A stretch of 50,492 bases of DNA from NCBI GenBank assembly GCA_946548715.1, contig CAMNPZ010000006.1, positions 1 through 50,492 on the forward strand. Direction: 5' to 3'. Numbering within the stretch: the stretch's first letter is position 1; the number at the start of each line of letters is the position of its first letter. Positions 1 to 50,492 of this stretch are shown here, piece after piece. A program made the position numbers and the translations under genes. The DNA is from an uncultured Candidatus Saccharibacteria bacterium (GTDB lineage: Bacteria; Patescibacteriota; Saccharimonadia; Saccharimonadales; Saccharimonadaceae). The notes below the pieces were generated by a model that did no database searches, was not told the DNA's origin, and saw nothing but the letters and a program-made list of their open reading frames with translations.

Positions 1-75
1 GCCCGTAGCTCAGCTGGATAGAGCGTTTGCTTGCGGAGCAAAAGGTCGTAGGTTCAAATCCTGTCGGGCGTACCA
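1..75 (+). tRNA. tRNA-Arg (anticodon GCG), 5' end cut by window edge
   Basis: The sequence folds as a tRNA if two bases (expected AC) lie just before the window: acceptor strand (..)GCCCG pairs with CGGGC near the 3' end, the D arm is GCTC/GAGC, the anticodon arm TTTGC/GCAAA encloses the loop TTGCGGA, and the T loop is TTCAAAT. The anticodon at 33-35 is GCG, reading CGC/CGU arginine codons. The 3' CCA is encoded (73-75). Many bacteria read this box with an ACG (inosine) anticodon instead, so GCG is noteworthy. Confidence 0.93.
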
Positions 76-114
76 GAATCAGAAGAAGACTCGTCTAGAG
101 TCTTATTTTGATTC
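76..114 (+). terminator. Hairpin after tRNA-Arg, probable terminator
   Basis: Nested inverted repeats GAATCA/TGATTC and AAGACTC/GAGTCTT, the inner one followed by TATTTTG. It lies directly after the tRNA CCA and could stop its transcription or guide 3' processing. The U-tract is imperfect. Confidence 0.5.
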
Positions 115-125
115 GACAAAAAGTC

Positions 126-152
126 TTGCAATTAGCAATTTTAGTGTATAAT
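126..152 (+). promoter_or_regulatory. Promoter of the PAP2 gene
   Basis: A perfect -10 box TATAAT at 147-152 with TTGCAA at 126-131 (15-bp spacer). Only nine bases separate the -10 box from the ATG at 162, so the transcript should have almost no leader. Confidence 0.6.
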
Positions 153-161
153 AAAAGTATT

Positions 162-677
162 ATGCAGTGGGATTTAATTACAAATATTATACTTACTATA
201 TCAATTATAACTTTAGCGATATTCGTGGTAATCGGTATCTATCAGTGGGTGACACGCAAATCGCTTAAGAAAGTCAACCCAGAGCTGCTTTGGTTACCTT
301 TACCTGTCGCTCTTGTTGCTATTACTTATTTAATTTTTGAGATTTTCCCAGTTAATTACAGACCAGATGGCTCCGGTGAATCATCTTTCCCATCTACTCA
401 TACAATGATTGTGACTACAATATTCTTTATTGTTATGATCATTCTACCTCATTATGTCAAGAATAAGACAATTCGTATTATCCTAAATATTATTATGGTG
501 GCTCTAATCGCCTTGGTTTCTTACGGTAGAGTCGAAGCCGACAAGCACTGGATTATTGATGTTATTGGCGGCGTAGCCTTTGCCTTTGCCTTCTCCGAAA
601 TCTATTATTATGCCTACAAAAAATTTAAAAAATCAAGGAAAAAGCACCATGCCGAGCGTCTTCAGTCAAATTATTAA
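162..677 (+). CDS. PAP2-family membrane phosphatase
   Basis: A 171-residue integral membrane protein with about five hydrophobic segments. It carries the PAP2 / acid phosphatase signatures in order: an RP-containing motif (NYRP, about residues 65-68), PSTH (about 77-80, equivalent to PSGH) and S-x-GR-x5-H-x3-D (about 120-133). Family members dephosphorylate lipid phosphates such as undecaprenyl diphosphate or phosphatidic acid at the membrane surface; the substrate here is unknown. I start at 162, not at an ATG 18 codons upstream, because the -10 box at 147-152 lies between them. The 3' end overlaps the HIT gene by 29 bases, so the two are probably cotranscribed. Its sense strand is less C-rich than most + strand genes here. 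Confidence 0.85.
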   Translation: MQWDLITNIILTISIITLAIFVVIGIYQWVTRKSLKKVNPELLWLPLPVALVAITYLIFEIFPVNYRPDGSGESSFPSTHTMIVTTIFFIVMIILPHYVKNKTIRIILNIIMVALIALVSYGRVEADKHWIIDVIGGVAFAFAFSEIYYYAYKKFKKSRKKHHAERLQSNY

Positions 678-1026
678 AGGTGATATCCCCTGTTATAAAA
701 TCTACGAAGACGACAAAACCATCGCCTTTCTAGATATTCACCCAGAGTCACGAGGTCATGTTCTTGTCGTTCCTAAAAATGAAGTAGACAAGATTTATGA
801 TTTACCGGATGAAGATTATCGAGCCTTGATGGATGCAGTTAAGAAACTTTCCAAGCATATGGAGTCAAAATTGAATGCCAGAATTCTCTGGAAAGTTGTC
901 GGTACCGATGTGCCTCACGCCCATGTTCACCTTATGCCGTTAGACCCAGACTGGCAATACGGACACACGCTCGAACTATCCGACGATGAATTTGAGCAAA
1001 TCCGTCAAAACTTAGCATTTAATTAA
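649..1026 (+). CDS. HIT-family nucleotide hydrolase/transferase
   Basis: A 125-residue HIT (histidine triad) protein. The N-terminal part (VFSQIIKGDIPCYKIYEDD) is the typical start of HIT/HINT proteins, and the catalytic triad motif HAHVHLM is at about residues 90-96, with the central His acting as nucleophile on nucleoside phosphoramidates or dinucleotides. The usual length is about 110-140 residues, so it is complete. The start at 649 is preceded by AAGGAA and gives the standard N-terminus; longer upstream frames are PAP2 read in another frame. It overlaps the end of the PAP2 gene, suggesting translational coupling. The cellular substrate cannot be told from sequence. Confidence 0.93.
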   Translation: MPSVFSQIIKGDIPCYKIYEDDKTIAFLDIHPESRGHVLVVPKNEVDKIYDLPDEDYRALMDAVKKLSKHMESKLNARILWKVVGTDVPHAHVHLMPLDPDWQYGHTLELSDDEFEQIRQNLAFN

Positions 1027-1049
1027 AAAGCCCCCACGTCCGTGAGGGC
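1025..1049 (-). terminator. Rho-independent terminator of the small - strand gene
   Basis: GCCCCCACG-TC-CGTGAGGGC hairpin with one mismatch. Read leftward it ends in a U-tract (AAAAA at 1025-1029 on the + strand), so it serves the gene at 1068-1262. It sits immediately after the HIT stop codon. Confidence 0.75.
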
Positions 1050-1067
1050 AGCATATTTATCGGTGAC

Positions 1068-1262
1068 TTATCTCAAGGCTCTAATGCCAGGTCTCAGAAA
1101 ATCGAGACACCCTACGTTAAATGGTGAAATCCACCAGAACATTCGTCTGTCATGGTTGGTTGGCTTTACGTAGTACATTATTTTATAACCAATCGCCTCC
1201 AATCTCCTGCATTCCGCCTGAACACTTTCTATAGAACGTTCTTCTGTCCAGTAGCCATTCAC
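1068..1262 (-). CDS. Small orphan protein, 64 residues
   Basis: I do not recognise this protein. It is 64 residues, hydrophilic, rich in Arg and aromatic residues (ends FLRPGIRALR), with one Glu/Arg-rich segment (SIESVQAECRRLEAIGYK) resembling a short amphipathic helix. That it is a real gene is supported by context: a consensus promoter on the - strand (TTGACA, 17 bp, TATAAT), a very strong ribosome site GGGAGGGG six bases before a GTG start, and its own terminator. This monocistronic layout recurs at 5745, 10684 and 49625. Confidence 0.7.
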   Translation of the reverse strand: MNGYWTEERSIESVQAECRRLEAIGYKIMYYVKPTNHDRRMFWWISPFNVGCLDFLRPGIRALR

Positions 1263-1283
1263 TATGTTCCCCTCCCTTCATGA

Positions 1284-1332
1284 TGTGATAAACATGCTAT
1301 CACATTATATACTCTTTCGAGGCAAATGTCAA
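1284..1332 (-). promoter_or_regulatory. Consensus promoter with operator-like palindrome
   Basis: On the - strand: TTGACA (1327-1332), a 17-bp spacer and TATAAT (1304-1309). A perfect inverted repeat TGTGATA-N7-TATCACA covers 1284-1304, at the expected transcription start. It could be a repressor operator or a 5' hairpin of the short leader. Confidence 0.8.
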
Positions 1333-1363
1333 GCATGCGTGAGCGGTCTACGACATTAAGATA

Positions 1364-1372
1364 TGATATAAT
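1364..1372 (+). promoter_or_regulatory. Extended -10 promoter of valS
   Basis: TG-A-TATAAT, followed by a leader of about 26 bases containing GAGAGG upstream of the ATG at 1406. Confidence 0.65.
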
Positions 1373-1405
1373 TAATATAATAAAGAGCGAGAGGAATAAT
1401 ACAAT

Positions 1406-4400
1406 ATGAAATTTGCATCAAGTTATGAACCGAATCAATACGAAGCAGATATTTATGGCGCTTGGGAGGCAGCCGGCATTTTTGACCCTAAAATCACTAC
1501 CAAACCAGTCGACGACGATGGTGACGGCATCGACGACCGGATTGAGGATGGACTCGAAAATAACACTTTCGAGACCGTCCGCGACAACGAGATTGAACAG
1601 TTCGACGAAACGGAAGCTATCGCCGAATCTGAGGGGGTTCGGAGCGCGGCAGCGCGAGAAGTAGCGCCAGCCGCCCATGGCGATGGGCCGGCTGGACGCG
1701 CCCCGAAGATCGGCGATAGTTCCGTTTCTAAAACATTTTCTATCGTCATGCCCCCACCCAACGCCAACGGCAACCTCCACATCGGTCACGGCTTAACTGT
1801 AGCCCTCGAAGACTCTCTTACGCGTTACTATCGTCTTCGCGGTGCCTCCTCTTGGTACATCCCTGGTGCTGACCATGCCGGCTTCGAAACCTGGGTCGTT
1901 TATGAACGCAACCTCGAGGCACAAGGCCACACTCGCTTTGAATTTGACCGCGATGAACTCTACGCCCGCGTCTGGAATTTCGTCGCCGAGCAACGCGGCA
2001 ATATGGAACTCCAGCTCCGCGCTCTTGGCGCCTCCTGTTCTTGGGATGACCTCACCTTCACACTTGATGAAAACGTCATTGACCGTGTTTATACGACTTT
2101 CGAGAAAATGTGGAACGACGGCCTCATCTATCGCGGCGAAAAACTCGTCAACTTCTGTCCAAAGCACCAAACCGCCTTCGCCGACATCGAAGTCGAACAC
2201 AAAGACGAAAAAGGCACCCTCTGGGACATTGAGTACAAACTATCAGATGAGCCCGAAAATAACACTTTCGAGACCGTCCGCGACAACGGGAGCGGGATGA
2301 GCGAGGAGCCCCGTGACGACGGGCGCGACGAAGCGAGTCGAGAAAGTGTTATTTCGAGCTCGCTGGTGGTTTCTACTACTCGTCCCGAGACCCTTTTTGG
2401 CGACGCCGCTGTCGCTGTGAATCCTAACGACGAACGCTACAAGGATTTAATCGGCAAACACGTCAAGCTTCCCCTAACCAACAGAACCATCCCCATTATT
2501 GCCGACGAACACGCTGACCCTGAATACGGTACCGGCGCCGTCAAGATTACTCCTGCCCATGATCACGACGATTTCGAAGTCGGTGAGCGGCATAATCTTC
2601 CCCGCCTCCAAGTCATATCCGAGGATGGCCACATGATCAATGTTCCCGAGGAATACAATGGCCTCACTACAACCGAATGTCGCAAAAAGGTTCTAAAGGA
2701 CCTTAAGGACCAAGGTCTCCTCGTCGGCGAAAAGAAAATTGTTCATTCAGTCGCTCATTGTTATAAATGCGGCACGGTTCTCGAACCAATGCTAAAGAAA
2801 CAATGGTTTGTTGATGTCGAAAAACTCGCCAAAACCGCCATCGAGCATCTCGAAAACAATGAAATTAAATTCCATCCCGCGAGCAAGAAGAAAGTTCTCA
2901 TCAACTACCTCAAAGGCCTCAAAGATTGGAACATCTCCCGTCAAATCCCTTGGGGCATCGCTATCCCAATGTTCCATCAGGTGGGTGTCGAAGAAACGTC
3001 AGAAAATGTTCATTCGAGACCTTCCGCGACTAACGAGGAGCGGGGGAGCGAAGTCTCGCCCGTAACGACCGCTGTAGGAGCCGAGCAGGCAGAAAGTTTA
3101 CTTTCTGCGTCGAGGCGACGCCCAGCGGACGACTTATGGTCGACGGGCCGAGACGAGCGTGTCGAGAATGAATCATTTCTGACGTCTAATCGCCTAGCTA
3201 CTGATGAGCCCGACTGGATCTTCGATCGTCGTACCAACCTCAAGGAAATCGAAAAAGCTGGCGTGAAATATGTCAGAGACGAAGATACCTTCGATACCTG
3301 GTTCTCGAGTTCGCACTGGCCCATCGTTTGCACCAACTGGACCGAGGAAAACTTCAACCCCTATTATCCACTCAACGTCATGGAAACTGGCGCCGATATC
3401 CTATTTGCCTGGGTAGCCCGTATGCTCATGATGGGTCTCTACGTCACAGGCGAAGTTCCCTTTAAGGAAGTCTACCTCCACGGCCTCGTCCTTGACGCCC
3501 ATGGCCAGAAAATGAGCAAAAGCAAAGGCAACGTAATAAACCCCATGGATCTTGTTACGAAATATGGCTCCGACGCCTTCCGTCTCGGTATTTTGCGGGG
3601 CCGTTCCGCCGGTATGAATCAAGCTTTCTCTGAACAATCCGTCATCAGCGGCCGCAATCTCTGCAATAAACTTTGGAACATCTCCCGCCTCATCCAATCC
3701 CTCATCGACGAAAATGCGGACGGAAAGGCGGAAACTATTATCGAATCTGAGGGGGTTCGGAGCGCGGCAGCGCGAGAGGTAGCGCCGGCCGCCCATGGCG
3801 ATGGGCCGGCCGGACGCGCCCCGAAAATCGATAATAGTTCCGCCTATACCACCGATTATATGGGTGAAGACTGGATCTGCCGCGAGCTAAACAACTGCTT
3901 GTCTCAACTCGAAGACGACATGAAGAACTATCGTTTCTCCGAAGCTGTCGAGACGTTGTACCAAACCATTTGGGACAAATACGCCGACTGGTTCCTCGAA
4001 TCGCAGAAGATTTACAAAAACATCCCACTCCTGAAGCAAACTCTCGAAACCCTATTAATCGCTCTTCATCCCTTCGCTCCGTTCGTCACCGAGGCAATCT
4101 GGCAGAACCTAAGTTGGACAAACGGCTTCATCGCTACTGCCAAATGGCCCGCCAGGCTCAAATATGACCCCATTTCAGCCGAAGAGTTTGAAAACATAAG
4201 AAATATCGTATCCGAAGTCAGAGGCACCTTGCAGGCCCTTCCAGGCACCAATAACGCCAAAAAATACGGCCTACTATTCAACAATGATAGCCTCATCCAG
4301 GACAACCAAATGCTAATCAAGGTCCTTACCAAGGTCCCAACCATTAATAACCTTGATGGCGCCCCACGTGGCCTCCGGCTAGCCCTAGCCAACCATGAGC

Positions 4401-4621
4401 TCTATCTAGATGTCCCCGAAAAAGTCGTCACAGAATACAAAGATGCTCTTACCGAACGTATCCTCGCTGTCGGCCGCGAGCTCGATGCTCTAAATCTCAG
4501 GATGAGCAATCCGAATTACGTCGAACGCGCCCCCGCTCACCTCGTCAAAGAAACCCAGGACCAGATTGCAGAAAAAGAGCAACTCATTTCTCGCCTCAAA
4601 ACCCAACAAAGTCTCATTTAA
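1406..4621 (+). CDS. valS: Valyl-tRNA synthetase with in-frame palindromic insertions
   Basis: A class I aminoacyl-tRNA synthetase charging tRNA-Val. Visible features: HIGH signature as HIGHG (about residue 125) after SIVMPPPNANGNL, editing-domain motif STTRPETLFGD, ISRQIPWG, TWFSSSHWP, KMSKS (702-706), an anticodon-binding region, and a C-terminal coiled coil typical of ValRS. At 1071 residues it is well above the usual 850-950. The surplus is explained by four insertion sites that interrupt ordinary ValRS sequence without breaking the frame: before the HIGH region (about residues 50-107), before STTRPETL (283-317), before the DTWFSS region (530-594), and at the start of the anticodon-binding domain (774-813). 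Each is palindromic at DNA level and none contains a stop. All lie where ValRS orthologues have loops or variable linkers (my judgement from memory of the family). As the host gene is essential, the enzyme presumably tolerates them, or they are removed or bypassed. Confidence 0.95.
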   Translation: MKFASSYEPNQYEADIYGAWEAAGIFDPKITTKPVDDDGDGIDDRIEDGLENNTFETVRDNEIEQFDETEAIAESEGVRSAAAREVAPAAHGDGPAGRAPKIGDSSVSKTFSIVMPPPNANGNLHIGHGLTVALEDSLTRYYRLRGASSWYIPGADHAGFETWVVYERNLEAQGHTRFEFDRDELYARVWNFVAEQRGNMELQLRALGASCSWDDLTFTLDENVIDRVYTTFEKMWNDGLIYRGEKLVNFCPKHQTAFADIEVEHKDEKGTLWDIEYKLSDEPENNTFETVRDNGSGMSEEPRDDGRDEASRESVISSSLVVSTTRPETLFGDAAVAVNPNDERYKDLIGKHVKLPLTNRTIPIIADEHADPEYGTGAVKITPAHDHDDFEVGERHNLPRLQVISEDGHMINVPEEYNGLTTTECRKKVLKDLKDQGLLVGEKKIVHSVAHCYKCGTVLEPMLKKQWFVDVEKLAKTAIEHLENNEIKFHPASKKKVLINYLKGLKDWNISRQIPWGIAIPMFHQVGVEETSENVHSRPSATNEERGSEVSPVTTAVGAEQAESLLSASRRRPADDLWSTGRDERVENESFLTSNRLATDEPDWIFDRRTNLKEIEKAGVKYVRDEDTFDTWFSSSHWPIVCTNWTEENFNPYYPLNVMETGADILFAWVARMLMMGLYVTGEVPFKEVYLHGLVLDAHGQKMSKSKGNVINPMDLVTKYGSDAFRLGILRGRSAGMNQAFSEQSVISGRNLCNKLWNISRLIQSLIDENADGKAETIIESEGVRSAAAREVAPAAHGDGPAGRAPKIDNSSAYTTDYMGEDWICRELNNCLSQLEDDMKNYRFSEAVETLYQTIWDKYADWFLESQKIYKNIPLLKQTLETLLIALHPFAPFVTEAIWQNLSWTNGFIATAKWPARLKYDPISAEEFENIRNIVSEVRGTLQALPGTNNAKKYGLLFNNDSLIQDNQMLIKVLTKVPTINNLDGAPRGLRLALANHELYLDVPEKVVTEYKDALTERILAVGRELDALNLRMSNPNYVERAPAHLVKETQDQIAEKEQLISRLKTQQSLI
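1556..1590 (+). repeat. Left half of palindromic element, copy A1 (in valS)
   Basis: This stretch is identical to the first 35 bases of the element at 2255, including its left arm GAAAATAACACTTTCGAGA and core CCGTCCGCGACAACG. The matching right arm is absent here; after about 20 further bases element B1 begins. It reads as the residues ENNTFETVRDN in the same frame as copy A2. Confidence 0.8.
1611..1724 (+). repeat. Palindromic element copy B1, in frame in valS
   Basis: A 114-bp element. The outer arms CGGAAGCTATCGCCGA and TCGGCGATAGTTCCG are mutually complementary (one bulge); inner stems are TTCGGAGCGCG/CGCGCCCCGAA and GCCAGCCG-CCCAT/ATGGG-CCGGCTGG around a GGCG loop. The core is nearly identical to B2 (3727-3844), but the outer arms differ. 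The core encodes a 28-residue peptide identical in both copies. Confidence 0.9.
2255..2355 (+). repeat. Palindromic element copy A2, in frame in valS
   Basis: About 101 bp, in the CP1 editing domain. Left arm GAAAATAACACTTTCGAGA and right arm TCGAGAAAGTGTTATTTC are complementary. The inner ends (TTCGAGACCGTCCGCGAC on the left; GACGGGCGCGACGAAGCGAG followed by TCGAGAA on the right) are shared with elements C1 and C2, so A and C belong to one family with different interiors and arms. Confidence 0.9.
2996..3185 (+). repeat. Palindromic element copy C1, in frame in valS
   Basis: About 190 bp. The outer arms (left ACGTCAGAAAATGTTCATTC; right GAATGAATCATTTCTGACGT) are complementary. The interior holds a perfect hairpin GCAGAAAGT-TT-ACTTTCTGC (3089-3108), a second hairpin CGGG-GAG/CTC-CCCG, and the block GAGGCGACGCCCAGCGGA. 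The interior is almost identical to C2 in the P-type ATPase gene, whereas the outer arms are not. Confidence 0.92.
3727..3844 (+). repeat. Palindromic element copy B2, in frame in valS
   Basis: The core is almost identical to B1. The outer arms GGCGGAAACTATTATCGA and TCGATAATAGTTCCGCC pair with each other but differ from those of B1. Inside the stem the pair A1669-T1693 of B1 is replaced by G3787-C3811. All four core differences from B1 fall at third codon positions and are silent. Confidence 0.92.
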
Positions 4622-4649
4622 GAAATGCGGGCACCAAACCACCATCTCG

Positions 4650-4658
4650 TGGTAGAAT
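4650..4658 (+). promoter_or_regulatory. Extended -10 box, leaderless architecture (DUF3137 gene)
   Basis: TG-G-TAGAAT followed by exactly six bases and the ATG at 4665. Transcription should begin at or next to the start codon. Confidence 0.65.
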
Positions 4659-4664
4659 GATACT

Positions 4665-5585
4665 ATGAACTTCCAATCAGTTGAGGACGCCCGCAAGGCC
4701 TATGCTAAGAGGCTTATTTGGCAATGGGCAATCTTTGGAATCATACTCGCAGTTGCCACCATTATCTGTATAGCCAGCAAAGATCCAGATTCATTATTCA
4801 TGCCGTTTTTCTTAGGCTTCTTCTTTGGGGTTCTATGCTTCATCATCATGAGTTTTATTAATCGCAACGTCCATCGTCAATATCGTCGCGCTTACAAAGC
4901 TTATTTTGTCGAGCAAAACCTCCGAAAAATCTTTACCGACCTCAGTTACAATCATGAACTCGGTCTGAGCTCGACCGCCCTCAATCTTATCGGCATGATT
5001 AACACAGGCGATCGCTATTCCTCTAATGATTTCACCAAAGGCAAATATAAAGATGTCGCTTTTACTCAAGCCGATGTCCACATCGAAACAGAATACACCG
5101 ACTCCGACGGCGATACTCATTACACGACTATTTTCAGGGGTCGTTTCATGATTTTTGAATTTCCCAAACAGTTCAATTTTAAGCTCGCCGTTGTTGGTAA
5201 ACGTTTCCGTGCCTATCGAAATCCAGGCAAAAACGCCAAAACCGGCCAAAAAACCGAAAGAATATCCACCGAATCCAACGAATTCAACCGCATGTTCTAT
5301 ATCTATGGACAAGACGGCTTTGAGGCTTATTATATCCTCGATCCTGCTTTCATGGTAAAACTAATGAACATCGCCACGGCACACAAAAACAAAGTGCTCT
5401 TTGCATTCTATGCGAACTACCTTATAGTTGGACTCGATGATGGCAAAGACTCCTTCGAACCACCTTCACCTCTCAAGCGAATCGATGAAGCTAAAGAATC
5501 CGCCACAGTTGCTGGCGAAATTAAAACCATCACAGAATTCGTTGACCAGCTTTCCCTGTCTCGCAAGTATTTTAAGTCAAACTAA
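4665..5585 (+). CDS. DUF3137-like membrane protein
   Basis: A 306-residue protein with two closely spaced N-terminal membrane segments (about residues 20-37 and 43-64) and a long soluble part. The layout and motifs such as FRGRFMIFEFPKQF, FNRMFYIYGQDGFEAYYIL and ANYLIVGL resemble the DUF3137 family, whose function is unknown. It follows valS by 43 bases but has its own extended -10 box six bases before the ATG, so it is probably an independent leaderless unit. It may be a membrane-bound protein with its C-terminal domain in the cytoplasm; topology is inferred only. Confidence 0.7.
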   Translation: MNFQSVEDARKAYAKRLIWQWAIFGIILAVATIICIASKDPDSLFMPFFLGFFFGVLCFIIMSFINRNVHRQYRRAYKAYFVEQNLRKIFTDLSYNHELGLSSTALNLIGMINTGDRYSSNDFTKGKYKDVAFTQADVHIETEYTDSDGDTHYTTIFRGRFMIFEFPKQFNFKLAVVGKRFRAYRNPGKNAKTGQKTERISTESNEFNRMFYIYGQDGFEAYYILDPAFMVKLMNIATAHKNKVLFAFYANYLIVGLDDGKDSFEPPSPLKRIDEAKESATVAGEIKTITEFVDQLSLSRKYFKSN

Positions 5586-5619
5586 TCAAAAAACAGTATG
5601 TCAAACCGTGACGTAAAAA

Positions 5620-5648
5620 TTGACAAAACAATAGAAGCATGGTATACT
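5620..5648 (+). promoter_or_regulatory. Consensus promoter of orphan gene at 5745
   Basis: TTGACA (5620-5625), 17-bp spacer, TATACT (5643-5648). A leader of about 90 bases follows. Confidence 0.8.
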
Positions 5649-5744
5649 AAAACAAATGTAATTGCACCTTAGGAAGAATTTGGCTCTACTCAAAGTACTA
5701 ATGTGCATACATTTAAATGCTGTACAAACGAAAGGGGGATGAAG

Positions 5745-5999
5745 ATGAGGTACGGTATTTATAAAAAAATGAATTATAGGTATGCTCGGCACGGCATACC
5801 AGAGACCCTGATAGCAGTAATCGGGAAAGGCGATTTGGAAAGCTTTGTGGCAGAATTAGAAAAACGTGGCTATACTGGCCATTTCGCCTGCAACAGAGGA
5901 CACTATGTGGAGTTAAACAACAAAGGAATGGAGTTCCATATTTTCCCCTACAAAGGACCAAAAAATCCCATCGGGGACTGGAGAACTCTCCTCAAATAA
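5745..5999 (+). CDS. Small orphan protein, 84 residues
   Basis: Not recognised. It is 84 residues, basic and aromatic-rich (starts MRYGIYKKMNYRYARHG), with a segment GDLESFVAELEKRGYTGHF that looks like a helix-turn and a C-terminal strand-rich region. I chose the ATG at 5745 because AAAGGGGG ends six bases before it; ATGs at 5703 and 5739 are badly placed relative to that site. The gene stands alone between a consensus promoter and a perfect terminator. Its sense strand is relatively G-rich, unlike neighbouring + strand genes, which hints at recent arrival. Confidence 0.7.
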   Translation: MRYGIYKKMNYRYARHGIPETLIAVIGKGDLESFVAELEKRGYTGHFACNRGHYVELNNKGMEFHIFPYKGPKNPIGDWRTLLK

Positions 6000-6003
6000 T
6001 ATT

Positions 6004-6029
6004 AACCCCTAGGCTCGCCTAGGGGTTTT
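6004..6029 (+). terminator. Rho-independent terminator
   Basis: A perfect 10-bp stem AACCCCTAGG/CCTAGGGGTT with a CTCG loop, running into TTTT. Confidence 0.9.
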
Positions 6030-6077
6030 AAAATCCGCTAATTCCCTTCCGCCCCAAAAACCCACGTACAGACAAAA

Positions 6078-6287
6078 TCATTTCGCCTCAAATCTCTGCA
6101 AATTAAACATAGGTGTTCCCTTTTCGGCATCTATGGTTTTTTGTGCTTCTAACATTAGTTTGCGCAGCGCTTTTTCAGATGAAGCGGAACCAATATGCAC
6201 AGTTTTTACTACACGATTCCCTTCCTTATAGCATACCTGCACTCCAGTTGCACCCGAGGTAGTCTTAAACTTCCGTATATAGGCCAT
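6078..6287 (-). pseudogene. N-terminal fragment of an IS1634-type transposase
   Basis: The 69-residue product (starts MAYIRKFKTTSGATGVQVCY, then HIGSASSEKAL) resembles the first 60-70 residues of IS1634/IS4-group transposases, where AYIR..K..SGATAVQ and HIGSAH are typical. No catalytic DDE domain follows, and I see no inverted repeats or remaining transposase sequence nearby. It nevertheless keeps an intact reading frame and an extended -10 box (TG-C-TAAAAT) exactly six bases before the ATG, so it may be an expressed domesticated small protein. The resemblance is from memory of the family. Confidence 0.6.
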
Positions 6288-6293
6288 AGCCTA

Positions 6294-6302
6294 ATTTTAG
6301 CA
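6294..6302 (-). promoter_or_regulatory. Extended -10 box, leaderless architecture (transposase fragment)
   Basis: On the - strand TG-C-TAAAAT, six bases, then the ATG at 6287. Confidence 0.55.
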
Positions 6303-6329
6303 CAACTTACGCGATAGTTCTCCGTCGAG

Positions 6330-6371
6330 TTATACACAAGCAGGATGGATTTCGACACAACCTTATCCACA
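6330..6371 (+). other. Two perfect DnaA-box sequences
   Basis: TTATACACA (6330-6338) and TTATCCACA (6363-6371), both matching TTATNCACA, in the same orientation and 33 bp apart, inside the 500-bp gene-free region. An A+T-rich stretch lies about 270 bp downstream (6637-6668). They may bind DnaA for regulation or titration. I see no strand-composition switch here, which argues against a replication origin. Confidence 0.4.
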
Positions 6372-6438
6372 ACAACCATAAACACAACTACAAACTGTTC
6401 CCCGTTCTGCTAGCAACCGCTTAGCTTAGCAACCGCGC

Positions 6439-6467
6439 TTGACAAAAAATCCCGCTTGCGCTAAAAT
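6439..6467 (+). promoter_or_regulatory. Consensus promoter in the 6.3-6.8 kb gene-free region
   Basis: TTGACA (6439-6444), 17-bp spacer, TAAAAT (6462-6467). No open reading frame begins downstream, so it probably drives a non-coding RNA. Confidence 0.65.
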
Positions 6468-6472
6468 CAAAC

Positions 6473-6612
6473 CAACAACTGAAGGCAAAGCCGCCAGTTG
6501 GGAGAATTAGCAACCGAGATTTGAACGAAAAGGTAGGACGAAACGCGAAAATATCAGCAAAATCCTCCGGGCTCCCACATCAGGGAAAAGCTAATCTCGT
6601 TCATATTTAACC
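6473..6612 (+). ncRNA. Candidate structured RNA, type unknown
   Basis: Downstream of a consensus promoter and without a plausible reading frame. It begins with a hairpin CAACTG-AA-GGC-AAA-GCC-GC-CAGTTG. Further possible pairings are GGGAG with CTCCC, TTAGC with GCTAA and GAACGA with TCGTTC; the last two cross the first, as in a pseudoknot. I could not match it to tmRNA, RNase P RNA, 6S or SRP RNA. The 3' end is uncertain. The rest of the gene-free interval (6613-6773) shows only an A+T-rich stretch with the direct repeat ATAAGCATAA and a short hairpin GTTG-AAAAA-CAAC. Confidence 0.35.
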
Positions 6613-6773
6613 GTCTCGAAAAACAGCCGGTAGATTTTCATAAGCATAAAATAAATAAGCATAAGCCGTCAAACAAATTCACATGTCGGTATCTTCAGAG
6701 ACGACGCAAACAGTGACAGGGAAGTGTTGAAAAACAACTAATGGAAAACTAAAGCATTTTTAAGCTCAAAAAG

Positions 6774-6782
6774 TGTTATAAT
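6774..6782 (+). promoter_or_regulatory. Extended -10 box, leaderless architecture (femAB-like gene)
   Basis: TG-T-TATAAT; the ATG at 6790 follows after seven bases. An ATG at 6784 is only one base away and would lie upstream of the likely transcription start. Confidence 0.65.
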
Positions 6783-6789
6783 AATGACA

Positions 6790-7725
6790 ATGAACATACC
6801 AATTACACAATCTGAGGCGTGGCACAAACTCCAGAAAGCTCTAGGTGAACAGAGTTTTATTGAATCCAATAAGGACTATTCTTACTTAGCTATTCTCAAA
6901 CACACCCCAGTAGGGAACTACCTTTATTGCCCATATGGCCCATGTTACGAAACAAAGCAGGGTTATCAGCAATCAATCGATTCTCTCACCAAGCTAGCCA
7001 GGGAACATCGAGCCATTTTTATCCGCATCGAACCTCAAGATCCTACATTCAAATCATACGCACCAAAATCCGCCAAGAAGACCAAAGACCTAAACCCCAA
7101 AGAAACCTGGCTCCTTTCACTCGAAGGGACAGATGACGAGCTCAGGGCTAAATTGCCCTCACGGCTACTCCGATATTATAAGTCCGCCTCGAAGAAGGGA
7201 ATTACCATAGAAAAATCTCGCAATCCTGATGACATCCGCCATCTAGTCAATCTACAGGCCGCCATGGCAAAAGAAAAGGGAATCAGTATTTTTTCCGAAA
7301 AATACCTCAAAACCGAGCTGAGCCAACCGTTCGCCACATTGTATTTGGCTAAGTATCATGACTCAGATACTAACAAGGAAGATATCATTGCGGCTGGGCT
7401 CGTATTTGATGATGATATCACAAGGTATAATCTCCAAGGCGCCCAATCCGACCAGGGCAGGAAACTGCATGCTACCGGAATTTTAACCAATCAACTCATT
7501 CTCGACGCGAAAGCAAAAGGTCTCAAAACCTTCGATTTCTGGGGTATCGCCCCAGAAGGAGCTCCCTCCAATCACCCCTGGGCTGGCTTCACGAATTTCA
7601 AGAAAACCTTTGCTGGCTACGAGCAAGATTACGCCGGCACCTATGACATCGTCCTAAAGCCAGCCAAATACAAGCTTTACCAGTCCACTCGCAAACTCAA
7701 CCGCATTCTCAGGAAAGCAAAATAG
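6790..7725 (+). CDS. FemAB/FemX-like peptidoglycan-bridge aminoacyltransferase
   Basis: A 311-residue protein with a split GNAT (FemAB) layout. The C-terminal signature FDFWGIAPEGAPSNHPWAGF followed by NFKKTFAGYEQDYAGTYDIVL is characteristic of FemX/FmhB-type enzymes, which add amino acids from aminoacyl-tRNA to the lipid II stem peptide at the inner membrane face. The N-terminal half (YLYCPYGPCY, IFIRIEPQDP) fits too. The length is shorter than staphylococcal FemA/B (about 420) because the tRNA-binding coiled coil is missing, as in FemX of lactobacilli. I start at 6790 rather than 6784 because of the -10 position. It is separated by two bases from the following ATPase gene, so the pair forms an operon. 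Confidence 0.85.
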   Translation: MNIPITQSEAWHKLQKALGEQSFIESNKDYSYLAILKHTPVGNYLYCPYGPCYETKQGYQQSIDSLTKLAREHRAIFIRIEPQDPTFKSYAPKSAKKTKDLNPKETWLLSLEGTDDELRAKLPSRLLRYYKSASKKGITIEKSRNPDDIRHLVNLQAAMAKEKGISIFSEKYLKTELSQPFATLYLAKYHDSDTNKEDIIAAGLVFDDDITRYNLQGAQSDQGRKLHATGILTNQLILDAKAKGLKTFDFWGIAPEGAPSNHPWAGFTNFKKTFAGYEQDYAGTYDIVLKPAKYKLYQSTRKLNRILRKAK

Positions 7726-7727
7726 CC

Positions 7728-10304
7728 ATGAATCTGCAAGGTCTCACGTTGGCGCAAGTCGAATCCAAAATCCGCGAAGGCAAAGTTAATCATGTCCCGC
7801 ATAAGCAACATAATACCATCACGAGAATCATTCTCAAGAATACCCTCACTATTTTTAATCTCGTCAACCTTGTCCTTGCTATCATGGTTCTCCTCGTTGG
7901 CTCTTACAAAAACCTCCTCTTTATTATCATCGCCATAGCTAACACTCTAATCAGCATCATTAACGAAATTCGCGCCAAGCACACTATCGACAAACTCAAA
8001 CTCATCTCTGAGCAAAATCCCACCGTCATCAGGGAAGGCAAAACAATCCAAATCCCCGCCGAAGATCTCGTGGAGGGTGATCTCGTCATTTTTAGTCTCG
8101 GCGACCAAATTATCGTCGATGCAAGAGTGGAAGCGGGTACCGTAGAAGTTAACGAATCCTACATTACTGGCGAACAGCGTAGCGTTGCAAAAAACCAAGG
8201 CGATAAGCTCATCTCCGGTTCCTTCGTGGTCTCTGGCACCTGCAAAGCCACCGTCACCGCTGTTGGTGCCAAATCCGAAATCGCCAAGCTCGAGCAAAAT
8301 GCCCATACCATCAAAACTGCCAACAGTAAGCTCTTTAGCCTCATGAATAACATCGTCAAATATATCAGCTTCGCTCTTATCCCAATCGGCGCCCTCCTCC
8401 TCTGGTCACGCTTTCGCGTGGAAAATACTACTACCGAAATTGCGGTTACAAGCACCGTCGCAGCCCTAATTAATATGATACCAGAAGGTCTCATTCTCCT
8501 TACCTCAAGCGTTCTCGCTCTCGCCACCATTAGGCTAAGCAAGAAAAAGGTCCTTGTTCAAGACCTCTACTCTATCGAAACCCTCGCTCGCGTCGACACT
8601 ATCGCTCTCGACAAAACCGGTACACTCACCACCGGCAATATGACCGTCCATGATTTTATCTTACCAGATGGTACCACGCTCGACAAACCCTCCAAATCGC
8701 CAACCCCCGCCGAAAAATCCTTCCTGAGCGCATTAAACGCCATCCTAAGCCACCAGACTGCCGAAAACGCAACCACAACCGCTTTGAAACGAAAGTTCCT
8801 CAAAACAGCAAAATCTGAGCCCACAGAGCAAATCCTCGAAACCATCAGTTTCTCCTCCGAGCGCAAGCATTCCGGCATTAAGACAAAAGACGCTACCTAT
8901 CTCCTCGGTGCCATCGATTTTGTCACCGACGACCCTGCCATTATTAAGCAAGTAAAAGATGCCTCCGGCCCCTACCGCACCCTAGCAGTGATAAAGCATG
9001 AAAGCATATCTGAGGAGGCCAAAAATGGCTTATCGAAGGGGGTTCGGAATATGCCAGAAAACGTTCATTCGAGACCGTCCGCGACTAACGAGGAGCGGGT
9101 TGAGCGAGCTCGCCCCGTAACGACCGCTGTAGGAGCCGAGCAAGCAGAAAGTTTACTTTCTGCGTCGAGGCGACGCCCAGCGGACGACTTATGGTCGACG
9201 GGCGAGAGCGAGCGAGTCGAGAATGAACCGTTTTTGGCATATTCCGACCAGCTTCTAGGTTTCATCCGTCTCGAAGACGAAATTCGCCCCGACGCCAAGC
9301 AAATCATCGACTATTTCTATGATAATAATATCGACGTCAAAATCATCTCCGGCGACGACCTCGACTCGGTAAGGGGCATCGCCTCCCGTGTCGGCATCAA
9401 AGACCTAAAAGGCCTCAACCTCTCCGACGAGCCCAGGCCGAACTACAATAAACTTGTCAAAGACTACTCCATCTTTACCCGTGTCACTCCGAGTCAAAAG
9501 AAAGAGCTTATCAAAGCTCTCAAGAAACAGGGAAGCACCGTCGCCATGACCGGCGACGGTGTTAATGATATTCTTGCCATGAAAGAGGCCGACGTCAGCC
9601 TCGCCATCGGCGAAGGCTCCGACGCCGCCCGCCGTTCCGCCAAAATGGTTCTCCTCAGTTCTGATTTTTCGGCAGTCCCAAGCATCATCGACGAGGGGCG
9701 CCAATCCATCAACAATCTCGAACGCTCCACTGCTCTCTTCCTCACGAAGACCATCTACGCTTCCATCCTTGCTGTCATCTTTGTCTTCCTCCCATTTAAC
9801 TATCCCTTTACGCCCATCGAAATGTCTCTTCTAAACTTCGCCTGTATCGGCTTCCCAGGCCTCGTTTTGGCTCTCGAGAAAAACACTGACCGTATCAAAA
9901 ACCGCTTCATTCGCAACATTCTTACCTATTCCTTCCCAGTCGGACTTACTGTTTCCATCTGTATGGCAGCTCTATCCATTGTTTCTCATCTTCAAGGCTT
10001 CACTCACCACGAGCTTACCACAATATCTGTTTTTGTGACTTTTACCATCGATTTAATCCTCATCTACTGGCTTTCTCGCCCGCTTACCCCGCTCCGCGCC
10101 GGTCTATTTTTCACAATTATCGGTATCATGGTTGCCGCCTTCGCTATTCCATTAATCCGTGAATTCTTCGAATTTGTCATCCTAAGCCCTGCCAATCTCA
10201 TCGTTCTTGGCGCTACTATCGTCGGCGGCCTCATCCTCTTCTTCCTCTTAAAAACCCTTATGTCTTGTCTCAGCAACCGCCTCCTCGGCCCCTCCAATCT
10301 CTAG
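7728..10304 (+). CDS. P-type cation-transport ATPase (CtpE-like) with in-frame insertion
   Basis: An 858-residue P-type ATPase. Motifs: A-domain TGE (about residues 147-149), M4 motif PEGL, phosphorylation site DKTGTLT (Asp about 295), TGDGVND (about 608-614) and a C-terminal bundle of membrane helices. The arrangement and lack of N-terminal metal-binding domains resemble mycobacterial CtpE, implicated in calcium uptake; the ion here is inferred. Between the nucleotide-binding domain (ending near EEAKNGLSK) and the conserved LLGFIRLEDEIRPDAK segment lies an insertion of about 70 residues encoded by palindromic element C2 (9041-9249). It is nearly the same element as C1 in valS and read in the same frame. 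The gene follows the FemAB-like gene by two bases. Confidence 0.9.
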   Translation: MNLQGLTLAQVESKIREGKVNHVPHKQHNTITRIILKNTLTIFNLVNLVLAIMVLLVGSYKNLLFIIIAIANTLISIINEIRAKHTIDKLKLISEQNPTVIREGKTIQIPAEDLVEGDLVIFSLGDQIIVDARVEAGTVEVNESYITGEQRSVAKNQGDKLISGSFVVSGTCKATVTAVGAKSEIAKLEQNAHTIKTANSKLFSLMNNIVKYISFALIPIGALLLWSRFRVENTTTEIAVTSTVAALINMIPEGLILLTSSVLALATIRLSKKKVLVQDLYSIETLARVDTIALDKTGTLTTGNMTVHDFILPDGTTLDKPSKSPTPAEKSFLSALNAILSHQTAENATTTALKRKFLKTAKSEPTEQILETISFSSERKHSGIKTKDATYLLGAIDFVTDDPAIIKQVKDASGPYRTLAVIKHESISEEAKNGLSKGVRNMPENVHSRPSATNEERVERARPVTTAVGAEQAESLLSASRRRPADDLWSTGESERVENEPFLAYSDQLLGFIRLEDEIRPDAKQIIDYFYDNNIDVKIISGDDLDSVRGIASRVGIKDLKGLNLSDEPRPNYNKLVKDYSIFTRVTPSQKKELIKALKKQGSTVAMTGDGVNDILAMKEADVSLAIGEGSDAARRSAKMVLLSSDFSAVPSIIDEGRQSINNLERSTALFLTKTIYASILAVIFVFLPFNYPFTPIEMSLLNFACIGFPGLVLALEKNTDRIKNRFIRNILTYSFPVGLTVSICMAALSIVSHLQGFTHHELTTISVFVTFTIDLILIYWLSRPLTPLRAGLFFTIIGIMVAAFAIPLIREFFEFVILSPANLIVLGATIVGGLILFFLLKTLMSCLSNRLLGPSNL
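9041..9249 (+). repeat. Palindromic element copy C2, in frame in the P-type ATPase gene
   Basis: About 209 bp including arms. The left arm (GGTTCGGAATATGCC, then AGAAAACGTTCATTCGAGA) pairs with the right arm (TCGAGAATGAACCGTTTTTG, then GCATATTCCGACC). The interior is nearly identical to C1, including GCAGAAAGT-TT-ACTTTCTGC and GAGGCGACGCCCAGCGGA. The left arm is preceded by GGGGGTTCGG, a junction also seen at the left of B1 and B2 in the same frame. The right arm continues directly into conserved ATPase sequence, so the left arm may be an inverted copy of the host flank. Confidence 0.92.
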
Positions 10305-10315
10305 CCACAAGGTAT

Positions 10316-10341
10316 TAAAAAGCCACCCCATATGGGTGGCT
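10316..10341 (-). terminator. Rho-independent terminator of orphan gene
   Basis: A perfect stem AGCCACCC/GGGTGGCT, with AAAAA on its left giving a U-tract for leftward transcription. It may also weakly stop the ATPase transcript. Confidence 0.85.
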
Positions 10342-10366
10342 GGTTTGCAGTTACGTGGCTATGTGC

Positions 10367-10684
10367 TCAGGCGGATGTACAGTCGCGCAGCTTTTGGAAA
10401 GCCTTTTCCAATTCGCTGTTATCGCAGACCACTTCGACTTTGCACTCGATGTGCTCGGCGATTTTCAGCAACTTTGCTAACGTGCTGATATCCCTGAGTC
10501 GCAACTCCTGACACTCCTCCAGAGACAAAAGGTAATCTCGTCTGACTTTCCAGCCAGAGTCATCGAGCTCGACGTCGACTTCGCACTCATCCAGGATGGT
10601 AATTTCGCCGGAATCGTATACGCAAAGCGTCACCACAAAGTTCCTCAATTTGCCTTCCTGTAAGGTTCGTTCGTTTCTCTCCAT
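10367..10684 (-). CDS. Small orphan protein, 105 residues
   Basis: Not recognised. The product is acidic, 105 residues, with an N-terminal strand-rich part (FVVTLCVYDSGEITILDECE) and Leu/Glu-rich helical segments (YLLSLEECQELRL; TLAKLLKIAEHIE), ending LEKAFQKLRDCTSA. I chose the ATG at 10684 because AAAGGGGG lies seven bases upstream; the longer frame would start at or upstream of the promoter. It has its own promoter (TTGACA, 17 bp, TAGAAT) and terminator, the same stand-alone design as the orphan genes at 1262, 5745 and 49625. The products do not obviously resemble each other. Confidence 0.7.
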   Translation of the reverse strand: MERNERTLQEGKLRNFVVTLCVYDSGEITILDECEVDVELDDSGWKVRRDYLLSLEECQELRLRDISTLAKLLKIAEHIECKVEVVCDNSELEKAFQKLRDCTSA

Positions 10685-10730
10685 CTTTATTCCCCCTTTC
10701 TGAAGTGTAAGAAAAACGCAACCAAATATA

Positions 10731-10759
10731 ATTCTAACACAAAATATAAATAATGTCAA
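10731..10759 (-). promoter_or_regulatory. Consensus promoter of orphan gene at 10684
   Basis: On the - strand TTGACA (10754-10759), 17-bp spacer, TAGAAT (10731-10736). Confidence 0.75.
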
Positions 10760-10837
10760 GCATACATTGGGGGTACTACTGTATCAAATGAAAAAGAAAT
10801 AAAAGTAGCTTTCGATAATCAACTTTGGTCATAAATG

Positions 10838-10846
10838 TGCTAAAAT
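10838..10846 (+). promoter_or_regulatory. Extended -10 promoter
   Basis: TG-C-TAAAAT upstream of the gene at 10872, which also has AAGGAG before its ATG. Confidence 0.5.
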
Positions 10847-10871
10847 TAAACCATAACTAACAAGGAGCAAT

Positions 10872-11828
10872 ATGAACCAAGATAAACCTGAACCAGCAGA
10901 AATAAATGCATCGGCCGATTCGTCAAGCTCAGCCGACAACGCGAAAGTCACTTCCGCTCAAACTTTATCCAGCCTCCAGTCGTCAAAACCCCATAATAGT
11001 AAGCTCCTCATCGCAACTTCCATCTTCTGCGCCATCCTCGCCGTCGCCGGCATCGCCTTCGGCATCTACGGTATGTTCCTTAAACCAGCGTCCACCTGTG
11101 AAACCAACTGTACTGCAATCCCTGACAGTGCCAACGATAACGCTGATACAAAAGGGAACGATAAACAATCAAGTGATTCTGCAATTTCGCCAGTCTCAGT
11201 AGAACAAGCGACAACGCTTTTAGATGAAAAGTACAATTTCAAAAATCGTCAAATGGTTATATTTGACGGTTGGCATAACTACATTAAAAACTTCAATCAA
11301 GCAAATAAGCTTCTTTTGACAATCTATCAAATACAAGATGAACTAGGACAAGCACAGCCGGCTGACGGCGATAAGCCAGTAGTTGTTTACAATATAGGTT
11401 TTGAAGATTTTAAAGCAGCATATGAAAACCTATTTGGAACCGAGGAACAATTAGACAAGAAGGACTATGAGTTAAATGGAGTTTACCTAAATATGGAGTA
11501 TAACAGCGAAGATGATAGTTTTGATATCTATTCAAAAACAGGACTTGGCGGTTATTCTACAATGTCGTTATTAAGAAAAGTTGTAGAAACGATCGGCACT
11601 AATGACGGGTTTAAAGCTATAGTCGCAACTGTTACACTGAATGAAGTGGCATCACAAAGTACAGATGAATTTCTAGGTAAAAGCGGTGATGGGCAAGGGA
11701 ATGAATATTACAATATTATCATGCCAGAAGGCACAGTCAATGAGATACGCGAAAGCCTAGCCGTCTACGAATTCAACTTCATTAAAGAGGGCGACGACTA
11801 CAAGCTAACGACAGTGACAGAACTCTAA
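10872..11828 (+). CDS. Membrane-anchored extracytoplasmic protein, unknown function
   Basis: A 318-residue protein not recognised. A Ser/Ala-rich cytoplasmic N-terminus (about 43 residues) precedes one membrane helix (about residues 44-68, LLIATSIFCAILAVAGIAFG), then a Ser/Asp/Asn-rich linker containing two Cys, and a soluble domain of about 200 residues. The N-terminus lacks an ordinary signal peptide, so it is probably anchored with the C-terminal domain outside. AAGGAG sits seven bases before the ATG. The second half uses more A/T-ending codons than the C-rich N-terminal part, so the outer domain may have a different history. Confidence 0.7.
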   Translation: MNQDKPEPAEINASADSSSSADNAKVTSAQTLSSLQSSKPHNSKLLIATSIFCAILAVAGIAFGIYGMFLKPASTCETNCTAIPDSANDNADTKGNDKQSSDSAISPVSVEQATTLLDEKYNFKNRQMVIFDGWHNYIKNFNQANKLLLTIYQIQDELGQAQPADGDKPVVVYNIGFEDFKAAYENLFGTEEQLDKKDYELNGVYLNMEYNSEDDSFDIYSKTGLGGYSTMSLLRKVVETIGTNDGFKAIVATVTLNEVASQSTDEFLGKSGDGQGNEYYNIIMPEGTVNEIRESLAVYEFNFIKEGDDYKLTTVTEL

Positions 11829-11836
11829 TAAAAAAT

Positions 11837-11866
11837 AAAAAAGAGTCCCACAAGGGCTCTTTTTTA
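11837..11866. terminator. Bidirectional terminator
   Basis: AAGAG-T-CCC / GGG-CTCTT stem flanked by A-runs on the left and T-runs on the right, between the convergent genes at 10872 and rlmH. Confidence 0.85.
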
Positions 11867-11874
11867 TATAACTA

Positions 11875-12312
11875 TTATTCGTGATGATACTTCCCGCCCA
11901 TCGCAATCTGCGAAGCGCGGTATGTTTGCTCCACTGTTATTATTCGCGCCATGATATGAGGAAATACTAATTTCGAGAAACTCCACACAAAATCCGCTTT
12001 CTCACGTACCGATTCAGGGAATCCATATGCCCCACCAATCAGAATCACCACCTCGCGTCCGTTCACGAATGCCCGTGATAATATAGATGAATATTCGCCC
12101 GATGATATATTCTTGCCTCGCTCATCGCAACAAATTACATAGTAGGAGCCCCTCTCAAACGGCCAATCCTCCGACAATCGTCGATTTAGTTTCTCCTCAT
12201 CATGGAATTCCCACCTCAAATCATACGGTTTCCGGAGTCGCTTCTCGTACTCAGCGATCGCCTCCAGCGCCCACCCCGCATTTTTCTTCCCCCCGCATAT
12301 AATCCTAATCAT
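11875..12312 (-). CDS. rlmH: 23S rRNA (pseudouridine1915-N3)-methyltransferase RlmH
   Basis: A 145-residue SPOUT methyltransferase that methylates pseudouridine 1915 in helix 69 of 23S rRNA. Family signatures: VILIGGAYGFPESV (SAM-binding knot) and the C-terminal SKLVFPHIMARIITVEQTY-RASQIAMGGKYHHE region. The length matches the family (about 155). I start at 12312 (MIRIICGGKKN), not 18 codons earlier, because the extended -10 box lies six bases upstream of this ATG and the shorter product matches the family N-terminus. Leaderless transcription is therefore predicted. Confidence 0.95.
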   Translation of the reverse strand: MIRIICGGKKNAGWALEAIAEYEKRLRKPYDLRWEFHDEEKLNRRLSEDWPFERGSYYVICCDERGKNISSGEYSSILSRAFVNGREVVILIGGAYGFPESVREKADFVWSFSKLVFPHIMARIITVEQTYRASQIAMGGKYHHE

Positions 12313-12318
12313 ATTCTC

Positions 12319-12327
12319 ATTATAGCA
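12319..12327 (-). promoter_or_regulatory. Extended -10 box, leaderless architecture (rlmH)
   Basis: On the - strand TG-C-TATAAT, six bases, ATG at 12312. Confidence 0.75.
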
Positions 12328-12338
12328 GACTCTAAGTG

Positions 12339-13298
12339 CTAGAAATTCGCAAAGTACTGAGACCAATGCGTCTTATAATGTGTATCCGCATCGAAGTAAT
12401 ACCCCACCGACAACTTCGTGAAATCCGGATTCAGGATATTCGCTCGGTGTGCTTCCGAATTCATCCAGGCCGCCACCGTCGTCTCTGGCGACACCGCCGA
12501 CGAACCGACGACCAAGTTCTCGCCTTCAACATAAGTTGCATTTTTATCTGGTGCTTCGCATGCTGTATCCCAGGATGTTCCGTCCGGTCGGGTATGTGAA
12601 TAATTCGCTACTAACTCACGCGCCCGCAGCTCTGCTGCATCGGCGCAAGTTTCTCCCCAGGTTAATTTCTCGAGGCCATTCCGTACCCGCTCCTGATTGA
12701 CCAGCGACAATACCTCGTATTCCCATCGCAATTTCGGCGATTCCACCACTGTCACTAGAATCGTATCGCGGCGCGTTCCGTCGTAGGTGCCGGCCGTAAT
12801 CGTAGTTGTTCCTGTCCCAGTAATAAGAGGGAATCGACACGTGTCGGAAGAATACCCCAGCCACGTCCGCGCCCCCGTATAAAAGCCCGAAATCACCTCA
12901 GGATTACTAGTCTGCCAATACATCTCGCCAAGACCCGACAAATCACCCCCTACGCAAATATCAAAATCTGCCGTCTCATACATCGAAATCGCATCCTCTC
13001 CCCAGAGCTCTCCATCTGGCACTGGAGTAGAATCCACACCAGTCACCGTATGTACCGAAGTTACGTACGCCTTCTGTGCATCCGTCAAGTTCGCCTCGGT
13101 ATTGCTTTCTGCATCAATCAGCTCTGGCGCCTCGATTTTCTCCTCCACGTCATCGCTCCACTCGCCCACTACCTTGAAATCCATTCCGCCGTTCAACAGA
13201 ATCGCTCCAGCAATCAACACCCCAGCAATCAAAATCGCCGCCGCATTCAGCGAGAGCAGAATCGTCATCTTAGTTTGTTTAAGACCTGCGGCTACCAT
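12339..13298 (-). CDS. CAP/SCP-domain surface protein with Ig-like module
   Basis: A 319-residue exported protein. One N-terminal membrane helix (about residues 12-34) is followed by an Asp/Glu/Ala-rich linker, an Ig-like segment (WQTSNPEVISGF ... GTTTITAGTYDG) and a C-terminal CAP domain (about residues 195-319). CAP hallmarks are LVNQERVRNGL, YSHTRPDGTSW, GENLVVG and HRANILNPDF. Bacterial CAP proteins of this kind occur on the cell surface or spore coat; catalytic activity is unproven. Its start overlaps the end of the upstream 7TM gene by 20 bases, so the two are translationally coupled. Confidence 0.88.
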   Translation of the reverse strand: MVAAGLKQTKMTILLSLNAAAILIAGVLIAGAILLNGGMDFKVVGEWSDDVEEKIEAPELIDAESNTEANLTDAQKAYVTSVHTVTGVDSTPVPDGELWGEDAISMYETADFDICVGGDLSGLGEMYWQTSNPEVISGFYTGARTWLGYSSDTCRFPLITGTGTTTITAGTYDGTRRDTILVTVVESPKLRWEYEVLSLVNQERVRNGLEKLTWGETCADAAELRARELVANYSHTRPDGTSWDTACEAPDKNATYVEGENLVVGSSAVSPETTVAAWMNSEAHRANILNPDFTKLSVGYYFDADTHYKTHWSQYFANF

Positions 13299-14619
13299 TC
13301 TCGACCACTACCGCCATTAAGTTTACAATCATTTCTATCTCAGTCAAATCCTGACGGCTCAGGCTAGTCTTCGTTAGGGGTTTTCCGATAATCATTTGCC
13401 CAATCACATCACCATTTGTATTTGTTAGTACTCCCACTCGCGAAATTTCAGCCGTCTGCATCTCTCTTGTTTTTGGCACCACCTGCCAAATCCCCTTCTC
13501 CGGCTTTCGCAACTTCTCGATCTCCTCAAGTGCAGTTGCCGTCATCCGAAAATCATCCGACCCGTAGAAACGCCCATTGACCAAGAACCCCACATTATCA
13601 AAATGCATATGTTCCGCCAAGAACCCCGCCATCTCACGCAAGTCAATCTGTTTGCGGTTCAGGGCCGTGATCTTCTTTACGATATAAACGATATTGATTT
13701 GTTTCGTCATTACCCAAGATTTCGTCAATGCAAAAATCTCCGAAATCGCCGGTGTCAGTAATAATACTATCGCAATCATGATAAAGTTAAGCAGTATCAC
13801 CTGGAACGAAGGATTCGCAATCTTAAACAGCGCCGAGAAAATCAAGTGAAAAATCAACAGATACACAATTAACGCGCTCCCCATTACCACAACGTAGGAC
13901 ATCACCCGAAGCCAACTTGCCTTCAAAGTAATCATCTTGAACCGCAAAATCGCATAATAAAAACCGATAATCACCAGTCCAATCGTCAGCGGTCCCACCC
14001 AAATCAAATCATATCGTGTTGGCGGCAGAATAATATCAAATATCAGCGACAAAAACCCAGCTACCGAAAGCCCGATTAGGAAAAACAGCAATCCCTTTCG
14101 TGTTTGTTTACTTTTTTCATGCCTAATCTGATGAATCAAAAACGCACAAAACGCCGGCGTAATTGTGCAGAAGAACAGTGCATAAGCCACATAAAATCCT
14201 CGTCCGAAATCAATCGCAATCGAGTTTCCCGCATTGCTCAAAACAATCTCAGAATAAAGCACCGAAGGGTCATATGCGAACACCGTAAATAGTGCCACCC
14301 CAGCTATTCCAAACAAAGTCGTCACGATTTTCCCAATCTTGTATTTCCAGGAAATATAGCCAAGTAGCGCCACATCCATTAATATCGCCCCACCGTATAT
14401 TCCTCCCACTAAGTAGGGTGCGTTCGTTCGCTGTATTTCGCCGTTCCGAAGCGACAAGAACACCGAAATCGACATCCCCCAGATAGCCGCCCCAATTGCG
14501 GCCGCCAAAAACCACAAACTCCGCGGTTTCTCTCCCTTTGGGCTACCAAGCACCAACGCCAGCGCCGCCATCACCGTCAAAACTGCGACGATAATCACTA
14601 AGATATTCAATAAATGCAC
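13279..14619 (-). CDS. 7TM receptor-like membrane protein with GAF-like tail, no kinase
   Basis: A 446-residue protein with about 8-9 hydrophobic helices in the first 300 residues, resembling the 7TM extracellular sensing region of some histidine kinases, followed by a soluble region (about 315-446) that looks GAF-like (VGFLVNGRFYG ... RVGVLTNTNGDVIGQMIIG). No HisKA or ATPase domain follows, so it is not a complete kinase. It starts with GTG behind a perfect ribosome site AAAGGAGGTGA. It is coupled to the CAP-protein gene, suggesting a role in surface or envelope sensing. The assignment rests on topology and short motifs only. Confidence 0.6.
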   Translation of the reverse strand: MHLLNILVIIVAVLTVMAALALVLGSPKGEKPRSLWFLAAAIGAAIWGMSISVFLSLRNGEIQRTNAPYLVGGIYGGAILMDVALLGYISWKYKIGKIVTTLFGIAGVALFTVFAYDPSVLYSEIVLSNAGNSIAIDFGRGFYVAYALFFCTITPAFCAFLIHQIRHEKSKQTRKGLLFFLIGLSVAGFLSLIFDIILPPTRYDLIWVGPLTIGLVIIGFYYAILRFKMITLKASWLRVMSYVVVMGSALIVYLLIFHLIFSALFKIANPSFQVILLNFIMIAIVLLLTPAISEIFALTKSWVMTKQINIVYIVKKITALNRKQIDLREMAGFLAEHMHFDNVGFLVNGRFYGSDDFRMTATALEEIEKLRKPEKGIWQVVPKTREMQTAEISRVGVLTNTNGDVIGQMIIGKPLTKTSLSRQDLTEIEMIVNLMAVVVENGSRRS

Positions 14620-14645
14620 CTTAAGTCACCTCCTTTTATGTCTCA

Positions 14646-14654
14646 ATTATACCA
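14646..14654 (-). promoter_or_regulatory. Extended -10 promoter of the 7TM/CAP operon
   Basis: On the - strand TG-G-TATAAT, then a short leader holding AAAGGAGGTGA before the GTG start at 14619. Confidence 0.65.
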
Positions 14655-14672
14655 CAAGCGTCCACGAAACAT

Positions 14673-14701
14673 AAAAAAAGGCCCGTGCAACACGAGCCTT
14701 T
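14673..14701 (-). terminator. Rho-independent terminator
   Basis: AAAGGCCCGTG/CACGAGCCTTT stem with one mismatch and a T-run in the leftward direction, after the methyltransferase gene. Confidence 0.85.
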
Positions 14702-14714
14702 GAGAAGGGGGTGC

Positions 14715-15770
14715 CTAGATTTTCTTGAACAAAACCATCACCGACAGCGGTGACGAACTATAGTTGTCGAGCATATAAGTAGCTTCAAACTTCATGCCTT
14801 CATCCCACAGCGCAGTTCTCATCGCCTGGACTACGTCAATCGCATCAGATGCTTTCTCCGGCAGCTCCATCTCTGGCCAGCCAAATACCTTCACGCTCCA
14901 TTCGTAAGAAATGTGATTCAGCTGCAAGTCGAAGAAAAAGCTTCCACCTTTTCGCAAGTTGCGATATACCGGTTTCACGATGGCTTCCTTAAATACCCCA
15001 ATCGGGTAATACGAGGCCACGCCCTGCAGTATAACCAAGCTCGCATCAGCGCAACTGGTATCCTGGAGCTCCATCATGATGTCGCCATGCTTATAGGTCA
15101 CACCGACCTGCGCAAGCGTCTTCGGCGCAAACAGCGAATCCGGCTGGATATTAGGATCCCTATCGCACGCAATAATCTCCTGTACGGTAGGGTCAAAACT
15201 AAACCCAGTGTACTCAGAGTGTCTTGCCCAGGCCATCCTTCCAGCTCCCAAATCTATAATCTTGGATCCATCAGCGCGAAACTCGCTCTGATTGGCACGT
15301 GCCAATTCTGCTACCTTCAGCTGTCTTTCGCGATTGAACGCCAAAGTCGGCAAATTCAGGACAAAATAGTTGATTTTGTCCTGCTCGGGGATATTAGTCA
15401 CCCATCTGCCGTTCAGGTCTCTACCCGCATTATACGACAACTCCAGTGCCTCTGACGGCGAAGTCGCTACCGACATCACCCAAGGGAAGAAAAAGTCAGA
15501 TTCAGCTCCGCCATAATCCAGGATAAACTGCGTCAACGCTTCGTTGCGTGACAGCATCGGGTACATGAAAGCCCAAATCTTGTCCAGATTAGGTTTTGGT
15601 ACATCTCTATGCGACTCAAAAAACACGCGTTTTACTTCTGTGGTTAACTCCGGCATCGTCGACATCATTTTGTATTGCTTGTCACGAATTGCGATATATT
15701 TTGCGAATAATTCGTCCGGCATCCTTTCGCAGCGCGCATTGAAATCCAAAACATCTCCATTATTAGTCAT
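14715..15770 (-). CDS. Class I SAM-dependent methyltransferase-like protein
   Basis: A 351-residue protein. The central region shows a Rossmann methyltransferase fold: motif I IIDLGAGRMAWARH (about residues 170-183), an acidic residue ending strand 2 in IIACDRDPN, then HGDIMMEL and LRKGGSFFFDLQ near motif VI. The N-terminal 150 residues are helical and specific to this protein. I cannot assign a substrate. It starts with ATG behind AAAGGAGGTG, has its own extended -10 box (15813-15821) and a terminator, so it forms a single-gene unit. Confidence 0.75.
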   Translation of the reverse strand: MTNNGDVLDFNARCERMPDELFAKYIAIRDKQYKMMSTMPELTTEVKRVFFESHRDVPKPNLDKIWAFMYPMLSRNEALTQFILDYGGAESDFFFPWVMSVATSPSEALELSYNAGRDLNGRWVTNIPEQDKINYFVLNLPTLAFNRERQLKVAELARANQSEFRADGSKIIDLGAGRMAWARHSEYTGFSFDPTVQEIIACDRDPNIQPDSLFAPKTLAQVGVTYKHGDIMMELQDTSCADASLVILQGVASYYPIGVFKEAIVKPVYRNLRKGGSFFFDLQLNHISYEWSVKVFGWPEMELPEKASDAIDVVQAMRTALWDEGMKFEATYMLDNYSSSPLSVMVLFKKI

Positions 15771-15812
15771 CTAAGACACCTCCTTTTTAAACAGCGACCC
15801 CCTTCACCGTAT

Positions 15813-15821
15813 ATTATATCA
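15813..15821 (-). promoter_or_regulatory. Extended -10 promoter of the methyltransferase gene
   Basis: On the - strand TG-A-TATAAT, followed by a leader of about 35 bases carrying AAAGGAGGTG. Confidence 0.65.
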
Positions 15822-15853
15822 TGAAAACACGCTATTGCCCAGATACACCCCAA

Positions 15854-16912
15854 TTAATCCGTCGATGGATCTCGTGACTCAATACTAATCCTTGGGTAAA
15901 TATTTAATGTATATGAATCGGTCGGCAATACTCCGCTTTCAATTTCATAATAACAAGCCGCCGCCACCATAGCCCCGTTATCACCAGATAATTTCGAATC
16001 GGGGAACCATACGTTGATTCCCGAAAACTTTTCATATGCTTTCTCTCTTAGTGTCTCATTGGCACTCACGCCACCAGCAAACGCTACCGACTTCACACCG
16101 GGATACTTTCGTAGCGCCGCCTCGAGCTTTTCGAGCAAAATATCTACAGCCGTCTTCTGAAATGATGCTGCAAAATCTGCTACCTGTTGCATGGACAATA
16201 ATTCTGCTAATTGATGCGAAGGATACGAAATCGGTACGCCCGCCTCTTTCTGTACCGCCCTAAGAACCGCAGTCTTCAACCCTGAAAATGAGAAATCCAA
16301 CCCCTCTACTTTCGGGTGCGGCAACTTGTATTTTAATGGGTCACCAGTTTTCGCGGCCTTTGCAATGCTTGGCCCACCCGGATACGGCAATCCTAGTATT
16401 TTTGCAACCTTATCGAAGCACTCTCCTACCGCATCATCATGCGTCGTCCCGATTATTTCAAACTGATTATGTCCCGACATATACAGTATCTGCGTATGTC
16501 CACCCGACACCACCATCGCCAATAGGGGGAATGACGGACCAGAGCTATCGAGCCAATTCGCATATACATGTGATTTTAGATGATGTACCGCATAAAGTGG
16601 TTTATCATGTAAAATCGCCAAGGTTCTCGCCGTCAGCGTTCCAATCAATAAAGACCCCAGCAGTCCAGGTGCATGTGTCACTGCAATTGCATCAATCTCA
16701 TCCCATGAACATTTCGCATCTAACAGCGCCTTATCCACCACTGGCAGCATAACCTCAAGATGTGATCTCGCTGCCACTTCCGGTATTACGCCACCATACT
16801 CCGCAAAAATATCAATTTGACTCACAACTACATTTGACAAAATCCGAACTCCGTCCTCCACCACCGCAGCGGCCGTCTCATCACAACTTGTCTCAATTCC
16901 CAATATTTTCAC
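15854..16912 (-). CDS. tsaD: tRNA N6-threonylcarbamoyladenosine transferase TsaD
   Basis: A 352-residue ASKHA-fold protein. It transfers threonylcarbamoyl to A37 of ANN-decoding tRNAs together with TsaB, TsaC and TsaE. Visible motifs: GIETSCDETAAAVV, the metal-binding HLKSH (111-115), VSGGHTQIL, GECFDKVAKILGLPYPGGP, FSFSGLKTAVLR and FAGGVSANETLR. The length is standard. The start is a GTG exactly six bases after the extended -10 box TG-C-TATAAT, so the mRNA should be leaderless with GTG. It is divergently arranged with the VirB2-like gene. Confidence 0.97.
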   Translation of the reverse strand: MKILGIETSCDETAAAVVEDGVRILSNVVVSQIDIFAEYGGVIPEVAARSHLEVMLPVVDKALLDAKCSWDEIDAIAVTHAPGLLGSLLIGTLTARTLAILHDKPLYAVHHLKSHVYANWLDSSGPSFPLLAMVVSGGHTQILYMSGHNQFEIIGTTHDDAVGECFDKVAKILGLPYPGGPSIAKAAKTGDPLKYKLPHPKVEGLDFSFSGLKTAVLRAVQKEAGVPISYPSHQLAELLSMQQVADFAASFQKTAVDILLEKLEAALRKYPGVKSVAFAGGVSANETLREKAYEKFSGINVWFPDSKLSGDNGAMVAAACYYEIESGVLPTDSYTLNIYPRISIESRDPSTD

Positions 16913-16918
16913 CCTATA

Positions 16919-16927
16919 ATTATAGCA
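16919..16927 (-). promoter_or_regulatory. Extended -10 box, leaderless architecture (tsaD)
   Basis: On the - strand TG-C-TATAAT, six bases, GTG start at 16912. Confidence 0.75.
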
Positions 16928-16957
16928 CAGCCATGCCTACGAATTAAATGACAAATG

Positions 16958-16966
16958 TGATATTAT
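16958..16966 (+). promoter_or_regulatory. Extended -10 box, leaderless architecture (VirB2-like gene)
   Basis: TG-A-TATTAT, six bases, ATG at 16973. Confidence 0.65.
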
Positions 16967-16972
16967 ATAAAT

Positions 16973-17446
16973 ATGAAATTAAGAAGCAAATCGCTCATCA
17001 TTGCAATCGCGACAATTCTGCTTTGCATTACTGCTGTTTTGCCGTTATATACCGAAAGAGCATACGCCGAACAAAAACCCGTCCAAACTACATTCTTTGG
17101 TGAAGTCAAAGATGACGGCGATGGCTGTAGTGTCTATTCCATCCTTATATTAATTGTAGACATTCTAAGTATTGGCATAGGTATTGTCGGCGTCGTGGGT
17201 ATTACGATTGTTGGTATCCAGTATCTTACTTCGGGCGGCAACGATCAGCAAGCAGCAAAAGCCAGGACTCGTATGTTCGAAATAGTTATCGGCCTAGTTG
17301 CTTATGCTCTACTTTACAGTGCAGCTAATTTTCTTCTACCAGGTGGCAAGTTTAATCTTTCTTCCGAGTGTAGTACAAACAGCAATAACAAGACGTCGAG
17401 TCATTCCGTGTTGCACTCCTCTATTATCGCGCAAGACAACTCATGA
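16973..17446 (+). CDS. VirB2/TrbC-like pilin, membrane protein
   Basis: A 157-residue protein with a signal peptide (about residues 1-32, ending AYA) and two hydrophobic helices (about 56-82 and 100-120) separated by a short loop with SGGNDQQAAKARTRM. This two-helix layout and loop resemble VirB2/TrbC major pilins of type IV secretion systems and similar small proteins common in Saccharibacteria. No other secretion genes are adjacent, so its role could be in conjugation-like pili, DNA exchange or another membrane complex. The C-terminus is Ser/Asn-rich. Confidence 0.6.
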   Translation: MKLRSKSLIIAIATILLCITAVLPLYTERAYAEQKPVQTTFFGEVKDDGDGCSVYSILILIVDILSIGIGIVGVVGITIVGIQYLTSGGNDQQAAKARTRMFEIVIGLVAYALLYSAANFLLPGGKFNLSSECSTNSNNKTSSHSVLHSSIIAQDNS

Positions 17447-17470
17447 TATCTATCGATAATGAAAACTTTG

Positions 17471-17479
17471 TGATATAAT
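17471..17479 (+). promoter_or_regulatory. Extended -10 promoter of tRNA-Gln
   Basis: TG-A-TATAAT, ten bases before the first base of tRNA-Gln. Confidence 0.75.
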
Positions 17480-17489
17480 TACTTCATAA

Positions 17490-17564
17490 TGGACCGTCGC
17501 CAAGCGGTAAGGCACTGGGTTTTGGTCCCAGCATTCGCAGGTTCGAATCCTGCCGGTCCAGCCA
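17490..17564 (+). tRNA. tRNA-Gln (anticodon TTG)
   Basis: Acceptor TGGACCG/CGGTCCA, D arm with AAGCGGTAA, anticodon stem CTGGG/CCCAG with loop TTTTGGT, T loop TTCGAAT, discriminator G and encoded CCA. The sequence closely follows the bacterial tRNA-Gln pattern, including the U1-A72 pair. Confidence 0.97.
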
Positions 17565-17605
17565 AGATGAAAAAATAGCGAGCTTGCTCGGTATTTTTTT
17601 ATCTT
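17564..17605 (+). terminator. Long hairpin after tRNA-Gln, probable terminator
   Basis: AAGAT ... AAAAAATA-G-CGAGC-TT-GCTCG-G-TATTTTTTT ... ATCTT forms an almost continuous stem of more than 17 bp. Its form (GC-rich tip with TT loop, A/T lower stem) resembles the first hairpin of the units at 21167-21334. Confidence 0.7.
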
Positions 17606-17607
17606 GC

Positions 17608-17637
17608 GACCGGTCTTGGATAATTATCCTGCCGGTC
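17608..17637 (+). repeat. Hairpin with duplicated tRNA-Gln 3' sequence
   Basis: GACCGG ... CCGGTC encloses GGATAATTATCC. The right part, ATCCTGCCGGTC, repeats 12 bases of the tRNA-Gln 3' end, as left by an old integration or duplication at the tRNA. The interval from here to the next gene holds no reading frame. Confidence 0.45.
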
Positions 17638-17643
17638 TAATTA

Positions 17644-17700
17644 TAGATTCATTGAGACGACGCTCAGCGGATAGTTTTGCGAAGCAAAACTAAATTCCGC
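17644..17700 (+). repeat. Intergenic relative of the palindromic elements
   Basis: The block GAGACGACGCTCAGCGGA matches GAGGCGACGCCCAGCGGA inside elements C1 and C2, and as in those it is followed directly by a hairpin whose stem is different (here TAGTTTTGC-GAA-GCAAAACTA). Confidence 0.6.
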
Positions 17701-17702
17701 CA

Positions 17703-17711
17703 TGCTATAAT
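17703..17711 (+). promoter_or_regulatory. Extended -10 promoter
   Basis: TG-C-TATAAT upstream of the gene at 17755, followed by a leader with GGAGGTAG before the ATG. Confidence 0.65.
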
Positions 17712-17754
17712 ATACTTTATAAATAACTTGAATGAAACACTTTGGAGGTAGCCA

Positions 17755-18933
17755 ATGAGCGAGATTTTACACGATGACTCAGAGTCATTTGAAGAGGAAG
17801 AAGAGCACGAATCAAGCGCTACGCAAATGGCTATCAAGGGTCTATCTCGCGTCGTTGGCGAGGAGGATGATGGCACAACTACAGAAGAAGATGATTATTA
17901 TGAGGACGACGACTATGAAGAAGATGAAGACGACGACTATTATAGTGAAGAGGAAGAAGAACATTACGGCGAAGAACGCACTGAGTTTGATGAAGAAAAA
18001 ATTAAGTTACGTGAAATACCCATACCAAAAGAACTATTAAAACGTTATCCGTTTATTGCGGAATTACCACACGGTATTGCCATCATGGGCGGCGTAGCTC
18101 GCAGTATTGCAAGAGAAATGATAACGGGGGAGCACGAGCCGATTCGTGATATTGACCTCGTAAATATTACCGACGAAGAAGGCGATAGTGAAGTTGATGA
18201 CGAGACTCTAGACACGCTCTCGCGTGAATATATGCCAGACGACTATGCTTTTGGTCATGGTATCGGGAGGGATACCCTCAAACATTACTTTGAAACTCGC
18301 GATTTCACTATTAATCAAGTTTTAATTATGGATGGCAAACTCATCGTTAGTGAATTCGCATACAATGATTTCCAAGAGAATATCATTCGTCCAACTTATT
18401 ATGAGCATCCATACGAAGGCGACGAGATTAGTAGTCGGCTATTCTTGAAAGCACTAATGATGAGAAGCGTCTTATTGCAAATCTCCGACTCTATCCCCCT
18501 AATCGAAGACATGGAATGCCCCGAATATGTCGGTGTTTTTAATATAGCTTTATTTTTAAATAAAGCCATGAGTCGTGATGCCAGAACGGCTCAACATTTC
18601 ACAGAAGAACTTGTAGATTGGGGCATTATTCCAGAGAAATATGCCAGTCGACCAGTCGCACTCGCCAAAGCACTCCTTAGGAGTGTCTATAGTTTTGAAT
18701 TTCGTCCATCTACTGACGCACGTTTTAGAGATATTCAAGAATGTAGAGACATTAGCGGATATTTCATCCCGCCCTCCATGCAACGATACTATGCATCCGA
18801 CCCAGTAATTCGTCGTGCACTTGCCGAATATGAAGACGGGACTGATGGAACAGCTGAAGACGACGGCGAACGGGATTCCGGCCACTATACTGAGTCAGAG
18901 TATGACGACATTAATCGTTCTGCTTACGAATAA
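17755..18933 (+). CDS. Nucleotidyltransferase-fold protein related to poly(A)/CCA polymerases
   Basis: A 392-residue protein. The first 85 residues are extremely acidic (long runs of Glu and Asp with Tyr). After this, GIAIMGGVARSIAREMITG and EHEPIRDIDLV resemble the GG-x-x-R and D-x-D motifs of the class II polymerase-beta-like fold, and ETRDFTINQVLI matches the RRDFTINAL motif of tRNA nucleotidyltransferase/poly(A) polymerases. The C-terminal part is helical and ends in another acidic tail. It is shorter than, and differs from, housekeeping CCA enzymes, so a bespoke role is possible. The substrate is unknown. It sits between tRNA-Gln and ftsK with its own promoter and a strong ribosome site GGAGGTAG. 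Confidence 0.6.
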   Translation: MSEILHDDSESFEEEEEHESSATQMAIKGLSRVVGEEDDGTTTEEDDYYEDDDYEEDEDDDYYSEEEEEHYGEERTEFDEEKIKLREIPIPKELLKRYPFIAELPHGIAIMGGVARSIAREMITGEHEPIRDIDLVNITDEEGDSEVDDETLDTLSREYMPDDYAFGHGIGRDTLKHYFETRDFTINQVLIMDGKLIVSEFAYNDFQENIIRPTYYEHPYEGDEISSRLFLKALMMRSVLLQISDSIPLIEDMECPEYVGVFNIALFLNKAMSRDARTAQHFTEELVDWGIIPEKYASRPVALAKALLRSVYSFEFRPSTDARFRDIQECRDISGYFIPPSMQRYYASDPVIRRALAEYEDGTDGTAEDDGERDSGHYTESEYDDINRSAYE

Positions 18934-18964
18934 TCCACCATATAAGGTATTTTAAATAAAAAGG

Positions 18965-18973
18965 TGTTATAAT
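18965..18973 (+). promoter_or_regulatory. Extended -10 box, leaderless architecture (ftsK)
   Basis: TG-T-TATAAT, six bases, ATG at 18980. Confidence 0.75.
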
Positions 18974-18979
18974 AAGCAT

Positions 18980-21178
18980 ATGGCAACGAAGAAGAGAAAA
19001 ACCAAAAAACGCTCCACTAGCCGGTCGCGGTCTAGTAAGAGGGAAGCTCCAGTCGAGCACGAACTCCCCGGCGGTTTTTGGCATCAAATCGCCGCAGTGC
19101 TCATGATTGCACTCGCGCTTTTCTTCGTCATTACTTGGTTCGGTCACGGTGGCTCCGCCTTGAACGCAGTTCACGATGCGGTCAAAGCCGGCATCGGCCT
19201 CGCCACCTATTTCATTCCGGTCGCTCTCGTCTACATCGCCGTGCGCATCTTCCGCAGTGAGAACAACCGCATCTCCATCGCAATCTACATCGCAAGCATC
19301 CTGATGCTTTTCTGGCTTTCCGGCGTTGGCGCCATTTGGAACTTCGGCGGCGCCCTCGGCACCTGGCTTAACGGCATCATGACTCAAGCCCTCGATCAAG
19401 CCTTCGTTATTATTATCTATCTCGTCCTCATCTTTATTACCGCACTCTTCATCCTCCAAATCTCCCCCCTCACCTTCTTCAAAGACACCAAGAATCTCAA
19501 ACCCGGTCGACGCGCAACAGCAGGCGACGATGCCGACTCTGGCAAGAAAAAGAAACTCGGTCAACTCGAAATCAAAGTCAACTCCGGCCTTGGCTCCAGC
19601 GAACCGGCCCAACCGGTCATGACGCGTGGCAAATTCCACAAAGTCCCAACCAAAGCCCCCGCTCCCGAGCCACCCAAAGAGCCCACCGCTCTCGTTTCAG
19701 TCGACGATCCCGACTGGAAGATGCCATCCACTGACCTTCTCGAGAAGAAACAATCACCCGCCGACGCCGGCAACATTCAGCAAAACGCTTACATTATTAA
19801 ATCCACTCTCGCTGAATTCGGCATCGACGTCGAAATGGAAGGCGCCAACGTCGGTCCTCGCGTCACTCAGTACACCATGAAGCCACCCGCAGGTGTCAAC
19901 CTCTCCAAGATTCTCGCCCGCGACAAAGAGCTCGCCCTTAACCTCGCCGTCGACAAAATCCGTATCGAGGCTCCCATCCCCGGCACCCGCTCTGTTGGTG
20001 TTGAGATCCCCAATGCCCGTTCGGCTGATGTTCGCCTACGTGGTGTTCTCGAGTCTGCCGAATGGAAGAAATCTACCGACCCCCTCACCTTCGCAGTAGG
20101 AAAAGACATCTCCGGCAAAGCCGTCGTAGCAAATCTCGCCAAGATGCCTCACCTCCTCATCGCCGGTACTACTGGTTCTGGTAAGTCCGTCATGACGAAT
20201 ACTCTCATCAGCTCCTTGCTTTATCGTAACTCTCCCTCCGACATGAAACTCATCATTGTCGACCCGAAGCAGGTCGAAATGGCCCAATACCAAGACATCC
20301 CCCACCTCCTCACTCCCATCATCACTCAGACCGAGAAGGCTCTCTCCGCCATGAAATGGGCTGTCGGCGAAATGGAACGCCGCTATACTCTTATGGCCGA
20401 GGAGAAAGTCAAGAACATCTCCGACTACAACGCCAAAATGGCCAAATCCGCCGAGCAAAACCCCGAGAAAGAAGGCAAAATGCCATACATCGTCATCGTA
20501 ATCGACGAGATGGCCGACCTTATGATGATGGCAGGCAAAGACCTCGAGATGCTCATCGTCCGCATTGCCCAGAAGGGTCGTGCTTCAGGCATTCACCTAG
20601 TCCTCGCCACTCAGCGTCCAGAAGTCAAAGTTATCACCGGTCTCATCAAAGCCAACATTCCGGGTCGTATTGCTTTCGCGGTCGGCTCCCAGATGGATTC
20701 ACGTATCATGCTCGACCAAGGCGGCGCCGAGAAACTTCTCGGCAAAGGCGACATGCTCCTCCTCACCACCGAAATGATGGGCAAACCGCGCCGTATCCAG
20801 GGCGCCTGGGCTTCCGACGAAGATATCAATAAAGTAACCGACTTCCTCCGCGCCCAGCGTGCTCCCGAATACAACGACGAAGTTGTCTCCCAACAAGTCG
20901 CCATCAAGGGCCTCACCCCCGAAGGCAGTGGCGCTGGCGGCTTGGGCCGTCGCTTTGACCCACAAGATCCCACCGTTCGCCAAGCCGTTGAGATTACCTT
21001 GAACAAAGGCAAATTCTCCACCGCCATGCTTCAGACCTACCTTGGCAAAGGCCACGGTTTCGTTTCCGGTCTCGCCATCTGGCTCGAAGAAATTGGCGTC
21101 ATCGGCCCCCAAAACGGCAACAAACCCCGCGACGTCCTCATCTCCTCCATGGATGAGTTCGACGAACTAGCACAGTGA
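18980..21178 (+). CDS. ftsK: DNA translocase FtsK/SpoIIIE
   Basis: A 732-residue membrane-anchored motor that pumps chromosomal DNA at division. A basic N-terminus (KKRKTKKRSTSRSRSSK) is followed by four membrane helices (about residues 35-165), a short linker, the alpha/beta motor with Walker A GTTGSGKS (about 396-403), Walker B region IVIVIDEMADLMMM, and the C-terminal gamma winged-helix domain (TLNKGKFSTAMLQTYLGKGHG ... WLEEIGVIGP) that reads orienting sequences. The length is typical of SpoIIIE-like proteins. The last residues (LAQ-stop) are encoded by the first unit of an 84-bp repeat array, whose CAGTGAG supplies the TGA stop. Codons are strongly C-ending. Confidence 0.96.
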   Translation: MATKKRKTKKRSTSRSRSSKREAPVEHELPGGFWHQIAAVLMIALALFFVITWFGHGGSALNAVHDAVKAGIGLATYFIPVALVYIAVRIFRSENNRISIAIYIASILMLFWLSGVGAIWNFGGALGTWLNGIMTQALDQAFVIIIYLVLIFITALFILQISPLTFFKDTKNLKPGRRATAGDDADSGKKKKLGQLEIKVNSGLGSSEPAQPVMTRGKFHKVPTKAPAPEPPKEPTALVSVDDPDWKMPSTDLLEKKQSPADAGNIQQNAYIIKSTLAEFGIDVEMEGANVGPRVTQYTMKPPAGVNLSKILARDKELALNLAVDKIRIEAPIPGTRSVGVEIPNARSADVRLRGVLESAEWKKSTDPLTFAVGKDISGKAVVANLAKMPHLLIAGTTGSGKSVMTNTLISSLLYRNSPSDMKLIIVDPKQVEMAQYQDIPHLLTPIITQTEKALSAMKWAVGEMERRYTLMAEEKVKNISDYNAKMAKSAEQNPEKEGKMPYIVIVIDEMADLMMMAGKDLEMLIVRIAQKGRASGIHLVLATQRPEVKVITGLIKANIPGRIAFAVGSQMDSRIMLDQGGAEKLLGKGDMLLLTTEMMGKPRRIQGAWASDEDINKVTDFLRAQRAPEYNDEVVSQQVAIKGLTPEGSGAGGLGRRFDPQDPTVRQAVEITLNKGKFSTAMLQTYLGKGHGFVSGLAIWLEEIGVIGPQNGNKPRDVLISSMDEFDELAQ

Positions 21179-21347
21179 GAGAATACCGAATGCCTGCATT
21201 CGGTATTCCGAACGTGCGCTGTTCGACGACTTGCGCAGCAGGTCGATAGCCTAGCTCAGTGAGTGAAAAACAAACACTTGTGTTTGTTTTTCCGAACGAG
21301 CGACGGCTATACAATTGCGAAGCAATTGTACCAGCTAGCTCAGTGAG
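21167..21347 (+). repeat. 84-bp-period hairpin array over the ftsK stop codon
   Basis: CTAGC(A/T)CAGTGAG occurs at 21167, 21251 and 21335, exactly 84 bp apart. Each full unit contains hairpin 1 (GAATACCGAATGC/GCATTCGGTATTC in unit 1; GAAAAACAAACAC/GTGTTTGTTTTTC in unit 2), the block CCGAACG(T/A)GCG, and hairpin 2 (GACTTGC-GCA-GCAGGTC; TACAATTGC-GAA-GCAATTGTA). The stems differ between units but are self-complementary. Confidence 0.88.
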
Positions 21348-21358
21348 CAAAAAACCAC

Positions 21359-21387
21359 TTGCATTTTATTCATAACCGTCATATAAT
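21359..21387 (+). promoter_or_regulatory. Promoter of giant adhesin 1, shared block with pilA
   Basis: TTGCAT (21359-21364), 17-bp spacer, TATAAT (21382-21387). The 18 bases AAAACCACTTGCATTTTA over the -35 box are identical to those at the pilA promoter (34834-34862). Confidence 0.75.
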
Positions 21388-21420
21388 AAAACCATTAAGG
21401 TTATGATAAAGGTGTTTAAC

Positions 21421-24400
21421 ATGCATATAAAAACAAATCGCATAGTGTTTTCAGGGCTACTCATAGCCTGCTTTCTGTTTTCATTAAATCTAACCACTAA
21501 CTCAGCTTCTGCTTTTTCTGCTTCTATCACTACTAATAGCAGCATCAATCTCAACGTCTCTCCAACCGGTGATGGCACTTCCATCCATAGTGAATTCATC
21601 AATGTTACGTCAGATTGTAGAAGCGGTTATAACCTTACTATTGCCACCCCCAGCGGTAGTAATCTATATAAGTATGACAATAACACTCAGTCTAGTACCA
21701 CTGCATCATTTACCGCCGTAGATGGGACTTCAGCTTTAAATAGTACTAATAATACCAACAAATGGGGCTACACTCTAGATTCTAACCCCACCAGCAGCAC
21801 AGTCTTTTCTCCACTCTCAACTACCGCCTCAGTCCTGAGGACTTCATCTCAGACCGCCAGTGCTGATTCTGACATCAACGACACCTTCAACATCAATTAC
21901 GGCATCAAAGTAGATAGCAACATCACTCCAGGCAACTACCAAATGGCTAGCCAAGGCGCAGTAGTCTACTACCTCACCATGGACACTACCTGCGCCCAGT
22001 ATACTGTATCCTTCAATCCTAATGGTGGCACATTAGCTTCTGGTATTACTAACCCAGAACAAAACATCCAAGCTGGCGAACCCACCAAGCTCATTTCATC
22101 TGATTCATTAAAAGCCCCACAAGGCACATCCTATACCGATGCAGATAACAACACTATCACTGGCGACAATGACAAACTTTGGACCTTCTGGGGCTGGAAT
22201 ACACAAGCAGACGGTACTGGCGACTGGTATAAGGACAGGGAATCAGTAGAAGACCTAGCAAATGCCGGCTCTACTATTACTCTCTACGCCCAGTGGAAGC
22301 AAGCCACCCTAGCCGATATGACGGCTGCCCCATCAACTGAGCCCACCGACCCCAAACAAATATCGCACGACGAAATGCAAGATATATCTCCAGAAGCTTG
22401 TTACAATTCCACTGCCTATTCTACTAATACCAGTTCCGATGCCCATAATCCCTACGATTCGTCTACTAATCCTAATGGCTACCATACCATTACTTTACTA
22501 GACAAACGCGGTAAAGTCACTACTGGCGAAACACCAGAAGCAGCCGAACAGTACACCATCAGTAAACTCCCAGATAATAACTGCTGGATGACCAAGAACC
22601 TCAATCTCGGCAGGACCGGTACTGAAGGCCCAAATAGTGACGGCACAATCACATTAACACCAGACGATACAGACCTAGCAGAAAACACCACTTTCACTGT
22701 GCCTGTTAGCACCAATTCTCTCCTTACTACCAATAATACTACTTCCTACACTACACCATTGCTGTATAAGAATTCTACATATGGTGTTTATTATACTTGG
22801 GCTACCGCACTTGCTTCTACTACTAATTATTCTACTAGTGGCACCAATGTGACTACATCCATTTGTCCAAGAAGCTGGGACTTACCTACGAGATATCAAT
22901 ATGATAATTTGAAAACCAAAGCTGGTTTAACTACTTCTAACGCTTACTCAGCCCCGTTCAATTTTTATAAAGCTGGTTACAAGAATGGCACTAGTGCTCC
23001 TGCTAGTACCACGGCGGTCTATCTTTGGACTTCTACTTCTGGTGGTACCCCGGCCTATTATAGTTCGGCTACTGCTAATGCAACCACTGCAAGCTATAAC
23101 AAACGTATGGGTTACAATATCCGCTGTATTGCCAGCAACGGCACTATTACCATCAACTATGATGGTAATAGTACCACCGAACACCCAGTCACCGGCACTA
23201 CCGCTTCCCAAGAAAGCGTAGAAATAAACTCCGTCAATACCCGGGCAAACGGCTTCACTAGAACCAGCTGGGCCTTCAATGGCTGGAATACCGCCGCCGA
23301 TGGTACCGGTACTGCCATTGCCGTAAACACGGCTATCACTAACCTCAACCCCACTCCGGGCTCTACTATCACTCTCTACGCTCAGTGGCTTCCACAACGC
23401 CAAATCATCTACAACGACAACTGTAGTTACAATAACGCTGGCTGTGCAACAAGTACTGATACTACTAATACTAGCAGCTGGACCAAAGCCGGCAGGAGTA
23501 TTACTCTAGGTAGCGACTCCTACTTCACCACAAGACCAGGCTATGCCATTACTTCCTGGAATACCGCTAAGGATGGTAGTGGTACTAGCTATAACATCTC
23601 ATCTAGTTACATTGTGCCATCCACTCTTACCGCTCCAGACCAAGTTACTCTCTACGCTCAGTGGTCTCCAGCCCTCACCATCAACTTCAATAACAATGGT
23701 GGTTCTGGCGCCATGACATCCCAGCTTATCCCAGAGAATGCTTCTAAAGCCTTAAAGAATAATAGCTTCACCGCCCCACCTGGTAATTACTTCATCGGCT
23801 GGATGACAGAAGAAAGTAGAGCCAATAATGAAATAATCTACGCTAACGGAGCTACTTATACTACCCCAACTACAGTCACTCCAGGCGACTCCATCACCCT
23901 CTACGCCAAATGGGGTCCTAGATATACAATAGTCTACGATGGTAATAATGCTACAGGTGGTAGTATGATAAGTAGCAGTACCGAACTAAAGCACACAAAT
24001 ATCAACGAAGGAAGTACCGTAGACCTTTATGCACCTAACTACTGGAAAACAGGTTTCGGCTTCGTTGGCTGGTCGCTCAGTCCTACTGCTACAGTTGGTG
24101 GCACAGATCCTATTTATGGCCCCAATGAATCCATCTTGGCTCCAGATTACGATAAGTATGGTGAGGAAATCAGTGGCACTAAGACTATCACCTTATACGC
24201 AATATGGTTAGAAGCCGACTCCACTAAGACCATGCAGACTTTCACGACCAGCGATTGTCAGAACCTATCTCAGACTACATTTATTTCATCAACTGGTAAA
24301 ATCACTGCTCCTGCCGGTAGTGTGATAGCTTTGAAAGACCAACGTGATAATAATGTTTATACTGTGGCACGACTCGCCGATGGTAAATGCTGGATGACGG

Positions 24401-25143
24401 AAAACCTAAGACTAGAAGCCGAGAACACAGTAGGAAACAATCAATATAACTCATCGGTTACCAATGAGTCACTTTCCCAAGGCTACGGTGGAGTCTTCAC
24501 CGGCCTAGATAGCTCGGAGAATGCAAACTTTAGCAATGTTACCACTGCAACTCCAAACAACCTATATAATAGTACTAATATTACGGGAAGCTATACTGGT
24601 TACAGGTTCCCACGCTACAATAACAATAATACCAAAACTAGCCTAACTGCTAGATACGACGGTACTGGTAGCAGTACCCACTACAGCTGGTATAGTTATG
24701 GCAATTATTACAACTGGGCAGCTGCTATGGCTAATACTACCCACTATGGCTCAGCTACCGGTACTTCTGGTTCTGAATCTGCCGATACTTCTATCTGTCC
24801 CACCAACTGGACTTTGCCAACCAGCGGTACTACTACTAAAGATTTCGGTACCCTTTCTAGGAGTTATGATGGAAGTGGTGAAAACCAATCAGGTACCGGT
24901 ACCGGCGACGTCATGAGTAACCGTTTCAGAACCTTCCCCAATAATTTCCTCTACTCCGGCTACTTCGGCGTCAACGGTTCGTTCGCGTACTATCGTGGCT
25001 CGGCCGGCAACTACTGGAGTAGGTCGGCGAGCAGCAACGACGTCTACTCTTACAGTCTGTACCTCAGCGCTACAAACCTCGGCCCGTCCTACTACCTTGA
25101 TAAGGACGAAGGTTTTACCGTCCGTTGCCTTATCGGGTCTTAG
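21421..25143 (+). CDS. Giant FISUMP/InlB-repeat surface protein (adhesin 1)
   Basis: A 1240-residue secreted protein. A signal peptide (about residues 1-30, ending NSASA) is followed by a Ser/Thr/Asn-rich N-terminal domain to about 190. Next come an InlB/Listeria-Bacteroides-type repeat (FNPNGG ... TLYAQW), FISUMP domain A (about 356-570; NNCWMTKNLNLG, SICPRSWDLPT, YNIRC), four more InlB repeats ending LYAQW/LYAKW/LYAIW, and terminal FISUMP domain B (ARLADGKCWMTENLRLE, SICPTNWTLPTSG, YWSRSA, VRCLIGS). FISUMP domains are C-type-lectin-like. No sortase motif is seen. I start at 21421 because AAAGGTG precedes it and adhesin 3 aligns there. The last 170 bases are G+C-rich and variable. The role in attachment is inferred. 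Confidence 0.88.
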   Translation: MHIKTNRIVFSGLLIACFLFSLNLTTNSASAFSASITTNSSINLNVSPTGDGTSIHSEFINVTSDCRSGYNLTIATPSGSNLYKYDNNTQSSTTASFTAVDGTSALNSTNNTNKWGYTLDSNPTSSTVFSPLSTTASVLRTSSQTASADSDINDTFNINYGIKVDSNITPGNYQMASQGAVVYYLTMDTTCAQYTVSFNPNGGTLASGITNPEQNIQAGEPTKLISSDSLKAPQGTSYTDADNNTITGDNDKLWTFWGWNTQADGTGDWYKDRESVEDLANAGSTITLYAQWKQATLADMTAAPSTEPTDPKQISHDEMQDISPEACYNSTAYSTNTSSDAHNPYDSSTNPNGYHTITLLDKRGKVTTGETPEAAEQYTISKLPDNNCWMTKNLNLGRTGTEGPNSDGTITLTPDDTDLAENTTFTVPVSTNSLLTTNNTTSYTTPLLYKNSTYGVYYTWATALASTTNYSTSGTNVTTSICPRSWDLPTRYQYDNLKTKAGLTTSNAYSAPFNFYKAGYKNGTSAPASTTAVYLWTSTSGGTPAYYSSATANATTASYNKRMGYNIRCIASNGTITINYDGNSTTEHPVTGTTASQESVEINSVNTRANGFTRTSWAFNGWNTAADGTGTAIAVNTAITNLNPTPGSTITLYAQWLPQRQIIYNDNCSYNNAGCATSTDTTNTSSWTKAGRSITLGSDSYFTTRPGYAITSWNTAKDGSGTSYNISSSYIVPSTLTAPDQVTLYAQWSPALTINFNNNGGSGAMTSQLIPENASKALKNNSFTAPPGNYFIGWMTEESRANNEIIYANGATYTTPTTVTPGDSITLYAKWGPRYTIVYDGNNATGGSMISSSTELKHTNINEGSTVDLYAPNYWKTGFGFVGWSLSPTATVGGTDPIYGPNESILAPDYDKYGEEISGTKTITLYAIWLEADSTKTMQTFTTSDCQNLSQTTFISSTGKITAPAGSVIALKDQRDNNVYTVARLADGKCWMTENLRLEAENTVGNNQYNSSVTNESLSQGYGGVFTGLDSSENANFSNVTTATPNNLYNSTNITGSYTGYRFPRYNNNNTKTSLTARYDGTGSSTHYSWYSYGNYYNWAAAMANTTHYGSATGTSGSESADTSICPTNWTLPTSGTTTKDFGTLSRSYDGSGENQSGTGTGDVMSNRFRTFPNNFLYSGYFGVNGSFAYYRGSAGNYWSRSASSNDVYSYSLYLSATNLGPSYYLDKDEGFTVRCLIGS
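24964..25131 (+). other. Variable-region-like segment VR1
   Basis: The C-terminal FISUMP tail of adhesin 1. G+C content rises (about 58% in 24961-25020), and many codons take the NNC form. Constant blocks (TGGAGTAGGTCGGCG, CCGTCCTACTAC, GTCCGTTGC) shared with VR3 alternate with fully divergent codons, a pattern like the variable repeats of diversity-generating retroelements. Confidence 0.5.
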
Positions 25144-25232
25144 TTCTAGCAAATGCAGCTAAAGGGAATTACTGTCGCTTCGACCAAAGCTCGCCCCAGC
25201 GACCCCACCCTCTTCCCAAATCCCCTCATCTA

Positions 25233-25241
25233 TGCTATAAT
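25233..25241 (+). promoter_or_regulatory. Extended -10 promoter of the rpsF operon
   Basis: TG-C-TATAAT, about 90 bases upstream of rpsF. Confidence 0.7.
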
Positions 25242-25249
25242 AATACCAA

Positions 25250-25330
25250 TATCAGCTCAGCAAGCGCGTCAACCCCACCGGCACGGAGCCAGTAAGGGAG
25301 AACGGTACTTGCTTTAACCAAAGGAGTTTT
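25250..25330 (+). promoter_or_regulatory. rpsF mRNA leader, candidate S6:S18 binding site
   Basis: The leader can be closed by AGCAAG/CTTGCT and contains CACCGGCACGGAGCC. Leaders binding the S6:S18 complex in other bacteria carry a key unpaired CCG, so this could be an autoregulatory site. The nearest ribosome site is AAAGGAG before the ATG. Confidence 0.35.
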
Positions 25331-25717
25331 ATGAAAGACTACGAACTCACTGTCGTGGTTCATCCCGATCTCGAGATGAATCCCGACCCAGCCATCGCCA
25401 AGGTCAAGAAGCTCATCGAGACCAACGGCGGTGTCATTACCAAAGAAGAAGTCGAAGGCAAGAAACGCCTTGCCTACAACATTGCAGGCCAGACTTTTGC
25501 CCTCTACTACTACTACGAAGTGCAGCTTCCTAGCGATGCGCCTGGCAAGATTTCATCCGGCCTCAACATTGCCGACGAAATCCTCCGTCATCTACTAGTT
25601 CGCGTCGATGCACGCAAAGCCAAGCTCGCCGCGAAGCGCACTGCCGCCGAAGCCAAAGAAGCAAACAAAGAGGCCAAGGACGATGACAACAATACCAACG
25701 CAAAGGAGGATAACTAA
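25331..25717 (+). CDS. rpsF: 30S ribosomal protein S6
   Basis: A 128-residue S6 protein binding S18 on the platform of the small subunit. It begins MKDYELTVVVHPDLE, with the expected ferredoxin-like pattern and RHLLVRVDA near residue 95. The C-terminus has an Ala/Lys/Asp/Asn-rich extension of about 30 residues, as in many S6 proteins. It is first in the rpsF-ssb-rpsR-efp operon. Confidence 0.97.
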   Translation: MKDYELTVVVHPDLEMNPDPAIAKVKKLIETNGGVITKEEVEGKKRLAYNIAGQTFALYYYYEVQLPSDAPGKISSGLNIADEILRHLLVRVDARKAKLAAKRTAAEAKEANKEAKDDDNNTNAKEDN

Positions 25718-25719
25718 TC

Positions 25720-26178
25720 ATGCGCGGTTTTTCTAAAGCTATCATTGCCGGTAACCTAACCAGGGACCCAGAGCTTCGCACCACCCCCAGTGGCGCCAGC
25801 GTCTGCTCGTTCTCGGTTGCCGTTAACCGAGTCTATCGCGACACCAGTGGGGAACAGAAAGAAGACGTTTCCTTCATCGACTGTTCCGCTTGGGGCAAAC
25901 TCGGCGAGATGATTAGCCAATACGCCAAGCGTGGCACCGGCGTACTCGTCTCCGGCCGTCTCGACCAGCGCAGCTGGGAAGACAAAAACACCGGCCAGAA
26001 ACGCTCTCGCGTCGAAATCGTCGTCGAAGATTTCAATTTCACCGGCAACGCCAATCGCGACGGTGGCAGCAGCTACCAAGGCGGCTCATCTAGCTCTGCA
26101 TCTAGCGCCCCTAGCGCGGACGACATGCCAGATGACATCCCCGACGGCGAAATCGACCTCAGCGAGGTACCATTTTAA
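25720..26178 (+). CDS. ssb: Single-stranded DNA-binding protein
   Basis: A 152-residue SSB with an N-terminal OB fold (IIAGNLTRDPELRTTPSGASVCSFSVAVNR ends near residue 33 in the usual form; then DVSFIDCSAWGKLGEM), a Ser/Gly-rich linker and the acidic C-terminal tip (DDIPDGEIDLSEVPF) that recruits repair and replication partners. It lies two bases after the rpsF stop, in the classic rpsF-ssb-rpsR order. Confidence 0.97.
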   Translation: MRGFSKAIIAGNLTRDPELRTTPSGASVCSFSVAVNRVYRDTSGEQKEDVSFIDCSAWGKLGEMISQYAKRGTGVLVSGRLDQRSWEDKNTGQKRSRVEIVVEDFNFTGNANRDGGSSYQGGSSSSASSAPSADDMPDDIPDGEIDLSEVPF

Positions 26179-26203
26179 TCAACAATAACGAAGGAGTATC
26201 GAA

Positions 26204-26401
26204 ATGAAAAAAATCAAAAGCGATCCTAATCTGTACTTCGATTACCGCGACGTGAAGACTCTCCAACGGTACATCGATTCCTACGGTCGGATTGAGCCTA
26301 TCGCGAAGACCGGCCTTTCTGCCAAGCAGCAACGCCAATTGGCTGTCGCCATCAAACGCGCTCGCCATCTAGCACTGCTACCATTTGTATCAAATAGCTA
26401 A
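26204..26401 (+). CDS. rpsR: 30S ribosomal protein S18
   Basis: A 65-residue S18. The sequence [20 protein letters not shown] followed by [26 protein letters not shown] is diagnostic. A good GAAGGAG ribosome site precedes the ATG. It partners with S6 in the ribosome. Confidence 0.97.
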
Positions 26402-26412
26402 GGAGTAATTAT

Positions 26413-26973
26413 ATGTACGGACCAACAGATCTAAAGAAAAACACTCTCATCACTTTGGACGGCCAGCCGTACAAGGTGGTGGAGTACTCGCAAAAAGTCA
26501 TGGGCCGCGGCGGTTCCATTGTCAATGTTAAGGTCAAGAACCTCATCACTGGCGCCCTTCTCCCCAAGACCTTCAAGGGTCAGGAGAAAATCGAACCCGC
26601 CGAGGTTACCAACAAAAAGGTGCAATACCTCTATCGCGACGACGAAAAGTTCTATTTCATGAACCCAGAAACGTTCGAACAATATGAACTATCTGCTGAC
26701 ATGGTCGGCGATTCCAAGGATTTCATGAAAGATGGCGACGAGATGGAGATCCAGTTCTATAACGGAACTCCTATCAACCTCCAGCTCCCGAAGAACTTGT
26801 GGCTTGCTGTTACCTACACAGAGAACGCCGTTAAAGGCGACACCTCGACCTCAGTCATGAAGGACGCCACTTTGGAAACCGGCGTGGTTATCAAAGTCCC
26901 CGCCTTCATCAAGGAAGGCGACATCGTCTCGGTCGACACCGACACCTACGCCTATCGTGAACGCAAGAAATAA
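26413..26973 (+). CDS. efp: Translation elongation factor P
   Basis: A 186-residue EF-P of three beta-barrel domains that relieves ribosome stalling at polyproline stretches. The domain I tip reads KVMGRGGS, putting Arg32 where E. coli-type EF-P has a modified Lys (Lys34); Arg32 is rhamnosylated by EarP in some proteobacteria. C-terminal motifs (YRERK, TDTYAYRE) are as expected. No modification enzyme gene is in this window. AAGGAG precedes the ATG, and the gene closes the rpsF operon. Confidence 0.96.
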   Translation: MYGPTDLKKNTLITLDGQPYKVVEYSQKVMGRGGSIVNVKVKNLITGALLPKTFKGQEKIEPAEVTNKKVQYLYRDDEKFYFMNPETFEQYELSADMVGDSKDFMKDGDEMEIQFYNGTPINLQLPKNLWLAVTYTENAVKGDTSTSVMKDATLETGVVIKVPAFIKEGDIVSVDTDTYAYRERKK

Positions 26974-26986
26974 TCAAAGCCAAGCA

Positions 26987-27136
26987 GGGTGTTCAGCTTC
27001 TCAGCATGTGAAATCGCCCGATAAAAATTACAACAGTCACGGATGAGTATCTGGTACTGAAATACCAGGACGAATCCGCCTGACCTGTTGTAATTTTTAT
27101 GCGGCGCAGATTTCATCGCTGAGAAGCTGAATACCC
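26987..27136 (+). repeat. Large inverted repeat / structured RNA after efp
   Basis: 150 bp that can fold nearly end to end. Outer arms GGGTGTTCAGCTTCTCAGC (26987) and its partner at 27118-27136 differ at one base; then GAAATC/GATTTC, then a perfect 16-bp stem ATAAAAATTACAACAG/CTGTTGTAATTTTTAT, and an apical CGGAT/ATCCG plus CTGGTA/TACCAG hairpin with a purine-rich internal loop. It could be a 3' structure of the rpsF operon, a separate RNA or a miniature transposable element. Confidence 0.75.
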
Positions 27137-27158
27137 CTACTTGGATTTAAATAAATTC

Positions 27159-27187
27159 TTGCTTTTTTTCACGCATAAGCATATAAT
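27159..27187 (+). promoter_or_regulatory. Promoter of the pilM operon, leaderless architecture
   Basis: TTGCTT (27159-27164), 17-bp spacer, TATAAT (27182-27187), six bases, ATG at 27194. Confidence 0.75.
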
Positions 27188-27193
27188 ATAAAC

Positions 27194-28240
27194 ATGAACT
27201 TATTGCATGGCGTGGGCGACTTCTTCTCCTTAGATATAGGAACGAATTCGATGCGAATCGTTCAGCTTTCTGGTAATAGTCAGCATGGCTGGACTCTCCA
27301 AAAATTCGCATATGTACCAATCGAACAAAAACTAGTCCAAGATTCATCTGAACTCGGCAAAAAACGTCTTGGCGAGGCCATTTTGGGTGCTGTAAACCAA
27401 GCCGGCATCAAGACCAAGAACGTCGCATTGGGCCTTCCAGCCTCAAAGACCTTTACTTCTATCGTCGAAACCGAAACCCTACCCGAGAAAGAGCTTCGCA
27501 AAACCTTCAAATACGAAATGGACAAATACGTCCCCATGGCCATGAGCGACGCCAAGGCCGATTATGTTATCCTAGGCGTCAGTCCGAATGATCCCGCCAA
27601 AACCGAAGTACTCGTTTCTTCCGTAGCCAAGGATTTCGCCGAATCCACCATGGAAATGATCGAAAAAACCGGCCTCAATATCATTGCTATGGAGCCCGAA
27701 CCGCTCGCCATGTCTAGAGCCCTGAATACTCCAGGCGCTATCGATGCTACCATGGCAGTTGATTTTGGACAAAACTCCGCCGATATCGTAGTAATGTACA
27801 AAGATCAACCTCGCCTCGTCCGTTCCGTCCCAGGCGGCCTCACCATGTTAATGAAAGCCGTCACCAATAGCCTCGGCATCAGGGAAGACCAAGCCAAACA
27901 ATTCATTCTCAAATTTGGTCTCGACCAAACTCAAGCCGAAGGCCAAGTCATGAAAATACTCAGCACTCATCTAGATGCTTTTGCCTCCGAACTCGGCAAA
28001 TCGATTCGCTTCTTCCAGACCAAATACCTAAATGGCAAAGTTGGTGGCATCGTCCTATCGGGTTATGCTGGCATGATACCATTATTCCCAGAGTTTGTCG
28101 AAAGCAAGCTTAACATTCCAACTACCCAGGGTAATCCATGGCAATTTGTTCGTACTACCGCAGAGCAACAACAAGCCTTGATGCCAGTCGCCAGCGAGTT
28201 TGCTGTCGCTATTGGCTTATCGGAAAGGAGTAATGACTAA
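27194..28240 (+). CDS. pilM: Type IV pilus assembly protein PilM
   Basis: A 348-residue actin-like (ASKHA-fold) cytoplasmic protein. Typical features: FFSLDIGTNSMRIVQLSG at the start, ALGLPASKTFTSIVETETLP, FKYEMDKYVPM, VDFGQNSADIVVMYKDQP and IVLSGYAGMIPLFPEFV. PilM binds the N-terminus of PilN and links the inner-membrane platform to the motor ATPases. The length is normal. It is first in a run of overlapping genes, pilM-N-O-(97 aa)-pilB, transcribed from its own leaderless promoter. Confidence 0.93.
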   Translation: MNLLHGVGDFFSLDIGTNSMRIVQLSGNSQHGWTLQKFAYVPIEQKLVQDSSELGKKRLGEAILGAVNQAGIKTKNVALGLPASKTFTSIVETETLPEKELRKTFKYEMDKYVPMAMSDAKADYVILGVSPNDPAKTEVLVSSVAKDFAESTMEMIEKTGLNIIAMEPEPLAMSRALNTPGAIDATMAVDFGQNSADIVVMYKDQPRLVRSVPGGLTMLMKAVTNSLGIREDQAKQFILKFGLDQTQAEGQVMKILSTHLDAFASELGKSIRFFQTKYLNGKVGGIVLSGYAGMIPLFPEFVESKLNIPTTQGNPWQFVRTTAEQQQALMPVASEFAVAIGLSERSND

Positions 28241-29544
28241 TGGCACGCGAAATAAATCTAGTCCCAGACATTAAGAATGAAATGATCAAAGCCCTCAAGC
28301 TTCGTAATTTCATCTTCTTCCTTTGTATTATTGTGGCGGCCGCCAGTGTTGGCATCACGGTCGTTACTGGTCTCATTATGGGTGGCCAACAACTCGCCCT
28401 AGATAGCAAAAAAGCCACCATTAACAACCTATCAAATAAGCTAAACTCATACAGTGACCTTGGTGATTTTCTCACCATCAAAGATCAGCTCGGCAACATC
28501 GCGACCCTCACAAACAACAAAAAAGTCCTCTCGCGTACATTTGGTATTTTATCAGCTCTTATCCCGACCGGAGCCGACACTATCCGGATTTCCGAGATGA
28601 ACGTCAACCTAGCCGCCGAATCTCCAACTTTCACATTTGATGCTCAGGCAAACGCCGGCAGGGAACCATATATTGATTACAATGTGCTCGACGCCTTCAA
28701 GAAAAGCATGCAATACATGCGCTACGACTATGGTGAGTACGTCGACAAAAACGGCACTACTATTCCAGCCTATTGTATGATTGAACACGGCAATGATGGT
28801 GCCATGTTCCGCGATGCTGACAGGGGAATCTATGCCTACTGGACCATTCATGCCGATGGCTGTGATACTTCCAAACAAAACGCCAATACGGAAACCTCCA
28901 CCGAAACTACGGATTCCACAACCACGACATCAACGACCGCCTATGAAGAGGAAGATTACGAAGGTCAAAAAGTCGTCCGTATCTGGCGCACGCCTCAATT
29001 TGCCGATTGGTACAAAATCCAAGAAGTAGCAGGCCAGCCGTACATGAATGTCGATGGCGCCATTTCTAACGTCCCGCACTTCGTTAGTTCATGTATCACC
29101 TACAAAGGTGACACCACCTACGACACTGCGAATCCCAAATGGACCGAAACCAACGACAATTGTCAGTTAGTTCCTAATAGCAGCACCGAATCCAGTAACT
29201 CCACCGGCATCAAAATCACCGATTCATCCAACGGACGCAGCGAGAATGAAGAGCTAGTCCTGAGGTTTTCCGCCGTCATCGCCCTCAACCCAGCTGTGTA
29301 TAATTTCAACAATCACCACATGATGGCGATTCCACCATCCGGCCGTCGCAACGTAACCGATTCTTATGTCCAGGTCCAAGCCATGTTCGGCCAGCGTGCC
29401 AAAGATTGCGCCGCTGACGATGCTACCTGCTCAAGTACTCCGACTGGCGATACCTCATCCGACTCCAACTCCAGTACTAATAATACCGAACAAAACAATA
29501 CTAATACTAACGAGAACACCAATGGAGGCAACCAAAATGGCTAA
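28240..29544 (+). CDS. pilN: PilN-like pilus alignment protein, enlarged
   Basis: The N-terminus MAREINLVPDIKNEM with one membrane helix (about residues 25-47) is typical of PilN, which binds PilM through INLLP-like residues. At 434 residues it is about twice the usual size: after the coiled-coil/ferredoxin-like part there are Ser/Thr-rich linkers (about 220-235, 305-325) and a long Ser/Asn/Thr tail (about 395-434) exposed outside. The start overlaps the pilM stop by one base (TAATG). The extra extracellular part has no family I recognise. Confidence 0.8.
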   Translation: MAREINLVPDIKNEMIKALKLRNFIFFLCIIVAAASVGITVVTGLIMGGQQLALDSKKATINNLSNKLNSYSDLGDFLTIKDQLGNIATLTNNKKVLSRTFGILSALIPTGADTIRISEMNVNLAAESPTFTFDAQANAGREPYIDYNVLDAFKKSMQYMRYDYGEYVDKNGTTIPAYCMIEHGNDGAMFRDADRGIYAYWTIHADGCDTSKQNANTETSTETTDSTTTTSTTAYEEEDYEGQKVVRIWRTPQFADWYKIQEVAGQPYMNVDGAISNVPHFVSSCITYKGDTTYDTANPKWTETNDNCQLVPNSSTESSNSTGIKITDSSNGRSENEELVLRFSAVIALNPAVYNFNNHHMMAIPPSGRRNVTDSYVQVQAMFGQRAKDCAADDATCSSTPTGDTSSDSNSSTNNTEQNNTNTNENTNGGNQNG

Positions 29545-30409
29545 AGAAATCGCAATCGGCAAACGCGCCAAAATCTCCGAAGCACAACAATACATGTTAC
29601 TTTCTGTCCTAGGTGCATCCGTTTTTCTAGGTGCCGCCATTTCGCTCACTACTAGATTCGTCAAACAAATCGCTTTCAATGCGGAAGTAATTTCCGCAGA
29701 AGATCAATCCATCGCCGATTATTCAAAGGTGATTAGAGATACTGGCATCTGCATCAAGCCGCAAGGCAACGTCTATTCGGACGAAGAGCTAAACAAATGT
29801 AACCCAGAAGCCATCGAAACATCGCAAATTCCCAACACCCTACGCTCCAATGTTCTCGAAAAACTCGCTGCCAACGAAGCCCTCAGTTCTGTACCCGATC
29901 CCAATAACGACAATTGTCGTAATCCCGACACGGACAAACCATACACCTACAACCAGTTAAATGAAGCCTACAAACAAGCAGCTACCACAGAAGATCGCAG
30001 AGTCGCGTTCCAAAAAATCAAAACTTGTTCAGCTCTACGCATCATTCCAGACGCTCTCCCCTCATTCAAAAACGAAGAAGCCCTACTTGCCAGCCTCAAC
30101 CAAATCTTCAATATGTCTGGCTGGGTACCCCAATCCCTCAGTCCTTCTGGCAGCAGCCAAGCTTCCAAGCTCGCCCCTCACCTCAATTCCTTCGACGTTA
30201 GTGTTTCCGTAGAAGCAGGGACTGGCGTCACCACCAACGTTCTAGACAATATCGAACGCTCAATCCGTGAATTTGATATCACTAGCGCGAGCATCGAATG
30301 GAATAATAATAGTCTCACGGTCCGCGCAAGAGCAAGTGCATACTACATGGACCCGTCAACCATCACAGAATCCACTAAAACAATAACCGCAGAAGGGAAG
30401 AAAAAATGA
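29537..30409 (+). CDS. PilO-like pilus alignment protein
   Basis: A 290-residue protein with one N-terminal membrane helix (about residues 19-41) and a long periplasm-equivalent domain. Position and topology match PilO, although sequence similarity is weak, so I leave the symbol empty. I start at 29537 (MAKEIAIGKRAKISE) behind GGAGG; earlier codons overlap the Asn/Thr-rich tail of pilN in another frame. It overlaps pilN by eight bases. Confidence 0.65.
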   Translation: MAKEIAIGKRAKISEAQQYMLLSVLGASVFLGAAISLTTRFVKQIAFNAEVISAEDQSIADYSKVIRDTGICIKPQGNVYSDEELNKCNPEAIETSQIPNTLRSNVLEKLAANEALSSVPDPNNDNCRNPDTDKPYTYNQLNEAYKQAATTEDRRVAFQKIKTCSALRIIPDALPSFKNEEALLASLNQIFNMSGWVPQSLSPSGSSQASKLAPHLNSFDVSVSVEAGTGVTTNVLDNIERSIREFDITSASIEWNNNSLTVRARASAYYMDPSTITESTKTITAEGKKK

Positions 30410-30699
30410 AAACAGATTTAGCTAGTTCAATCGGCATCGCAATCGTCGGAGTCTTAATTGCCTACTTTGTCTGCAACCTTTTTGTCGGCCCTATTGACGA
30501 TGTCAGCATCAAGACAGTCGACTCCTCCTTTAGCACCGACATCATCGAGCCCAACCCAGAAGTTTTCAATTACCGTGCTATTAACCCAACTGTAGAAGTA
30601 TACGTGGGCGACGACGAAAATTGTACCGAGTTCGATGATAATGGCGAATGCATTAATGGCAACCCTACTCCAAGCAACTCTAATCAAGGCAATCCGTAA
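30406..30699 (+). CDS. Small single-helix pilus-locus protein
   Basis: A 97-residue protein with an N-terminal membrane helix (about residues 8-28) and an acidic, Asn-rich outer tail containing two Cys. It overlaps pilO by four bases (ATGA) and pilB by one base (TAATG), so it belongs to the pilus operon. It could stand in for PilP, but it has no lipobox and no PilP-like domain, and there is no secretin. Confidence 0.6.
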   Translation: MKTDLASSIGIAIVGVLIAYFVCNLFVGPIDDVSIKTVDSSFSTDIIEPNPEVFNYRAINPTVEVYVGDDENCTEFDDNGECINGNPTPSNSNQGNP

Positions 30700-32459
30700 T
30701 GGCTAATCTTACCAAAGAAGCCGAAGATAGAATCGTTGAGCTCCTCCTAGCCGAGGGGCTAGCCGAGGTAAACCTCGTAACTGCTATCAAGCAACAAGCC
30801 GACGCCTCGGGTCAATCCGCTCTATCAGAGCTCATCAATCGCAAAATCATCAGTGACGACATGGTCGCGCGTGCCACCGCCGCCATTATTAATGTACCGT
30901 ATGTGGAATTAAAAAACATCACCCTCGACCAAGAAACCCTCGCCCTCATTCCGGGCGACGCCTCGACTCGCGTCTTTGCAGTTCCGCTCGGTGAGAAAGA
31001 CGGTCTTTTAAATGTCGCCTTAGCCGACGTCACCAACGTCCAAGTTACTGACTACCTTTCCAATCTCGTCAATCGCCCCATCCGCGTCTGGATGTCTTCC
31101 GAGCGCGGTATTCGCGAAGCTCTCGAACAATACCATGGTGACTTCTCCAGTGTCAACGAAGCCGTCAAAGAAACCAACGCCGAGAACGCCACCGAGCAAA
31201 GCAATGTCAAAACCATCGTCCAGGATTCACCTATCAGCAAGGCCCTCACCACGATTCTAAGTTATGCAGCCAAGACCAAAGCCTCCGATATTCACATCGA
31301 ACCACTCGAGAACTCTCTCATTATCCGTTGCCGTATCGATGGCGTACTTCGTCGCATTATGGAGCTACCGAAGACGGTTGCCCCGGCTCTCGTCTCCCGT
31401 ATCAAAATTTTATCCAACCTCAAAATCGACGAGCACCGCGTCCCTCAGGATGGTCAGTTTACGGTTTCCGTTGATGGTCAAGAAATCGACCTCCGTATCG
31501 CCATTTCGCCAGTCACTTGGGGTGAGCAAGTTGTTATTCGTCTTCTCGACAAATCCGGCACCTCTATGGAAATCGAAAAAATGGGTATGTCCGGCCGCGC
31601 CCTCCGCGACGTTCTTGAAGGTATCAAGAAACCAAACGGCATGATTTTAACCTCCGGTCCTACTGGTTCTGGTAAGTCCACCACGTTGTATGCCCTCATC
31701 CAGAAAATCAAATCCGAGCAAATCAACATCGTCACCATGGAAGATCCAGTCGAGTACAAAATGGACGGCATTAACCAAATTCAAGTCAACGTCGACGCTG
31801 GACTCACTTTTGCCGCCGGTCTCCGCTCCATCCTTCGCCAAGACCCCGACGTAGTCATGGTGGGTGAGATTCGTGACTCCGAGACTGCCGGCCTTGCGGT
31901 CCAGGCTGCTCTTACCGGTCACCTTGTCTTTAGTACTCTCCACACCAATTCTGCCGCCGGTATCTTGCCACGTCTCCTCGATATGGGTATCGAGCCATTC
32001 CTGCTCGCCTCCACATTAAATGTAGTCATCGGTCAGCGTCTTGTTCGTCGTATCACCGAGAAACGCGACATGTACAAATCCTCCGAAATCGAAACCGAAT
32101 CGATTAATTCCATCGTCGGCGACCTCTTGCCTCAGGACAAAGAATCTGTCGCCAAGGTCAGTGAAGATCTCGGCTATCCGGGCCTTCCAGTCAAAAACGA
32201 TGATTTCTATATGCTGGCTCGCGGCATGGATAGCAAAGAAACTCCAGGCGGTTACAGCGGTCGTGCTGGTCTTTACGAAACCATCGTTGTTGATGAGGAC
32301 ATCCAGAAAATGATTATCTCTCACTCCACCGCCAACGAAATCATGCGTCTCGCCAAATCCAAAGGTACTGTCACTATGCGCCAAGATGGCATCCTGAAAG
32401 CCTTATCTGGTATTACATCAATAGAGGAGGTCAACCGTGTGGCGAGCGACCTGTCATAA
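30699..32459 (+). CDS. pilB: Type IV pilus extension ATPase PilB
   Basis: A 586-residue secretion-type ATPase that powers pilus polymerisation. An N-terminal MshEN-like domain (about residues 1-150) is followed by the hexamer-forming domain (KASDIHIEPLENSLIIRCRIDGVLRR), Walker A GPTGSGKST (about 320), Asp box MEDPVEYKMDGINQIQVN, Walker B DPDVVMVGEIRD, and the His box AALTGHLVFSTLHTN. The full length fits PilB/GspE. The four-cysteine zinc motif of many PilB proteins is absent; instead there is a longer C-terminal segment (about 455-520). Confidence 0.94.
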   Translation: MANLTKEAEDRIVELLLAEGLAEVNLVTAIKQQADASGQSALSELINRKIISDDMVARATAAIINVPYVELKNITLDQETLALIPGDASTRVFAVPLGEKDGLLNVALADVTNVQVTDYLSNLVNRPIRVWMSSERGIREALEQYHGDFSSVNEAVKETNAENATEQSNVKTIVQDSPISKALTTILSYAAKTKASDIHIEPLENSLIIRCRIDGVLRRIMELPKTVAPALVSRIKILSNLKIDEHRVPQDGQFTVSVDGQEIDLRIAISPVTWGEQVVIRLLDKSGTSMEIEKMGMSGRALRDVLEGIKKPNGMILTSGPTGSGKSTTLYALIQKIKSEQINIVTMEDPVEYKMDGINQIQVNVDAGLTFAAGLRSILRQDPDVVMVGEIRDSETAGLAVQAALTGHLVFSTLHTNSAAGILPRLLDMGIEPFLLASTLNVVIGQRLVRRITEKRDMYKSSEIETESINSIVGDLLPQDKESVAKVSEDLGYPGLPVKNDDFYMLARGMDSKETPGGYSGRAGLYETIVVDEDIQKMIISHSTANEIMRLAKSKGTVTMRQDGILKALSGITSIEEVNRVASDLS

Positions 32460-32465
32460 TACTAA

Positions 32466-32474
32466 TGTTATAAT
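32466..32474 (+). promoter_or_regulatory. Extended -10 box upstream of pilT
   Basis: TG-T-TATAAT 17 bases before the pilT ATG; a ribosome site AGAAGGGA lies between. It may give extra pilT-pilC expression. Confidence 0.55.
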
Positions 32475-32491
32475 GAAAGAAGGGAATTGAT

Positions 32492-33598
32492 ATGAACAAC
32501 GGACAACCACCAATTACTACAACTACCGCACAGCCAAGTAGCGTCAGAATCGAGGCCTTACTTGAGGAGTGTGTCAAACGCAAAGCTTCCGATCTCCATC
32601 TCCAGTATGGTCTCCCACCAATCTTGCGTATCGACGGCGCACTCACTCCGATTGCGGGCCTGCCCAACCTCAATCAGCAAATGCTGCAGAATCTGATTTT
32701 TGCTACCCTTGACGAAGAACAACGCAAAATCCTCCTCAAAGACAAAGAATTCGACTACTCCTTCGCCTTTGGCGACATTGCGCGTTTCCGCGTCAACGCT
32801 TTCCACGAACGTGGTAATCTCGCTGCCGCCTTCCGGCTTATTCCAAATGAAATCAAGAACATCAACGAACTCGGTATGCCCGCCATCGTCGAGACCTTCG
32901 CTGATTTTCCGCGCGGTCTCGTACTGGTCACCGGTCCTACTGGTTCCGGTAAATCCACCACTCTCGCCGCCCTCATCGACAAAATCAACCGCGAGAAATC
33001 TACTCACATTATTACCATCGAGGATCCAATTGAATTTACCCACAAATCGCAGCGTTCGGTCATCGTCCAACGTGAAGTTCACTACGATACTTTTAGTTTT
33101 GCTGCCGCTCTCCGTAGCGCCCTTCGTGAAGATCCAGATGTCGTTCTTATCGGCGAGATGCGTGACCTCGAAACCATCCAGGCAGCCATTACTATCGCCG
33201 AGACCGGTCACCTTGTTTTTGCCACCCTCCACACCAACTCCGCCGCTCAGTCTATCGATCGTATGGTCGACGTCTTCCCGTCGCACCAACAACCACAGGT
33301 TCGTACTCAACTTGCCAATATGCTGATGGCGATTTGTGCTCAACGTCTCGTTCCTGCCATCGGTGGCGGTCGTGTGGTTGCCGCTGAAATTATGGTAGCA
33401 AATTCTGCCATTCGCTCCCTCATCCGTGACGGCAAAACCCATCAAATCGACACCGCCATCCAGACCGGCGCTGACCAAGGCATGCAGACCATGGATCGCA
33501 CCTTGGCCAAACTCGTCCAAACCGGCGTCATTACCTACGATTCTGCTCGCGAATTTGCTGTTGACATCAATGAACTAAACAGGATAGTAAAGGGCTAA
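32492..33598 (+). CDS. pilT: Type IV pilus retraction ATPase PilT
   Basis: A 368-residue retraction motor. Features: KRKASDLHLQYGLPPILRIDG near the start (usual PilT form), Walker A GPTGSGKST (about 148), IEDPIEFTH, DPDVVLIGEMRDLETI, AETGHLVFATLHTNSA and the PilT-specific C-terminal AIRSLIRDGKTHQI followed by GMQTMD. Its presence implies retractable pili able to support twitching or DNA uptake. It is followed by pilC with a one-base gap. Confidence 0.95.
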   Translation: MNNGQPPITTTTAQPSSVRIEALLEECVKRKASDLHLQYGLPPILRIDGALTPIAGLPNLNQQMLQNLIFATLDEEQRKILLKDKEFDYSFAFGDIARFRVNAFHERGNLAAAFRLIPNEIKNINELGMPAIVETFADFPRGLVLVTGPTGSGKSTTLAALIDKINREKSTHIITIEDPIEFTHKSQRSVIVQREVHYDTFSFAAALRSALREDPDVVLIGEMRDLETIQAAITIAETGHLVFATLHTNSAAQSIDRMVDVFPSHQQPQVRTQLANMLMAICAQRLVPAIGGGRVVAAEIMVANSAIRSLIRDGKTHQIDTAIQTGADQGMQTMDRTLAKLVQTGVITYDSAREFAVDINELNRIVKG

Positions 33599-33599
33599 C

Positions 33600-34805
33600 A
33601 TGCGGCGCTACAAATACAAAGCCAAAGACAAAGAAACCGGCAAGGAATTAAAAGGCGTCATCCAAGCCGAAAACGAGCAGACCGCTGGTCACCTTTTAAT
33701 TGACCAAGGTTATGTGCCGCTCAGTGTCGTAGAAGAGGGAACAGGTCTCTTCGGCGGCAAAGGTCGCATTACTGGCAAAGACCGCATTACCTTCACTCGT
33801 CAACTCGCCACCCTCATCGGCGCTGGCTTGCCACTAGCTACCTCACTACGTACTGTCGCCGAGCAAACCCAGTCCAAGACCATGAAAGCTACCGTCGAGG
33901 AAATCCTCGTCAGTGTCGAATCCGGTAAAACTCTTCACGAATCCTTTGCTCAGTACCCAGATACCTTTAACGGTGTTTATCTCGCCCTCATCAAAGCCGG
34001 TGAAACATCCGGTACTCTCGACCTCGCTCTCAAAAGGCTCGCCGACCAGGAAGAAAAAGACGCCGCCATGATGAGCAAAATCAAAGGCGCCCTTGTCTAT
34101 CCCGCCATCATTCTCGTGGTGATTATCGCTGTCTTGGCCTTCATGATGATCATGGTGGTCCCACAGGTCAAAAACCTCTACGAAGACATGGGTCAAGAGC
34201 TCCCCGGCCTTACCCAATTCTTGGTTAATATTTCGGATTTCTTCGGTAATTTCTGGTGGCTGGTTATGCTTATCATCGCAGCCATCGCCGCCGGCATCTG
34301 GTATGCCGTCAAGAAAACCCCAGTTGGTCGCCGTGTCGCCGACTCCTTCAAAATCCACGTTCCTATCTTCGGCGCCCTTTTCCGTAAGCTCTATGTTTCG
34401 CGTTTTGCCCGTACTGCCGAAATGATGCTCGCCACCGGCGTCCCCATGCTCGACTCCGTCCAAATTGCCATCGACGCCACCAGCAACACCATCATCGAAG
34501 AAGAGTACAGCAAATCCCTCGAAGTTATCAAAGGCGGCAAACCTCTCTCCGAAGCACTCAAAGATCGCAATTATATGTTGCCGCTAGTTCCTCAGATGGC
34601 TTCCATTGGTGAGGAGTCCGGTAAAATCGACGAAATGCTCGGCAAGGCCGCCCAGGTCTACGAAAACGAACTCGATGAACAAATCAACGCCATCTCCACC
34701 ATGATCGAACCCATTCTCATGGTCATCATGGCCGGCCTCATCGGCGTCGTCGTCGGCGGTACTCTACTTCCAATCTACTCGCTCGTGAACTCCGTCGGCA
34801 CCTAA
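33600..34805 (+). CDS. pilC: Type IV pilus inner-membrane platform protein PilC
   Basis: A 401-residue GspF-family protein with two repeated domains and three membrane helices (about residues 165-190, 212-238, 370-395). Motifs: TRQLATLIGAGLPL, ALIKAGETSGTLDLAL, RFARTAEMMLATGVPML and MIEPILMVIMAGLIG. It forms the rotor on which PilB and PilT act. The length is normal. Confidence 0.95.
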   Translation: MRRYKYKAKDKETGKELKGVIQAENEQTAGHLLIDQGYVPLSVVEEGTGLFGGKGRITGKDRITFTRQLATLIGAGLPLATSLRTVAEQTQSKTMKATVEEILVSVESGKTLHESFAQYPDTFNGVYLALIKAGETSGTLDLALKRLADQEEKDAAMMSKIKGALVYPAIILVVIIAVLAFMMIMVVPQVKNLYEDMGQELPGLTQFLVNISDFFGNFWWLVMLIIAAIAAGIWYAVKKTPVGRRVADSFKIHVPIFGALFRKLYVSRFARTAEMMLATGVPMLDSVQIAIDATSNTIIEEEYSKSLEVIKGGKPLSEALKDRNYMLPLVPQMASIGEESGKIDEMLGKAAQVYENELDEQINAISTMIEPILMVIMAGLIGVVVGGTLLPIYSLVNSVGT

Positions 34806-34833
34806 TTTTCCACCCGACAGGGAACAAAACCAC

Positions 34834-34862
34834 TTGCATTTTAGAAATTTTTAAGCTATTAT
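34834..34862 (+). promoter_or_regulatory. Promoter of pilA
   Basis: TTGCAT (34834-34839), 17-bp spacer, TATTAT (34857-34862). The sequence AAAACCACTTGCATTTTA over the -35 box is identical to that at giant adhesin 1. A leader with GAAAGG precedes the ATG. Confidence 0.75.
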
Positions 34863-34896
34863 AAACATAAGAAATAAAATCTAGAAAGGATTTATT

Positions 34897-35562
34897 ATGG
34901 CTAAAGCAAATATTAACTCTAAAAAAGGCTTCACCATCATCGAAGTCGTGCTCGTGTTGGCTATCGCGGGTTTAATCTTCCTCATGGTCTTCGTCGCGCT
35001 CCCAGCGCTCCAGCGTTCACAACGTGACACACAGCGTCGTAATGACATGTCTCGTGTCGATACTTCTTTAGTGCAGTATCAAACTAACCATAGCAATTTA
35101 ACCAATAACTTGCCGGATGTGGGTAGCAACGGTAAGTCAGCAGTGTGGCCCGCACCTTCCGATAACACATTTGGCAATGGGGGTTGTGGCGGTAATATTG
35201 CTTGTGAATTCGTTAGGGATTATATGAATACGGGATCGTCCGAAAATGATGGCAAGCCAAATAATTTTGCAGATCCAAATGGTACTCCGTATAGCCTAGT
35301 TATAACACCTAACTGGGATGGTGGAGTTAAAACAGATGGTGCTAAGAATAAAACCAGTAAGCTAGACGTAGGTGAGACAGTAGATGGTGTGCAAACATAT
35401 ACCATCAAAGATGATGGCGGTAATGCATTTGATGCATACACTGTCTACATCGTCCCAGGCGGCCGATGTATAGGTTCCGGTGTTGCTAGTTCCACTAAGC
35501 GTCACTTTGCAATCCTTTATCGCCTAGAAGGTGCCGGTACTTACTGTATCGACGATCAGTAG
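34897..35562 (+). CDS. Type IV prepilin (major pilin candidate)
   Basis: A 221-residue prepilin. A short leader ends KKG, with cleavage before FTIIEVVLVLAIAGLIF, including the essential Glu5 of the mature protein. The conserved hydrophobic helix is followed by a globular head with a C-terminal Cys pair (GGRCIGSG ... GTYCIDD) that probably forms the D-loop disulfide. Its own promoter, good ribosome site and terminator suggest it is the abundant pilin. The pilin at 37493-38056 on the other strand is a paralogue with similar N- and C-terminal motifs. Confidence 0.9.
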   Translation: MAKANINSKKGFTIIEVVLVLAIAGLIFLMVFVALPALQRSQRDTQRRNDMSRVDTSLVQYQTNHSNLTNNLPDVGSNGKSAVWPAPSDNTFGNGGCGGNIACEFVRDYMNTGSSENDGKPNNFADPNGTPYSLVITPNWDGGVKTDGAKNKTSKLDVGETVDGVQTYTIKDDGGNAFDAYTVYIVPGGRCIGSGVASSTKRHFAILYRLEGAGTYCIDDQ

Positions 35563-35576
35563 AATTAACTATACCA

Positions 35577-35608
35577 AATCGCCCCCCCAATCGAGGGGCG
35601 ATTTTTTT
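35577..35608 (+). terminator. Rho-independent terminator of pilA
   Basis: AATCGCCCC/GGGGCGATT stem with a TTTTTTT run. Confidence 0.92.
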
Positions 35609-35609
35609 C

Positions 35610-35638
35610 TTGACAAATAAAAATAAGCGTGATACTAT
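35610..35638 (+). promoter_or_regulatory. Promoter of adhesin 2
   Basis: TTGACA (35610-35615), 17-bp spacer, TG-A-TACTAT (-10 at 35633-35638). It follows the pilA terminator immediately. Confidence 0.75.
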
Positions 35639-35663
35639 CTAAGCATAAAAGGTCAAAACAAAC

Positions 35664-37496
35664 ATGAAAAAACAAAAACACATCATAGCTACTATATGTA
35701 TTATCACTGTCATAATTGGAATTCTTTTATCATCCAGCAAGGCACAAGCTGACGAGGTGGTAGACTATATAGCCATTTTCGTTCCGACGGCCTGCACAAT
35801 GTCCGGTGCAGTGAATACTGGAGAGGAGCATAATGCTGAGTTGCAAAACGGAGTATATCGCGAAGAAATAGGTAAAACCACTCTTGGTGTTATTTGTAAT
35901 GAAAATTCCGGCTTCTCCATATATGCAGTAGGTAATACTAACGACGAGTATGGCAACACCGTGTTGGATAGTAATTCCTTTAATTCTGCCTTCGACATTG
36001 TAAGCGGTACGGCCACGAGTGGCGATGTAAGTAACTGGTCTATGAAGTTGTCAACAGATCCAGAAGCCACTTATGCGGTCTCACTTTTGAATGGTTTTTC
36101 GAACTACTCTACGGTTCCATCTACGTATACGAAAGTTGCCACGAGAGACTCAGTCACTGGTAACAATTCTCAAAGCGTCAGTCTAAACACTACATATGCA
36201 GCCTATATCAATAAGACTCAGCCCGCCGATACGTATAGTGGTCAAGTTAAATATACTCTTATCCATCCAGCAAATGACACTCCGCCGCGACCGCAGAATA
36301 CAGAACCGGGCTATATTGGCTACTATCCAAATACGAGCATTTATGAAGGTAGTATGGGAAAACAACAAATCTCCTCTACTGACACATCTGCTACACTTCT
36401 AGCCTCCAACTATTCTCGCCCAGGGTATGGTTTTGCCGGATGGAATACGGCCTATGATTATAGTGGTACATTTTATGGCCCCAACGAGACCATTAACTTT
36501 GAAGCTGGTCGATATACTAACAGCGAAAGCGGCTTGTCCCTCTATGCGGTCTGGGTAAAATCGGAAGGATTTATTCAGAATTGGACTGGCTGTAACGCCT
36601 TATCGCCAGTTCTATATGATTCCAACAGTGGTTTATTGAGTGCAGACTTAGCCAACATTACGGCCTTAACCGACCTCAGAGATAACCAAACCTACGCAGT
36701 AGCAAGATTGGCAGACGGAAACTGTTGGATGATTGAAAACTTGCGCTTATCGTCTGAATCAACCAGGGATGAATCTAGTAAACTATTCTCGGAAGGGTAT
36801 GGAGAAAGCGAAAAATATGGCGATTTTATTGGGCTAGCCAATTCAGAGAATAACAATTTTACAAATACTCTGACGAGTAATAGTCTATATGGTATTACCA
36901 GCGATTCCAAAATAAACATTGGTGGATTCGATGGTTCAATCTATCGAATACCGCGCTATAATGACAATAATACTAAGCACCGTGACGCTGGTGTCGATAA
37001 CAGATATGATAATAATTATGGATATGGTAATTACTACAACTGGGCTGCAACAATGGCTAGCACTAAGTATTATACGTCCGGCTATACCGCAGACGGCTCA
37101 GAGGCGGAGAACTCAGATTCGGCGGACACCTCAATCTGCCCGGCCGGCTGGAGATTACCACGTGGTATTAGTTTAAATGATGGAATGCATGATGGAGATA
37201 TAGCCCTTTTGGATAGGGCCATGGGTGGTAGCGGGACGAGTGAAAGCATTAATGCGGCCACAGGAGTCTCTATGTCATTATATTGGCGTAAATATCCTAA
37301 TAATTACGTTCTTCCTGGCAATTATAATGGTAGCTCGATAGATAGTAAGGGCAACCTAGGCTTGTATTGGACATCCACTGCCTCCGAAAGCGATAAAGCA
37401 AGAGGCTTAATGATAAGTAACTCATCTATCGAACTTAGTTCGGCCACTTACAGGAAGTATTATGGCTTTTCTGTTCGCTGCGTCGTGAAAAATTAG
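35664..37496 (+). CDS. FISUMP/InlB-repeat surface protein (adhesin 2)
   Basis: A 610-residue secreted protein inside the pilus locus. A signal peptide (about residues 1-29, ending KAQA) is followed by a Ser/Thr-rich N-terminal domain, one InlB-type repeat (GYYPNTSIYEG ... GYGFAGWNTAYDYSG ... LYAVW), and one FISUMP domain (about residues 330-610; ARLADGNCWMIENLRL, YGNYYNWAATMAST, SICPAGWRLPRG, LYWTSTASE, YGFSVRC). It has the same plan as the giant adhesins with single copies of each module. Its FISUMP tail has the ordinary A+T-rich codon use of the gene, unlike VR1-VR3. The stop overlaps the stop of the convergent pilin gene by three bases. Confidence 0.88.
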   Translation: MKKQKHIIATICIITVIIGILLSSSKAQADEVVDYIAIFVPTACTMSGAVNTGEEHNAELQNGVYREEIGKTTLGVICNENSGFSIYAVGNTNDEYGNTVLDSNSFNSAFDIVSGTATSGDVSNWSMKLSTDPEATYAVSLLNGFSNYSTVPSTYTKVATRDSVTGNNSQSVSLNTTYAAYINKTQPADTYSGQVKYTLIHPANDTPPRPQNTEPGYIGYYPNTSIYEGSMGKQQISSTDTSATLLASNYSRPGYGFAGWNTAYDYSGTFYGPNETINFEAGRYTNSESGLSLYAVWVKSEGFIQNWTGCNALSPVLYDSNSGLLSADLANITALTDLRDNQTYAVARLADGNCWMIENLRLSSESTRDESSKLFSEGYGESEKYGDFIGLANSENNNFTNTLTSNSLYGITSDSKINIGGFDGSIYRIPRYNDNNTKHRDAGVDNRYDNNYGYGNYYNWAATMASTKYYTSGYTADGSEAENSDSADTSICPAGWRLPRGISLNDGMHDGDIALLDRAMGGSGTSESINAATGVSMSLYWRKYPNNYVLPGNYNGSSIDSKGNLGLYWTSTASESDKARGLMISNSSIELSSATYRKYYGFSVRCVVKN

Positions 37497-38056
37497 GTAT
37501 TCCCACAATACGCCCCAGCTCCCTCAAGCCGGTATAGCACTGCAATTTTTCGTGGATTTGCTACGCCCACAGGTTTATCGCCCGAACAGGTCGCTTGGGT
37601 CACTACAATCAATTTATAATCATTGGGAAACGCAACATCGCTCAAGCTAGTCAATTTATCAATACCAGATACTGTACACTCTGCATCGACCGCCGCCGCC
37701 CCGCATTTGGCGACTGTCAAATTATAATGCTCTCCATCCGGGTCCACGAAATCCTCCCCCATGTAATCTCTAAAGAACCCTCCCCACGTCGCCACGCCAG
37801 CCTTAGCAATGCTGTCAGTCCCCCAAGTATAATTAATTACGGTATCACTACTAGTTGGCAACGCCCCCCTATTATTCGTCTGAAAACTCTTCACTTCCTT
37901 CAAAAAAGCCATCATGTCATCTCGCCGCTGCGAGTCTCGTTGCGTTCGTCTCAGCGCCGGCAACGCGATGAATATCATCAAGAAAATCAACCCCGCAATT
38001 GCGAGCACCAACGACACTTCAATTATCGTAAACCCCCGTTTTTTACCTCTCTTCAT
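37493..38056 (-). CDS. Type IV prepilin, inverted paralogue of pilA
   Basis: A 187-residue prepilin on the opposite strand from the rest of the locus. Leader KRGKKRG then FTIIEVSLVLAIAGLIFLMIF, with Glu5. The head ends VGVANPRKIAVLYRLEGAGAYC, very like the C-terminus of the pilin at 34897 (RHFAILYRLEGAGTYC). It starts with ATG behind AAGGAG. It may be an alternative or minor pilin; the inversion suggests an invertible or shuffled segment, though I see no recombination sites around it. Confidence 0.88.
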   Translation of the reverse strand: MKRGKKRGFTIIEVSLVLAIAGLIFLMIFIALPALRRTQRDSQRRDDMMAFLKEVKSFQTNNRGALPTSSDTVINYTWGTDSIAKAGVATWGGFFRDYMGEDFVDPDGEHYNLTVAKCGAAAVDAECTVSGIDKLTSLSDVAFPNDYKLIVVTQATCSGDKPVGVANPRKIAVLYRLEGAGAYCGNT

Positions 38057-38073
38057 TATTTCTCCTTATGTTT

Positions 38074-38101
38074 ATTATAATAAATTTCGCATAAATATCA
38101 A
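38074..38101 (-). promoter_or_regulatory. Promoter of the inverted pilin gene
   Basis: On the - strand TTGATA (38096-38101), 16-bp spacer, TATAAT (38074-38079), then AAGGAG and the ATG at 38056. Confidence 0.65.
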
Positions 38102-38122
38102 GCACCCACGCTACCAAAAAAA

Positions 38123-38131
38123 TGCTAAAAT
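38123..38131 (+). promoter_or_regulatory. Extended -10 box, leaderless architecture (pilD)
   Basis: TG-C-TAAAAT, six bases, ATG at 38138. Confidence 0.65.
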
Positions 38132-38137
38132 AAAACC

Positions 38138-38929
38138 ATGACAGTCATCTTCTATATCATTCTTTTTATCCTCGGCGCCTGTTTCGGCTCCTTCCTTTGT
38201 TGCCAAGCCCGCCGCCTCCACTACAACGCCAGCCATAAAACCAAGAAGCTCACCTCGAATCGCTCCATTTGCCTCCGCTGCCGCTATCAGCTCAAATGGT
38301 ATGACAACATCCCCATCTTCTCTTGGCTCGCACTAAAAGGGAAGTGCCGCAAATGCAAAGCTAAAATCGGCCCCGCCGAACTCCTTGCCGAACTCGGCAC
38401 CGCAGTAGCCTTCGTGGCGCTTGGTACCACCTTCGATCCCACTACCACAAACGTCCTCAGCTGGATCATCTTCATTGTCACTCTCGTCTTCACGGCAATC
38501 ATCGGCTTCCTCGCCATCTACGACGGTCTTTACGGCGAACTCCCCACGCTCTACCTCGCCCTTGCCATCATCATCGCCATCGTCATTCTCATCCTGCAGA
38601 CCGCCCTCTACCTCCAGTCCAGCCCCTTTACACTAGACCTCATCTGGCGCCCACTCGCCGCCGTAGCTATTCTTGGCGGTCTCTATCTAGCCCTTTACCT
38701 AGTCTCGAAAGGCAAATGGGTCGGCGACGGCGACTGGCTCCTCGCCACCGCCATCGCTATCGTCCTTGCCGACCCTTGGCCTGCGCTACTCGCCCTTCTT
38801 TACGCCAACTTCATCGCCTGCCTCGTCATGCTACCATCCGTCTACAGCACGAAATCTCACCAAATCTACTTCGGACCATTTCTTGCCATTGCGTTTATTC
38901 TCGCAAAATGTGTTATAATAAGCTTATGA
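38138..38929 (+). CDS. pilD: Prepilin peptidase PilD
   Basis: A 263-residue membrane aspartic peptidase that cleaves prepilin leaders and usually N-methylates the new N-terminus. Features: N-terminal helix with GACFGSFLCCQARR, a zinc-type motif CLRCRYQL ... PIFSWLALKGKCRKC, several membrane helices, and the two catalytic Asp regions (DGLYGELPT and GDGDWLLA). It is complete. It processes the pilins and pilin-like proteins of this locus. The start is six bases after an extended -10 box. Confidence 0.93.
   Translation: MTVIFYIILFILGACFGSFLCCQARRLHYNASHKTKKLTSNRSICLRCRYQLKWYDNIPIFSWLALKGKCRKCKAKIGPAELLAELGTAVAFVALGTTFDPTTTNVLSWIIFIVTLVFTAIIGFLAIYDGLYGELPTLYLALAIIIAIVILILQTALYLQSSPFTLDLIWRPLAAVAILGGLYLALYLVSKGKWVGDGDWLLATAIAIVLADPWPALLALLYANFIACLVMLPSVYSTKSHQIYFGPFLAIAFILAKCVIISL
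38911..38919 (+). promoter_or_regulatory. Extended -10 box, leaderless architecture (pilV-like gene)
   Basis: TG-T-TATAAT, six bases, ATG at 38926. It lies within the last codons of pilD. Confidence 0.7.
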
Positions 38930-39696
38930 TTAAATCAAAACGTGGCGATACACTTATCGAAGTCACAATTGCGATTGGCATTTTTTCGATGATTGCTATC
39001 GCTATCGCATCTGTTATGAGCAGCGGCACTTCTGGTTCTCAAATGGCCCTCGAAACCACCCTCGCTCGCGAGGAAATCGACGCCCAGGCTGATGCACTCC
39101 GTTTTATTCACTCATCTTACATCAGCAGTAAACGTTTCGAAGACTCCAAAAACACCTCTCAGGATAGCACTAACCCATACCGCAATATCTGGGGCCAAAT
39201 CACCAGTCGTGCCAATGTTATCGATACCGACGCACCTGCAGGCGAAATGCCTAATGTCGGGCAGTTTTCTCCCACCAGTTGCGACGCGCTCTACGACAAA
39301 GAATCTCCCGACAGTCTCTATGCACAAAAAGCCTTCATTCTCAATCTCAGAAATCTATCCGACGCCACACAAGCGGTCGTCGCCTCCAATCCAGAGAGTA
39401 TTGAGAGCGAAGAACGTTTCGAAACAACCCAGACTTATCCTCGTGTCACTTTCGGTTCGGCATCCAACAATAGCGACACCCAAGGCCTCGTTGATAGCAC
39501 CGACTTCACATCGCTATACAAAGCCTACGGTATCTATATCGTAGGAGTGCAAGATGCCGACAGTACCAACATTAGCGGCACCAAGACCTCTGCCTTCTAT
39601 GATTTCTACATTCGCACTTGTTGGTACGGTACCGACGCCACTCGCCCGTCCACCATCTCCACCGTTGTCCGTCTCTACGATCCCGACGTCAAATAA
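38926..39696 (+). CDS. PilV-like minor pilin
   Basis: A 256-residue protein with a prepilin-type N-terminus: MIKSKRGD then TLIEVTIAIGIFSMIAIAIASV. The pattern G-D-TLIEV matches minor-pilin/PilV forms, with cleavage after Gly and Glu5 retained. The rest is hydrophilic, with two Cys (TSCDALYD; RTCWYG). It overlaps the pilD stop (ATGA) yet has its own leaderless promoter inside pilD. Minor pilins often prime pilus assembly or act at the tip. Confidence 0.8.
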   Translation: MIKSKRGDTLIEVTIAIGIFSMIAIAIASVMSSGTSGSQMALETTLAREEIDAQADALRFIHSSYISSKRFEDSKNTSQDSTNPYRNIWGQITSRANVIDTDAPAGEMPNVGQFSPTSCDALYDKESPDSLYAQKAFILNLRNLSDATQAVVASNPESIESEERFETTQTYPRVTFGSASNNSDTQGLVDSTDFTSLYKAYGIYIVGVQDADSTNISGTKTSAFYDFYIRTCWYGTDATRPSTISTVVRLYDPDVK

Positions 39697-39754
39697 TCCA
39701 TCCCGTACTCAAATAACCCACCCAGAATCCAAAGTATCTAAAGCCCCCAGTAAT

Positions 39755-40693
39755 CTACTTCGTTTCGGAGTGAAACTTCTCATGCACTTCGCGCAAATGC
39801 GCATCCGTCACGTGCGTATATATCTGCGTCGTCGAAATATCCGCATGCCCCAGCATTGACTGCACCGAGCGAATATCCGCCCCGTTCATTAGCAAATCCG
39901 TCGCAAACGAGTGTCTCAATGTATGCGGCGACACGTGTTTTGTAATCCCAGCCAGCCGTGCGTATTTTTCTACAATTCGTTCCACGCTGCGCGCCGTAAT
40001 CCGACGATAGTCACCCGACGTATCTACCTCCTGCAAATGTTTCGAATTGTTAAGAAACAGCGCCGGCAGGGAATCGGTCCTTGCGTCCAAATAATCCCGC
40101 ACCCTATCCGCCGCCGACCGCGAGATAAATATCGGCCGGTCCTTTGATCCCTTACCTCGCACCATAAACTCCCGTCTTTCCAAATTAATCGAATCCCGAT
40201 TCAGCCCCACCAGCTCCGACACCCGCAGTCCACCGGAATACAGTAGCTCAATAATCGCTCGGTCACGTAGTCCCGACTCCGTTGATGTGTCAATTTCTTC
40301 CAGCATATCCTCCACTTCGTCGTAATGTAGGAACGTCACTTGCTTCCGCACTACCTTCGGCAAATCCACCAGCGACGGATCCAGTGACTTAATATCCCGC
40401 CGCGCGAGGTACTTCAAGAATCCGCGTAGCGCAATCAAATGATACGCCTGCGTAATCACCTTCAAATCATCCCCGCCATTATCCGACCCATAGCGATTCA
40501 GCCGAATACGGTACTTACGCAGTAGCTCTTTCGTAATATCTTGTGGTCGTAGTTCATTCTTGCCAGTTATCTCTAGCGCAATTTCCACAAACCGTTCCAA
40601 ATACGCCCGGTAATTATCCGCCGTCTTCCGACTCCGCCCCGCTTCAATCTCCAGATGCTCCAAATAATCATTAATCAGATCATAGATGTCCAT
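39755..40693 (-). CDS. Tyrosine recombinase XerC/XerD-like
   Basis: A 312-residue integrase-family recombinase. An N-terminal SAM-like core-binding domain is followed by the catalytic domain with R157 (LYSGGLRVSEL), Lys near 182, H257 and R260 (SPHTLRHSFATDLL), H283 (LGHADIS) and nucleophile Y292 (TTQIYTH). Normal length for Xer proteins that resolve chromosome dimers at dif with FtsK, which is encoded in this window. I start at 40693, six bases after an extended -10 box, rather than 12 codons upstream. A role in switching the adhesin or pilin genes is possible but not shown. Confidence 0.93.
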   Translation of the reverse strand: MDIYDLINDYLEHLEIEAGRSRKTADNYRAYLERFVEIALEITGKNELRPQDITKELLRKYRIRLNRYGSDNGGDDLKVITQAYHLIALRGFLKYLARRDIKSLDPSLVDLPKVVRKQVTFLHYDEVEDMLEEIDTSTESGLRDRAIIELLYSGGLRVSELVGLNRDSINLERREFMVRGKGSKDRPIFISRSAADRVRDYLDARTDSLPALFLNNSKHLQEVDTSGDYRRITARSVERIVEKYARLAGITKHVSPHTLRHSFATDLLMNGADIRSVQSMLGHADISTTQIYTHVTDAHLREVHEKFHSETK

Positions 40694-40699
40694 ATCATT

Positions 40700-40708
40700 A
40701 TTATAACA
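40700..40708 (-). promoter_or_regulatory. Extended -10 box, leaderless architecture (xer)
   Basis: On the - strand TG-T-TATAAT, six bases, ATG at 40693. Confidence 0.75.
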
Positions 40709-40734
40709 AATCTCGCAAAACTCCCACAAAACCC

Positions 40735-40763
40735 TTGATTTTTATACACAAGCATAATATAAT
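40735..40763 (+). promoter_or_regulatory. Promoter of giant adhesin 3
   Basis: TTGATT (40735-40740), 17-bp spacer, TATAAT (40758-40763). The region AAAACCCTTGATTTTTA resembles the shared block at pilA and adhesin 1. A perfect DnaA-box sequence TTATACACA (40742-40750) lies in the spacer; by chance one or two such nonamers are expected in a window this size. Confidence 0.65.
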
Positions 40764-40807
40764 AATTCCATATAAAGGTTATATTAAACGGGATAAAGGT
40801 GTTTAAC

Positions 40808-43800
40808 ATGCATACAAAAACAAATCGCATAGTGTTTTCAGGGCTACTTATAGCCTGCTTTCTGCTTTCATCAAATCTAACCACTAACTCAGCTTCCGCT
40901 GCTTCTGCTAGCATTACCACAAATAGCAGTATTACTCTAGATACCTCATCTGCTGGTAATGGTGTATCCATAGACGAAGAATCCATCAACGTTACTACCA
41001 CCTGTACCAAAGGCTATGACCTAACTATCGCAACATCAACCTCTACTAACCTTTATCTTAATGGTGACTCTACTAAAACCGCAGCCTACACTGCAGTAGA
41101 TGGTACATCAGCATTAGATAGCACTAATAATACTAACAAATGGGGCTATACTCTTACCAACAATGCTACTGCTTCCACTGTCTTCTCTCCACTCTCTACT
41201 ACTGCGTCCAGTATCAGAACTATCTCTCAAACTACAGACGTAACTAGTGAAACCATTCCTATCTACTATGGTATCAAGACTGATAATACAGTAAATCCAG
41301 GTGCCTATAGTATGGGCAACAATGGTACTATTATTTACTATCTCACCATGAACCCACTATGTAATGTAGTAGACATTGCCTATGATGGCAACAATGCTGA
41401 TGCTGGTACTATGGGCGCAGCCGGTACTGGTGTTATTCATACTGGCGTAAAGGATGGTGATACAGTAAACTTAATCGCTAGTAACTTTAGTAGGAATGGT
41501 TACGGCTTTGCTGGTTGGAGCCTAGACCAAGATGCCGGAACTAAACTCCTAGACAACGACAATACTAACAACCCAATCGTCTATGGTCCGCAAGAAACCA
41601 TCACCCTGCCAGATGGCTTCGCTGCTAATGACACTGACAATGACGGTATCGTTAAACTTTACGCCGTCTGGTTACAAAGCCAAGGAAACCTCCAAGGTTG
41701 GATGGGGTGTAGTAATTTAGATACTGCTACTTATGACAGCACTACTGGCGCATTAGACCTTACCAAAAACTCTGTCACTGCCCTCACTGACCAACGTGAT
41801 AACGACACCTATGCCGTAGCTAGACTTGCCGATGGTAATTGTTGGATGATAGAAAACTTAAGACTAGAAGCCGACGCCACGAGAGGGAACAATCGGTACG
41901 ACCCAAGCGTTGCTAACGAGTTCTTAGCTCAAGGTTACGGCACATCAGATACTTACGGCAACTTCTCAGGTCTAGCTGATGCCGAGTCTACTGGCTTCAC
42001 AAGCACTTATACCGCCAACAGTCTATACTACAGAGGCACTCAGGAAGGTACTGCCAGCATAGATATCGGCACCTCAAACTATCCAGCCTACCGTATGCCA
42101 CGCTATAACAACTGGAACAACCAATCTACTTCCGCAAATCGTCCACAAGACCCAACCACCAACTCAGCCACTAATAGCACTACTAATGCTGGCATGTATA
42201 GCTACGGCAACTACTACACTTGGCACGCAGCTATAGCAGACCTTACCTATAACGGTACCAATAATCAATCTACTACTGGTACTTCACTTTGTCCTACTGG
42301 TTGGCATCTACCAACAGGTGGATTAGCCTATGCGAGTGGCGGTACTAGTGGAGTAAACGTTACTGGAGATACTGGCACTTTCCGTGAATTCTACAACTTA
42401 GGCTACAAAACTATGGATGAAGTAAAGACTGCCTATGAAGATACACCAAATAGTGGCTATGCCTATTATTCATCGAACACTACAAATACTGCTAATAAGA
42501 CTGCAATTCAAGCCTTTAGAAGCTTCCCAAATAACTTCCTCTACTCCGGCTACTTCTATACGTCGTCGGCGAACGATAGAGGCAGCGGCGGCTACTATTG
42601 GTCGTCTACTGCGTACAGCCTCAACAGTAGCTACAGCCTGAGCCTGGATAGTTCCCTCGTGAGCCCAGGTACCGGTTACTACAATAAGTACCTCGGCCTC
42701 AGTATTAGGTGTACGGCCTCCGACCCACAAACCTATACTTTGTCCTACGACGGCAACGGTGGCTCGGGTGCTCCGGCATCTCAGACTACTACGGCTAACG
42801 GTATAGCTAACTTCACACTTAGCATCACCACCCCTACCCGCTCTGGCTACACCTTTGCCGGTTGGACCGACGAGGCAGGGAACGAAGCTGGGCCCGGAGA
42901 CACCTTTACTACTAAGGATCCGAACACTACTCTCTACGCCATCTGGACCAATAACAGTTGCAACCCAACTGCCACCACCATCGGCACAGGCAACACTACC
43001 ACCGATGCCGTCTGTCTCCAAGACGTCACTCCTAGCATGAAGTCTAGCCTCCCCACCGCAGATGCTACTACCGGCACTTATTCTCTCATTGACGCTCGTG
43101 ACAATCAATCCTACACTGTAGCCAAACTCGCCGATGGCAATCTCTGGCTCACCAAGAATCTAAACTATGGCAGTAGCAGTGATACGCTTCTTACATCTCA
43201 TGACACTGACCTTCCAAGCAATAGAGCCTTCAAAGCCCCAGCCTCCACTACGGCTTTTGAAACTATTAATAATGATACTACATATATAAGCCCCAAAACT
43301 CTCACTGATAGCACTTACGGTGGTTACTATAGTTTTGCTGCAGCCATCGCCTCTACTGATGCCTACAGTATATCAAATCAAAACATTACCACCTCCATCT
43401 GTCCAAAGGGCTGGGACTTACCGACTAGCTCCATATATAATCACCTAAGAACAGCATCCGGTAATACTTCTTATGCCACGATGAGTGCAGCTCCATATAG
43501 CTTTAAATATGCCGGCTACCGCAATGGCACCAGTTTCTCTGGTCAAACAAGCTCCCTCCGACTCTGGACCTCTACCAACTACAACTCATCAACCGCATAT
43601 TACACTACCGCTTATGGTACAGCTAGCTATAGTGGTAACTATAAACGTTATGGCGAATCTGCGAGATGTATAGCTTCTAACGGTACCGTCACTATCAACT
43701 ACGAAGGCAACGGCACTACCGAATATCCAGTCACTGGCACAGTAGCCTCTCAAACCAATGTAGATATAAACTCCACTAATACTCAACCTGACACTGGCTT

Positions 43801-45403
43801 CACTAGAACCGGCTGGGCCTTCAATGGCTGGAACACTGCAGCTGATGGTAGTGGCACTGTCATTGTCGCAAATACCACTATAACTAATCTTAATCCCGCT
43901 CCCGGCTCCACTATTACTCTCTACGCTCAGTGGTCTCCAGCTCTCACCATCAACTTCAATAGCAATGGTGGTTCTGGTACCATGACATCCCAGCTTATCC
44001 CAGAGAATACTTCCAAAGCCCTAAAGAACAATAGCTTTACCGCCCCATCTGGTAATTACTTCATCGGCTGGATGACAGAAGAAAGTAGAGCCAATAATGA
44101 AGTAGTCTACGCTAACGGTGCTACTTATACTACTCCAACCACCGTTACTCCAGGTGATTCTATTACTCTCTATGCCAAATGGGGTCCTAGATACACTATT
44201 GTTTATAATGGCAATAACCCCACAGGTGGCAGTATGGTAAGTAGCGGTACCGAACTAAAGCACACAAATATCAACGAAGGCAGGACCGTAAACCTCTACG
44301 CACCTAACTACTGGAAGACGGGCTCTAGCTTCGTTGGCTGGTCACCTAATCCTAACGCTACAGTTGGTGGCACAGATCCTATTTATGGTCCCAATGAATC
44401 TATCTCTGCCCCAAGTTATGACACCTATGGTCAGGAAATCAGCGGTACTAAGACTATTACTCTCTATGCCATTTGGCAAGAAGCCGATAGTACTAAGACT
44501 ATGCAGACCTTCACTGCCGCTGATTGTCAGAACTTATCTCAAACTACCTTCAATAGCTCAACCGGCAAAATCACCGCCCCAGCCGGAAGTGTGATAGCCT
44601 TAAAAGACCAACGTGACAATAATGTCTACACTGTAGCTAGATTAGCTGACGGTAAATGCTGGATGACCGAAAATCTAAGACTAGAAGCTGAAAACACGGT
44701 AGGGAACAATCAATATGATGAATCGGTCACTAACCAGAGCCTCTCTCAACACTACGGCGGGGTATTCGCGGGCCTAGATAGCTCAGAAAATGCTAACTTC
44801 TCTAGCACTACCACTGCCACCCCCAACAACTTATATAATAGCACCAATATCACGGGAAGTTTTTTAGTCTACAGATTTCCTCGTTACAACAACAATAATA
44901 CTAAGACCAGTCTAACTGCCAGTTATAACGGTACAGGTAGTTCCACTTACTATAGCTGGTACAGCTACGGCAACTACTATACCTGGGCTGCCGCTATGGC
45001 TAACACTACCTACTACGACTCATCTACCGGTACTTCTGGTTCTGAATCTGCCGGTACTTCTATCTGCCCCACCAACTGGACTTTGCCAACCAGCGGTACT
45101 ACTACTAAAGATTTCGGTACCCTTTCTAGGAGTTATGATGGAAGTGGAGAAAACCAATCAGTCACCAGTACCGGTGACATCATGAGCAATCGCTTTAGAA
45201 GCTTCCCGAATAATTTCCTTTACTCCGGTTACTTCAATGGCTCGTCCGCGAACGGTCGCGGCTCGCTCGGCCGCTATTGGAGTAGGTCGGCGTACAATAG
45301 TTCCAACTCTTACTACCTATACCTAAGCTCTATGGACTTGTTCCCGTCCTACTACGATGATAAGTACGACGGATATAGTGTCCGTTGCTTGATAGGCAGC
45401 TAG
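40808..45403 (+). CDS. Giant FISUMP/InlB-repeat surface protein (adhesin 3)
   Basis: A 1531-residue secreted protein, the largest here. The signal peptide is almost identical to that of adhesin 1. After the N-terminal domain come an InlB repeat, FISUMP A (about residues 297-637, with VR2), an InlB repeat, FISUMP B (about 750-957), three InlB repeats, and FISUMP C (about 1228-1531, with VR3). The segment 43930-45403 is a close copy of 23683-25143 of adhesin 1, with mostly scattered substitutions. The region between the two copies of YWSR/YWSS and the following VRC/IRC is the most divergent. I start at 40808 behind AAAGGTG, aligning with adhesin 1. No sortase or lipid anchor is visible. The role in attachment is inferred. 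Confidence 0.88.
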   Translation: MHTKTNRIVFSGLLIACFLLSSNLTTNSASAASASITTNSSITLDTSSAGNGVSIDEESINVTTTCTKGYDLTIATSTSTNLYLNGDSTKTAAYTAVDGTSALDSTNNTNKWGYTLTNNATASTVFSPLSTTASSIRTISQTTDVTSETIPIYYGIKTDNTVNPGAYSMGNNGTIIYYLTMNPLCNVVDIAYDGNNADAGTMGAAGTGVIHTGVKDGDTVNLIASNFSRNGYGFAGWSLDQDAGTKLLDNDNTNNPIVYGPQETITLPDGFAANDTDNDGIVKLYAVWLQSQGNLQGWMGCSNLDTATYDSTTGALDLTKNSVTALTDQRDNDTYAVARLADGNCWMIENLRLEADATRGNNRYDPSVANEFLAQGYGTSDTYGNFSGLADAESTGFTSTYTANSLYYRGTQEGTASIDIGTSNYPAYRMPRYNNWNNQSTSANRPQDPTTNSATNSTTNAGMYSYGNYYTWHAAIADLTYNGTNNQSTTGTSLCPTGWHLPTGGLAYASGGTSGVNVTGDTGTFREFYNLGYKTMDEVKTAYEDTPNSGYAYYSSNTTNTANKTAIQAFRSFPNNFLYSGYFYTSSANDRGSGGYYWSSTAYSLNSSYSLSLDSSLVSPGTGYYNKYLGLSIRCTASDPQTYTLSYDGNGGSGAPASQTTTANGIANFTLSITTPTRSGYTFAGWTDEAGNEAGPGDTFTTKDPNTTLYAIWTNNSCNPTATTIGTGNTTTDAVCLQDVTPSMKSSLPTADATTGTYSLIDARDNQSYTVAKLADGNLWLTKNLNYGSSSDTLLTSHDTDLPSNRAFKAPASTTAFETINNDTTYISPKTLTDSTYGGYYSFAAAIASTDAYSISNQNITTSICPKGWDLPTSSIYNHLRTASGNTSYATMSAAPYSFKYAGYRNGTSFSGQTSSLRLWTSTNYNSSTAYYTTAYGTASYSGNYKRYGESARCIASNGTVTINYEGNGTTEYPVTGTVASQTNVDINSTNTQPDTGFTRTGWAFNGWNTAADGSGTVIVANTTITNLNPAPGSTITLYAQWSPALTINFNSNGGSGTMTSQLIPENTSKALKNNSFTAPSGNYFIGWMTEESRANNEVVYANGATYTTPTTVTPGDSITLYAKWGPRYTIVYNGNNPTGGSMVSSGTELKHTNINEGRTVNLYAPNYWKTGSSFVGWSPNPNATVGGTDPIYGPNESISAPSYDTYGQEISGTKTITLYAIWQEADSTKTMQTFTAADCQNLSQTTFNSSTGKITAPAGSVIALKDQRDNNVYTVARLADGKCWMTENLRLEAENTVGNNQYDESVTNQSLSQHYGGVFAGLDSSENANFSSTTTATPNNLYNSTNITGSFLVYRFPRYNNNNTKTSLTASYNGTGSSTYYSWYSYGNYYTWAAAMANTTYYDSSTGTSGSESAGTSICPTNWTLPTSGTTTKDFGTLSRSYDGSGENQSVTSTGDIMSNRFRSFPNNFLYSGYFNGSSANGRGSLGRYWSRSAYNSSNSYYLYLSSMDLFPSYYDDKYDGYSVRCLIGS
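42553..42717 (+). other. Variable-region-like segment VR2
   Basis: Tail of FISUMP domain A in adhesin 3, internal to the protein. It is G+C-rich compared with its flanks, with codons such as TCG, GCG, AGC, CTC and TAC. The boundary matches VR1 and VR3: preceded by AACTTCCTCTACTCCGGCTA, ending near the domain's final Arg-Cys. Confidence 0.45.
45232..45385 (+). other. Variable-region-like segment VR3
   Basis: The C-terminal FISUMP tail of adhesin 3. It shares TGGAGTAGGTCGGCG and CCGTCCTACTAC with VR1 but differs in most codons between. It directly follows a stretch nearly identical to adhesin 1. Confidence 0.5.
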
Positions 45404-45448
45404 CCTGCCTCCAAGCCCCGCCCTACCTCCCCAGCACAGGAACGAATG

Positions 45449-45457
45449 TGATATAAT
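45449..45457 (+). promoter_or_regulatory. Extended -10 promoter of ndk
   Basis: TG-A-TATAAT, followed by a leader of about 20 bases with AAGGAG before the ATG. Confidence 0.65.
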
Positions 45458-45478
45458 ATACACAAATAAGGAGTTTTT

Positions 45479-46018
45479 ATGGCAAAAGAAGCAAAAGAAT
45501 CACCCAAAAAATCACAGGACTTCATTCAGCGCACGTTGGTCGTGCTGAAACCTGACACTGTCCAGCGGGGAATTATCGGCGAAATCATCCAACGTTTCGA
45601 ACGCGTTGGCCTCAAAATCGTCGGCATGAAGATGGTTATGCCCGATGAGCACCTCTACCGCCAACACTACGAAGATATCGGTCAGATGATCACTCGCCGT
45701 GGCGAGCAAGTCTTCCGCTACAATGTCGAATACATGATGACTGGTCCCGTCATCGCTATGGTCCTCGAAGGCGTCGAAGCACAGCCGCTCGTTCGTAAAA
45801 TCGTCGGCCCCACCGAGCCGAAGTCTGCCGAAATGGGCACCATCCGTGGCGATTTCTCTCACATGTCCTTCGGCTATTCTGACGCCAAGGGTACTGGCGT
45901 GCCGAATCTCGTCCACGCTTCCGGCTCTATCGAAGAGGCCAAGAAAGAAATCGACCTCTGGTTCAATGGCAACGAACTCTACGACTATTCCGACCTCAAC
46001 GAAAAATACACCCGCTAA
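45479..46018 (+). CDS. ndk: Nucleoside diphosphate kinase
   Basis: A 179-residue NDP kinase that equilibrates nucleoside di- and triphosphates via a phosphohistidine. Motifs: RTLVVLKPDTVQRGIIGEII, the region around MTGPVIAMVLEGVEA, TIRGDFS, and active-site His146 in NLVHASGS. The N-terminal (about 15 residues) and C-terminal extensions and a short insertion near residue 80 make it longer than the usual 140-150. It is a single-gene unit ended by a strong terminator. Confidence 0.95.
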   Translation: MAKEAKESPKKSQDFIQRTLVVLKPDTVQRGIIGEIIQRFERVGLKIVGMKMVMPDEHLYRQHYEDIGQMITRRGEQVFRYNVEYMMTGPVIAMVLEGVEAQPLVRKIVGPTEPKSAEMGTIRGDFSHMSFGYSDAKGTGVPNLVHASGSIEEAKKEIDLWFNGNELYDYSDLNEKYTR

Positions 46019-46026
46019 TTCCCACG

Positions 46027-46058
46027 AAGAGCCCAGCACTTACGCCCGGGCTCTTTTT
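46027..46058 (+). terminator. Rho-independent terminator of ndk
   Basis: AAGAGCCC/GGGCTCTT stem running into TTTTT; it may also act on the convergent ABC operon. Confidence 0.88.
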
Positions 46059-46064
46059 GCGCCT

Positions 46065-46799
46065 TTATAACACCTTTTCCAAGAACTCTCGCACCCTCTT
46101 CGTCTTCGGACGCTCGAAAAACTCTTCCGGCGTCCCTTCCTCGATAATCCGCCCCTTATCAATAAACACCACCCTCGTCGCAATCTCTTTCGCGAAACTC
46201 ATCTCATGCGTCACAATCATAATCGTCATCCCGCGGTCCGCCAGTTCCCGAATCAGCGACAGCACATCGCCAATTGACTCTGGGTCCAGTGCCGAAGTCG
46301 GCTCGTCAAATAGCAGCACTTCCGGCGACAACATCATCGCCCGGATAATCGCCACCCGTTGCTTCTGCCCGCCTGACAGGGAAGCAGGATACGCCGCCGC
46401 CTTCCCAGGCAGCCCGATATGCCGCAGCAGTTCCATCGCTCGTTTCTCCGCCTCGTCGCGCTTCATTAGCTTCAACTTTACCGGCGCCAAAGTTAAATTC
46501 TCCATCACCGTCATATTCGAAATCAGATTAAAATGCTGGAACACCATCCCCAGATTCCGCCTTATCTGCCGGATGTTTTTCGCTGTCACCACCTCGCCAT
46601 CGAACACAATTTCTCCCGAGGTCGGCTCCTCCATCCAGTTGATACACCGTAGGAATGTCGACTTGCCCGACCCCGACGGCCCTAGCACCACCACTCGCTC
46701 CCCCTCCTTCAGCTCAAAATCAATCCCCCTCAGCACCTTGTTTTTGCCAAAAGCCTTACACAGTTTCCTTACTACTAAATCTGTTTCTTTATTCTCCAT
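46065..46799 (-). CDS. Polar amino-acid ABC transporter ATPase (GlnQ-like)
   Basis: A 244-residue ABC ATPase. Walker A GPSGSGKST (about residues 35-43), Q-loop, signature LSGGQKQRVAIIRAM, Walker B VLLFDEPTSALDPE, and H-loop TIMIVTHEM. The sequence is of the GlnQ/HisP class, which imports polar amino acids. It is the last gene of an operon with permease and substrate-binding genes and directly abuts the permease stop. An auxotrophic, host-dependent cell would need such uptake (inference). Confidence 0.93.
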   Translation of the reverse strand: MENKETDLVVRKLCKAFGKNKVLRGIDFELKEGERVVVLGPSGSGKSTFLRCINWMEEPTSGEIVFDGEVVTAKNIRQIRRNLGMVFQHFNLISNMTVMENLTLAPVKLKLMKRDEAEKRAMELLRHIGLPGKAAAYPASLSGGQKQRVAIIRAMMLSPEVLLFDEPTSALDPESIGDVLSLIRELADRGMTIMIVTHEMSFAKEIATRVVFIDKGRIIEEGTPEEFFERPKTKRVREFLEKVL

Positions 46800-47507
46800 C
46801 TATTCCTCCGTCCTTAAATCACTTTTCCTTAGACTCTTCTCAATCCGTTTTACCACAAACGTAATCAAATAAATCGTCGCAAGGTAGAACAACGCCGCCA
46901 CAAACATCGGCACAATGTAACTTGCCATGTTTTGTCCTGACCCAATGTCTTTTGCCGCCATGTTGAGATCATACATTCCCACCATCGACACAATCGCCGT
47001 CTCTTTTATTACTGTGATTATTTCATTCCCGAGCGCCGGGATGATGTTTTTCACCGCCTGCGGTGCCACAATCTTCGTAAAAATCGTCCACTGCGACAGT
47101 CCCAGTGCCAGTCCCGCCTCCGTCTGCCCTGGGTCCACCGATAAAATCCCGCCTCGTATCACCTCCGCCGCATACGCCGCCGAGTTTAGCCCAAACGCGA
47201 TAATCGCCGTAATGATACTCGGGAACCCCTTAATCGCAAAAATCACAAAAAACATAATAAACAGTTGCAACGCCATCGGCGTCCCACGGATAATCCCCAC
47301 ATACACCTGGCAAATAAACTTCGGCACCGCCATCCATTTCGACGGTTTCGCCGTATCCACCAGCGCAATAATTGTCCCGAGAAATATTCCAATTAGTAGC
47401 GCAAAATACGAAATCTGCAACGTTAGCAAGAACCCATGTAGCAACGACTCAATATACGCCGGTGTGCTAAACAATTCGCCAATTTTACTAAAGAAATCAC
47501 TCATCAC
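46800..47507 (-). CDS. Polar amino-acid ABC transporter permease (HisM/GlnP-like)
   Basis: A 235-residue permease of the His/Glu/Gln/Arg/opine family, with about five membrane helices. Motifs: GIIRGTPMALQLFIMFF near the middle, GLNSAAYAAEVIRGGILSVDPGQTEAGLALGLS (read with the EAA loop), and IIPALGNEIITVIKETAIVS. The start overlaps the end of the substrate-binding gene by 11 bases. A single permease gene implies a homodimer. Confidence 0.93.
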   Translation of the reverse strand: MMSDFFSKIGELFSTPAYIESLLHGFLLTLQISYFALLIGIFLGTIIALVDTAKPSKWMAVPKFICQVYVGIIRGTPMALQLFIMFFVIFAIKGFPSIITAIIAFGLNSAAYAAEVIRGGILSVDPGQTEAGLALGLSQWTIFTKIVAPQAVKNIIPALGNEIITVIKETAIVSMVGMYDLNMAAKDIGSGQNMASYIVPMFVAALFYLATIYLITFVVKRIEKSLRKSDLRTEE

Positions 47508-48348
47508 TCATCCCCATGTATTTAAGTACTAATCGGTCAATCTCCGACACGCCCTCGTCATTTTCGACCAACATTTCGGATAGTACCGCATTAAACGCTT
47601 CAAGCAACTCTGTCCTGTCGCGGTTCACTGCAATCGCATACGACTCCTCTACGGGATAATCTTCCTCTCGCGTTGTCCCCGCATAGTATAACGGCAACGC
47701 CATCAGCCCAGGATTCTTTTCCACAATAAATTTCGCCGCCAACTCATCTGCTACCGCATAATCTACGATATGCGCCTTGATCGCATCCGCCGCCAGCTGA
47801 TGCGAATCAATTCCTTTCAGTGTCGTTCCAGTCCCGGCCAGCACCCCGTTTTCAATCTCGTCATCGATAAACAAATACCCCGTACTACCAATCTGCGACC
47901 CCAGTCGCGACCCCGCGAGAGCCTCCCACACTACATGATCGTCACGCAGCGATGGCGGCATTTCGCTACTATATATTACATATTGCACCGAATCATAATA
48001 GGGAATTGTAAAATTCACTTTCTCTTCTCGTGCCGGCGTAATTGTCAGTCCCGCCGCCCCCGCGTCGGCGATTCGTCCCGCCTCTACGTTATCGATAATC
48101 ACATCAAACTCCACATTTTTCACTGCAATCGTCTTATTCAGTTTTTTCGCTACGCGGTTCACAATATCAATATCCACCCCCACGATTTCTCGGTTCTCGT
48201 AAAACTCAAACGGCGCAAACGGCACGTTGGTCTCCACTACGTAGTCCGCCCCCTTTTCGCCATTGATAGACCACCACACACTCACCCCCATTCCTGCCGT
48301 CACCAGCAAAAACGCCACCAAGTATAGAATGCTTTTAACCTTATGCAT
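47497..48348 (-). CDS. Amino-acid ABC transporter substrate-binding protein, membrane-tethered
   Basis: A 283-residue family 3 solute-binding protein: VVETNVPFAPFEFYENREIVGVDIDIV, GAAGLTITPAREEKVNFTIPYYDS and GSRLGSQIGSTGYL are typical. The N-terminus has one helix (about residues 7-28) without a Cys lipobox, so it appears anchored by an uncleaved helix instead of lipid. It is the first gene of the operon, with an extended -10 box six bases before its ATG (leaderless). Confidence 0.92.
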   Translation of the reverse strand: MHKVKSILYLVAFLLVTAGMGVSVWWSINGEKGADYVVETNVPFAPFEFYENREIVGVDIDIVNRVAKKLNKTIAVKNVEFDVIIDNVEAGRIADAGAAGLTITPAREEKVNFTIPYYDSVQYVIYSSEMPPSLRDDHVVWEALAGSRLGSQIGSTGYLFIDDEIENGVLAGTGTTLKGIDSHQLAADAIKAHIVDYAVADELAAKFIVEKNPGLMALPLYYAGTTREEDYPVEESYAIAVNRDRTELLEAFNAVLSEMLVENDEGVSEIDRLVLKYMGMSDE

Positions 48349-48354
48349 AATCCC

Positions 48355-48363
48355 ATTATAACA
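48355..48363 (-). promoter_or_regulatory. Extended -10 box, leaderless architecture (ABC operon)
   Basis: On the - strand TG-T-TATAAT, six bases, ATG at 48348. Confidence 0.75.
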
Positions 48364-48378
48364 CTACTCGCCATTTTA

Positions 48379-48387
48379 TGGTATAAT
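48379..48387 (+). promoter_or_regulatory. Extended -10 promoter of tRNA-Arg(CCT)
   Basis: TG-G-TATAAT, eight bases before the first base of the tRNA. Confidence 0.75.
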
Positions 48388-48395
48388 TATCTCAT

Positions 48396-48471
48396 GGCCT
48401 GGTAGCTCAATGGATAGAGCAGTTCCGTCCTAAGGAAAAGGTTGTGCGTTCAACTCGCACCCAGGTCACCA
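48396..48471 (+). tRNA. tRNA-Arg (anticodon CCT)
   Basis: Acceptor GGCCTGG/CCAGGTC, D arm GCTC-AATGGATA-GAGC, anticodon loop GTCCTAA (anticodon CCT, reading AGG), T arm GTGCG-TTCAACT-CGCAC, and encoded CCA. The reading frame of the next gene starts only 12 bases after CCA. Confidence 0.96.
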
Positions 48472-48483
48472 ATAAATATAACT

Positions 48484-49518
48484 ATGTTCAAGAAAAAAGA
48501 CACCATCAAGACCGAGCAGGAAAAGGTCGAAGAGCGCCGTGAAGAGGTCCTCGCGAAGGGACGCAAATTCAAATACCCTCTCCAGTGGACCAAACACCGT
48601 ATCGTCGTTAATACCATTTTGATTTCCATTGTCGTCATTGCTCTTATTGTAGTGAGCGGTTGGTTTGCGCTTTACAAGCTCAACATGACCGACGACCTCC
48701 TCTTCCGTGTCACCAAAATCATCCCAGTTTCAGTCGCTTCTGTCGACTCTGAGCCAGTCCTTTTCTCTGACTATATTCTACTTTACCGTAGTAGTATGAC
48801 CTCCATCGAACGCCAATCCGGCAGTCAATTTGATCAAGCCGCCATTGAAAACCTTCGCTACAAGTATAAACGCTCCGCTCTCACCGACGCCGAATCATAC
48901 ACCTACGCCATTAAGCTTGCTAAAGAGCAGGACGTCACCGTCTCGCAAGAAGACATTGCCAAAGAATTCAATCGTCATCTGAAAATCGGCGGCATCGATC
49001 GCAGCGAAGAGGCCTTCATGAAGATTGTCGTCGACAATTTCGGCCTCGACAAATCTGAGTATGAACGCATGCTCTACCTCAGCCTTATCAAATCCGCCGT
49101 CGAGGAGAAAATCGACACCCACGCCACCGCCCTCGCCACAAAAGTCGAAAAAATGCTCGCCGAGAACGACAACGATTATAAAGCCGTCGCCGAAGCCCTC
49201 GGCAACGAAATCGTCTACGAGGAGACTGGCGGCCTCGTTGATAGCAAAAACATCGATGGCGGTCGCGCCACTGAAGCCTTCAAGCTCGAGCCAGGCCAAA
49301 GTAGCGGCAAATTTATCTCCATGAATGGCGACGGTTACTACTTTGTCAAACTCATCAAGAAAACCGAATCCGAAGTCAACTTCGTCTCCATTCGTGTCCC
49401 CTTCACCGAATTTAACAAACGTTTCGAAGCCCTCTTTGCCGACGGCAAAGTCTCAGAATACATCACCCTAACCGACCCTTCTGTTGTCGACACTCCTATC
49501 GACGCTCCCGCCGACTAA
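48484..49518 (+). CDS. SurA/PrsA-like membrane-anchored foldase
   Basis: A 344-residue protein. A charged cytoplasmic N-terminus (about 40 residues) and one membrane helix (about 44-68) precede an N-terminal SurA-like chaperone region (VASVDSEPVLFSDYILLYRS ... LTDAESYTYAIKLAKEQDVTVSQEDI) and a C-terminal segment that may be a degenerate PpiC-type rotamase (about 215-320). Such proteins fold exported proteins outside the membrane and may serve the large adhesins (inference). The start at 48484 is the first ATG after the tRNA; there is no clear ribosome site in the 12-base gap and no separate promoter, so the mRNA may arise by tRNA 3' processing. Confidence 0.75.
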   Translation: MFKKKDTIKTEQEKVEERREEVLAKGRKFKYPLQWTKHRIVVNTILISIVVIALIVVSGWFALYKLNMTDDLLFRVTKIIPVSVASVDSEPVLFSDYILLYRSSMTSIERQSGSQFDQAAIENLRYKYKRSALTDAESYTYAIKLAKEQDVTVSQEDIAKEFNRHLKIGGIDRSEEAFMKIVVDNFGLDKSEYERMLYLSLIKSAVEEKIDTHATALATKVEKMLAENDNDYKAVAEALGNEIVYEETGGLVDSKNIDGGRATEAFKLEPGQSSGKFISMNGDGYYFVKLIKKTESEVNFVSIRVPFTEFNKRFEALFADGKVSEYITLTDPSVVDTPIDAPAD

Positions 49519-49523
49519 GCCTT

Positions 49524-49552
49524 TTGACAAAAACATTCAAGTATGATATAAT
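49524..49552 (+). promoter_or_regulatory. Consensus promoter of orphan gene at 49625
   Basis: TTGACA (49524-49529), 17-bp spacer, TATAAT (49547-49552). Confidence 0.8.
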
Positions 49553-49624
49553 AAAAATGAGTTGCGGATAACCGCCTCAAAACTATGTTGTTCGGTGCTC
49601 AAATCACCAGAAGGGGGAACAATA

Positions 49625-50164
49625 ATGAGCAGAAAACTGAATATCGCAAGAAAAGTATGGTTTACGGATTGCGCATATCGTCCCATGAGGGCAACATCGG
49701 TTCGTAAGGCTGTATACATGAGCGGTCTGGACGAATCCGGAGAATTGCTTGAAACCTATCAAGTAGAAGAAATCATATTTAACGGTTCCACTATCACGGA
49801 AATCAAAGATGCCTCCGGCTCTTGGTACAAAATAGAGTCTTTCCACCCAGAATATGAAGAGCTCATGCGGGCCCTTCAGAACGGTGAGCCGGTGCTCCAA
49901 GCTTGGAGCCTCAGCAGAGTTAGCGACGGATACAAAATCGTCGCCAAAATGCCGTTTGGAGAAGACGTTTCCGGGATAGTAATCGCCCAGGAAGGCAACT
50001 ATGTCACAATCAAAAGAGAAGGAGGCGGAGCAGCAAGATTCTTGGTTTGCTGGCCAAGGATGTCAGTGAAGGCGCTGGAAGAGCTTTCCGGTACCGGAAG
50101 AATCGCCGGTCTCGATACGGAAAACTCGTTTTCCCTAAGCTGTCGACCGATTATTCCTTGCTAA
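49625..50164 (+). CDS. Orphan protein, 179 residues
   Basis: Not recognised. The product is soluble, 179 residues, with alternating strands and turns (VYMSGLDESGELLETYQVEE, IIFNGSTITEIKDASGSWYK) that suggest a beta-rich fold, and two C-terminal Cys. I chose the ATG at 49625 because AAGGGGG lies about eight bases upstream; a longer frame would begin inside the leader. The gene has the same stand-alone design as those at 1262, 5745 and 10684: consensus promoter, 70-base leader, very strong ribosome site, dedicated terminator. Its sense strand is less C-rich than the neighbouring foldase gene. Confidence 0.7.
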   Translation: MSRKLNIARKVWFTDCAYRPMRATSVRKAVYMSGLDESGELLETYQVEEIIFNGSTITEIKDASGSWYKIESFHPEYEELMRALQNGEPVLQAWSLSRVSDGYKIVAKMPFGEDVSGIVIAQEGNYVTIKREGGGAARFLVCWPRMSVKALEELSGTGRIAGLDTENSFSLSCRPIIPC

Positions 50165-50178
50165 ACCCCGAAACTCGG

Positions 50179-50204
50179 CCTCGGCAATTCTGCCGGGGCT
50201 TTTT
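50179..50204 (+). terminator. Rho-independent terminator
   Basis: CCTCGGCA-ATTC-TGCCGGGG stem (one G-U pair), then CTTTTT. Confidence 0.88.
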
Positions 50205-50241
50205 CATTATAGAAAGGACATATCAATCAAGTGCTCCGACC

Positions 50242-50269
50242 AAAAAAACAAGCACGAGTGCTTGCTTTT
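50242..50269 (-). terminator. Terminator of tRNA-Gly
   Basis: CAAGCAC/GTGCTTG stem with seven A on its left, a U-run for leftward transcription, just after the tRNA 3' end. Confidence 0.85.
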
Positions 50270-50271
50270 GC

Positions 50272-50346
50272 TGGTGCGGGTACAGGGAGTCGGACCCTGA
50301 TCTCATCCTTGGGAAGGATACATAATAGCCGCTATACGATACCCGC
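50272..50346 (-). tRNA. tRNA-Gly (anticodon CCC)
   Basis: On the - strand: acceptor GCGGGTA/TACCCGC, D arm like that of bacterial tRNA-Gly, anticodon stem TATCC/GGATG with loop TTCCCAA (anticodon CCC, reading GGG), T stem CAGGG/CCCTG, encoded CCA. The T loop reads TCCGACT, with C in place of the usual T at position 55. Confidence 0.93.
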
Positions 50347-50355
50347 GACCCTTCA

Positions 50356-50364
50356 ATTATACCA
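50356..50364 (-). promoter_or_regulatory. Extended -10 promoter of tRNA-Gly
   Basis: On the - strand TG-G-TATAAT, nine bases before the tRNA 5' end. Confidence 0.75.
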
Positions 50365-50452
50365 CACTTTTCCACAAAGCAATCGATATCCACCTAGCAA
50401 AGCTTAAACTTGTACCAAGCACTAAAGTTTATAGATTGCATCCAGTTTCCTC

Positions 50453-50478
50453 GGGAGCACTACATTGCTCCCATTTTT
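50453..50478 (+). terminator. Terminator-like hairpin at the window end
   Basis: GGGAGC/GCTCCC stem followed by ATTTTT on the + strand. No gene on that strand ends nearby, so it may belong to an unseen small RNA or to a leader read from the - strand. The rest of 50365-50492 shows nothing else I can support. Confidence 0.4.
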
Positions 50479-50492
50479 ACTCCGCTATTTTT

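Follow-up and report, generated by a model that had tools for sequence, protein, structure and literature searches.

The window analyzed here, the whole stretch of 50,492 nt, is contig C6 of a 781,578-base Saccharibacteria genome that is 95.6% complete. Two genes on its + strand harbor palindromic inserts whose edges were set by alignment with genus orthologues. Four lie in valS (1406..4621, +), a valyl-tRNA synthetase (ValRS) ORF of 1071 aa recognized from its frame, its genus orthologues and its alignment with T. thermophilus ValRS 1gax, and the fifth lies in a P-type ATPase ORF of 858 aa (7728..10304, +) supported by orthologues. In valS, insert 1 (1541..1726, +; 62 aa) begins with the left half of an A element and continues with a complete B element, B1, whose hairpin together with its site-specific stem spans 1607..1728 (+), as delimited by the outermost long-range pair and the family B search. 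Insert 2 (2243..2359, +; 39 aa) is an A-type element, matched by a covariance model at 2259-2352 with 114 bits. Insert 3 (2984..3196, +; 71 aa), defined also by its fold and a DNA search, is C1, an element of A type in which a further hairpin, D (3069..3128, +), is nested inside the apical loop of hairpin P3. Insert 4 (3713..3844, +; 44 aa) is a B2 element, found by the family B search, with its site-specific stem. The ATPase insert (9000..9248, +; 83 aa) comprises C2 and, at ~9031-9046, part of the 5' end of a B element, and hairpin D is again nested within C2 (9124..9183, +); both copies of D were read from the sequence and the fold.

All five inserts contain whole codons and zero stops, and both ORFs stay open throughout. 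Relatives at the same sites either lack the segments or carry different palindromes in the same loops, and when 1gax was aligned with the valS product (E 7.4e-147), the four ValRS inserts fell in alignment gaps. The three inserts folded alongside shuffle controls fold far better than the shuffles, with -100.2 kcal/mol (z -8.2) for valS insert 1, -97.1 kcal/mol (z -5.7) for C1 and -111.2 kcal/mol (z -7.6) for C2, and in each case 0/200 shuffles were as good. These results bear out the initial annotation, in which five in-frame, stop-free palindromic inserts had been described in valS and the ATPase gene at nearly these positions; the orthologue alignments that it proposed yielded the extra segments listed above and placed the left edge of the ATPase insert ~40 nt further to the left than described. 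Its claim that C1 and C2 are nearly the same element in unrelated genes also holds, with 92% identity over 123 nt (B1 and B2 share 85% over 133 nt). The element named A1 in insert 1 proved to be a half element, and the division into types A, B and C was revised: C corresponds to an A element whose apical loop holds a second hairpin, and A and B belong to one structural superfamily. Of two objections raised in advance, ordinary conserved domains are at odds with the absence of the segments from orthologues and, for ValRS, from 1gax, and an assembly artefact is unlikely because such elements recur in valS of dozens of independently assembled genomes. An AlphaFold model of ValRS built on a genus-only alignment reached a mean pLDDT of 53, too poor for judging the loops, and the structure was left unused.

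Further copies were sought across the genome with C2 and B1 as DNA queries and with R1, a covariance model trained on A-type copies, and the stretches around the matches were read. Eight well-aligned copies served for the model, since variation in loop length displaced the columns of a MAFFT alignment of A-type copies and left its consensus fold poor. Since R1, trained on A copies alone, also recovers B copies, both families were assigned to one structural superfamily, which occupies 53 distinct places in the ~0.78-Mb genome. Among the 52 readable copies, 46 lie within ORFs of at least 228 aa, none of which is broken, although one of these 46 (L007) may sit just upstream of a start codon. The intragenic share of copies (0.88) against the coding density of the window (~0.89) is what random landing would give, and genes are thus not avoided. 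The host genes, which from their protein sequences we take to include those of ValRS, ArgRS, IleRS, LeuRS, TyrRS, Obg, TopA, LigA, UvrB, UvrC, a PcrA-like protein, PriA, PolA, GyrA, RarA, Der, QueA, GatA, a RumA-like protein, a RecX-like protein, PepN and the ATPase, are mostly essential; five of them encode aminoacyl-tRNA synthetases and many act in replication and repair, with no common theme except conservation. Two cores (L041 and L042) are identical in sequence in unrelated genes. Genic copies are oriented 33 sense to 13 antisense (p about 0.005 against an even split); this excess of the G·A strand in mRNA occurs despite the antisense frames of the reference cores being at least as open. 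The six intergenic copies are L009, L012, L014, L038, L008 and L310; L009 lies directly 3' of an ORF end, its stem ending in runs of A and T, and might act as a terminator.

The element core measures ~74-80 nt (~100-210 nt overall with its arms), and its mean G+C of 0.74 contrasts with 0.48 for the window. A short outer stem, interrupted by a tandem G·A internal loop, leads to two hairpins, P2, with a second tandem G·A loop and an NNCG-type cap, and P3, with a U[NNCG]A cap and, optionally, a further hairpin nested in its loop. In an alignment of 69 distinct copies from this genome and its relatives, 96.5% of the cells are paired, both-sided changes occur at 26 of 28 pairs, and the cells with both-sided changes number 490, whereas shuffles give 122 and sliding the partner gives no more than 91. 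Because the alignment was fitted to the model structure, these pair counts are inflated, a bias that the slide and shuffle controls address only partly. Less dependent on that fitting are the two tandem G·A internal loops, left unpaired in 54/69 and 49/69 copies, and the P3 cap, which is AACG, GACG or GGCG in all copies save one. The folded strand of the element is therefore conserved, and the G·A strand has probably been selected in its folded form, because plain palindrome repair would erase such mismatches. A conserved G·A fold suggests that the folded strand is itself recognized or used.

The second hairpin of ~60 nt within the P3 apical loop, seen twice in the window (3069-3128 and 9124-9183), also occurs in L003, L004, L006, L039 and L047. 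Because it is present in both A-type elements and B-type ones (L006, L039, L047), this nested hairpin may be a mobile hairpin targeting the first element.

Outside the core, each copy is enclosed by a site-specific stem of roughly 15-45 bp. The flanks of each core pair mutually with a median score of 20, while flanks exchanged between copies never exceeded 12 in 1406 swaps, and the longest exact inverted match at the ends is 10.3 nt, against 5.6 nt in swapped flanks. Direct target-site duplications at the ends were absent (5.7 vs 5.6 nt in swapped flanks), and so were terminal repeats common to the copies, the outer arms differing at every site and yet pairing. With native boundaries set by orthologues diverged by tens of percent, one arm at some sites repeats native host sequence in inverted form. 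The Obg copy (L015) has a left arm, GAGGTCAGCAAATTAGAGC, that inversely repeats the native right flank, GCTCTAATTGCTGACCT, where the conserved residues IADLT are encoded. In the PepN copy (L046) it is the right arm that repeats the host inversely, over ~40 nt of the conserved native left flank encoding DIVLSNMPEVK, and the gene resumes at FEPTP. The stem aligner used in this comparison was loosely scored and over-extended the arms, which makes the exact arm lengths upper limits. Stem parts also appear to fall in native codons in LigA, LeuRS, TopA and UvrC. Only a minority of sites shows an arm of clear host origin. At RarA (L035), IleRS (L013) and further sites, neither side of the stem is native, which means that it arrived with the insert or that its origin has been lost.

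Two broader rules about the stems were considered and rejected. One held that each stem repeats its immediate flank in inverted form, which is true at some sites only. Nor do the elements seem to pick pre-existing native inverted repeats: native flank complementarity, compared at 19 sites with automatic boundaries, was 7.8 in element-bearing alleles, 5.9 in empty orthologues and 5.4-5.6 at control positions, so that empty sites (5.9) resemble random positions (5.6). In UvrC (L045), both stem arms encode conserved residues, LVVPN and LELPT, and an orthologue without this element (L277) possesses an inverted repeat there too, though a shorter one.

The distribution of the elements among relatives points to rapid turnover. 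Flank queries against twelve genus genomes recovered orthologous sites for most hosts and located the elements in loops that vary among orthologues, such as IRL-SHD-FVAKGE in TopA and LKRAIKAEK-ASKRV-TKKAL in RarA. The insertion in the RumA-like gene is common to a near relative, G062 (L255); the LigA, UvrB and PepN sites are reused by different elements in relatives, and at the TyrRS site a relative has the same core with a different stem. On a tree of 80 ValRS genes, in which inserts of at least 25 aa were counted, the N-terminal site required 16 changes among 17 carriers, site 2 required 17 among 21, and site 4 required 24 among 47, or 40 changes when element types were distinguished by a crude motif classification. 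Large palindromic inserts unmatched by R1 were seen at ValRS site 4 in L165, L173 and L130, and further unmatched palindromic inserts were seen at the N-terminal site or sites 2 and 4 in L150, L152 and L180; these are perhaps other element families at the same loops.

At a larger scale, the covariance-model search proposed at the outset found the elements to be nearly universal in the genus, with R1 matches in 88/103 same-genus genomes. Elsewhere in the family they are sparse, with 13 matching genomes spread over five other genera, and among 393 sampled genomes of the class R1 matched none that lies beyond the family. The named relatives are Candidatus Saccharibacteria mostly from ruminant gut, including Candidatus Nanosyncoccus alces, and the literature searched contained no report of such elements in Saccharibacteria. 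The initial proposal of a self-spreading class of in-frame coding palindromes is supported by the number of copies, by orthologous sites that are empty, by cores that recur unchanged between unrelated genes, by the spread through the genus and by the turnover seen on the ValRS tree; movement itself is suggested here by sequence comparison.

The way in which genes accommodate these elements bears on what the inserts become. Families A and B use nine orientation/phase combinations, and consequently no particular encoded peptide is conserved; the high G+C of the cores leaves most frames open. What all 46 genic copies have in common is an ORF that remains open and in frame across the element, with conserved host sequence resuming in frame on both sides, and the valS inserts of relatives likewise keep the frame without stops. 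An open frame across every genic copy is expected only if the ribosome reads through, which argues for translation of the inserts as extra protein loops, one of the two fates that had been envisaged. The other, in which the inserts would be spliced from the RNA or skipped by the ribosome in a byp-like manner, giving a protein without them, could draw on strong hairpins that bring both gene segments together and on the palindromic inserts translationally bypassed in Magnusiomyces mitochondria, as cited in PMC6649704. Under that scenario, however, the constraint to keep the frame and avoid stops would be unnecessary, and an Rfam search with the element returned no match, introns included; we regard it as very improbable. 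The fold could also be kept for a function in the mRNA (e.g., stability or translation rate), making the copies domesticated regulators rather than selfish elements. Covariation, the conserved G·A motifs and the excess of sense copies would agree with this explanation, but the 13 antisense genic copies would form no G·A fold in the mRNA, presence at each site shifts rapidly between species, and a shared theme among hosts is missing beyond conservation, all of which makes such a role improbable.

Regarding the mode of spread, transposase-mobilized MITEs or REP-like repeats, with ends recognized by a transposase acting in trans and long stems that are incidental, would share with these elements a small, palindromic, dispersed form and no coding capacity of their own, and some B copies have a GTAG before the hairpin, as in GTAG-type REPs. 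Nevertheless, while Y1 (RAYT) transposase genes (PF01797) were present in 2/60 genus genomes, none was matched in this 95.6% complete genome, and the copies show neither direct target duplication nor conserved terminal repeats, their arms being site specific yet paired; this origin seems rather unlikely. Retrotransposition by a reverse transcriptase would suit the conserved RNA-like fold, and RVT_1 proteins were found in 38/60 genus genomes (frames of ~380-400 aa, e.g., L325-L328). Even so, no RVT_1 was detected in this genome despite its 53 occupied places, and G026 and G070, both without RVT_1, have 8 R1 matches each, so that this is the least probable of the explanations weighed. We favor instead, with reasonable though incomplete confidence, mobile, translated palindromes, similar to those of Rickettsia, with fold-back template switching as the process that both forms their arms and refreshes them. 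Template switching is known to make and repair RNA stems, generating reverse-complement copies and multi-base compensatory changes (PMC8794818). Such an element would be a mobile, probably non-autonomous, structured palindrome that enters genes about as often as chance allows, with in-frame, stop-free copies at protein loops surviving and presumably being read as extra loops of the host protein. At the replication fork, the nascent strand bearing the element would fold into its hairpin, and the folded strand would copy one flank as the other arm before returning to the template, producing an inverted instead of a direct target duplication; the same switching could later renew the arms. Template switching alone would erase the conserved G·A mismatches, and a further selective role of the fold is thus needed. 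More tentatively, and with odds that we place below even, the elements could spread with no transposase of their own, by template switching at the replication fork: a conserved strand-specific fold, with its tandem G·A mismatches and NNCG caps, would seed fold-back copying of host sequence, giving each copy a private stem, extended into conserved codons, and a rapid turnover in the same loops of essential proteins.

These results describe a genus-wide invasion of conserved genes by structured palindromes that, judging from their open frames, are probably translated and whose mode of spread is possibly new. The leading example of selfish DNA within translated genes has long been the Rickettsia palindromic elements (RPEs). 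The Saccharibacteria, a distant lineage whose genomes are tiny, provide a larger and better sampled case, in which the many genomes available allow insertion, growth and loss to be traced site by site, and the system constitutes a natural experiment on the tolerance of foreign peptides in essential enzymes. It also joins two fields so far apart, mobile elements and template-switch mutation.

The palindromic elements of Rickettsia and Wolbachia (WPEs) are small dispersed palindromes between and within conserved genes, with which they are fused in frame (PMC2229807; PMC10969869), and the RPE-bearing gmk product has been reported as translated and active (PMC2229807). RPEs are described as having a conserved peptide, 12-bp terminal repeats and a repeat identity that fades with time (PMC10969869, PMC2229807, PMC6649704). 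Compared on these described features, the Saccharibacteria elements resemble RPEs and WPEs as dispersed palindromic repeats forming a long hairpin (about 100-150 bp there, ~100-210 nt here) and in their in-frame, stop-free insertion into conserved protein genes (46/52 copies here). Apart from the host lineage, they differ from RPEs in using nine orientation/phase combinations rather than a conserved peptide, in having site-specific arms rather than a shared 12-bp terminal inverted repeat, and in a pairing maintained with covariation rather than decaying. The Rickettsia parallel drawn by the initial annotation thus extends to behavior and stops at arms, reading frames and maintenance of structure, and since those three RPE features are missing, we call the elements RPE-like instead of RPEs. 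Bacterial MITEs (Correia/NEMIS, ERIC, RUP) are likewise non-autonomous, ~100-200 bp long and hairpin-forming, with some in-frame fusions (PMC2229807). In contrast to them, the elements described here are mostly intragenic and have no terminal inverted repeat common to copies and no direct target-site duplication. REPs are extragenic and RAYT-linked; REPs and REPINs share structured hairpins and many copies with our elements, which differ in being intragenic in 46/52 cases in a genome without a Y1 transposase. The byp elements and introns need neither frame nor stop-free sequence, whereas all genic inserts here leave the ORF open. The coding palindromes of Nematomorpha mitochondria are also long inverted repeats within functional genes; they are actively maintained, and template switching has been proposed for them (PMC6649704). 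In that case host coding sequence itself is perfectly repeated and the palindromes share no mobile core, whereas the Saccharibacteria elements have a conserved mobile core in their middle. Finally, template-switch mutations have been described as a mutational process (PMC8794818), and here the same process is proposed as a means by which a mobile element may spread.
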